A stretch of 36,250 bases of DNA. It comes from an uncultured Caryophanales bacterium (GTDB taxonomy: Bacteria; Bacillota_I; Bacilli_A; RFN20; CAG-449). This document shows, one piece after another, positions 1-36,250 of this stretch; the first letter of the stretch is position 1, and each line of letters starts with the position of its first letter. The notes below the pieces were generated by a model. It saw only the letters and a program-made list of their open reading frames with translations. It ran no database searches and was not told where the DNA came from. The translations under genes and the position numbers were made by a program. The stretch lies in NCBI GenBank assembly GCA_945873815.1, contig CAMCEE010000019.1, forward strand, positions 1-36,250. Reading direction: 5' to 3'.

Positions 1-6
1 CTGATT

Positions 7-35
7 CCATTATCCTTATTATACTTAAGGAATGG
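7..35. other. Imperfect hairpin at left edge
   Basis: Inverted repeat CCATT-at-CCTTA / TAAGG-AATGG with a 7-nt loop and a two-base bulge. No T-run follows on either side within view, so it is not a convincing intrinsic terminator. It could be the end of an upstream gene outside the window. The rest of 36-181 has no gene. Confidence 0.35.
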
Positions 36-181
36 TGATAGTTACTAATCAACTACCTAATTAGAGTATATATGTATCAAAGTTGTTATTGTGACTTTGG
101 CCTTGGCAACAAAATAAAACAAATGGTGGGATTCGAAAAACAATTCTTTTGTATTTGAGTTTTTTTATTTTATCAAACTAA

Positions 182-210
182 TTGACAAATGATAAGATAA
201 ATGATAAGAT
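182..210 (+). promoter_or_regulatory. Promoter of AlbA_2 ATPase, overlapped by 12-bp repeats
   Basis: A consensus -35 TTGACA (182-187) is followed by a 17-nt spacer and TAAGAT (205-210). Two complete copies of AAATGATAAGAT (187-198, 199-210) and a partial third (AAATG, 211-215) fill the spacer and -10, so a protein that binds the repeat would block RNA polymerase. The RBS GAAGGAG (221-227) follows at once. Confidence 0.6.
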
Positions 211-235
211 AAATGTGGTAGAAGGAGTCCTGTTT

Positions 236-1579
236 ATGTATAAGGAAAATGAATTTATAGAATTGAAAAAATCTTTGTCTCAATTAAAAGAGGGCGTCAT
301 TTCAATGAGCTCAATGCTTAATAAAGGCGGAAAAGGAATTGTCTACTTTGGAATTAATGATGATGGCAGAATTTGTGGATTGACATTAGGCAAAAAAACG
401 AAATCTGAGATAACTAATGAAATTAACAATAACCTAAAACCTCTTCCTATAAATATCTCTATTGAGGATAGCGAAGTAGATGAAAAAACAATCATCATCG
501 TTCGCGTAGAAGGCAATGATACTCCTTATTCTGCATATGGTAGATATTATATTCGTTTGAACGATGCGGATATTCAAATGCAACAACATGAACTCCAACA
601 TTTTTTCGAAAGAAAAGAAGGGAATTATACCTCTTGGGAAAACAAAGAAACTTCACTTACTGTTGAAGATGTCAATGAAGAACTTTTGATAGATTGCATA
701 AGAACAGCAAACGAAAAAGGACGATTGAATTATGTGTATAGGAATTCTTTTGAGGCATTAACCAAATTAGGTTTACTTTCCGACAATGGCCACTTAAACA
801 AAGCCGGGGAATTTTTATTTGGAAATAACAAACCATTGAAAATTAAGGAAGCCAATTTCCCTACTGATGCTAGAACGGATTTTGGAGAAATAAAAGAATT
901 CAGAGGAAACATTATTGAATGCATTAAGGAAGCTATCTCTTATTTACAAAATCATATTTCTTATAAATCGAATATCGTTGGAATTCAAAGAGAAGAAACA
1001 CCAGAAATTCCTCTTCTTGCAATAAGAGAAATTGTTATTAATTCATTTGCGCATTGCTCATACGCAAGAACCGGTGATAACATCTCTTTTACAGTTTTCA
1101 AATCTCAGATAAAAATATATAATCCAGGTTCTATCTATAATGACATAGATCCTGTTAGATTTGCTTCAGGTAGTGTTGGAAGCAAAATTAGAAACCTATT
1201 AATTTCTCAAACATTATTCTATTACGGATATATCGATGCCTTTGGAACAGGCTTTGACAGAACTTTTACAGTTTGTGCTAATAACGGAGTTGAGTATAAA
1301 TATAACAACGATGAATTGGGATTCACATTCTCTTTCAAAAGAAAACAAAATTTCTTAAATGATAAGATAAATGATAAGATAAATGATAAGATAGATTCAA
1401 TCGATAGATCTATTATGGAGATTATATTAGAAAACAAATATATAACAATTCCGGAATTAGCTTCATTAATAAAAAAATCAGAACCAACAATTCATAGACA
1501 CCTTGACCATTTATCTGAATTAAACATGATACGAAGGGTTGGTTCTAGAAAAACAGGATATTGGGAGATTCTTAAATAA
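236..1579 (+). CDS. AlbA_2 (Schlafen-type) ATP-binding protein with C-terminal winged helix
   Basis: 447 aa. An ATG at 236 with GAAGGAG 8 nt upstream is preferred over the in-frame TTG at 182, which is really the first three bases of the -35 box. Residues about 1-115 form an AlbA_2/Schlafen-like putative DNA-binding domain (ELKKSL..., then GGKGIVYFGINDDG). About 150-365 resemble the RecG-C-like/HATPase-like part of these proteins, with REIVINSFAHCSY and FGTGFDR motifs. A linker of three NDKI tetrapeptides (encoded 1357-1392) leads to a winged helix (about 390-447, ending GYWEILK). Family members are usually called putative transcriptional regulators or ATP-dependent helicases; the true activity is poorly established. 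It stands alone, and its promoter carries the same 12-mer as its linker, so autoregulation is likely by inference. Confidence 0.8.
   Translation: MYKENEFIELKKSLSQLKEGVISMSSMLNKGGKGIVYFGINDDGRICGLTLGKKTKSEITNEINNNLKPLPINISIEDSEVDEKTIIIVRVEGNDTPYSAYGRYYIRLNDADIQMQQHELQHFFERKEGNYTSWENKETSLTVEDVNEELLIDCIRTANEKGRLNYVYRNSFEALTKLGLLSDNGHLNKAGEFLFGNNKPLKIKEANFPTDARTDFGEIKEFRGNIIECIKEAISYLQNHISYKSNIVGIQREETPEIPLLAIREIVINSFAHCSYARTGDNISFTVFKSQIKIYNPGSIYNDIDPVRFASGSVGSKIRNLLISQTLFYYGYIDAFGTGFDRTFTVCANNGVEYKYNNDELGFTFSFKRKQNFLNDKINDKINDKIDSIDRSIMEIILENKYITIPELASLIKKSEPTIHRHLDHLSELNMIRRVGSRKTGYWEILK
1357..1392 (+). repeat. Three tandem AAATGATAAGAT repeats in the linker
   Basis: Three identical in-frame 12-bp units (1357-1368, 1369-1380, 1381-1392) encode the NDKI linker. 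The same 12-mer occurs twice at 187-210 in the promoter of this gene. Nothing in the flanking coding sequence explains such exact identity. Confidence 0.95.
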
Positions 1580-1878
1580 TGCAAGATTTCGGACTATCAA
1601 TGCTATGATTTTGGAGTGCCTATATCATTGTCACATTAATTGGAATACTTCATACAATATTCAATATTTATGTTCTCCATATGAAGCCAATGGATAAAGA
1701 GTCAATGGGAGAAGGATATGAGAAAACCAAACCATGGCATCCATTGTATAACATTGTTATTTTCACAGTGTTTGGATTCATCTACATTAATGGATTATCT
1801 AATCCAATAATAGCTGAAGCATTCATTACTGGAGCAATATGGGTTTCGATTTGTATTGTATTCATCCAAGTAATATAG
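1579..1878 (+). pseudogene. Broken small membrane protein, in-frame TGA
   Basis: One frame runs from the ATG that overlaps the upstream stop (TAATG) to TAG at 1876-1878. It is interrupted by TGA at 1606-1608. Downstream of the TGA the frame encodes two hydrophobic segments around a polar stretch (KPMDKESMGEGYEKTKPWHP), which looks like a real membrane protein. I do not recognise the family. The first nine residues (MQDFGLSML) resemble the MQNFGTGMP start of the relic at 35382, so the 5' end may derive from an AlbA_2-ATPase gene rather than from the membrane protein. The 3' end runs out of frame into the next relic. Confidence 0.5.
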
Positions 1879-2338
1879 ATATCGAAACTGTGGCTTTGAA
1901 GATTGGGTTGATTGATATCACAAATTCTACAAATATTTCTAGATATAAAAGATTTATCAGTATTGTTGAATTGGCGAAATAATATCATCTATTCCTAATA
2001 TTGATGAAAGAATTAAAAATGGTGATCCAGAAGTTGTAGCGACTATTGCTAGAGCTAACGGAAAGATTAATCTGTTCTCATTTGCATCCAAGTATTGCTG
2101 TTACCACAACAATAATCTTTATGGCAGGGATGATTATTCAATATTGGATACTGTGTTGAAAGAGTCATTACCTAAGATGTTCAAAGATATAAAAAAATCG
2201 AATATCCAGCATTGGGTGGATACATATGACTATAAATCTTATAATGATTTCATCACAAATAAACTTGATGAGCTTGGAATAACTATTCCTTTTAGAAAGA
2301 GGAAGTTTGACTATTTTATCTGGTATAAAAATCGATAG
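1818..2338 (+). pseudogene. Frameshifted gene of unknown function
   Basis: Two frames join into one plausible protein. Frame A runs from about 1818 (ATG at 1839) to TAA at 1980-1982 and contains IETVALKIGLIDITNSTNIS. Frame B is open from 1985 to 2338 and contains SIPNIDERIKNGDP, LFSFASKYCCYHN and HWVDTYDYKSYNDFITNKL. The protein sense continues across the break (ELAK | SISSIP), so one base has been lost or two gained near 1980. The family is not recognised. The beginning is out of frame with the membrane relic above, suggesting two truncated genes were fused by deletion. Confidence 0.5.
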
Positions 2339-2351
2339 GAAGAAGACGAAT

Positions 2352-2441
2352 ATGATTAGTGAGTTTTCACAGGAAGTTGCAGAACAATTAAAATATTATG
2401 TTTATAGATTAATCGATCCTCGAAATGGGATAATTGTCTAA
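2352..2441 (+). pseudogene. GIY-YIG domain protein, N-terminal stub
   Basis: A 29-codon frame starts MISEFSQEV and reads YYVYRLIDPRNG before a stop at 2439-2441. YYVYRLIDPRNG matches the opening strand of GIY-YIG domain proteins, where it normally continues into FYVGKG. The second motif and everything after it are missing. It is a remnant, not a working nuclease. Assignment rests on one motif, so confidence is moderate. Confidence 0.45.
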
Positions 2442-2528
2442 TTTGTTTGGTAAAAATGGCTCTATTATCTGATTTTTTTTATATTAAGGAGAAAAAAGAA
2501 TAAAATTCAAAATTAGATTAGAAAAAAA

Positions 2529-2542
2529 TGTGTTTAAACACA
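2529..2542. promoter_or_regulatory. 14-bp palindrome TGTGTTTAAACACA
   Basis: A perfect 14-bp palindrome lies 17 bp before the ATG of the truncated AAA_14 gene. It is a candidate operator left behind with the gene stub. The sequence differs from the TGCAAG-AA-CTTGCA motif next to the intact AAA_14 gene at 29127-30377, but its position is comparable. Confidence 0.45.
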
Positions 2543-2559
2543 AAAAAGATGGTGTAAGA

Positions 2560-2670
2560 ATGATAGAGAGACCGAGATATATTGAAAAATTAGTATCATA
2601 TAAAGATAACGGCAGAGTTAAGATTATAACAGGAATTAAAAGGTGTGGAAAGTCATATTTGCTAAACTAG
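2560..2670 (+). pseudogene. AAA_14 (DUF4143-type) ATPase, N-terminal stub
   Basis: A 36-codon frame (MIERPRYIEKLVSY...) includes the P-loop GIKRCGKSY and ends at TAG 2668-2670, right after the Walker A motif. It aligns well with the start of the intact ATPase on the minus strand (MIARNDYLQKLIDR..., GIRRCGKSY). Walker B, sensor and the DUF4143 part are absent. Only the first few percent of such a gene (normally about 400 codons) remains. Confidence 0.75.
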
Positions 2671-3094
2671 ACCGATTGAGGGGTTTCGAAAGTGATTAAA
2701 ACTCCTTTATTTGAGAAAAAACTTTGATGGGAAATAATTTGTTCCCAAAAGAATAAAATAATTGAAGTTTTGGGAATGAGACGTTATATTTATTAAATTT
2801 AGTATTAATATTTATAAAAATAAAAAAAAATATATACGATTTTTTTATCATATTGGGTTTTTAATATTATACTATAATGTCTACTTTATTAATAGCACTA
2901 CATTTGGTTCTGTAAAATCTAATGGAGTTTTATAGGGTTAACAAAAATAAAAAGATGTAAAATCTAATGGGGCGAACAAAGTTTAATCTAGTCGTCCTTT
3001 TCTATTGGAAGATATATATAAAATACGCTTTCTAAGTCTATTAGAATTAGTATAACCTAATTAATTTTTATACTAAATGTTTGATGAATTAATT
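2671..3094. other. Gene-free A+T-rich stretch
   Basis: No credible ORF or RNA gene is visible. The only structure is a 15-bp direct repeat (2911-2925 and 2956-2970), listed separately, and a T-rich run near 2830-2875. A TATACT at 3069-3074 could be the -10 of the next gene, but no good -35 lies 17 bp upstream. This looks like decayed sequence between the gene graveyard and the MNT gene. Confidence 0.5.
2911..2970. repeat. 15-bp direct repeat TGTAAAATCTAATGG
   Basis: Two identical copies at 2911-2925 and 2956-2970, 45 bp apart start to start. Both could be read as VKSNG in one frame, but each frame closes within a few codons. The origin is unknown: relic of a coding repeat, a binding site, or an element end. 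Confidence 0.8.
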
Positions 3095-3114
3095 TACATA
3101 TGATATCATATGTA
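3095..3114. promoter_or_regulatory. 20-bp perfect palindrome upstream of MNT gene
   Basis: TACATATGAT followed directly by its reverse complement ATCATATGTA. It ends three bases before the RBS AAGGGG of the gene at 3131, and lies just downstream of a possible -10 TATACT (3069-3074). The position and symmetry fit an operator for the ribbon-helix-helix-like N-terminus of the adjacent protein. Confidence 0.65.
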
Positions 3115-3130
3115 TAGAAGGGGTGATATT

Positions 3131-3586
3131 ATGCCATTTAATCAAACTGAATACATTTCAAACTTTAATAAGAATAATTATAAAATGTATCAATTTAGAG
3201 TTAAAAAATCAGACATAAAAATTATTAACCATTTAGATAATATTGAAAATAGAAATAGTTATATTGTATCTTTGATTAACGCTGATATAAGCAGTTCCAT
3301 TTATACAATTAAAGAAATAAAGAGTATCATTAAACCAATTCTTAATAAATATGGAATAAATGATATTTATCTTTTCGGATCATACGCTAGAGGAGAAGCA
3401 AAAGATTCAAGTGATATTGATATTTATTGTGATAAGGGTAATATTAGAACATTTATAGATCAAGGACTACTTGAAGATGAATTAGAAGAAGCTTTAAATA
3501 AAAAAGTAGATATTATATTTGATTCATCTTATATTGATGAATATTTTAAAAAGCAAATAATGGAGGACATGATTAAGTTATGTTAG
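3131..3586 (+). CDS. Ribbon-helix-helix-like + MNT-type nucleotidyltransferase
   Basis: 151 aa. ATG 3131 is preferred over the upstream ATG 3110, because AAGGGGTG lies at the right distance and 3110 sits inside the palindrome. Residues about 15-50 (YKMYQFRVKKSDIKIINHLDN...) look like a small Arc/MetJ-type DNA-binding segment. Residues about 65-150 form a minimal nucleotidyltransferase domain with the signature LFGSYARGEAKDSSDIDIY (GSx10DxD) and a second acidic strand VDIIFD. Stand-alone MNT proteins of this kind are typically antitoxins that AMPylate a HEPN toxin encoded beside them. No HEPN gene is present on either side. Only a six-codon ORF (MLGVKY) follows, overlapping the stop. It may be an orphan antitoxin or regulator. 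Confidence 0.75.
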   Translation: MPFNQTEYISNFNKNNYKMYQFRVKKSDIKIINHLDNIENRNSYIVSLINADISSSIYTIKEIKSIIKPILNKYGINDIYLFGSYARGEAKDSSDIDIYCDKGNIRTFIDQGLLEDELEEALNKKVDIIFDSSYIDEYFKKQIMEDMIKLC

Positions 3587-3654
3587 GGGTTAAATACTAA
3601 AAAAGTTGTATGTTTTAATTAGTATAAGAGCTCTTAACGAGTTTTTTTTCTTTT

Positions 3655-3762
3655 GCTCAAATTTTAGAAAAAGAAGGAGTTTCTATTGAAATTCTTAATA
3701 AATATTACCTTGACTCTCCTCTTAAGGATAGAGTGTATAGTATTTTTGGAGGTGTTTTATGA
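3655..3762 (+). pseudogene. C-terminal remnant coupled to the UvrA-like gene
   Basis: An open frame without its own start reads AQILEKEGVSIEILNKYY then DRVYSIFGGVL and stops at TGA 3760-3762, overlapping the next ATG by an ATGA junction. The composition looks like real protein. The frame is open only from about 3629, after a TAA. It is probably the tail of a lost gene once translationally coupled to the ABC ATPase. The family is not recognised. A GAG + T8 run near 3639-3649 is not backed by a good stem. Confidence 0.35.
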
Positions 3763-6005
3763 ACGAAAATATTATTATTAAAGGATTGAATCAAAATAAT
3801 GCTAAAAATCTTTCTTTGAGTATTCCTAAAAATAAAATTGTTGTATTTACAGGATTGTCAGGAAGTGGTAAATCAACAATAGTCTTTGATACTATAGCTG
3901 CGGAATCGCAAAGACAAATGAATGAAACATATTCAAGTTGGGCTAGAACTAGACTACCAAAATTCGAGAAACCTAATGTGGAGTTTATCGATAATCTTTC
4001 TCCTTCTGTCATTATCGATCAAAATCGATTAGGTGGAAATGCAAGAAGTACGGTAGGAACGATAAGTGATATGTATTCGCTTCTTCGTTTACTTTATTCA
4101 AGAATAGGTTCTCCTAGTATTGGTCCTTCTTCGTTATTCTCATTTAATAATCCAAATGGGATGTGTGAGAATTGCTTTGGCATTGGAAGAACATTTGATT
4201 TTGATGTTTATAAGGTGATTGATGAAAATAAATCTTTAAGTGAAGGAATGTTGAATCTTCCTGCTTTTCATCCTGGTAATTATTATTATAAAGTCTATAC
4301 TAGTGAAGGTTGGTTTGATGAAAAGAAGAAATTTAAAGATTATAGTGAGGAAGAAGTTAATCTTTTATTGTATGGAAGTAAAACAAAAAACGGGGAAAGA
4401 ATTAGCAAAAAAATTGAAGGAATAAAGAATCAATTCCAACGTTTAGTTTTGATGAAGAGTGAACAAGAACAAACTGATGCAACATTAAAGAAGATTAGTA
4501 AGTTTGTCACTCAATGTGAATGTCCTGTTTGTAAAGGAAAACGATTAAATGAAAGAGCCTTAAGCGTCAAAGTAAATGGATATACTATATCAGAAATGTG
4601 CGAGATGGAGTTTTCTAAATTAGTTACTGTACTTAAGGAGATTGATGATCCACGTGCGAGAGCAATTACTGATTCGCTAATTATTTCTTTGACTAGAATG
4701 ATTGAAATTGGTCTTCCTTATCTATTTATGAACCGAGAAACAGAAACATTATCTGGAGGAGAAGCTCAACGTGTTAAATTAGTGAGATATATGGGTTCTA
4801 ATCTAACAGGAATGACCTATATTTTTGATGAGCCATCAGTAGGAATGCATCCAAGAGATGTATATAGAATGGCAAACTTATTAAAAAGATTGAGAGATAA
4901 AGGAAACACTGTTCTTGTTGTCGAACATGATAAGGATATTATTAGTATTGCAGATCATATTGTTGATATCGGCCCTAAAGCAGGTAAATTTGGAGGAGAA
5001 GTGACGTTTGAAGGAACATATGAGGAATTATTACAAAGTAATACTCTTACTGGTATGGCTTTACGTAATAAGATAAGAATTAAAGACAAGGTTAGAATTC
5101 CAACCGATTTTTATTCTATTAGAAATGCGAACGTACATAATTTAAAAAACGTTAGCGTTGATATCCCAAAGAATGTATTAACTGTTGTAACTGGAGTTGC
5201 AGGATCAGGAAAATCTTCGCTTATTAGAGACGTATTTGCAAAGGAATATAAAGATGATGTAGTTTTAGTTGATCAAACAAGTGTGACTGCAACTAACCGT
5301 TCTACTATATGTACTTTCTTAGGTTTTTTTGATGAGATAAGAAAAGAATTCTCAAAATGTAGTAAAAAAGATTCTTCTTTGTTTTCGTTTAATTCTAAAG
5401 GTGCTTGTCCTAAATGTAATGGGAGAGGATATATTGTTACTGAATTGATTTTTATGGATCCTGTTACTACTACTTGTGAGTATTGTAACGGAAACAGATA
5501 TAGTGAGGAAACTATGCATCATAAATACATGGGTAAAACGATTGTGGATGTATTGAATATGAGTGTAAAGGAGGCTTTACTTTTCTTTAAAGAAAATAAG
5601 AAGATTAGTAAACATTTGTCCGCGCTTAATGAAGTTGGATTGGATTATATATCTTTGGGACAACCATTAAGCACTTTATCTGGTGGTGAACGTCAACGCG
5701 TAAAACTAGCGAAGGATTTATATAGTAGTGGTAACATCTATATTCTTGATGAACCAACGACTGGACTTCATAAATCGGATATCCAAAAACTGATGGTATT
5801 ATTCGAAAGAATTGTTGATAGAGGCAATACTGTAGTTGTTATCGAGCATAATACAGATGTAATGAAACTAGCAGATTATATAATCGATGTTGGACCTGAT
5901 GGTGGATCAAAAGGAGGAGAAATAGTCTTTTATGGTACTCCTTTAGAATTGCTTAATAGTGATACTATTACTGGTGAATATTTGAGAAAAGATTATTGTG
6001 GATAA
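3759..6005 (+). CDS. Short UvrA-like ABC ATPase (UvrA2-type excinuclease paralogue)
   Basis: 748 aa, clearly shorter than canonical UvrA (about 940 aa). The first Walker A is GLSGSGKST (about residue 32) and the second GVAGSGKSS (about 480). ABC signatures are LSGGEAQRVKL and LSGGERQRVKL, with Walker B motifs IFDEPSVGMH and ILDEPTTGLH. Zn-binding Cys pairs are CENC, CPVCKGKR, CPKCNGRG and CEYCNGNRY. GGAGG (3748-3752) precedes the ATG. Short UvrA homologues of this size occur beside normal uvrA in many bacteria and have been linked to DNA-intercalator resistance; they lack the large UvrB-interaction region. No uvrB or uvrC is nearby, so a specialised paralogue is more likely than the housekeeping repair subunit. 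Confidence 0.85.
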   Translation: MNENIIIKGLNQNNAKNLSLSIPKNKIVVFTGLSGSGKSTIVFDTIAAESQRQMNETYSSWARTRLPKFEKPNVEFIDNLSPSVIIDQNRLGGNARSTVGTISDMYSLLRLLYSRIGSPSIGPSSLFSFNNPNGMCENCFGIGRTFDFDVYKVIDENKSLSEGMLNLPAFHPGNYYYKVYTSEGWFDEKKKFKDYSEEEVNLLLYGSKTKNGERISKKIEGIKNQFQRLVLMKSEQEQTDATLKKISKFVTQCECPVCKGKRLNERALSVKVNGYTISEMCEMEFSKLVTVLKEIDDPRARAITDSLIISLTRMIEIGLPYLFMNRETETLSGGEAQRVKLVRYMGSNLTGMTYIFDEPSVGMHPRDVYRMANLLKRLRDKGNTVLVVEHDKDIISIADHIVDIGPKAGKFGGEVTFEGTYEELLQSNTLTGMALRNKIRIKDKVRIPTDFYSIRNANVHNLKNVSVDIPKNVLTVVTGVAGSGKSSLIRDVFAKEYKDDVVLVDQTSVTATNRSTICTFLGFFDEIRKEFSKCSKKDSSLFSFNSKGACPKCNGRGYIVTELIFMDPVTTTCEYCNGNRYSEETMHHKYMGKTIVDVLNMSVKEALLFFKENKKISKHLSALNEVGLDYISLGQPLSTLSGGERQRVKLAKDLYSSGNIYILDEPTTGLHKSDIQKLMVLFERIVDRGNTVVVIEHNTDVMKLADYIIDVGPDGGSKGGEIVFYGTPLELLNSDTITGEYLRKDYCG

Positions 6006-6102
6006 TAAGTATATTGTAATGAAACAAATAGTATTTGATGGCTTTCTCTATTAGAAGTACATTTGAATAATGATTAATCGTGTTTTGTCATCGTTTTTTG
6101 TG

Positions 6103-6120
6103 TATAATATGAATGGAGGA
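6103..6120 (+). promoter_or_regulatory. -10 box and RBS of aquaporin gene
   Basis: A perfect TATAAT (6103-6108) lies only 6 bp before GGAGGA (6115-6120). Transcription starting about 7 nt after the -10 would place the Shine-Dalgarno at the very 5' end of the mRNA. TTGTCA (6085-6090) is only 12 bp from the -10 and is a poor -35. The leader would be unusually short. Confidence 0.4.
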
Positions 6121-6127
6121 ACAAAAA

Positions 6128-6856
6128 ATGAAAAACATAATAAAAAAATTAGTCGCAGAATTCATCGGAACTTTTGTTTTAGTATTCTTTGCATGTGGCG
6201 TAGCTGCTATTACGGGAGGAAAACTTGTTGAAACATCTCTCACTTTTGGATTAGTTATTATAGCAATGGCCTATTCAATTGGACGAATTTCAGGATGTCA
6301 TATTAATCCAGCAGTTTCTTTTGGATGTTTTCTTTCGAAAAGAATGACTTTAAAAGAGTGTCTTCTTTACTCCGCTTCTCAAGTTCTTGGTGGCTTAGTA
6401 GGTGGAATTGCTATTTTTGGTATTGCAAAGATTGCTGATGTTAAGTTTATTGGTAATGCATGTAATATGGTTATTGGAAATAGTATTAATGGACTTACTG
6501 CTGGAAATGCTATTGCTTCTTTATTAGTTGAAATAATATTAACTTGTGTATTTGTATATGTAATTCTTAATGTTACGGATGATAAAGCAACTGAGGGAGA
6601 AGAGTTTAAAAGAGGAAGAGCTCAAATCGCTGGAATAATAATTGGTTTGACCTTAACTCTTGTTCATTTGATAGGTATCCAACTTACAGGAACCTCAGTC
6701 AATCCAGCAAGAAGCATTGCAACTGCAGTAGCTGCTTTGATTTTTGATGGTACAGCATCACCATTATCACAAGTATGGATTTTTATCGTTGGTCCATTAG
6801 CTGGTGGTGCTTTAGCTGCTTTGTTATTTAAAGTTTTACATAGAAATGAAGCATAG
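6128..6856 (+). CDS. Aquaporin (MIP family channel), AqpZ-like
   Basis: 242 aa integral membrane channel. ATG 6128 is chosen because the upstream ATG 6113 sits within the RBS GGAGGA. Six transmembrane segments are apparent, with the two half-helix NPA motifs GCHINPAVSFG (about residue 60) and GTSVNPARS (about 190). The TSVNPARS form is typical of water-selective AqpZ-like members rather than GlpF glycerol facilitators. It would pass water or small neutral solutes across the cytoplasmic membrane. It is monocistronic, closed by the terminator at 6890. Confidence 0.85.
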   Translation: MKNIIKKLVAEFIGTFVLVFFACGVAAITGGKLVETSLTFGLVIIAMAYSIGRISGCHINPAVSFGCFLSKRMTLKECLLYSASQVLGGLVGGIAIFGIAKIADVKFIGNACNMVIGNSINGLTAGNAIASLLVEIILTCVFVYVILNVTDDKATEGEEFKRGRAQIAGIIIGLTLTLVHLIGIQLTGTSVNPARSIATAVAALIFDGTASPLSQVWIFIVGPLAGGALAALLFKVLHRNEA

Positions 6857-6889
6857 AAAATAGTCTTATATATACATAGAGTTATTAGT

Positions 6890-6919
6890 AAGGATCTGCG
6901 TAGTTGTAGATCCTTTTTA
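6890..6919 (+). terminator. Intrinsic terminator after aquaporin
   Basis: AAGGATCT (6890-6897), 10-nt loop, AGATCCTT (6908-6915), then TTTTA. Perfect 8-bp stem with T-run. The remaining 6920-7153 holds no gene that I can see. Confidence 0.85.
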
Positions 6920-7188
6920 TTTCGTTTTGTACATCAGTAGATTTAAGAAAAACAGCATGTCAAATTTTATATTTATTCTTTTACATGATACATATTGCTT
7001 ATTAAAACTTAATATTCTCATATGAATTTTAGGAATACTAGATATTTTGCATTGAAAAAAAGAGAATTAATCCTAAATTGTTGCATTTAGTTTTTCAACT
7101 AACAACATATAACAACTTATTTTGATTTTATGGAGAAATCATCTGGATGAGTGTATAATTCATAAATACATAGAGATTGGAGAAAATT

Positions 7189-7986
7189 ATGATTATTGAA
7201 TACATTGATGGGGATACATTTCTTGAAGACAATATAGATTTTTTGAATTCTAATGAATATTTAGCCACTTTTTTTAAATTAAATGCTGTTCGTCTCACTC
7301 GCTCAACATTGAATGATTATGCTTTAAGATGTGAGGTGGGAGAACATAAACTATTGACATTAAAAATGAATCCTTATTCCACTTTGTTTTTTGGCGATAT
7401 CGAATGTGTAAGTGAACTTATTTCATTTATGATAAATAATGGTTATGAGTTAGATAAATATATGTGCGAATTATCATTAGGTAATGAGATTTTAAAAGAA
7501 TTAAATAGAATACCTAATATAGAATTTTATGAATCACTTTCCATGGATTTTATGAAAGCAACAGAAAGAACAGAACCTTCTTCTATGGAAGTTGAAATCC
7601 CAAATGAAGATGATATTGATGAAATTGTGGAATGTGTAGATAGATTTTGTGATGATTGCGGAATAAGTAAAACTAGAAATAGAGATTTTGTAATTAATGA
7701 TTTACCGAATTATAGAATTATTAGGAAAGATGGGAAGATTGTATCAATGGGAAAAATTGCTCCTTCCACATCAAATGATTTAAAAGTTTCAGAGGTTTAT
7801 ACAAGAGATGAATATAGAGGACAAGGTCTTGCAAGAAAAGTAGTCAATTCGATTAAAAATGAGATTCTTGATCAAGGGAAAAACGCAGTTTTAAGTGTTG
7901 ATAGAAAGAATCCTATTTCAAATCATTTATATGCTTCTTTGGGTTACAAAAGAATATTCTCTCAAAGTGAATATAGAAAGAAATAA
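7189..7986 (+). CDS. GNAT family N-acetyltransferase
   Basis: 265 aa. ATG 7189 follows TTGGAGA; a TATAAT at 7154-7159 is a possible -10 without a good -35. The C-terminal half (about 135-265) is a GNAT fold: VSEVYTRDEYRGQGLARKVV carries the acetyl-CoA pyrophosphate-binding motif A (R/Q-x-x-G-x-A), then AVLSVDRKNPISNHLYASLG with the usual Asn and Tyr of motif B. The N-terminal 130 residues match nothing I recognise and may be a degenerate GNAT or substrate-binding half. The substrate cannot be told from sequence. It appears to be a single-gene unit. Confidence 0.75.
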   Translation: MIIEYIDGDTFLEDNIDFLNSNEYLATFFKLNAVRLTRSTLNDYALRCEVGEHKLLTLKMNPYSTLFFGDIECVSELISFMINNGYELDKYMCELSLGNEILKELNRIPNIEFYESLSMDFMKATERTEPSSMEVEIPNEDDIDEIVECVDRFCDDCGISKTRNRDFVINDLPNYRIIRKDGKIVSMGKIAPSTSNDLKVSEVYTRDEYRGQGLARKVVNSIKNEILDQGKNAVLSVDRKNPISNHLYASLGYKRIFSQSEYRKK

Positions 7987-8113
7987 TTTGATTATTCATA
8001 TTTTTTGTTAATATTTTTTCTTTTTTTCTACTTGTATATTAGCACAAAATGGCCATTTTTTCAAGTCTTGTATCATCTTGCGCCCGGGTGTATTAAATAA
8101 TAGGGTGATAAAA

Positions 8114-9004
8114 ATGAATGAAAAAAATATGACTGCATTAGTTAGTGCATTTGCAAGGGCATACCATGTAAGAAATAATGATTTTCCAATTTATTCTGAT
8201 GGAATTGATGGAGGAATTCTTTATGAGGAAGAATATAATTCTATAAGTAATTCTATGGCAGAGGGGATCCTATTCTTTAATCCTAATTATAAAGGCGATA
8301 AGAAAGAGGCATTAAGGTGGATTGTGGATAACAATTTATCTCCTTCTGTACTTGCAAGAGAAATAATAAGCGAAAATAATCTTATCAATATGATGAAATT
8401 AGGATGTAGGCAATTGATTGTTTTTGCTTCTGGTTATGATACCATGGGATATAAAGAAAGATTCCATAACCTTAATATCTATGAATTAGATAGAGAAGAG
8501 ATGATTAAGGATAAGAAAAAACGTATTGAAGAAAAAGAGATATGGAATAAGAATGTAAGATACATTTCTTGCGATTTCGAAGACGATAATTGGATTGATT
8601 CTCTAATTAATAGTACATACGATAAAGAAGGATTATCTTTTTCTACATTACTAGGAATTAGTTATTATCTAGCAAAAGATGATTTTGAAAAGATGATTAG
8701 ATTAATTAGTAATAATGTTGTTGAAGGGAGTACGTTAGTTTTTGATTATCCAACATATATAGAATGTGAAGAAAGTAAAAAGAACGAAGCATTAGCAAAA
8801 GAAGCAAGCGAAGAGATGAAAACGAAATATTCTTATCATGAAATAGAGTCAATGCTAGAAAAGAATGGATTATTCATTGTAGAACATTTATCAAATGAGA
8901 TGGTTGATAAAGACTATTTTGCTTTTTATAACAAAATGAACCCTAAACATATAATTAAAGAACCAATAGGTGTGGCATATTGCATTGCAAAAAAGATTGA
9001 ATAA
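8114..9004 (+). CDS. LCM-type SAM-dependent methyltransferase
   Basis: 296 aa. ATG 8114 with AGGGTG upstream is preferred over the ATG at 8078. The order of motifs fits the leucine carboxyl methyltransferase (PPM1) superfamily: VFASGYDTMGYK (SAM-binding loop, equivalent to GAGLDTRAYR), YELDREEMIKDKKKRI (acidic strand and helix), ISCDFEDDNWIDSL, and LLGISYYLAKDDFEKMI. Bacterial members methylate small carboxylates, often in secondary metabolism; the substrate here is unknown. The SAM loop is less Gly-rich than usual (ASGYD). It has no obvious operon partner. Confidence 0.7.
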   Translation: MNEKNMTALVSAFARAYHVRNNDFPIYSDGIDGGILYEEEYNSISNSMAEGILFFNPNYKGDKKEALRWIVDNNLSPSVLAREIISENNLINMMKLGCRQLIVFASGYDTMGYKERFHNLNIYELDREEMIKDKKKRIEEKEIWNKNVRYISCDFEDDNWIDSLINSTYDKEGLSFSTLLGISYYLAKDDFEKMIRLISNNVVEGSTLVFDYPTYIECEESKKNEALAKEASEEMKTKYSYHEIESMLEKNGLFIVEHLSNEMVDKDYFAFYNKMNPKHIIKEPIGVAYCIAKKIE

Positions 9005-9093
9005 GAGATTCTTAGTACTTATTTTATGCGGAAAACTCATTGTTTTATACTATAATAGACTATTACTATTATTGTTTTATTAACGCAAGATTG

Positions 9094-9102
9094 TGCTATA
9101 AT
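9094..9102 (+). promoter_or_regulatory. Extended -10 promoter of CPBP gene
   Basis: TGCTATAAT is an exact extended -10 (TGn + TATAAT). TTGTTT at 9072-9077 is a possible -35 with a 19-bp spacer. The RBS GGAGG (9121-9125) follows. Confidence 0.6.
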
Positions 9103-9130
9103 AAATGTACTGATATTATTGGAGGAACAT

Positions 9131-9832
9131 ATGGCAATAACTAAAAGAATCTTGAGATTTATCGCAATGGCTCTTGGATTATTAATCTTTCAAGTTTTGT
9201 TTTATCAATTATCCATTGTTCTTATTCAATCGATAGGAAGGATTATTCCTAATATTCCGAATGATTATTTGTTGATGATCCATCATACGATTGAATTTGT
9301 TTTAGTGTTCATTCCTACTTTTATTTTGCATAAGCTCAAGAAAATGGATTTTGGATATCATATTAATGAAATAAGAAAAGCATTTTTGTTTCTTGCTATA
9401 TCTTCTGGATTTGGCGTTATTGTATCTATATATACTATCATCAATGGCGCGCGATATGATTTCTCAGGAAGTACGATAATATTTCAATTGTTCTTTTCGG
9501 GATTAGGTGAAGAGATTCTATATAGATCACTTCCATTAGTATTATTAACTTTTGCATATGGAAAAGAGACTATAATAAAAATCGGAAAGAATATCTCTAT
9601 TGATTTTGGTATTATTGTTAGTGCTTTATTCTTCTCTTTAGCACATATCTCATTTCAATTCGGTTATAGTGGTGTTTCATTTAGTTACCTTCAATTATTT
9701 TGTTCTTTTGTATGTGGTATCATTTTTGGATATGCATATAAAAGGACAAATAGCATCTGGATCTGTATGGGACTTCATGGGATATATAATTTAATAGTTG
9801 TACTTATTCCAATGATCGCTTCAATATTTTAA
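9131..9832 (+). CDS. CPBP family intramembrane metalloprotease
   Basis: 233 aa. ATG 9131 follows GGAGG; the TTG at 9119 would put the RBS inside the gene. About six or seven hydrophobic segments. The conserved CPBP (Abi/CAAX protease) motifs are present in order: GLGEEILYRSLP (EEExxxR), FFSLAHISF (FxxxH) and MGLHGIYNL (HxxxN). Family members are membrane metalloproteases; some process prenylated or bacteriocin-related peptides or give immunity, but no bacteriocin gene is visible. It has its own promoter. Confidence 0.8.
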   Translation: MAITKRILRFIAMALGLLIFQVLFYQLSIVLIQSIGRIIPNIPNDYLLMIHHTIEFVLVFIPTFILHKLKKMDFGYHINEIRKAFLFLAISSGFGVIVSIYTIINGARYDFSGSTIIFQLFFSGLGEEILYRSLPLVLLTFAYGKETIIKIGKNISIDFGIIVSALFFSLAHISFQFGYSGVSFSYLQLFCSFVCGIIFGYAYKRTNSIWICMGLHGIYNLIVVLIPMIASIF

Positions 9833-9969
9833 TTTAAAACTAAGGACTTTTTACATAAAAACATAATATCTATCGATTGATGTTATATCAATGTAACATA
9901 TAGAAACCAATGTGATAATGTATTTTTCAAACCTATATAATATAATACAATTGCTCATGGGAGGTAAAA

Positions 9970-10770
9970 ATGACAACAGGAGAAAAAATATATAAATTAC
10001 GTAGAGAAAATAATTATACGCAAGAGCAGCTAGCAGATCTTCTTAAAGTTACTCGTCAAGCTGTTTCTCGTTGGGAGAGTGATGTCACTTTACCAGAAAC
10101 GGATAAGTTAAAAGAATTAGGAAAATTATTCAATTGCTCTATTGATTATTTACTTAATGATAATGAAGATAAGGAAAAAAATGATGAAACTAAGAACACA
10201 CATCTAACTTACAGTTTATCTTCACTTAAGAATATTAGTTTTGAGTATACATCGAAAACAAAAATAGGGAATATCCCATTAGTTCACATCTACTTTGGAC
10301 TTAAGAAATCTGCAAGAGGGATTATTGCGATTGGGTTTAGATCAATTGGTATTATATCCATTGGTTTGTTCTCCCTTGGATTATTATCTATCGGATTATT
10401 ATCGCTTGGCTTATTATCTCTTTCAACATTCTCGTTAGGATTATTTAGTGGTGGAGCTATTTCAATAGGATTTATTTCATTTGGTGCAATTGCAGTTGGA
10501 GTATTATCATTAGGTGCAGTGTCAATTGGCCAGTTTTCTATTGGAGCATTAGCAATAGGAAATTATTTCGCGCTTGGAGATGTAGCTCAAGCACTTGTTG
10601 CAATAGGAGCAACAAAAGCTACTGGAAGTGAATACCAATTTGTTTCAGGAGTTGAAAATCAATTCATAGGATATGATGCGAACATAGTGAAATCTATATT
10701 AGATGAGAAAGTTCCTGCTTTCTTAAAGTGGATAAAAGATATTGCACTTGCAATTGCAGGAATTAAATAA
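9970..10770 (+). CDS. XRE-type regulator with Gly/Ser/hydrophobic repeat C-terminus
   Basis: 266 aa. ATG 9970, RBS GGGAGG. Residues 5-58 are a standard Cro/CI helix-turn-helix (YTQEQLADLLKVTRQAVSRWE). After a charged linker, about 110-205 consist of at least fifteen short units of the pattern (I/L)(I/A/L)(S/A)(I/L)G, for example GIISIGLFSLGLLSIGLLSL. These look like rungs of a small solenoid or a membrane-embedded glycine-rich bundle; I cannot decide from sequence. Such HTH proteins occur in Bacillota but the repeat half has no known role. Membrane-anchored gene regulation is one inference. It is monocistronic, sharing a bidirectional terminator with the next gene. Confidence 0.7.
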   Translation: MTTGEKIYKLRRENNYTQEQLADLLKVTRQAVSRWESDVTLPETDKLKELGKLFNCSIDYLLNDNEDKEKNDETKNTHLTYSLSSLKNISFEYTSKTKIGNIPLVHIYFGLKKSARGIIAIGFRSIGIISIGLFSLGLLSIGLLSLGLLSLSTFSLGLFSGGAISIGFISFGAIAVGVLSLGAVSIGQFSIGALAIGNYFALGDVAQALVAIGATKATGSEYQFVSGVENQFIGYDANIVKSILDEKVPAFLKWIKDIALAIAGIK

Positions 10771-10782
10771 AATAAATAACAT

Positions 10783-10848
10783 AAAAGGTTCTATATTTTG
10801 GACTAAATCATACATATTATGAATTGCCCTTTTATAGAACCTTTTTAT
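10783..10848. terminator. Bidirectional terminator between convergent genes
   Basis: A 13-bp perfect inverted repeat: AAAAGGTTCTATA (10783-10795) and TATAGAACCTTTT (10833-10845), with a 37-nt loop and T-runs on both strands. It lies between the stop of the plus-strand HTH gene and the stop of the minus-strand lipoprotein gene. Confidence 0.85.
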
Positions 10849-10868
10849 TAATCAAAAATTATAGATTA

Positions 10869-11996
10869 TTATAATGCTTCAACGTAAATACCGTAAACGT
10901 TGACTCCACCTTCTGTACCATAGAAGACATAATCTCCTGCTGTTGTAAGCTCGATTGTGAAGCATGATAATCCGGAACCTAAGCAAGTTACTGTTTCAAT
11001 TACAGTATCTTCTTCTGCAGTAGCACCTAATTTTACTAATACTGCTGCTCTATCAGCTGAAGATGAAGAAGACATTGCATAAATTGATACTACTTTTGGT
11101 TCTGTTACTGAAAATTTAATACAACGTTCGTCTCTTGAACCAATTCCACCTAATTTAATTCTATGAGTGAATTTTATGTTGTTGCATGTTTTGTTGTTTC
11201 CATCAATTACAACATTGTGATCCTTTCCTTCACCTGCAAGGATTGTATAGATTCCAACAGGTGTATTTGTTTCTAGTGTTCTACTACCAATTTCGGAAGC
11301 TATTAGATTATTTTCATTTGAGGTTTCAATAGGAGGCATCCAATTCTTATCGCCTGTTCCATCAATATAGTTAACTTCAATGTCAAAATACCATATTCCA
11401 TTTGATGAAGCGATTAAGAATGTTCCTTCACTATGAAGAGTGAATTCGAGAACTGTTGGATCAACAGGAACTGCTTTTGTGTCTTCTGTGACTCCTTTGT
11501 TTTTATTTAGAATTGTTATTGTTCTTGTTGCATCTTCAGCATTACCTGATTTTGCAACAATTTTTACTGTGCCAGCCCCAGTAGTTGTGAATTCGATAAC
11601 TCTGTATTCACTATCTTTCGTTGTTGAGGAACTACCATTTGTCTTAATACCTTTTGTATAGACCGTTTCATCAACAGTTGCTTGTGATTCAGCGATTGTG
11701 AGTGGCTTTGCTGAAGTTCCGATTAATTTGAAATCTCCAACTGTTTTTGTTTCAGTGATATCACCTAATGTTTCATCTTCAAAACCTAAGTGTAGTTTCG
11801 ATGATGTGTTTTCTTCACTTGATGATACAATTGATTCCTCTGAACTAACTACATCGCTTGAAGAGTTTTTGCTTGTAGTTGTTTCACTAGTTGTAGGAAC
11901 AGAATTTGTACTAGTACTTTCTGAGGTTGTTGGTGTACATCCAGAAAGTAATAATGCTAATGACAATACTGCTAAAATTTTATGACTTGTTTTCAT
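10869..11996 (-). CDS. Surface lipoprotein with two carbohydrate-binding-like domains
   Basis: 375 aa. The ATG at 11996 follows AGGAG on the minus strand, preferred to the upstream ATG at 12011. A lipoprotein signal peptide ends in lipobox LLSGC, then a Ser/Thr/Glu-rich linker of about 50 residues. Two beta-sandwich-like modules follow. The first is about 80-215 (VGDFKLIGT...IWYFDIEVNY). The second, about 235-375, has TVLxG-like starts, LGGIGSRDERCIKFSV, a Ser-rich turn, and a VNVYGIYVEA end. The second resembles the small module attached to pectate lyases and other right-handed beta-helix enzymes (KFGGxGSxxxRxIKF...INIYGI). No catalytic motif is seen. Divergent from the pectate lyase gene, it probably binds pectic polymer at the surface. 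Confidence 0.65.
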   Translation of the reverse strand: MKTSHKILAVLSLALLLSGCTPTTSESTSTNSVPTTSETTTSKNSSSDVVSSEESIVSSSEENTSSKLHLGFEDETLGDITETKTVGDFKLIGTSAKPLTIAESQATVDETVYTKGIKTNGSSSTTKDSEYRVIEFTTTGAGTVKIVAKSGNAEDATRTITILNKNKGVTEDTKAVPVDPTVLEFTLHSEGTFLIASSNGIWYFDIEVNYIDGTGDKNWMPPIETSNENNLIASEIGSRTLETNTPVGIYTILAGEGKDHNVVIDGNNKTCNNIKFTHRIKLGGIGSRDERCIKFSVTEPKVVSIYAMSSSSSADRAAVLVKLGATAEEDTVIETVTCLGSGLSCFTIELTTAGDYVFYGTEGGVNVYGIYVEAL

Positions 11997-12030
11997 TTGT
12001 TCTCCTTTCATATATTGTTATTTGAACATC

Positions 12031-12093
12031 AACATAATCATATTATGTTTTGTAGTATACAAGCAAGTTGACATATATATGTTTGTGCACAAA
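12031..12093. promoter_or_regulatory. Divergent control region with three dyads
   Basis: Between the divergent lipoprotein and pectate lyase genes are AACATAAT-cat-ATTATGTT (12031-12049), ACATATATATGT (12071-12082) and TTTGTGCACAAA (12082-12093), all perfect inverted repeats. A TTGACA (12068-12073) overlaps the second but has no good -10 at 17 bp. This is a plausible operator cluster for substrate-controlled expression. Confidence 0.5.
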
Positions 12094-12135
12094 ACATAAA
12101 AGTATATATGTAATAATTTATTATTACTAGATATT

Positions 12136-12144
12136 TGCTACAAT
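12136..12144 (+). promoter_or_regulatory. Extended -10 of the pectate lyase operon
   Basis: TGCTACAAT matches an extended -10 (TGn + TAnAAT). Transcription would begin near 12151, shortly before the RBS AAAGGAG (12162-12168). Confidence 0.5.
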
Positions 12145-12173
12145 TAAACGTGGTATTTGATAAAGGAGTATGT

Positions 12174-13673
12174 ATGAAAAAAATAAAAAAATTACTGTTT
12201 GTTCTTTCTCTTGTATCCATGGTTGGATGTAATGGAACAACATCGAGTATTTCTTCTTCCGATTCTCAATCAAGTGAAGTTTCTTCGAGTGAAACTTCTT
12301 CTAGTAGTGTAGAAAGTAGTTCATCTTCAAGTGAAGAGATAATCGTTAGTCAAACCTTATATTGTTCTAGCAGTGTTAGACCATATACAAATAGAGCTGG
12401 AACAGAAGAAGACCCAATGAATATTATCGATGCAATTTCTATTTTACCAAAGGGTGGAACTATCCTTTTAATGGATGGAACATATAATTTATATGAAACA
12501 TTACAATTTAATTCATGGACAGAAAAACATGTTGCAACTAAGGAAAGTGAAAGAAAGACTTTTAAAGCAATCAATTCACAAAAAGCAATATTTGATTGTT
12601 CTGGTATGTCTTTTAATTCTACAAATAGAGGATTATCAATCTCATCTTCTTATTGGACTATTTCTGGATTAGAGGTCTTTGGTGCAGGTGATAATGGTAT
12701 ATATATTGGTGGAAGTCATAATATTATCGAAGACTGTGTTACTCACGATTGTTCAGATACAGGTATTCAATTGGGTAGAGCAAATTCTAGTCAAGATTCT
12801 ATCGATACATGGCCTTCATATAACTTAATAAAGAATTGTACTAGTTTTGATAATCATGATCCATTAGGCGAAGATAGTGATGGATTTGCTTGTAAGTTAA
12901 CAACTGGAGTTGGTAATGTTTTCGATGGTTGCATCGCTTATAATAACGTCGATGATGGATGGGACTTATATACTAAAGGTGATACAGGACCAATTGGACC
13001 GGTTGTACTTAGAAATTGCGTTGCATTTAATAATGGAGTTACTACAGGACAAAATACTAATGGTAAGCCATATGGAACACCTAATAGTGATGGTAATGGT
13101 TTTAAATTAGGTGGTGAGGTAATCTCTGTACAACATGAAGTTTATAATTGCGTTGCTTTTAATAATTTAGCATGTGGATTTACGGATAACTCAAATCCAG
13201 GAACTATTAGATTGGAAAATTGTACATCATATAACAATGGTGCTCGTGATTACGATGCTAATAACTTCGATTTATGTAGAAATGTTGATACTTCAAATAA
13301 TTATATGAAAAATATATTCTCTTATTGCGATAATAATTATGCATTTAATCTCGCTTCAAATAAAACATTTAATAGTAAAGATCAATACAAGGGTACTGCA
13401 GTGGATTCGATATTCTATTATGGTAGAACAATGCTTCAATTTAACGGAATTGAGGAATGTGATTATACTCTTGAAGAATTAAGAGGTTCAATTATTGAAA
13501 GCGAGGAAAGTCCATTTGTTTCAACTCAAGTTCCAGATAGAATGGGTGATATTCATAAATTGTTACGCGATGAAAATGGAAGTGTTAATTTAGGTGATTT
13601 TTTAAAGATTAAGGATTCATTTGTAAATAGTGCTTTTGATCACGAAGTATCATTAGGCGCAAGGTTATTTTAG
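12174..13673 (+). CDS. Family 9-like pectate lyase lipoprotein
   Basis: 499 aa. ATG 12174 with AAAGGAGT; the upstream start at 12135 lacks an RBS. Signal peptide with lipobox SMVGC, then a Ser-rich linker (about 23-58). From about 62 it is a right-handed parallel beta-helix of the PL9 type: opening SVRPYTNRAGTEEDPMNI, then repeated coils. The hallmark segments are GEDSDGFACKL and NNVDDGWDLYTK (Asp-rich Ca2+ sites) and GNGFKLGG, whose Lys corresponds to the catalytic base of PL9. Cleavage of polygalacturonate by beta-elimination at the cell surface is the expected role. It heads a three-gene set; the next gene starts 11 nt after its stop. Confidence 0.85.
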   Translation: MKKIKKLLFVLSLVSMVGCNGTTSSISSSDSQSSEVSSSETSSSSVESSSSSSEEIIVSQTLYCSSSVRPYTNRAGTEEDPMNIIDAISILPKGGTILLMDGTYNLYETLQFNSWTEKHVATKESERKTFKAINSQKAIFDCSGMSFNSTNRGLSISSSYWTISGLEVFGAGDNGIYIGGSHNIIEDCVTHDCSDTGIQLGRANSSQDSIDTWPSYNLIKNCTSFDNHDPLGEDSDGFACKLTTGVGNVFDGCIAYNNVDDGWDLYTKGDTGPIGPVVLRNCVAFNNGVTTGQNTNGKPYGTPNSDGNGFKLGGEVISVQHEVYNCVAFNNLACGFTDNSNPGTIRLENCTSYNNGARDYDANNFDLCRNVDTSNNYMKNIFSYCDNNYAFNLASNKTFNSKDQYKGTAVDSIFYYGRTMLQFNGIEECDYTLEELRGSIIESEESPFVSTQVPDRMGDIHKLLRDENGSVNLGDFLKIKDSFVNSAFDHEVSLGARLF

Positions 13674-13684
13674 GAGGGAAGAAT

Positions 13685-16627
13685 ATGAATAAGAAATGTT
13701 TATTATTAAGTGTTGCTAGTATTCTTTCTGTTATGATGGCTACTTCAAATAAGAAGATTAATACTCCATTGAAAGCTAATGAAACAATTTTAGTTGGGGA
13801 AGCAACAACGTTTGAAGAAAAGATTGAAGTTGCAGCAAGAGAATTATCTTTAAATATTGATGAGAAACACGTTGTAACTACATTAAACCTTGTTTATAAG
13901 GGATTATATGGAACTGAAATCTCATATGTTTCATCAAATGAAAAAGTACTCGAAATAAATGATGATTTAAAACAAGGTATCGTTCATAGAACTGATAAGG
14001 ATGAAAATGTCGTATTAACTGCAAAGATTGTTCTTAGAGACAAAGAGAATGTTTATGAGAGAACAAAAGAATTCAATTTAACAATTCTTAAGAAGAAAGT
14101 TCAAACTTCTACTGAAAATAAGGTCTCTTCAATTGAAGAAGATTTTACATCTTATGATACAGGAGAAGAAATTTCAGAATATTTAAAATGGAATCTTTCT
14201 TCAGGTGAAGGCGGAGCAACTATTGTTGATAGTGTTCCTAATAACAATATTATTCCAAATCAAAAGGCCTTGAAGATTCCTTCTAAAAGAACTGCTCAAA
14301 CTACGAATTACATCACTAATTTTGCCTTGAACGGAGAATATGTATTTGAAGGATATTTAATGTATGTTGGTGATATCAATGGCGTTTATTTTGATTTAGG
14401 AAATTCTACATTTGGGCCATCGTTTGGGATTAAGGATGGAACTTATTACTATAATAAGAATGGTGATAAACCGGTAGATAAGGAAATCGCCTCTCCAAAA
14501 GAAGGTGTTTGGACGAAATTTAGAATTGAAGTAGATTCTACTACATTAAATCGTCAAAAGTATTCTTTGAAAATCTATAAGATGGATGGTAGTGGAGAAA
14601 CTATTGATATTTTATCTTCGTATCTTTATAGCACTGCTGGGATTCCTTTAAATAAATTGCGTATTAGAGTCGCAGGTGGAAGTAAAGTAGGTGAAGTATA
14701 CGCTTCTAATCTTGTAATTAAAAGTAAGGAAAATATGCCTGTTTTAGAAGGATATAATCCAAATAGAACTGAAGGTATTGGAAGAATTGAAGGTTACAAA
14801 GAGAGCGTCTTATATATAAATGGCGAAGAGAAGGATTATGAATCTGGCTTTGATGTATATAATCGTTTTGATGAAAATGAGAAATACGTTGAAGGAGAGG
14901 ATTATACAATCACTAAAGAAGTTATCTCTTCAAATGAAAAGAAAGATATTAATAAATATACGATCACTTTGAAAGCAACAAATGAAACTAAAGAATTAAC
15001 TCAAGAAGTATATAAGGAAGATAGAGAATCTGCTCCTTCGATTGAAAACTTTAAAAGTTCACATCTTGCTCAAAAGGTGATTGATGAAGCAACAGGTGCA
15101 TTATCTTCAACTGGTTCCATTACTATTACTGGACTTGTTTCTAGATCTGATAGCAGTATCTACTATGCGGTACAAAATAAGAATGAAGCTGCTCCTAGCG
15201 TGCAAGAAGTAGTAGATGAAACAAAATCTTCTTTTGTTAAAAAAGGTATTATTGAACAAACTGTTAGAGAAGTTAATTTCTCAATCGATGAATTATCTTT
15301 AGATAAAGAATACGATGTATATGTTGTAATTAAGAATGATTATGGAACTTCTTCTATGTATCAAAAAGAAGCTGTTTCTAAGATTATTAATATCACAACC
15401 TGTGAAGAATTCTATGATATGACTGTTAATATCGATACTTATAAGAATGAATTTAGATTGATGAACGATTTGGATTTCTCTTCATTTGTTTGGCCTTGTG
15501 ATATGGAAAATCAATTGAAATTCCAAGGAAAGTTAGAAGGTAATAATCATACAATTAGAAATTTAAGTATTCAATCTCCATATCGTAAAGCAGCAATTTT
15601 TTATGAGATCACTGATGCGACGATTAGGAATTTGAATTTTGTTGATACTTCTGTTTCTGGGTTACAAGATTCAGCAGTTATCGCAGGTTATTCAAATGGC
15701 GGTACGATTGAAAATATTTCTTTAATCAATACAAAAGTTTGTCATAATGGTGAATCTGGTTCGGAAGGATATTTTGCGATTATAGCTGGTAGACTTCATA
15801 AGGGTACTACTAATATGAAGAACATTAATATTGATGGAGCATATATTTCAAGTAATAAATATACAGGCGTTTTGACAGGAAATGTCAATAAAGGAACAGG
15901 ATGTGTTTTGAATGTTGAAAATGTTTATGTCGATGCAAATATTCGTTGTGATGGCGCGGCTGTTGGATTAATCGGACGTAATAGAGGCACAACAAATATT
16001 AATAATGCAGTAGTATTTATAAGCGTGGATTTTGCAAAGAAAGAGATGGGTGCTATTGCAGGACATAATAAAGAAGGTGGAGTGCTTAATGTTAAAAATG
16101 TTATTGGAACATTAGATGTTTCTGATTGTACTCAACCTACATATTTTAATTACTTTATTGGTTCACAAGATGATAACACATCAAAATATACTTATGAGAA
16201 TGTATATTTCTTGAAAGCTGATTATTCTTCCATAAGTGATTCTATAACTCCAACAACTTCGACAAGAACTTGTGGTGTTTTATTAACTCAACCAGAAGAG
16301 CTTGATGCTAAATGGTATGAAACATATACATTTATTCATTCTTTTGAATTAGATACTGTTTGGTCGTTTGATCCGATAAAATCTCGTCCTGTTTTAGACA
16401 CTAATAAAGATATAGATATAAATGCAAGTATGGTTAATGAACTCATTGGAAAAATTAAAGGCGATCTATCCGATGATGATCATTATTATATTTATAAAGC
16501 AGAATTAATGTATTCTAAACTTAGCGATACAGAAAAAGCAAAAGTAAATAAAGCAAAATTAGATGAAGAAAAGGCAAAGTGGGAAACACTTCTTGATGCT
16601 ATTGATTCTATTATTGGAGGTAACTAG
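13685..16627 (+). CDS. Large multidomain secreted protein with GLUG-like beta-helix
   Basis: 980 aa. ATG 13685, RBS GGAGGG. N-terminal signal peptide without a lipobox Cys. About 45-130 is an atrophied bacterial Ig-like domain (ISYVSSNEKVLEIN...KEFNLTILKK). About 140-345 is a LamG/CBM-like beta-sandwich beginning EEDFTSYDTGEEISEYLKW. About 450-560 looks fibronectin III-like. About 575-830 carries GLUG/filamentous-type repeats (FQGKLEGNNHTIRNLSI, GAIAGHNKEGG). The last 65 residues are charged and helical. No LPxTG anchor is seen. Similar architectures are found in polysaccharide-binding or adhesive surface proteins; here, between a pectate lyase and a lipoprotein, it probably holds or presents pectin. 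No catalytic site is recognised. Confidence 0.7.
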   Translation: MNKKCLLLSVASILSVMMATSNKKINTPLKANETILVGEATTFEEKIEVAARELSLNIDEKHVVTTLNLVYKGLYGTEISYVSSNEKVLEINDDLKQGIVHRTDKDENVVLTAKIVLRDKENVYERTKEFNLTILKKKVQTSTENKVSSIEEDFTSYDTGEEISEYLKWNLSSGEGGATIVDSVPNNNIIPNQKALKIPSKRTAQTTNYITNFALNGEYVFEGYLMYVGDINGVYFDLGNSTFGPSFGIKDGTYYYNKNGDKPVDKEIASPKEGVWTKFRIEVDSTTLNRQKYSLKIYKMDGSGETIDILSSYLYSTAGIPLNKLRIRVAGGSKVGEVYASNLVIKSKENMPVLEGYNPNRTEGIGRIEGYKESVLYINGEEKDYESGFDVYNRFDENEKYVEGEDYTITKEVISSNEKKDINKYTITLKATNETKELTQEVYKEDRESAPSIENFKSSHLAQKVIDEATGALSSTGSITITGLVSRSDSSIYYAVQNKNEAAPSVQEVVDETKSSFVKKGIIEQTVREVNFSIDELSLDKEYDVYVVIKNDYGTSSMYQKEAVSKIINITTCEEFYDMTVNIDTYKNEFRLMNDLDFSSFVWPCDMENQLKFQGKLEGNNHTIRNLSIQSPYRKAAIFYEITDATIRNLNFVDTSVSGLQDSAVIAGYSNGGTIENISLINTKVCHNGESGSEGYFAIIAGRLHKGTTNMKNINIDGAYISSNKYTGVLTGNVNKGTGCVLNVENVYVDANIRCDGAAVGLIGRNRGTTNINNAVVFISVDFAKKEMGAIAGHNKEGGVLNVKNVIGTLDVSDCTQPTYFNYFIGSQDDNTSKYTYENVYFLKADYSSISDSITPTTSTRTCGVLLTQPEELDAKWYETYTFIHSFELDTVWSFDPIKSRPVLDTNKDIDINASMVNELIGKIKGDLSDDDHYYIYKAELMYSKLSDTEKAKVNKAKLDEEKAKWETLLDAIDSIIGGN

Positions 16628-16628
16628 T

Positions 16629-17312
16629 ATGAAAAAAATATTGTTATTAAGTTCACTTTTGTTATTGATGATTGTTGGATGTAAAAATCCATCTTCATCA
16701 GATAGTGTTTCTTCAAGTACTAGTGAAGATAAATTCCAATTAGAAGTAAGAGAAAGATTGCAAGCTCTTGAAGGAATTAAACTTACGGAAACTAGACATT
16801 CTTATTCAATAAAAAAAGATAATGTAACATATTACGATTCATATGAAGTATCTTATTTCGATGAAAAGAATAATTATGAAAGCAAGTTGATTACGATAAA
16901 CAAATATAATGATTTTTCTACTCCAGAAGGATCTAGCACTATTGTAAAAACTATATATTACGATGGTTTTTATTCATATACTTCTCAAGAGGATGGTGTA
17001 TATTTAAAAGAATCTTGTAAAAGATCTCTTGGTTTATACGAATTAAAATTCGATTTTGAAAGATGTGATTCTTTTGAAATAAAAGATAGTCAAACAATGA
17101 TTGGTGTGGTAAGCGATATGAATGTAAGTTCTTTCTATGGAAAAGAATTAAGCGGTGTTACAGACTTTACAGTTACTATCATAGGCACGCAAAATGATTT
17201 ACAAGAGATTTCGATGTCTTATACTAAACAAGGTTATTCAATTATGGAGTCGATTAAATATTCTGATAACCCACATATGATAAGTTTGCCAAAATTAGTA
17301 AAAAATGCATAG
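16629..17312 (+). CDS. Small lipoprotein of unknown function
   Basis: 227 aa. ATG 16629, one base after the upstream stop; its GGAGG (16616-16620) lies inside the last codons of that gene, so the two are translationally linked. Signal peptide with lipobox MIVGC, a short Ser-rich linker, then about 190 residues of mixed alpha/beta with many Tyr and charged residues. The fold resembles a LolA/DUF-type beta-sheet lipid- or substrate-binding lipoprotein only in outline; I do not recognise the family. As the last gene of the pectin set it probably assists the surface complex. Confidence 0.65.
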   Translation: MKKILLLSSLLLLMIVGCKNPSSSDSVSSSTSEDKFQLEVRERLQALEGIKLTETRHSYSIKKDNVTYYDSYEVSYFDEKNNYESKLITINKYNDFSTPEGSSTIVKTIYYDGFYSYTSQEDGVYLKESCKRSLGLYELKFDFERCDSFEIKDSQTMIGVVSDMNVSSFYGKELSGVTDFTVTIIGTQNDLQEISMSYTKQGYSIMESIKYSDNPHMISLPKLVKNA

Positions 17313-17318
17313 CGTATA

Positions 17319-17347
17319 AATGGAACTCATAAAGGGTTCCATTTTAT
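17319..17347 (+). terminator. Intrinsic terminator after the pectin operon
   Basis: AATGGAAC (17319-17326), 9-nt loop, GTTCCATT (17336-17343), followed by TTATT. Perfect 8-bp stem, although the T-run is short. Confidence 0.8.
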
Positions 17348-17539
17348 TATCATAATGATTATATCTATGATTAGAATGACCAAAATATATGTTAGAAGAA
17401 CTTCCATAAGAAACAGTTCATATCTATATTATAAACTCATAATCTTATACCCTTAGTTATGAAAAAGTATGAAAAGATTAGTATTTGCTAACTTGGGTAT
17501 AGTGATTTATTATAGATGTATTACTTGGAGGGAACATTT

Positions 17540-18709
17540 ATGTTAAACCTATTAGCAAGAATATTTATCAAAGATTATAAGAATGTTAAGAATGAGAAAG
17601 TAAGATCAAAATATGGCGTTCTAGCAGGTATTTTCGGTATCATTACTAATCTTATTTTAGTTGCTATTAAATTATTTTTAGGGATTATATTTATGTCGAT
17701 TTCTATTATCGCAGATGCGATGAATAATTTATCGGATATGGGAAGTTCGTTACTTACTCTTATCGGATTTAAGGTTTCTAGTAAACCTGCGGATAAGGAA
17801 CATCCATTTGGGCATCAACGTATTGAATATATCATCGGTTTAGTTATTGCTATGGTAATTGCATTTGTTGGAATTGAACTTCTTACTGAATCAATTAATA
17901 AGATAATTACTCCAAATCCGATTTCTTCTGAAATTATTACCTATGTTTTATTAGGCGTTGCGATTTTATTAAAAGTATTCCAAGGCTTATTCTATTTAAG
18001 CGCTTCTAAAAGAATCTCTTCAATCTCTTTAAAAGCTAGTGCAAAAGATTCGATTAATGACGTAATTGCTACTTCAGCAATATTAATCGGTACTATCGTT
18101 TCAAAATTAATCAATTATAATTTGGATGGAATTATTGGTGTTCTTGTTTCTATATTTATTATAATTACGGCAATTGGATTGATTAAGGAATCTATTAGCC
18201 CACTTATTGGAGAAAAACCAGATCCTTCGATTGTTAATGCGATTACTACAGATATTAAATCATATAAGGGAATATATGGAATTCATGATATGATTGCACA
18301 TTTATATGGACCAAACAAAATCTTTATCACTCTTCATTGTGAAGTAGATAGGAGAGTTGATGTTATGGAATCTCATGATTTAATCGATACGATTGAAATC
18401 GATATTAAGAAAAAATATGGAGTAGAAATCGTTATCCATATGGATCCTATTGTCATTGGTGATCCGATTCATGATAAGATTAAAGGGCAAGTTATTAATG
18501 TTGTTAAGGATATTAGTGATGAACTTAGAATCCACGATTTTAGAATGGTGAAAGGAAATGTTCATATAAATCTCATTTTTGATTTAGTCGTGCCATTTGG
18601 TAAGAAATTTGATAATGATACTCTTGTTTCTACGATTTCTAGAGAGATGAAACTTCTTGATGAACGATATAATTGTGTAATTAATATCGATGAAGATTAT
18701 GTTGATTAA
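17540..18709 (+). CDS. Cation diffusion facilitator, Mn-exporter type
   Basis: 389 aa. ATG 17540 after GGAGGG (the ATG at 17516 has no RBS). Six transmembrane helices in the first 210 residues. Metal-site pattern: TM2 IADAMNNLSD (N-x3-D) and TM5 SAKDSINDVI (D-x3-D), with the CDF signature HPFGHQRIEY between. Zn-type CDFs have H-x3-D; the N-x3-D/D-x3-D pair is that of bacterial Mn2+ exporters such as MntE, so Mn2+ efflux is the best guess. A C-terminal cytoplasmic domain (about 215-389) is longer than the usual dimerisation domain. It lies 60 bp before dapF and may be cotranscribed. Confidence 0.8.
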   Translation: MLNLLARIFIKDYKNVKNEKVRSKYGVLAGIFGIITNLILVAIKLFLGIIFMSISIIADAMNNLSDMGSSLLTLIGFKVSSKPADKEHPFGHQRIEYIIGLVIAMVIAFVGIELLTESINKIITPNPISSEIITYVLLGVAILLKVFQGLFYLSASKRISSISLKASAKDSINDVIATSAILIGTIVSKLINYNLDGIIGVLVSIFIIITAIGLIKESISPLIGEKPDPSIVNAITTDIKSYKGIYGIHDMIAHLYGPNKIFITLHCEVDRRVDVMESHDLIDTIEIDIKKKYGVEIVIHMDPIVIGDPIHDKIKGQVINVVKDISDELRIHDFRMVKGNVHINLIFDLVVPFGKKFDNDTLVSTISREMKLLDERYNCVINIDEDYVD

Positions 18710-18769
18710 TTTCATTTTCTAATGCTTTACATATTTTATCTTCCTATTTCATAGATTGATATAGGTGAA

Positions 18770-19510
18770 ATGATGGAACTATATAAATATGTAGCACTAG
18801 GAAATGATTTTTTAATTACTGAATTTCAAGAATCAATTGATTATAAGAAATATGCTAAATCAATACTTAAACCTCATCTAGGAATTGGAAGTGATGGACT
18901 AATTGTTGTTAATTCGAAAACTAATTCCGCTTCTTTTTATAATGTTGATGGGAGTAGTGCATCGATGTGTGGGAATGGAATTAGATGTGTATTTCTATAT
19001 CTTTATAAGAAGAATCCAAAAGAAAAGATGATTCTTAAAGTAAATGATATATTTTATGATTTGCATCTTGTTTCATTGCATCCTTTTACGGTGGATGTTC
19101 ATTTTCCTAAAAGACTTATTGATATTAAGAATTTTGAAATAGATAGTTTATTTGGTGCTTATTCCGTTTTTGTGGGGAATTCACATTTAGTTATTTTTGA
19201 TGATAATGAGAAAATTCTTAAGATGATGAAAAAGGATGATAAGGAATTATATAGAACAAACATTAATGTGGTTACTCCTCTTACAAAAAATATGATTAAG
19301 GTTGATACATTTGAAAGAGGAGTAGGTAGAACCTTATCGTGTGGAACTGGTGCATTAGCTTCTTCAATCGCTTATAAATTAAAAACAGATTGTAAGGAAG
19401 ATATCATCGTTCATTATGAATTAGGAGAACTAAATATAAAGGAAGATGAGTATTGTTATCATCTTATAGGAGAAGCGAGATTTCTCGCGAAAATAGAGGC
19501 TAATATATGA
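18770..19510 (+). CDS. dapF: Diaminopimelate epimerase
   Basis: 246 aa (ATG 18770; the adjacent ATG 18773 is equally possible), RBS AGGTG. Converts LL- to meso-diaminopimelate, the last step before wall synthesis and lysine. The two catalytic cysteines are in SASMCGNGIRC and LSCGTGALASS, and the opening YVALGNDFL matches the family K-x-x-G-x-G-N-D-F. A little shorter than the usual 270-280. It is first in a set of five overlapping DAP genes, and its TGA overlaps the dapA ATG (ATGA). No lysine riboswitch fits the 60-bp gap upstream. Confidence 0.9.
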   Translation: MMELYKYVALGNDFLITEFQESIDYKKYAKSILKPHLGIGSDGLIVVNSKTNSASFYNVDGSSASMCGNGIRCVFLYLYKKNPKEKMILKVNDIFYDLHLVSLHPFTVDVHFPKRLIDIKNFEIDSLFGAYSVFVGNSHLVIFDDNEKILKMMKKDDKELYRTNINVVTPLTKNMIKVDTFERGVGRTLSCGTGALASSIAYKLKTDCKEDIIVHYELGELNIKEDEYCYHLIGEARFLAKIEANI

Positions 19511-20316
19511 TAATAACTGCGCTTGTTACTCCCTATGATGAAAAGGGAAAAATCGATTATAAAAAAGTTGATGAACTTCTTTCGTTTCAAGAAATAAATG
19601 GGGTGGATGGAGTAGTTCTATTTGGTTCTACTGGAGAAGGTATGCTTCTTTCAATGTACGAGAAATATCGTATTCTATTGATTTGTAAGAAACATAAAAA
19701 ACTGAAGATGATTATTAATGTAGGAAGTAATAATACTATGGAAACAAGAAAAAATATTAAAAGATTTTCTTTTTTTAAACCTTATGCTTTTTTAGTTGTG
19801 ACTCCTTATTATCTTCTTCCAAATGAAGAAGGGATTATTAAACATTATCAGTGTTTAGAAGAATATAGTGATTTCCCAATGATTATATATAATGTTCCTT
19901 CAAGAACATCTATCGATCTATCACTTGAAACAATAAAGAAGATTAGTAAATTTAAAAATATTATTGGAATTAAAGAGGCAAGTAAGAACAGATATAAATT
20001 AAGGAGCTTATCAAAACTTAATTCTAATGATTTTATGGTCTTTTTAGGAAATGATGAGATGTTTGTTAGAGAAGATAATGAAATTGATAATATTATCTCT
20101 ACGTTATCGAATGTTATTCCAAATGCATTCATTTCAAAGGATATTGATAAGATAAATAAATATTTAGAAATGACCTCTTTAGGAGGTAATCCACAGATGA
20201 TAAAAGAAATAATGTGCCAAAAAGGAATGATTAGAAGAGATATGAGACTTCCTTTAATTAGATTAAGTGAAGAAAAAATTTATCGTGTTAAGAAGATGAT
20301 GGAGGAAATTAAATGA
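19507..20316 (+). CDS. dapA: 4-hydroxy-tetrahydrodipicolinate synthase
   Basis: 269 aa TIM barrel, condensing pyruvate with aspartate semialdehyde. The Schiff-base Lys lies in IIGIKEAS, and the catalytic Tyr in MIIYNVPSRTS and VVTPYY. The Thr pair of the proton relay is GSTGEG (Ser-Thr in place of Thr-Thr). About 20-25 residues shorter than typical DapA, lost mostly from the C-terminal region. It starts within the dapF stop (ATGA), and its own end overlaps the dapB start. Confidence 0.9.
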   Translation: MIITALVTPYDEKGKIDYKKVDELLSFQEINGVDGVVLFGSTGEGMLLSMYEKYRILLICKKHKKLKMIINVGSNNTMETRKNIKRFSFFKPYAFLVVTPYYLLPNEEGIIKHYQCLEEYSDFPMIIYNVPSRTSIDLSLETIKKISKFKNIIGIKEASKNRYKLRSLSKLNSNDFMVFLGNDEMFVREDNEIDNIISTLSNVIPNAFISKDIDKINKYLEMTSLGGNPQMIKEIMCQKGMIRRDMRLPLIRLSEEKIYRVKKMMEEIK

Positions 20317-20975
20317 AGATAATCATTTCTGGATATGGTAAAATTGGAAAACTTCTTTGTCGAGAATTATCTTCTCATGATTTATTGATTCTTGATCCAA
20401 AATACTCAAAAGTTAACATTGTTTCTATTGTTGATGAATATGATTTGATTATTGATTTTTCAAATAGAGCAGCAATTTACGATATATGTGAATACATGAA
20501 AAATCATAAGAATACAAAATTGATTATTGGTACTACAGGATATGATGAAAAAGAGAATAGATTAATTGATGAAATTGCATTAGATCATGTGGTGGTTAAA
20601 GATAGTAATTATTCCTATAGTATGCATATCTATAAGAAAATAGTTTCTTATTTGAATGATTTTGATTTGTCTTCATTTGAGATTACCTTAAAAGAAACGC
20701 ATAACGTTTCTAAAAGGGATTCTCCAAGTGGAACATCATATTCCATTATTAAAAGATTGTATCGTTATTTTGTGGAAATCATCTCGATAAGAAATCACAC
20801 TAAGAAAAGTGGAGTTCACGCTTTAGAATTTAAGGATAAGAATGGTTCTATTTGTTTGATTCATGAAGCAAAAAATAGAATGATGTTTGTTGATGGGGTG
20901 ATTAAGACGATTGATAAAATCACTTCTTTAAATAATGGATTATATTCTTTTGAGGATATCATAAATGGAAATTAA
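20313..20975 (+). CDS. dapB: 4-hydroxy-tetrahydrodipicolinate reductase
   Basis: 220 aa, shorter than the usual 240-270. N-terminal dinucleotide-binding motif GYGKIGKLL, then GTTGYDEKE. The substrate-binding signature is KETHNVSKRDSPSGTS (family E-x-H-H-x-x-K-x-D-x-P-S-G-T). It reduces the DapA product with NAD(P)H. Several loop segments are trimmed, as in the other enzymes of this operon. ATGA overlap with dapA and an 11-bp overlap with the next gene show tight coupling. Confidence 0.88.
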   Translation: MKIIISGYGKIGKLLCRELSSHDLLILDPKYSKVNIVSIVDEYDLIIDFSNRAAIYDICEYMKNHKNTKLIIGTTGYDEKENRLIDEIALDHVVVKDSNYSYSMHIYKKIVSYLNDFDLSSFEITLKETHNVSKRDSPSGTSYSIIKRLYRYFVEIISIRNHTKKSGVHALEFKDKNGSICLIHEAKNRMMFVDGVIKTIDKITSLNNGLYSFEDIINGN

Positions 20976-21621
20976 AGAAAGCGAAGGCATATTGTTTCTT
21001 AGATGTAGAAGAAATATTAATCTTAAATCGTATGATTTTATGGGGAGTAAGAAACTATATATCATATATGGAAGAATCAATGAATTACATTCACTTATCA
21101 ATAAACATATCGATGATATAATATCTTTTCATATTGAAGAAAAGGCATTGAATCCGAGGTATCCCTTATATCAATATGGAAAAACAAATGCTCGCATTGA
21201 ATATGGCGCGATTATTCGTAATGATGTGGTTATTGAAGATGGGGCGATTATATTAATGGGCGCGATCATAAATAAAGGCGCGATTATTAAAGATGGAGCA
21301 ATGATTGATATGGGCGCGGTAATTGGAAGTTCTGCGTGTATTGGAAAAAGGGTCCATATTGGCGCGAATGCTGTTATTAGTGGCGTGATGGAACCATATT
21401 CAAATAAGGGTGTAATTATTGAAGATGATGCTTTTATCGGCGCGAATGCCGTAATACTAGAAGGAATTAGAATTGGGAAAAATGCAATTGTTGGCGCAGG
21501 AGCAATAGTTACTAAGGATGTTGGAGAAAACGATGTAATTATTGGTAATCCGGGAAAGAAAGTTAAAACGCGAGATGAAGTAAAAAAGAATGTATCAATC
21601 AATATGGATTTAAGGAGATGA
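20965..21621 (+). CDS. dapH: Tetrahydrodipicolinate N-acetyltransferase
   Basis: 218 aa. About 75-205 form a left-handed beta-helix of hexapeptide repeats (GAIIRNDVVIEDGAIILMGA...), closing with the typical AIVGAGAIVTKDV and VIIGNPGKKVK. The N-terminal 70 residues are the DapH-specific cap. It transfers acetyl from acetyl-CoA to tetrahydrodipicolinate, which defines the acetylase variant of the DAP route (rather than succinylase or DapL aminotransferase). Glycine-alanine codons are frequently GGCGCG, conspicuous in this A+T-rich genome. Its TGA overlaps the next ATG. Confidence 0.87.
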   Translation: MEIKESEGILFLRCRRNINLKSYDFMGSKKLYIIYGRINELHSLINKHIDDIISFHIEEKALNPRYPLYQYGKTNARIEYGAIIRNDVVIEDGAIILMGAIINKGAIIKDGAMIDMGAVIGSSACIGKRVHIGANAVISGVMEPYSNKGVIIEDDAFIGANAVILEGIRIGKNAIVGAGAIVTKDVGENDVIIGNPGKKVKTRDEVKKNVSINMDLRR

Positions 21622-22694
21622 ATATAATTGAAATAAGGGAGTTTTTACATAAAATTCCAGAATTAGGATTTGAAGAATATAAAACTAAAGAATTCATTTT
21701 GAATTATGCAAAAAACTATTCTTGTGTTGTAAAAGAGTTTTCCTATACTGGGATTATTCTTTCTTTTAATGATAAAAAGAAAAAGACGATTTGCTTTCGC
21801 GCGGAAGAAGATGCTTTAGAAATAGAAGAAAGAAATGATGTGCCATATCGCTCAATACATAAAAATAGAATGCATGCTTGTGGACATGATGGACATATGG
21901 CAATTTTATTGAAACTTGGAGATTATATTACTTCTCATCTTGATTCTATCGCTTACAATGTTTTCCTTATCTTTCAGCCTTCGGAAGAAAAATATGGAGG
22001 GAGCAAATCTCTTATCTCATCTAAAATTTTGAATGAGAGGAATATTGTTGCTTTTTATTCTCTTCATATTTGGCCTCAGATTCCTGAAGGAACAATCGTA
22101 ACTTCTTTTTCTCCTATTTTATCAAAAGCGGTAGAATTCGATATCACTATTCATGATGAATGTAGGCATATAGGAGATATAAGAGACAATAATTCTTTTA
22201 ATGCATTAGGTTCTCTTTTGAAACAAATTGATACATTAGATAAGAATATCCATTTTAGACATAAGATTGGTATTGGAAAGATTGAAGGAGGAAGTGCAAG
22301 AAATGTTTCTCCTAGTAAAATAACTCTTAATGGAAGCATTAGAACGTTCGCTGAAGAAGATGCAAAATTCATCATTGAAGAGATGAAAAGAATAATAATT
22401 GATATTTCTTTTTCATATTCTTTATTTGTTAATCTATCGTACAATGATGATTTCTATTTAGTGAAAAATGATATGAATCTTTTAAATCTAATTAAAGATG
22501 AAATAGAGATTAAGGATATATCATTTTATCAAAGTGAAGATTTTGGTCATTATGCTAGATTATACCCAAGCGTATTCTTTCTTTTGGGAGGAGGTAATAT
22601 TCCTCCCTTACATCGAAGCACCTTTAATTTTAATGAGAATATACTTAAAGTAGGGCTTGAATTTTATAAAAAGCTTCTTTTTAAGAAATATTAA
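21618..22694 (+). CDS. N-acetyldiaminopimelate deacetylase (M20 amidohydrolase)
   Basis: 358 aa. M20D-type metallopeptidase: RAEEDALEIEERNDVPYR, HACGHDGHM (metal Cys/His), FQPSEEKYGG (Glu pair), HIWPQIPEGT, and the late ligand in PPLHRSTFNFNE. The family standard is RADxDALP; here it is RAEEDALE. Position in the dap set, ATGA-coupled to the acetyltransferase, makes N-acetyl-LL-DAP the natural substrate, rather than amino-acid hippurate analogues that other M20D enzymes take. The acetyl-DAP aminotransferase that must act before it is not in this window. Confidence 0.82.
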   Translation: MNIIEIREFLHKIPELGFEEYKTKEFILNYAKNYSCVVKEFSYTGIILSFNDKKKKTICFRAEEDALEIEERNDVPYRSIHKNRMHACGHDGHMAILLKLGDYITSHLDSIAYNVFLIFQPSEEKYGGSKSLISSKILNERNIVAFYSLHIWPQIPEGTIVTSFSPILSKAVEFDITIHDECRHIGDIRDNNSFNALGSLLKQIDTLDKNIHFRHKIGIGKIEGGSARNVSPSKITLNGSIRTFAEEDAKFIIEEMKRIIIDISFSYSLFVNLSYNDDFYLVKNDMNLLNLIKDEIEIKDISFYQSEDFGHYARLYPSVFFLLGGGNIPPLHRSTFNFNENILKVGLEFYKKLLFKKY

Positions 22695-23443
22695 TGGTGA
22701 TTAATTTGGATAGTTTCATTATTTTAGTTCTTCCTCTTATTGGAACAAGTATCGGCTCTTTTTTAGTCCTTTTTTTAAAAAATACAATAAATGGACGGTT
22801 AAATAAATGCATTATTGGTTTTTCTATCGGTGTAATGCTTGCAAGTTCTATTTGGTCTTTACTTATTCCTTCGATTGAATTATCAAAGAAAAACAATGCT
22901 CCTATAATATATCCAACTGTATGTGGATTAGTTTTAGGAATATTCTTCTTAGTGATAATTGAATATATAACTAGGAAGATAAATAATAATTCAATCAATA
23001 AATCTATTCTTGCTATATCAATCCATAATTTTCCAGAAGGAATGGCGGTTGGAACAATACTTATGGGTGCGTTATTATCCTTGGATGATATAACTATGAT
23101 CAGTGCTTTCTCTTTATCGCTTGGTATTGCTTTACAAAATATTCCAGAGGGTGCGATTGTCTCTATTCCTTTGAAACTTAAAGGATATTCCAAGAAGAAA
23201 TCGTTGTTTATAGGGATTTTAAGTGGAGTGATTGAACCAATCGCAGGGATATTGAGTTTATTGTTTTTTAAATCATTTTCCTTTTTACTTCCTTATGTTC
23301 TTTCGTTTGCAAGTGGTGCGATGTTTTACGTAATAATTGAGGATTTAATTCCCGAAACTAAAGAGGGAGAAGCTTCTATTTTTTCTCTAATAGGGTTTAC
23401 TATTGGTTTTTCTATTATGATGGTAATGGATGTTGTTCTTTGA
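22694..23443 (+). CDS. ZIP family metal transporter
   Basis: 249 aa; the ATG overlaps the preceding TAA by one base (TAATG). About eight hydrophobic segments. The metal-path motifs are SIHNFPEGMAVG in TM4 and ALQNIPEGAIVSIPL in TM5, as in GufA/ZupT-like ZIP proteins that import Zn2+ and other divalent ions. It is last in the dap transcript; with the CDF exporter upstream it brackets the DAP genes with divalent-metal transport (the M20 deacetylase needs divalent metal, an inference for their association). Confidence 0.85.
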   Translation: MVINLDSFIILVLPLIGTSIGSFLVLFLKNTINGRLNKCIIGFSIGVMLASSIWSLLIPSIELSKKNNAPIIYPTVCGLVLGIFFLVIIEYITRKINNNSINKSILAISIHNFPEGMAVGTILMGALLSLDDITMISAFSLSLGIALQNIPEGAIVSIPLKLKGYSKKKSLFIGILSGVIEPIAGILSLLFFKSFSFLLPYVLSFASGAMFYVIIEDLIPETKEGEASIFSLIGFTIGFSIMMVMDVVL

Positions 23444-23526
23444 TAGTTCTAATTACTTAAGACATTATCGTTTGGAAATCGTAAAATCATTTAAATAACA
23501 GTGTCTATATATTTAAATCTCCTTTA

Positions 23527-23555
23527 TTGAATTATACTCGTATATAGAGTATAAT
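23527..23555 (+). promoter_or_regulatory. Promoter of ktrB with embedded dyad
   Basis: TTGAAT (23527-23532), 17-bp spacer, TATAAT (23550-23555). A 9-bp perfect inverted repeat, ATTATACTC (23531-23539) and GAGTATAAT (23547-23555) with a 7-bp loop, covers the spacer and the whole -10. This is a strong candidate operator. Confidence 0.75.
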
Positions 23556-23590
23556 AGGTTAGACTTTCTAGAAGTTAGATAGGAGTTTAA

Positions 23591-24922
23591 ATGGAAAAAA
23601 GGAAACTAAAAATATCTCCTCAATTGTTCATTATCATAACATTTGTGGTTACTATTCTATGTGGAACTCTTTGCCTTATCATGCCTTTTGCAACGACAAA
23701 TGGTCATGGATTATCATTTATTGATGCTCTTTTTATCGCGACTTCTGCGACTTGTGTTACTGGGTTATCTCCAATTGTATGCGGAGCTGAATTAACTTTG
23801 TTTGGGCAAATTATCTTAGCTATATTAATTGAAATTGGTGGATTATCCTTTCTTTCTGTCATATCTTTTATTTTTATTGTTTTAGGAAGAAAGATGGACA
23901 TTAACCAAAGATTCTTATTGAAGGAACAATTAAATCTTGATTCGATTAGAGGTATTGTTAAGGTTGTGAAAAGAATTATTTTACTCTCATTATCGATTCA
24001 ACTTATCGGAGCATTTATCTTTTTCTTTATTTTTAGATTTTCGCATAATTTTCCAGTAGGAACGTCAATTAAATTATCTCTTTTCCAAGCTGTTTCTGCA
24101 TTTAATAACGCGGGATTTGATTTATTTAAAGAAGGTACTTCTATGATTCCTTATAGAAATGATGTTCTTCTTTCTATCGTTACGATGATATTGATTATTA
24201 TCGGCGGACTTGGATTTGTTGTAATCAATGACATCTTTAAAAAGAGGAATTGGAGAAGATTGACTTTAAATACTAAAGTGGTTCTTGTAATGACTGTTTT
24301 ATTAATATTTGGTGGAGCAATTCTATTTAAAATCTTCATGTGGAATGATTTAAGTATTATGGATGCACTCTTTTCTTCGGTTACTGCACGTACTGCAGGA
24401 TTTGCTACTATCGATATGAGTACGCTTAATATGCCTTCATATATCTTGATGATATTCCTTATGTTTATCGGCGCATCTCCTTGTTCAACGGGTGGAGGAT
24501 TTAAAACTACTACATTCTTCGTTTTAGTTTTGACTTTACTTGCAAATATAAATGGTACAACACCACATGCTTTTTCAAGAAAAATTACAAGAATTCAAAT
24601 GCAAAAAGCTTGTTCTTTATTCACTTTAGAAATCATTTATTTAATTTCAGCAATCCTTGGAGTTTCAATCGCTGAAAATATCGCTGGAAATGGAATTGGC
24701 TTAGGTTCTATTGTATTTGAGGTAGTATCTGCTTTTGCAACGGTAGGATTATCACAAGGAATTACTGCTTCATTATGTATTGGAAGTAAAATAATAATTA
24801 TTATTACGATGTTTATTGGTAGACTAGGACCACTTACAATGGTAACGGTATGGTTGAATAGAAAAACATTAATGGTGGAAAATGATATTAAGTATGTCGA
24901 AGGAAAAATAATGATAGGATAG
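23591..24922 (+). CDS. ktrB: K+ transporter channel subunit KtrB (Trk/Ktr/HKT)
   Basis: 443 aa integral membrane protein, ATG 23591 after AGGAG. Four M1-P-M2 repeats with selectivity-filter Gly in TCVTGLSP, NNAGFD, ARTAGFAT and FATVGLSQG. It lacks the extra N-terminal helices of TrkH, so it is KtrB-like, giving Na+-dependent K+ uptake. ktrA follows after 9 nt, so channel and gating ring are made together. Confidence 0.9.
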   Translation: MEKRKLKISPQLFIIITFVVTILCGTLCLIMPFATTNGHGLSFIDALFIATSATCVTGLSPIVCGAELTLFGQIILAILIEIGGLSFLSVISFIFIVLGRKMDINQRFLLKEQLNLDSIRGIVKVVKRIILLSLSIQLIGAFIFFFIFRFSHNFPVGTSIKLSLFQAVSAFNNAGFDLFKEGTSMIPYRNDVLLSIVTMILIIIGGLGFVVINDIFKKRNWRRLTLNTKVVLVMTVLLIFGGAILFKIFMWNDLSIMDALFSSVTARTAGFATIDMSTLNMPSYILMIFLMFIGASPCSTGGGFKTTTFFVLVLTLLANINGTTPHAFSRKITRIQMQKACSLFTLEIIYLISAILGVSIAENIAGNGIGLGSIVFEVVSAFATVGLSQGITASLCIGSKIIIIITMFIGRLGPLTMVTVWLNRKTLMVENDIKYVEGKIMIG

Positions 24923-24931
24923 GAGAAGATT

Positions 24932-25588
24932 ATGAAAAAAAGTTTTATTGTTATCGGTTTAGGAAGATTTGGAATGTCTGTAATTAAGACATTGAACTCA
25001 TTAACTAGCAGTGTTATTGGTGTCGATATTGATGAATCAAGAGTACTTTTAGCTTCACAGGAGATTGAAAAATGCTATGTGTGTGATTGTACAAAAATGA
25101 GCACACTTGAAGAATTGGGAGCAAAGAATGTTGATCATGCAATTGTATCAATTGGTAATAATCTTCAAGCTACTATTCTTACTACTATTAATTTAAAGGA
25201 ATTAGGCGTTAAAAAGATTACGGTTCGTATCGATGATAAAGAATATGAAAACGTTATGGAAAGATTAGGCGCAGATGAAATTATTATTCCAGAAGAATCT
25301 GCAGGAAGCATGTTTGCAAGACAAATCATGTCTGATACAATTCTTGATTTCTATTCTGTCGATAAAGATTATGCAGTTGTTCAAATGAGCGTTAAATCAT
25401 CTTTTAAAGAAGTAACTCTTGGCGATTTAAATGCAAGAAATGAATTCGATATCAATATTGTGGGTATTACTAGAAATGGTAAATTCTTCCTTCCAAAAGG
25501 TAATGATAAAATTCAACCAAACGATGTTGTAATGGTTGTTGGTAAAACTACTAAAATTAATAAATTTGACCGCCGTATTAATGGATAA
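24932..25588 (+). CDS. ktrA: K+ uptake regulatory subunit KtrA (RCK)
   Basis: 218 aa. RCK_N Rossmann domain (about 1-125), with GLGRFGMSV nucleotide-binding loop and acidic DIDE at the end of strand 2, then RCK_C (about 140-218; EVTLGDLNARNEFDINIVGI). As an octameric ring on the cytoplasmic face, it opens KtrB in response to ATP/ADP. Single RCK pair, as expected for KtrA rather than the doubled TrkA. Confidence 0.9.
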   Translation: MKKSFIVIGLGRFGMSVIKTLNSLTSSVIGVDIDESRVLLASQEIEKCYVCDCTKMSTLEELGAKNVDHAIVSIGNNLQATILTTINLKELGVKKITVRIDDKEYENVMERLGADEIIIPEESAGSMFARQIMSDTILDFYSVDKDYAVVQMSVKSSFKEVTLGDLNARNEFDINIVGITRNGKFFLPKGNDKIQPNDVVMVVGKTTKINKFDRRING

Positions 25589-25590
25589 AT

Positions 25591-27174
25591 ATGGAATTTA
25601 TTTTAAATAATTTAGTCCTCCATCTTTACGAAAATGAGGAAATTTTAAAAGAAAGAATAATAAAATCATTAAAGATAAATAAGGATATAAATTTTTCGTA
25701 CAAGATTATAAAAAAAGCAATAGACGCAAGAAAAAAATACGATATTCTTTTTGTCTATTCTTGTTTAATAGAAATCGATAACTATGAGATAAAGAATAAT
25801 CCAAATATTAAGAAATTGGATCATTCTTTTGAAGATATTGAATTTCCGCGTATTAAACCTAATAAACGTCCTATCATTGTAGGATTTGGTCCCGCGGGAA
25901 TGTTTTTAGGTCTTTCCTTAGCAAGAGCAAATGCTAAACCGATTATTCTTGAAAGAGGAAGAAAAGTTGAAGATAGGGCAAGGGATGTTGAACTTTTTAA
26001 AAAGAAGGGAATATTTTCTTCTCTTAGTAATGTGTGTTTTGGAGAAGGTGGTGCAGGAACTTTTTCAGATGGTAAACTCACTACTAATATTAATGATCCT
26101 CGAATTCGTTTTATATTAAAAGAATTCATATCTCATGGAGCACCTAAGGAAATATATTATGATGCGCATCCTCATATTGGGTCTGATTATCTTCAAGTGG
26201 TATGTAAGAATATTCGTGAAGAGATTATTTCTCTAGGAGGAGAAATACATTTTGAATCACTTTTCACTAATTTTATTGAAGAGAATAATCAAATTAAAGG
26301 AATCGAATATATAGAAGATGGAAAGAAGAAATATCTAGAAACAGATGATTTAATTCTATCTCTTGGTCATTCTTCTAGAGATACATTTATTAATCTATAT
26401 CGTGATAATCTTCATATGGAACCAAAGCCTTTTTCTCTTGGAGTAAGAATTGAAATGAAACAAGAGGAAGTCAATATTTCTCAATATGGAAAAGAATATA
26501 ATAATCCAAAGCTTAAAGCGGCTGAATATAAATTAGTTACTCATCTTCCTAATGGAAGAAGCGTATATACTTTTTGCATGTGTCCTGGGGGAGTAGTTAC
26601 TCCTTCAAACACGGAAGAAAATACAATTGTATCAAATGGGATGAGCTTTTTCTCACGTGATTTAGAAAACGCTAATAGTGCATTACTAGTTAACGTTAAG
26701 GTTGAGGATTATTATAAGAATTCTCCACTTGACGGAATGCATTTTCAAGAGGAAGTAGAAAAGAAGGCTTTTTCAAATAAATATCCTTATTTTGCACCAG
26801 TACAGTTACTTGGAGATTTTTTGAATGATAGATGTTCTACTGGATTTAAAAGCGTGAAAGCGACATATTTACCTGGAACATATTTTCGAAAATTAGATGA
26901 GATTCTCCCTCCTTTTATTTCAGATTCTTTAAAAGAAGCGATACCTCTTTTAGCAAACAAAATGAAGGCTCTTGGTAATAGTGATAATGTTTTAACTGGG
27001 GTGGAAACTAGATCATCTTCACCAATATCTATTCCTCGAGACGAGAACTATATGTCTTCTATTAAAGGAATCTATCCTTGTGGAGAAGGTGCTGGATATG
27101 CAGGAGGAATAACTACCGCAGCATTAGATGGAATAAAAGTAGCAGAAAGTATTATTGATAAATATTTGAAGTAG
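25591..27174 (+). CDS. FAD-dependent oxidoreductase of the COG2509 type
   Basis: 527 aa. It starts 2 nt after ktrA with no clear RBS, so it is probably translated by coupling. N-terminal 90 residues form a small domain, then a Rossmann FAD site VGFGPAGMFLGLSLA (about 93), ILERG acidic strand, and the diagnostic CFGEGGAGTFSDGKLTT. A GD-type C-terminal motif is YPCGEGAGYAGGITTAALDG. These proteins are widespread and uncharacterised FAD dehydrogenases, sometimes annotated as NAD(FAD)-utilising. The physiological substrate is unknown; the KtrAB link may be only operon sharing. Confidence 0.8.
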   Translation: MEFILNNLVLHLYENEEILKERIIKSLKINKDINFSYKIIKKAIDARKKYDILFVYSCLIEIDNYEIKNNPNIKKLDHSFEDIEFPRIKPNKRPIIVGFGPAGMFLGLSLARANAKPIILERGRKVEDRARDVELFKKKGIFSSLSNVCFGEGGAGTFSDGKLTTNINDPRIRFILKEFISHGAPKEIYYDAHPHIGSDYLQVVCKNIREEIISLGGEIHFESLFTNFIEENNQIKGIEYIEDGKKKYLETDDLILSLGHSSRDTFINLYRDNLHMEPKPFSLGVRIEMKQEEVNISQYGKEYNNPKLKAAEYKLVTHLPNGRSVYTFCMCPGGVVTPSNTEENTIVSNGMSFFSRDLENANSALLVNVKVEDYYKNSPLDGMHFQEEVEKKAFSNKYPYFAPVQLLGDFLNDRCSTGFKSVKATYLPGTYFRKLDEILPPFISDSLKEAIPLLANKMKALGNSDNVLTGVETRSSSPISIPRDENYMSSIKGIYPCGEGAGYAGGITTAALDGIKVAESIIDKYLK

Positions 27175-27184
27175 GAGGAAAAAC

Positions 27185-27715
27185 ATGATTAAACTATTTA
27201 GGCATCTTCATGTCATTAATAAACATCGTCGGTTGGTTAGAAAGATTTGTTTTAAGATTGGAATTCTATTACAAGGATGCCTTCATGATCTATCAAAATA
27301 TTCCTTTAAAGAATTTTTTCCTAGCGTGAAGAATTTTACTAATGGAAAATCATCTCCAACTGCTTTAGATAGAAAAAGAAATGGATATTCGAAAATATGG
27401 CTACATCATAAGGGACTAAATAAACACCATTTCGAATATTGGATTGATATTAATCCAAATACAAAAGACTATGCACCTATTAAAATGCCTTTAAAATATT
27501 TAAAAGAGATGTTCGCAGATCGAATTGCTGCATCTAAAGTATATAAAGGAGAATCATTTAAGAATGAAGATCCATTAATTTATTTAGAATCCCATTGCGA
27601 TAGAAAATGGATGCATGAAGAAACTTATGATGAACTTAAAAGATGGCTTAATCTATACATAGAAAAAGGGGAGAAGCAAACATTTAAAATAATCAAAAAC
27701 ATAAAACGATACTAG
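27185..27715 (+). CDS. DUF5662 family protein
   Basis: 176 aa, ATG 27185 after GGAGG. Conserved His/Asp clusters suggest an HD-like metal site: HLHVINKHRRLV, CLHDLSKYS, WLHHKGLNKHHFEYW, and ADRIAASKVY. The arrangement fits DUF5662, small proteins of unknown function often seen in Bacillota. It ends the ktr transcript, 11 nt after the oxidoreductase. A hydrolase role is possible from the metal-like residues but is not shown. Confidence 0.65.
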   Translation: MIKLFRHLHVINKHRRLVRKICFKIGILLQGCLHDLSKYSFKEFFPSVKNFTNGKSSPTALDRKRNGYSKIWLHHKGLNKHHFEYWIDINPNTKDYAPIKMPLKYLKEMFADRIAASKVYKGESFKNEDPLIYLESHCDRKWMHEETYDELKRWLNLYIEKGEKQTFKIIKNIKRY

Positions 27716-27784
27716 GAATTGCGCGTAAAATGTTTAAAAATAGAGATTAATCATTTATACTAAAACTATCGGAAAGGAGCTTTT

Positions 27785-28018
27785 ATGAAAGATTTTATTA
27801 AAGCAATGGACAACTTACCAGGTTTATTAAAGTTCATTCTTTGTTTTCCTGCATTAGATATAATATGGTCCATTTACAAATTATGTAGATCACTTAAAAG
27901 TGGCAATATCGTATACATTATCCTTGGTGTTCTAGCAATCTTCCCAGGTGCCGTATTTATTTGGATAATTGATATGATTTGCGTACTATTAGGGAAAAAA
28001 GTCTGGTGGTTCTGCTAA
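27785..28018 (+). CDS. Small membrane protein of unknown function
   Basis: 77 aa, ATG 27785 after GGAAAGGAG. Two hydrophobic segments (FILCFPALDIIWSIYKL; VYIILGVLAIFPGAVFIWII), short polar ends, and a WWF tail. Unusually many Trp/Cys for its length. The arrangement resembles PLDc_N-like or stress-type two-TM small proteins only in size. It is separated from the upstream gene by 69 bp and closed by a good terminator, so it is a genuine small gene. Confidence 0.7.
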   Translation: MKDFIKAMDNLPGLLKFILCFPALDIIWSIYKLCRSLKSGNIVYIILGVLAIFPGAVFIWIIDMICVLLGKKVWWFC

Positions 28019-28024
28019 AACAAG

Positions 28025-28046
28025 AAGTGGCAAATGCCACTTTTTT
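28025..28046 (+). terminator. Intrinsic terminator
   Basis: AAGTGGCA-aa-TGCCACTT (28025-28042), then TTTT. The minimal 2-nt loop would open by a pair or so in RNA, but the stem is strong. Confidence 0.9.
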
Positions 28047-28139
28047 GTTGAATATAAAGAAATCACTGGGTTTATCATAGTATCAAGCGTAGTAATCATA
28101 TGTTTTATTAACATCTAATTTTTAATTTCAACCAAAAAG

Positions 28140-28352
28140 CTACATCTTGTTTACACAGTCAATAAATAATTCTTTGCAATAAAGACTTAAATCTTCATTT
28201 TTCATTACAAATTTTTGTGCATCATCTCTAACTTGTTTAAAATCAATTTGTTTAAATCTTTGAACTAGCATTTCTTTTAGGATATCGATAGTGAATACAG
28301 CATCTTTATCTAAGATATTTGATTCAACTAATTTATTCTTTAAGTAATTCAA
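28140..28352 (-). pseudogene. C-terminal fragment, AbiEii/AbiGii-like nucleotidyltransferase
   Basis: 70 codons on the minus strand with no proper start; the frame closes upstream at a TAG near 28383. The text IDILKEMLVQRFKQIDFKQV and then a DDAQKFV...LYCKELF ending looks like the C-terminus of AbiEii/AbiGii toxin family nucleotidyltransferases (RFxxIDFxQxKxDVxPF). The catalytic N-terminal domain and the AbiEi antitoxin are absent. The break meets the left end of the TnpB remnant, so insertion or deletion there probably removed the rest. Confidence 0.5.
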
Positions 28353-28391
28353 ATTTGGTTTTATTTTTTTATTTATAATCTTCTAAATATA

Positions 28392-28791
28392 TTAACGAAA
28401 ACCAAGTAATGGTATTAGAAGACTAGATATAAAACAAATGGAACAAGATTCAACGTTATCTCGCGTAGTAGCAGATGCTTCTTGGTCTAAATTTGTTAGT
28501 ATGCTTGAATATAAGGGAAAATGGTATGGAAGAGATATAATCAAAGTACCTACTTTTTATCCAAGCAGTCAGTTATGCTCAACTTGTGGATACCAAAATA
28601 AGGAGATAAAAAACTTATCCATAAGAAAATGGGTATGTCCTAAATGTGGAACTACCCATAGTAGAGATCATAATGCAAGTATCAACATCCTAAACAAAGG
28701 ACTTGATATATTAAAGGCAAGGACATTGCCGGTTAGCTCGTTGAGACTGGATTCAGTAGAATCCTTGAACGAGAAGCCTCCACTTCTATAA
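28392..28791 (+). pseudogene. TnpB remnant (IS200/IS605 family), frameshifted
   Basis: Only the last third of TnpB is left. It begins ENQVMVLED (RuvC II Glu), has a lost base at about 28424 (gactagat for gac-tta-gat), then continues in frame LDIKQMEQDSTLSRVVADAS, the zinc ribbon CSTCG...CPKCG, and RuvC III HSRDHNASINIL. The ATG at 28438 is therefore an internal Met. The N-terminal half with RuvC I, the left end and tnpA are missing. It cannot move by itself. Confidence 0.85.
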
Positions 28792-28808
28792 GTGGAGGGA
28801 ACATGTCA
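28716..28808 (+). ncRNA. Right-end/omega-RNA-like region of the IS605 element
   Basis: The 3' end of tnpB holds three stacked hairpins: GGCAA/TTGCC (28716-28730), an outer stem CTCGTT/AACGAG enclosing GGATTC-agta-GAATCC (28749-28764), and CCTCCACTT-ctat-AAGTGGAGG (28777-28798). TnpB guide RNAs come from exactly this place, with the guide lying past the right end (near GGAACATGTCAC, 28798-28809). Whether it is still transcribed is unknown. Confidence 0.6.
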
Positions 28809-28901
28809 CATCAAGCAAATCATCTACAATTCTTTTTTTATAATTATTCATAATATTACCAAAAATATAATAAAACTTTTATCTACTTTTTTTAATATCA
28901 C

Positions 28902-28947
28902 TTTACAAATTTGCTGTATTTAATTTTACATATTTGTCGTATTTAAT
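28902..28947. repeat. 23-bp tandem repeat with TACA/TGTA-like dyads
   Basis: Two adjacent 23-bp units (28902-28924, 28925-28947), each TTTACAnATTTGnnGTATTTAAT, differing at three sites. Each holds a TACA...(T/C)GTA dyad, similar in style to operators of BlaI/MecI/CopY repressors. No such regulator is in the window. Confidence 0.65.
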
Positions 28948-28973
28948 GCGCAAGATTTGAAAATCGTAAATCA

Positions 28974-29030
28974 TTGTTAATTTACCACCGTTACTATTAT
29001 TACATAGAAGTTTTTATGGTAAATCAACAA
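28974..29030. repeat. 14-bp inverted repeat
   Basis: TTGTTAATTTACCA (28974-28987) and TGGTAAATCAACAA (29017-29030), 13 of 14 pairs, separated by 29 nt. Part of the gene-free 28810-29053 stretch between the TnpB element and the AAA_14 gene. Confidence 0.6.
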
Positions 29031-29053
29031 CCGTTGCGTCGAAAAATGATTTT

Positions 29054-29099
29054 ATCCCTAACGGGTATGACACTTAGATGAAGCCTATTAGGGATTTTT
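29054..29099 (+). terminator. Hairpin element, copy 1
   Basis: ATCCCTAA (29054-29061), 26-nt loop, TTAGGGAT (29088-29095), then TTTT. It behaves as an intrinsic terminator on the plus strand and lies 27 bp past the stop of the minus-strand AAA_14 gene. A 41/46-identical copy lies at 30523-30568, same orientation, so loop sequence is conserved too. Confidence 0.6.
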
Positions 29100-29126
29100 G
29101 CTACAATATATATTGAATCTATCAAA

Positions 29127-30377
29127 TTATGATTTTATCGCATCTGGACAAGTCAAAAATTCTTTTAAACCGAGAATCAAGATTCCATTTTCGTCTTTCC
29201 ATTTTCTAATATTATTTCTAACAACAATAACTTTTCTAAAACTATCATCTATTCTTATTAGTGATCTCTCCTCTTGCTCTTTTTTGGCAACTTCATCAAT
29301 ATTTAAAGCTGATTGGATATAGATTCTTTCATATCCAAGATTACAAACAAAGTCAACTTCTAATTGTTTTCTTATATAATTCTCATTTTCGTTTTTTTCA
29401 CTGATGGATACCATTCCTACATCAACCTGGTACCCTCGGTTAATCAATTCATTGTAAATAATATTTTCCATTATGTGGCTTTCTTCTTGCTGCCTAAATC
29501 CTAATCTGACATTTCTAAGACCTATATCAGTAAAATAATATTTTAGTGGTGTATCTATATATTTCTTTCCTTTTACATCATATCTATTAGCTTTTTGAAT
29601 CAAAAAGGAATCTACACAGTATTCCAAGTATTGTTTAATTGTGTTTGGTGCAACAGTTAAATTTTTAATAGATTTAAATGAATTTGATAATTTGTTAGGG
29701 TTTGTTAATGAACCAACACTTGAGGAAATAATGTTGAGTACATCCTCCAATACTTCTGTGTTTTTTATAGCGTTTCTATTAACGATGTCTTTTATATAAG
29801 TTTCCTTGAATAAATTGTCTAGGTATTTAATCTTTTGCTCGCTTGTTTTGCACATTAAAAGAAATGGCATACCACCATACATTGAATATTCAGCCCAAGC
29901 TTCTTCGAAATCTAACTTGCAATAGTCAAAATATTCCTTAAAAGACAATGGAGATAAGTGGATTTGATCTCCTCTTCCCCTAAATTCCGTAATAATATCA
30001 GAAGATAGAAATTTTGCATTACTTCCTGTTACATATACATCTGCATTTTTTATATGCAAAAATGAATTCAATACATCTTCAAACTCATTTACATACTGAA
30101 CTTCATCTAACAAAATGAAATAGTTCTTTTCGTCAACAATTTTACTATGTACGTATTCACATATAAAGTCAGGATCACGATAACGAATGTTCATTCTGTC
30201 ATCTAATTGTATGGAAATGATATGTTCTTTATCAACACCATTTTGGAGTAAATAATTATAAAAAATATCAAATAATAAGTATGATTTACCACATCTCCTG
30301 ATTCCGGTAACAACTTTTATCATCCCATTATTCATTCTATCGATTAACTTTTGTAAATAATCATTTCTAGCAATCAT
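29127..30377 (-). CDS. AAA_14/DUF4143 family ATPase
   Basis: 416 aa, minus strand, ATG at 30377 after GGAGAG. Domain order: P-loop GIRRCGKSYLL (about 25-35), Walker B YFILLDEVQYV (about 92), sensor VYVTGSNAKFLS, then the DUF4143 part with a LEVDFVCNLG nuclease-like or winged segment (about 340). Such proteins are abundant in gut Bacteria, usually as solitary accessory genes. Their function is not established; a role in defence or DNA transactions has been proposed. It stands alone in an island with the TnpB remnant. Its promoter is flanked by 29-bp direct repeats, so it is tightly regulated. Confidence 0.85.
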   Translation of the reverse strand: MIARNDYLQKLIDRMNNGMIKVVTGIRRCGKSYLLFDIFYNYLLQNGVDKEHIISIQLDDRMNIRYRDPDFICEYVHSKIVDEKNYFILLDEVQYVNEFEDVLNSFLHIKNADVYVTGSNAKFLSSDIITEFRGRGDQIHLSPLSFKEYFDYCKLDFEEAWAEYSMYGGMPFLLMCKTSEQKIKYLDNLFKETYIKDIVNRNAIKNTEVLEDVLNIISSSVGSLTNPNKLSNSFKSIKNLTVAPNTIKQYLEYCVDSFLIQKANRYDVKGKKYIDTPLKYYFTDIGLRNVRLGFRQQEESHIMENIIYNELINRGYQVDVGMVSISEKNENENYIRKQLEVDFVCNLGYERIYIQSALNIDEVAKKEQEERSLIRIDDSFRKVIVVRNNIRKWKDENGILILGLKEFLTCPDAIKS

Positions 30378-30387
30378 ATTTTTCTCT

Positions 30388-30416
30388 CCAAACTAAAATT
30401 TTTGCAAGTTCTTGCA
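30388..30416 (-). repeat. 29-bp direct repeat, copy proximal to the ATPase gene
   Basis: Identical to 30453-30481. It contains the dyad TGCAAG-AA-CTTGCA and the TTTGG that leads into the RBS. It covers the expected start site of transcription and the 5' leader of the minus-strand ATPase gene. Confidence 0.9.
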
Positions 30417-30421
30417 CTTTT

Positions 30422-30450
30422 ATTATACAAAACATAGCGATACAAATCAA
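30422..30450 (-). promoter_or_regulatory. Promoter of the AAA_14 ATPase
   Basis: On the minus strand, TTGATT (30450-30445), 17-bp spacer, TATAAT (30427-30422). The two 29-bp repeats lie 5 bp beyond the -10 and 2 bp beyond the -35. Confidence 0.8.
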
Positions 30451-30452
30451 TG

Positions 30453-30481
30453 CCAAACTAAAATTTTTGCAAGTTCTTGCA
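30453..30481 (-). repeat. 29-bp direct repeat, distal copy
   Basis: Identical in all 29 positions to 30388-30416, 65 bp away (about six helical turns). Same orientation. It lies just upstream of the -35 box. Confidence 0.9.
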
Positions 30482-30522
30482 TTTTTATAATTTTGACAAT
30501 TTAAATATAATTGAGATTTGTT

Positions 30523-30568
30523 ATCCCTAACGGGCTTGATACTTAGATGAAACCTATTAAGGATTTTT
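30523..30568 (+). repeat. Hairpin element, copy 2
   Basis: Second copy of the element at 29054-29099: ATCCCTAA, 26-nt loop with conserved CTTAGATGAA, TTAAGGAT, TTTT. Five differences in 46; one falls in the stem (C-A mismatch). It lies 145 bp upstream of the ATPase start. No gene in 30569-30796. Confidence 0.65.
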
Positions 30569-30796
30569 ATAAATAATAGATTTTTTTTGCTTTTCACTTT
30601 GCGTCCTTTAGTAAATATAGAATTATTAATATTATTTTTAGAAAATATTTTTTATTATTCTAAAAAAAATAGAATTCTATGAAAAAAGAGATTTATTAAT
30701 TGTATCATTCTTTCCTTTTATTTTTTATGTTTATATTTTTGTATAGAAATGAGAAGGATTAAAGCATATAATTGAGGTGAACTAGGGAGGGAAAAT

Positions 30797-31813
30797 ATGA
30801 ACATATTAGTTGCAGGTGGAGCTGGATATATCGGCACTCATACATGCGTAAGTTTAATCGAAGCGGGACACGAAGTCATCGTTGTTGATAATTTGTCTAA
30901 TTCAAAACTAGAGGCGGTAAAAAGAGTAGAAAGGATTACTAAGCATAAGATTAAGTTCTATGAGATTGATCTTTGTTCTTATGAGGATAGTAAGATTGTG
31001 TTTGAAGAAAATAAGATTGATGGTATCATCCATTTTGCTGGTTTAAAAGCTGTTGCAGAATCGGTTAAAATGCCTCTTGAATATTATAAAAATAATCTTG
31101 ATTCTACATTCACATTAATTAGATTGATGAGAGAGTATAATGTTAAAAATCTTGTCTTTTCATCTTCTGCGACTGTATATGGTACACCAGAAGAATTACC
31201 ATTAAAAGAAAGTTCAAAAGTTGGTGGTACAACTAACCCATATGGTACGACAAAACTTTTTATCGAAAGAATATTACAAGATGTATATAATGCAGATAAT
31301 TCTTTTAATATCGCTTTATTGAGATATTTTAATCCTATTGGTGCTCATCCTTCGGGTTTAATTGGAGAAGATCCAAATGGTATTCCAAATAATCTAGTAC
31401 CTTATGTTACTCAAGTTGCGATTGGAAAAAGACCATATTTGAATGTTACAGGCAATGATTATGATACACCTGATGGAACGGGAGTAAGAGATTACATCCA
31501 TGTATGTGATTTAGCATATGGACACGTTCTTGCAATAAATAAGTTATTAACGAATTCTGGATTAGTTATTTATAACCTTGGAACTGGAAAAGGTTCTAGC
31601 GTATTAGAGGTTGTAAATGCATTTTCAAAGGCAGTTGGTAGAGATATTCCTTATAAAATTGCACCTAGACGTCCTGGAGATATAGCAGAATGCTATTGTG
31701 ATCCAACAAAGGCTTACGAAGAATTAGGATTTAAAGCGAAATATAATATTGATGATTGTGCACGTGATTCATGGAATTGGCAAAGCAAAAATCCAAATGG
31801 ATACGAAGAATAA
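30797..31813 (+). CDS. galE: UDP-glucose 4-epimerase
   Basis: 338 aa extended SDR. ATG 30797 after GGGAGG. NAD-binding GGAGYIGTH at the N-terminus, VVDNLSNS acidic strand, catalytic FSSSATVYG Ser and NPYGTTK Tyr-x3-Lys, and the GalE hallmarks PIGAHPSGLIGEDPNGIPNN and GTGVRDYIHVCDLA. Interconverts UDP-glucose and UDP-galactose, supplying galactosyl units for wall or capsule, or using galactose. It stands alone, with its own terminator. A TATAAT (30767-30772) may be the -10. Confidence 0.92.
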   Translation: MNILVAGGAGYIGTHTCVSLIEAGHEVIVVDNLSNSKLEAVKRVERITKHKIKFYEIDLCSYEDSKIVFEENKIDGIIHFAGLKAVAESVKMPLEYYKNNLDSTFTLIRLMREYNVKNLVFSSSATVYGTPEELPLKESSKVGGTTNPYGTTKLFIERILQDVYNADNSFNIALLRYFNPIGAHPSGLIGEDPNGIPNNLVPYVTQVAIGKRPYLNVTGNDYDTPDGTGVRDYIHVCDLAYGHVLAINKLLTNSGLVIYNLGTGKGSSVLEVVNAFSKAVGRDIPYKIAPRRPGDIAECYCDPTKAYEELGFKAKYNIDDCARDSWNWQSKNPNGYEE

Positions 31814-31841
31814 TATAAAATAAATAACATATTAGAACAAT

Positions 31842-31873
31842 AAATGCTATCCTAGAAATAGGAAGCATTTTTT
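31842..31873 (+). terminator. Intrinsic terminator after galE
   Basis: Stem AAATGCT-a-TCCTA / TAGGA-AGCATTT with loop GAAA and a single bulged A (31842-31870), followed by TTT. Confidence 0.8.
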
Positions 31874-31918
31874 ATAAGAATAGTAATTTTAGATAATGCA
31901 TATAACATAAGAATAACT

Positions 31919-32062
31919 TATTTCCTAATGATGAAGGAAATATAGTCAGAGTTCAATCCCGCCTGGTGTTTATTGGCGGAAGTTGAATTATTATATCTCA
32001 ATCTATTTCTTATTTGAAATAGAAGCATTTTATGTATTCTACTTTTCATTTTTGTAGATTGA
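31919..32062. ncRNA. Candidate structured RNA between galE and tRNA-Lys
   Basis: Three consecutive stem-loops: TATTTCCT/AGGAAATA (31919-31942), TTCAA-tc-CCGCC/GGCGG-aag-TTGAA (31952-31987), and CTATTTC/GAAATAG (32003-32022). An outer pairing TCAATCTA/TAGATTGA (31998-32005, 32055-32062) could enclose the last. The CCGCC/GGCGG stem is remarkably G+C-rich for this genome. No matching known class comes to mind. There is no coding frame here. Confidence 0.35.
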
Positions 32063-32116
32063 ATTATTTTCTCATTATTCTAAGGTTATTCTTTTTTATG
32101 AAATTATAAAAATATA

Positions 32117-32145
32117 TTGAAAATAATTCTTTTTTATTATATTAT
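32117..32145 (+). promoter_or_regulatory. Promoter of tRNA-Lys
   Basis: TTGAAA (32117-32122), 17-bp spacer, TATTAT (32140-32145). The start site would fall about 6 nt before the mature tRNA. Confidence 0.75.
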
Positions 32146-32157
32146 TTTAAAGCAAAT

Positions 32158-32233
32158 GCGCCTCTAGCTCAGTTGGTAGAGCAACTGACTCTTAATCAGT
32201 GGGCCCGGAGTTCGAGTCTCCGGAGGCGCACCA
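32158..32233 (+). tRNA. tRNA-Lys (anticodon CTT)
   Basis: A 76-nt cloverleaf with encoded CCA. Acceptor GCGCCTC pairs with GAGGCGC; D-arm AGCTCAGTTGGTAGAGC; anticodon stem ACTGA/TCAGT with loop CTCTTAA, so the anticodon is CTT (AAG codon); T-arm with GTTCGAGTC loop. Discriminator A. Single gene with its own promoter and terminator. Confidence 0.97.
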
Positions 32234-32245
32234 TTTTGAATAACT

Positions 32246-32276
32246 AAGGTGATACATTACTTGTATTGCCTTTTTA
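32246..32276 (+). terminator. Intrinsic terminator after tRNA-Lys
   Basis: AAGGTGATACA (32246-32256) pairs with TGTATTGCCTT (the right arm up to about 32272) with two G-U pairs, 5-nt loop, followed by TTTA. Confidence 0.75.
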
Positions 32277-32453
32277 TTTGCTTTATAGGTTTTAAATGAT
32301 GTGAAGCTTTTTTATTATAATGTTGCACATAATTATGGGATTATGGTTTATGAATAAAAAAAGATAATATATATTATGCTGAAAAAAGCTCTCGAATGAA
32401 ATTTGATAATTTAATTTTAATAAATAATAATAAAATATTGAAAAATATAGATT

Positions 32454-32505
32454 TGATATAATATCCTAATACGTGGAAAGAAGGTGCGGAGCCATGAGAA
32501 TCTAA
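32454..32505 (+). promoter_or_regulatory. Promoter and possible MRI leader ORF before ABC-F gene
   Basis: An extended -10 TGATATAAT (32454-32462) starts a leader of about 90 nt. Within it, AAGGTG (32481-32486) lies 7 nt before ATG AGA ATC TAA (32494-32505), a three-codon ORF (Met-Arg-Ile). The main RBS GGAGGTGA (32549-32556) follows. Antibiotic-resistance ABC-F genes are often controlled by short upstream ORFs where drug-stalled ribosomes remodel the leader; whether this one does so is inference. No clear attenuator stem was found. Confidence 0.4.
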
Positions 32506-32561
32506 CCAATATAATGCTATATCAATCGATATTAACAATGACTTCTACGGAGGTGATTTTT

Positions 32562-34103
32562 ATGCGATTAATTAACGTATCGTTGAAAACAATTTATGGC
32601 CGAAAAATAATAGAAGGCTTAAATTTAATTGTTAACAAAAATGATAAAATAGCGCTTATTGGTGAAGAGGGGAATGGCAAATCCACTTTATTAAAATACA
32701 TATATAATCCTAAACTAATAGAAGACTACTGTTTTTTTAATGGAACAAGAGATTTATGTTCTACTATAGGATATCTTCCTCAGATAATTGAAGCAAAGTG
32801 GAATCAACTAGGCGCACAAGATTACTTATTATTAGATAAACCTGGCGATGAGCCAGATTACGATATTTTTAATAACATTAATTTAATTGAAAAGTTGTTT
32901 GTTAAATACCGATTAGATATAGATAAATTTAATAGCAATCAAATGATTTCAACCTTATCTGGTGGAGAAAAAATCAAACTTCAATTGATTAAGATTTTAT
33001 ATAATAATCCATCATTAATTCTTTTAGATGAACCAACTAATGATTTAGATTTAGAGACAATAGAATTATTAGAAAGTTTTATTTTAAATAGCAATATTCC
33101 AATAATATTTATTTCTCACGATCAAAAATTATTAGAAAATACTTCAAATCGAATTCTTCATCTTGAGCAAGTAAAAAGAAAAACCGAAATGAAATGGACT
33201 TTAGAGAACGTAGGATATAAAGAATATCAAAAGTTAAGAGTTTCTAGAAATCAGAAGCAAGATCAAGAAGCCTATAGAACTCATAAAGAATACGATGAGA
33301 AAAAGCAAATTCTAATGAGGCAACATCAACTTGTAGAAAACGCACTTAATCAAGCGGTTCGTTCTCCTAGCGAGGGAAGAATTCTTGCAAAAAAGATGAG
33401 AAATGTTCTTTCAAAAGAAAAAGCTTTAGAAAAAATGGAAATAGTTAGTTACTATCAACCAGAAGAAGCGATTAATTTGTTCTTTGATGATTTGATATCT
33501 ATACCTTCTAAAAAGATAATTTTTAAAATGGAAAATGAAGAATTGTCTGTTGATAATAAACTATTAGCAACAAATCTTAATTTAGTAGTAAAAGGAGCAG
33601 AAAAAATCACCTTCATCGGTAATAATGGATGTGGGAAAACAACATTACTAAAGAAGATATATAATTCTTTAAAAGAAGATAAATCTATTTCAGTAGGTTA
33701 TATGCCTCAAAACTATGATGAAGAATTATCTTTCGAACTTACTCCAGTCAGTTATCTTCAATCTTTTTTAGGATATGATAAAGAAAATAAATCAAAGATT
33801 ATGTCATGCCTCGGCGCTTTAAATTTTGTTGAGAATGAGATGAATAGCACAATTAATAACTTATCTGGTGGTCAAAAAGCAAAGCTATATTTATTAAAAT
33901 TAGTTTTATTAAAAAATGATGTGCTTATTCTAGATGAGCCTACTAGAAATCTATCTCCTTTATCAACTCCAGTAATAAAAAAGATATTATCAAATTTTAA
34001 AGGATGTATTATTTCATCTTCTCACGATAGAAGTTATATAGAAGAAGTGTCAACAAGTATATATAAACTGCAAGAAGATGGATTAACTAAAATTGATGAT
34101 TAG
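32562..34103 (+). CDS. ABC-F ATPase, probable ribosomal protection protein
   Basis: 513 aa. ATG 32562, eight-base RBS GGAGGTGA; the longer start at 32484 lies in the leader. Two ABC domains on one chain, no membrane segment: Walker A GEEGNGKST and GNNGCGKTT, signatures LSGGEKIKL and LSGGQKAKL, Walker B LLDEPTNDL and ILDEPTRNL. They are joined by a long charged linker (about 205-300, with KMRNVLSKEKALEKME), the part that reaches into the ribosomal E/P site. The size and closely-spaced motifs match Lsa/Vga/VmlR-like antibiotic-resistance ABC-F proteins more than the housekeeping EttA types. Drug range cannot be told. Confidence 0.75.
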   Translation: MRLINVSLKTIYGRKIIEGLNLIVNKNDKIALIGEEGNGKSTLLKYIYNPKLIEDYCFFNGTRDLCSTIGYLPQIIEAKWNQLGAQDYLLLDKPGDEPDYDIFNNINLIEKLFVKYRLDIDKFNSNQMISTLSGGEKIKLQLIKILYNNPSLILLDEPTNDLDLETIELLESFILNSNIPIIFISHDQKLLENTSNRILHLEQVKRKTEMKWTLENVGYKEYQKLRVSRNQKQDQEAYRTHKEYDEKKQILMRQHQLVENALNQAVRSPSEGRILAKKMRNVLSKEKALEKMEIVSYYQPEEAINLFFDDLISIPSKKIIFKMENEELSVDNKLLATNLNLVVKGAEKITFIGNNGCGKTTLLKKIYNSLKEDKSISVGYMPQNYDEELSFELTPVSYLQSFLGYDKENKSKIMSCLGALNFVENEMNSTINNLSGGQKAKLYLLKLVLLKNDVLILDEPTRNLSPLSTPVIKKILSNFKGCIISSSHDRSYIEEVSTSIYKLQEDGLTKIDD

Positions 34104-34179
34104 TTTTAAAAAATTGTTGGTGGAAAGAAAGTATATTGTGCTATATTGGTAACAATAGTTTTGATTAAGAGGTGCGATT

Positions 34180-34692
34180 ATGAAAACAATAACATTAATT
34201 AGTGATGACTACCAAGGTCATGTCGATTATTCTAGACATGCTTGTCGAGGCATTGTTGTTAAAGACAATAAAATTCTTTTATCTTATGAAAAAAAGAATG
34301 ATAAATACGTAATTCCAGGGGGAGGAGTAGAAGAAAATGAAAGCTATATAAACTGTCTTAAAAGAGAGATAAAAGAAGAAACTGGATATCTTATCTCATC
34401 CAATGAATGCTTTTTAGTAATTAAAGAATATTTTTATTGGAATAAGAACTGGGAACATATCCAACATTATTTTATTTGTGACATAGTTTCTTATGAAAAT
34501 CAATTAAATTTGACTGCTAGAGAGAAAGAAGAAGAATGTATTCCTAAATGGGTAGATATAGAAAAAGCTATAGAAATATTTTCCTCATATCAATCAGATT
34601 TATCTTTAGATACAGCAACAATAGGATTATATAAAAGAGAACTTCTTGCTTTAGAAGAATATCTTGAGCTAGTAAAAAAAGATAAAATTTAA
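34180..34692 (+). CDS. Nudix hydrolase
   Basis: 170 aa, ATG 34180, RBS GAGGTG. The Nudix box GGGVEENESYINCLKREIKEETGYL (GX5EX7REUXEEXGU; positions about 47-71) is complete, so metal-dependent pyrophosphate hydrolysis of an NDP-X compound is expected; the substrate is unknown. The last Glu pair (EEECIPKWVDIEKA) is typical. It lies 76 bp after the ABC-F gene and may have its own promoter. Confidence 0.88.
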   Translation: MKTITLISDDYQGHVDYSRHACRGIVVKDNKILLSYEKKNDKYVIPGGGVEENESYINCLKREIKEETGYLISSNECFLVIKEYFYWNKNWEHIQHYFICDIVSYENQLNLTAREKEEECIPKWVDIEKAIEIFSSYQSDLSLDTATIGLYKRELLALEEYLELVKKDKI

Positions 34693-34722
34693 GCGCACAT
34701 TCGAACTGCGGAAGCAGCAGTA

Positions 34723-34745
34723 GGTTTTGGTCTCAGGCCTTAACC
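34723..34745. other. Hairpin after Nudix gene
   Basis: GGTT-tt-GG / CC-tt-AACC with a 7-nt loop; a T7 tract follows some 15 nt later (34762-34768). It could be a weak terminator. Between 34693 and 34908 no gene is seen; the repeats at 34783-34856 are described separately. Confidence 0.4.
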
Positions 34746-34782
34746 ATAAAAGGTGGAGAAATTTTTTTCTTGCCAAAATAGG

Positions 34783-34856
34783 GGTATTCAAAACTCGTAA
34801 AGGGTATTCAAAATTTGCTCAGAGGTATTCAAAAATATCGCTAAGGGTATTCAAAC
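34783..34856 (+). repeat. Four GGTATTCAAA repeats at 20-22 bp spacing
   Basis: Copies start at 34783, 34803, 34824 and 34846 (first three GGTATTCAAAA, fourth GGTATTCAAAC). The steps are 20, 21 and 22 bp, two helical turns, and not multiples of three throughout, so it is not a coding repeat. It lies upstream of the AlbA_2-ATPase relic. Iteron- or operator-like. Confidence 0.85.
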
Positions 34857-34908
34857 ACGTATCGTTATGAGTAATTAATGCCATTTGAAAACAATAACTT
34901 TGATATGA

Positions 34909-35382
34909 CATGATGAAATTGAAATATACAATCAAGGAACGTTCCCTGAGCAATATAATCCTAATGATTTTATAGACAATAGAATTCAATCCATAAGAAG
35001 AAATCCGTTGATTCTAGATGTTTTATTCAGAAGTAAAGACGTAGAAAAATCTGGAACTGGTTTTGCTAGAATGAGTGAACTTTGTGATCTAAATAATGTT
35101 AAATGGAGATATGAAAAATTAAATAACGGTTTTAAATTTATATTTATAAGAAACAACGTCACCAATACTGTCACCAATACTGTCACCAATACAGACTTAA
35201 CCGATATTCAAATTCGAATTTTAGAAATAATTACAGTTAACTGCAATATAAAAGTGGATGAAATAGCTTCAGTACTTGATATATCCGCAAGAACAATTCA
35301 AAGAGGAATAAAACTTTTGACAGAAAAAGGATACGTTAAAAGAATTGGTACAAAATCTGGCCACTGGGAGGTTCTTAAATAA
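34909..35382 (+). pseudogene. AlbA_2-type ATP-binding protein, C-terminal relic
   Basis: The frame is open from 34909 and matches the second half of the gene at 236-1579: EIEIYNQGTFPEQYNPNDF, FRSKDVEKSGTGFARM, linker TNTV x3, then a winged helix ending GHWEVLK. It stops upstream at a TGA near 34906 with no RBS or start. The AlbA_2 domain and most of the ATP-binding part are lost. The linker is encoded by GTCACCAATACT x3 (35158-35193). Confidence 0.8.
35158..35193 (+). repeat. Three GTCACCAATACT repeats in relic linker
   Basis: 35158-35169, 35170-35181 and 35182-35193 (last base changed), in frame, encoding VTNT units. Same 12-bp period as the repeats at 1357-1392 but unrelated sequence. Confidence 0.93.
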
Positions 35383-35742
35383 TGCAAAATTTTGGAACTG
35401 GTATGCCTAGAATATTTGAGGCGTATGAAAACTCAACAAAAAAGTAGATTTTCAGTTAGTGATAACTTTTTTATCATTAAACTTCCTAATTTAAATTATG
35501 GTGACCCAATAAATGACCCAACAAATTTAATCAAAGATGATGCACTAAATGATATCGATTTAAGTATATTAAGAATGATCCAACTTAACCCTGGTTTGAA
35601 TGCAAAGCAAATAGCAGAAAAATTACTTCTTCAATATTCAAATATAACTATAGATATGGTTAAAAATTCATTAAAAAGAAAATTAACAAAATACGTTACT
35701 TTTAAAGGCGCTTTAAAGACAGGAGGATATTTTGTTATATGA
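35382..35742 (+). pseudogene. Second AlbA_2-ATPase relic, +1 frameshift in an A-run
   Basis: The frame starts MQNFGTGMPRIFEAYENSTKK then stops at TAG; the next frame continues SRFSVSDNFFIIKLPN to 35742. Removing one A from the A6 run at about 35439-35444 restores a continuous protein, so a slippage mutation split it. It is the C-terminal part of another member of the family: FGTGMPRIF motif, a DPIN/DPTN linker (12-bp repeats at 35503-35526) and a winged-helix end (LNAKQIAEKLL). It begins inside the stop of the first relic. Confidence 0.75.
35503..35526 (+). repeat. Two GACCCAA(T/C)AAAT repeats in relic linker
   Basis: 35503-35514 and 35515-35526 differ at one base. A third, again different, 12-bp linker repeat. 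Confidence 0.85.
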
Positions 35743-36128
35743 GCAAAAAAAGTAGTACAATAATTATCGGAATATTTATCGTTATTAGCGCTATTTTGGT
35801 TGTATGGCTCATCCCTTTTAATTTAAACGAACATTTAGCTAGACTTGCTGAAAATTCTAATAGCAACATCCCAGAAAATGCAGGAGAAATGATAATAATA
35901 TATAATGGAGTAGCAGCTATTGGGGGATTAGCCATTTTAATTGCGGCATATGTTCCTGCATTCATTATTTTAATCAATTCATCTATTTCATTAATCTTTT
36001 CAATCAAAAATAAAAAATCTACATCGAAGACAATTAGAATAACTAACTATGTTTATGATGTTATATTAGTTATCTTTATTCTATTTGGAATTGTGAAGAT
36101 CGTATTGTTTAAAACGGGAATTGCTTAG
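35739..36128 (+). CDS. Small membrane protein of unknown function
   Basis: 129 aa. ATG 35739 overlaps the relic stop (ATGA); AGGAGG at 35722-35727 is 11 nt away. Three hydrophobic segments: residues about 6-24, about 55-85 (VAAIGGLAILIAAYVPAFIIL) and about 105-125 (VILVIFILFGIVKIVLF). The spacer after the first contains a polar loop with NSNSNIPEN. No family recognised. Unlike the relics it has an open frame and plausible composition, so it is probably intact. 36129-36250 shows nothing else. Confidence 0.6.
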   Translation: MSKKSSTIIIGIFIVISAILVVWLIPFNLNEHLARLAENSNSNIPENAGEMIIIYNGVAAIGGLAILIAAYVPAFIILINSSISLIFSIKNKKSTSKTIRITNYVYDVILVIFILFGIVKIVLFKTGIA

Positions 36129-36250
36129 TTTACTAATCTTTTTATCTTCCACCAGTGTATCAAACTTGTTGTTACACCTATGGCATTTTAGCTTATTTGA
36201 CTATCTAAGTGTTGTCAATAAAAAGTATAAAACCACGACAAAAAGATGTT

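Follow-up and report, generated by a model that had tools for sequence, protein, structure and literature searches.

Putative self-operators in the promoter and the interdomain-linker codons of AlbA_2/HATPase_c_4/winged-helix genes

Why should the promoter of a gene and the codons for a linker between two domains of its product carry the same 12-bp repeat? The question is posed by a gene at the start of a 36,250-nucleotide stretch of DNA from an uncultured Caryophanales bacterium (the whole stretch is called the window below). As a sequence-only reading had claimed, the unit AAATGATAAGAT occurs in exact form twice in the promoter (187 to 198 and 199 to 210) and three times in the linker codons (1357 to 1368, 1369 to 1380, and 1381 to 1392). 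The promoter array, a putative operator on the forward strand, extends to position 215 (187 to 215; 2.4 copies) and overlaps the promoter spacer and -10 element. The linker-encoded array, likewise a putative operator on the forward strand, spans 1356 to 1393 (3.2 copies), with its three full units at 1357 to 1392 encoding NDKINDKINDKI (residues 375 to 386).

The gene itself (236 to 1579, forward strand) encodes a protein of 447 amino acids, which we characterized by its Pfam domains, an AlphaFold2 model (mean pLDDT of 81.7), and its best fold match, the nearest solved structure, DIP2311 (PDB code 3lmm). Pfam confirms the earlier call of AlbA_2 and winged-helix domains, placing an SLFN_AlbA_2 domain at residues 4 to 115 (PF04326; E = 3e-17, above the cutoff) and a C-terminal winged helix, HTH_24, at residues 387 to 433 (PF13412; E = 3.1e-8), with additional matches to Lrp/AsnC-type wHTH domains; between the two lies an HATPase_c_4 domain at residues 280 to 362 (PF13749; E = 6.8e-10, above the cutoff). 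The winged helix, encoded at 1394 to 1576 on the forward strand and with a recognition helix at about residues 416 to 428, is the putative reader of the array, and the NDKI linker that precedes it is predicted to be disordered (pLDDT below 50 at residues 376 to 386). Translation likely starts at ATG 236, because a Shine-Dalgarno-like GAAGGAG, read from the sequence, is present at 219 to 225 on the forward strand and the homologue alignments begin at this codon; a longer open reading frame from TTG 182 runs in frame through the promoter array, and on the same grounds this TTG is unlikely to be the true start. In a consensus scan around the start of the gene, the top promoter-like site on the forward strand is a sigma-70-type TTGACA-17-TAAGAT at 182 to 210 (10 of 12 consensus matches), a quality of match that is common by chance and by itself no proof of function.

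Chance can be ruled out as the origin of the shared repeat on three grounds. The longest stretch common to the promoter and the coding sequence is 29 bp, whereas 1,000 synonymous shuffles that kept the protein and its codon pool averaged 10.8 bp and did not exceed 27. Within the window, an array 25-mer with up to three mismatches matches only at the two arrays, and 100 dinucleotide-preserving shuffles of the window give an expectation of 0. Finally, in the whole 1.8-Mb genome, the 17-mer AAATGATAAGATAAATG occurs exactly only at the two arrays, with two further single-mismatch sites elsewhere, and no other array comparable to those of this gene is present.

Searching genome contigs for the protein, with codon degeneracy allowed, yielded a set of 47 homologous loci. 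In homologues with 54 to 96% identity (L006 to L023 and L025), the promoter array precedes the start codon in essentially all sequences that include the region, though the remaining upstream DNA differs. Four of these loci (L008, L011, L016, and L018) have an additional inverted copy upstream (atcttatcattt...aaatgataagat), as expected for a site on double-stranded DNA. The more distant L024 (37% identity) lacks the window motif in both its promoter and its homologous gene and instead has a different repeated element upstream. The sequence-only reading had further argued that the identity of the linker copies exceeds what the protein requires, and codon usage bears this out: 123 of 145 NDKI units are exactly AATGATAAGATA, whereas the codon usage of the rest of the 25 genes concerned predicts 7.1, a comparison in which the ratio matters more than any P value, since units within arrays and between relatives are nonindependent. 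Lysine is encoded by AAG in 93% of these codons (27% elsewhere in the 25 genes) and isoleucine by ATA in 100% (32% elsewhere). The same NDKI-encoding DNA is also found with very different protein backbones from Bacteroidales, Clostridia, and Holophagales.

That reading had proposed comparing the promoters and linkers of many such genes. Genes with HATPase_c_4 domains were gathered from 119 genomes belonging to the order of the window; in all, the comparison covers 124 nonredundant AlbA_2/HATPase_c_4/winged-helix genes, and the statistical samples span Bacilli, near relatives, and the 47-locus homologue set. For each gene, upstream DNA was compared with the gene's own coding sequence, and the highest-scoring ungapped match was taken wherever it fell. 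Among the first 69 genes, matches scoring at least 18 fell in the linker in all 16 genes that had them, including 6 of 6 outside the NDKI type; when upstream regions were exchanged between genes (542 pairs), only one of three such matches did so. Restricting the comparison to a linker window 52 to 87 codons from the C terminus and excluding the NDKI type, own promoters scored 11.28 versus 8.96 for swapped ones (permutation test; z = 10.7; n = 55), with z at most 3.5 in ten other gene windows. In an independent class-level sample, for which the linker window was fixed beforehand and the NDKI type was again excluded, the corresponding values were 10.20 and 9.22 (z = 5.4; n = 55), with z at most 2.2 in other windows. 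Across the 124 genes, then, it is in the linker that a promoter matches its own gene best.

The motifs shared in this way vary by subfamily and include AAATGATAAGAT, AATGACCCAATA, TTTTCTGGTTG, and TGTCGGTTTA, among others. In L241, L110, L247, and L239, the motifs are AATGACCCAATA, AATGACCAAATA, and AATCGCCAAATA, and inverted pairs flank the -10 element; TGTCGGTTTA occurs in L266 and L250, and TGTCGGTGTA occurs in L167. A further group (L188, L271, L272, L196, and L004) has GTGGGT, GTTGGG, GTTGGT, or GTGGGGGAT, whereas TTTTCTGGTTG is found in L027, L190, and L191, TGGACATTT in L002 and L185, TGGCGAAAT in L174, and TGTCACCAA in L228. The linker copies are inverted relative to those of the promoter in L002, L027, L174, L190, L191, and others. 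Promoter copies are spaced by 10 to 12, 20 to 24, or 33 to 34 bp, and linker copies mostly by 12 bp, which keeps the reading frame; within single genes, the promoter and linker spacings can be 11 versus 12, 10 versus 12, or 20 to 24 versus 12 bp. A simple copy would retain its spacing, and these differences therefore argue against one. Further, the two linker copies lie 23 bp apart in L027, L190, and L191 and 10 bp apart in L228, so that in these four genes the copies fall in different reading frames and encode no repeated peptide. Together, the inverted matches, the NDKI codon bias, the frame differences, and the differing spacings strongly support a constraint that acts on the DNA and not on the peptide; to judge from these comparisons, the intragenic sites are conserved as DNA.

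This evidence bears directly on a protein-level cause, under which a linker of tetrapeptide repeats would be selected as a spacer and expanded by slippage, its likeness to the promoter being incidental. Such a spacer would agree with the mostly 12-bp (four-codon) period of the linker arrays and their predicted disorder, and long exact arrays such as those of L192 and L279 do look slippage grown. However, the sharing with the gene's own promoter in both samples, the codon bias, and the inverted and frame-shifted copies largely refute it for genes with a promoter match, and we regard it as improbable overall, while noting that some linker-only arrays may have such an origin.

The recognition helices provide a further line of evidence. 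Six subfamilies each combine a recognition-helix class of their own with a motif of their own, and, within subfamilies, promoter and linker change together: the summed longest common substring is 259 for own promoter-linker pairs versus 225.5 ± 10.8 for swapped ones (P = 0.003). On unrelated backbones that share NDKI linkers, the winged helices are more alike (0.286 versus 0.212; p = 1.3e-7, where the Mann-Whitney and pair statistics count related pairs as independent). Outside the NDKI type, no significant signal linking recognition helix and motif was seen across unrelated backbones, and the claim of covariation is hence kept to the subfamily level.

Taking these observations together, we propose, as the probable explanation, that the protein recognizes the 12-bp repeat, as a unit, through its own C-terminal winged helix. 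In the promoter, where the copies overlie the -35/-10 region, their occupation would result in autoregulation, most likely repression. The copies in the linker codons would give the gene a further set of binding sites, within its coding sequence, that selection on the DNA maintains; the linker might host them because a disordered part tolerates almost any peptide. With the arrays about 1.17 kb apart, the bound protein would probably either bridge them into a loop or act as a roadblock to the elongating polymerase, and either could tighten self-repression. The identical arrays also recombine with each other, deleting the AlbA_2-ATPase part.

Recombination of this kind underlies the principal rival, namely, that the linker array has no function and was copied from the promoter operator (or vice versa), recombination or gene conversion between the two keeping it in place, with the promoter array as the sole true operator. 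That the arrays recombine, as the sequence-only reading had envisaged, is borne out by two loci. In L026 (1060 to 1710), the promoter array is fused directly to the linker array and winged helix, the AlbA_2-ATPase part is missing, and both flanks are those of the window, the left one as far as the promoter array and the right one beginning with the linker array; on sequence grounds, this allele of the window locus is the product of a deletion from array to array, and it comes from a contig that was probably misbinned into a metagenome-assembled genome labeled Paludibacteraceae. In L035 (2830 to 4060), a 122-bp array segment, including one inverted unit, is common to promoter and linker, and it looks like a whole operator copied between the two; array homogenization or copying of this sort could mimic part of the DNA conservation. 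NDKI-plus-winged-helix stubs are also common: in about ten loci, all that is left is such a stub, with the array at or close to one of its ends. Against a functionless copy are the spacings that differ within one gene, the frequent inversion of the linker relative to the promoter, the lack of shared nonrepeat flanks except in L035, and the persistence of about 21 linker arrays with no promoter partner. The copy numbers of promoter and linker are also uncorrelated (Spearman coefficient of -0.04 over 14 NDKI genes), and this, like the differing spacings, lends no support to the earlier suggestion that exchange couples linker length to operator copy number. We accordingly hold a functionless copy to be unlikely, if still the most serious competitor to binding at both arrays.

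The stand-alone stubs L036, L037, L038, L039, L041, and L042 have a mostly intact frame and no obvious start codon. Three stubs (L036, L038, and L041) and the fuller genes of L007, L020, and L024 directly follow tRNA genes. The gene occupies different places in different genomes, since L006 and L007 share with the window only the promoter and gene (from about 147/160 to 1580), with unrelated flanks; no conserved neighbors, including any downstream partner, were found. One could hence imagine the arrays as the ends of a mobile element, with the AlbA_2-ATPase segment between them excised and inserted as a cassette, and the stubs, the deletion allele, the unrelated flanks, and the tRNA-adjacent sites would be in keeping with this. 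Yet the unit common to genomes runs from about 147 to 160 to the stop codon at 1580 and thus extends beyond the linker array, Pfam revealed no recombinase domain in the protein, promoter arrays without linker arrays are common, and the deletions are explained by plain recombination between direct repeats; we deem this reading very improbable. As for other types of replicon, a phage or plasmid gene was rejected, as the relatives on such replicons are all distant and a viral collection contained a single contig with an array. So was a plasmid iteron replication initiator: the plasmid relatives are distant (less than 35% identity), and the family genes lie on chromosomal contigs with no origin or plasmid link.

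In L027 (360 to 1700), a different AlbA_2 gene, of the TTTTCTGGTTG type, lies upstream of the membrane-protein gene that also follows the regulator gene in the window, and the locus therefore appears to exchange AlbA_2 genes. That downstream gene (1580 to 1880) is apparently broken by stop codons in the window and is intact in L026 and L027. At the other end of the window (34782 to 35742), four GGGTATTCAAA repeats spaced by about 20 bp are followed by a truncated gene of the AlbA_2 type, the linker of which is VTNT (GTCACCAATACT, 2.9 copies), and a second C-terminal fragment has an NDPINDPTN linker; by their sequences, these are remnants of two further family members.

The linker array could alternatively serve as the operator of an internal promoter for a winged-helix-only product or a downstream gene. 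Arrays of this type can overlap promoters, and the stubs retain an intact winged-helix frame; still, the consensus scan detected no good forward promoter-like site at the window's linker array, no obvious start with a ribosome site follows it, and the downstream genes are unconserved, making this the most far-fetched of the readings considered.

The proposed pairing of two operators has clear bounds. A period-12 linker array is present in 45 of the 124 genes, and 58 of them have a tandem array in the promoter; by inspection, the linker unit is shared with the promoter in about 24 of the 45 and unshared in about 21. Linker repeats with no promoter match, which the sequence-only reading had named as evidence against its model, are thus found in nearly half of these arrays. 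Its claim of putative autoregulation at two operators draws strong support, at the level of sequence comparison, from promoter-linker sharing in many subfamilies, conservation as double-stranded DNA, and covariation, but does not extend to the family as a whole. Promoter arrays are present in 38 of the 79 genes with no linker array; as many genes have only the former, the linker site would be dispensable, and the second site is neither universal nor always paired. Six of these promoter-only genes (L122, L178, L209, L222, L248, and L253) have units of 9 to 12 bp or paired units of about 23 bp. Promoter arrays seem to be a wider hallmark of the AlbA_2 family. Linker arrays with no promoter match characterize a subgroup with a C terminus of the ..GHWEI.. 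type (L103, L279, L111, L118, L169, and L170), in which several arrays are long and exact; at least L111, L169, L170, and L279 have similar upstream sequences of another type (agctaa-aaagc..). The linker arrays of L103 and L279 occur nowhere else in the respective genomes, and no other targets were found there.

More broadly, it is possible, though we would not yet call it probable, that throughout this large family of regulator genes, which are solitary and wandering, the linker between the domains evolves as an operator embedded in the gene, with changes in winged-helix specificity moving the promoter and linker sites together. If so, linker peptides would be readouts of binding sites, and the DNA targets of many uncharacterized proteins in this widespread family, which has no known function, might be predicted by reading their linker codons and promoters. 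The usual view of a repetitive linker would be reversed, the peptide repeat appearing as a by-product of an embedded DNA-binding array. Paralogues with different motifs would form a natural series in which a winged helix and two sites change together, suited as well to asking whether an intragenic operator aids self-repression.

Several parallels are offered by known systems. The protein shares the AlbA_2-plus-ATPase architecture of the COG2865-type SLFN_AlbA_2/HATPase_c_4/winged-helix proteins (DIP2311; 3lmm), for which the open-access papers searched describe neither a function nor an operator; likewise, we found no report in the open-access literature of a promoter operator combined with an intragenic self-operator in AlbA_2 regulators. 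In the autoregulation of iteron-type plasmid Rep proteins, a winged-helix protein binds arrays, both tandem and inverted, in the promoter of its own gene. The present proteins resemble these in being winged-helix proteins with arrays, putatively bound, in their own promoters but are encoded by solitary chromosomal genes with no origin or plasmid link. The lac O2 site in lacZ and the gal system provide a promoter operator and an intragenic operator that can be bridged by a loop, the second lying in or near a structural gene. Here, a similar, putative pair is seen, but the second site is placed in the interdomain linker of the regulator itself and reappears, with other sequences, in paralogous subfamilies. 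Bacteriophage lambda O has its binding sites (the iterons of ori-lambda) within its own O gene (PMC4488673). Like lambda O, the protein studied here would be a DNA-binding protein with repeated sites inside its own coding sequence; it differs in that the lambda sites form a replication origin, whereas no replication role is indicated here, the AAATGATAAGAT unit also forms a promoter array, and the protein is an AlbA_2/GHKL-like regulator. Among these systems, lambda O is the closest precedent.
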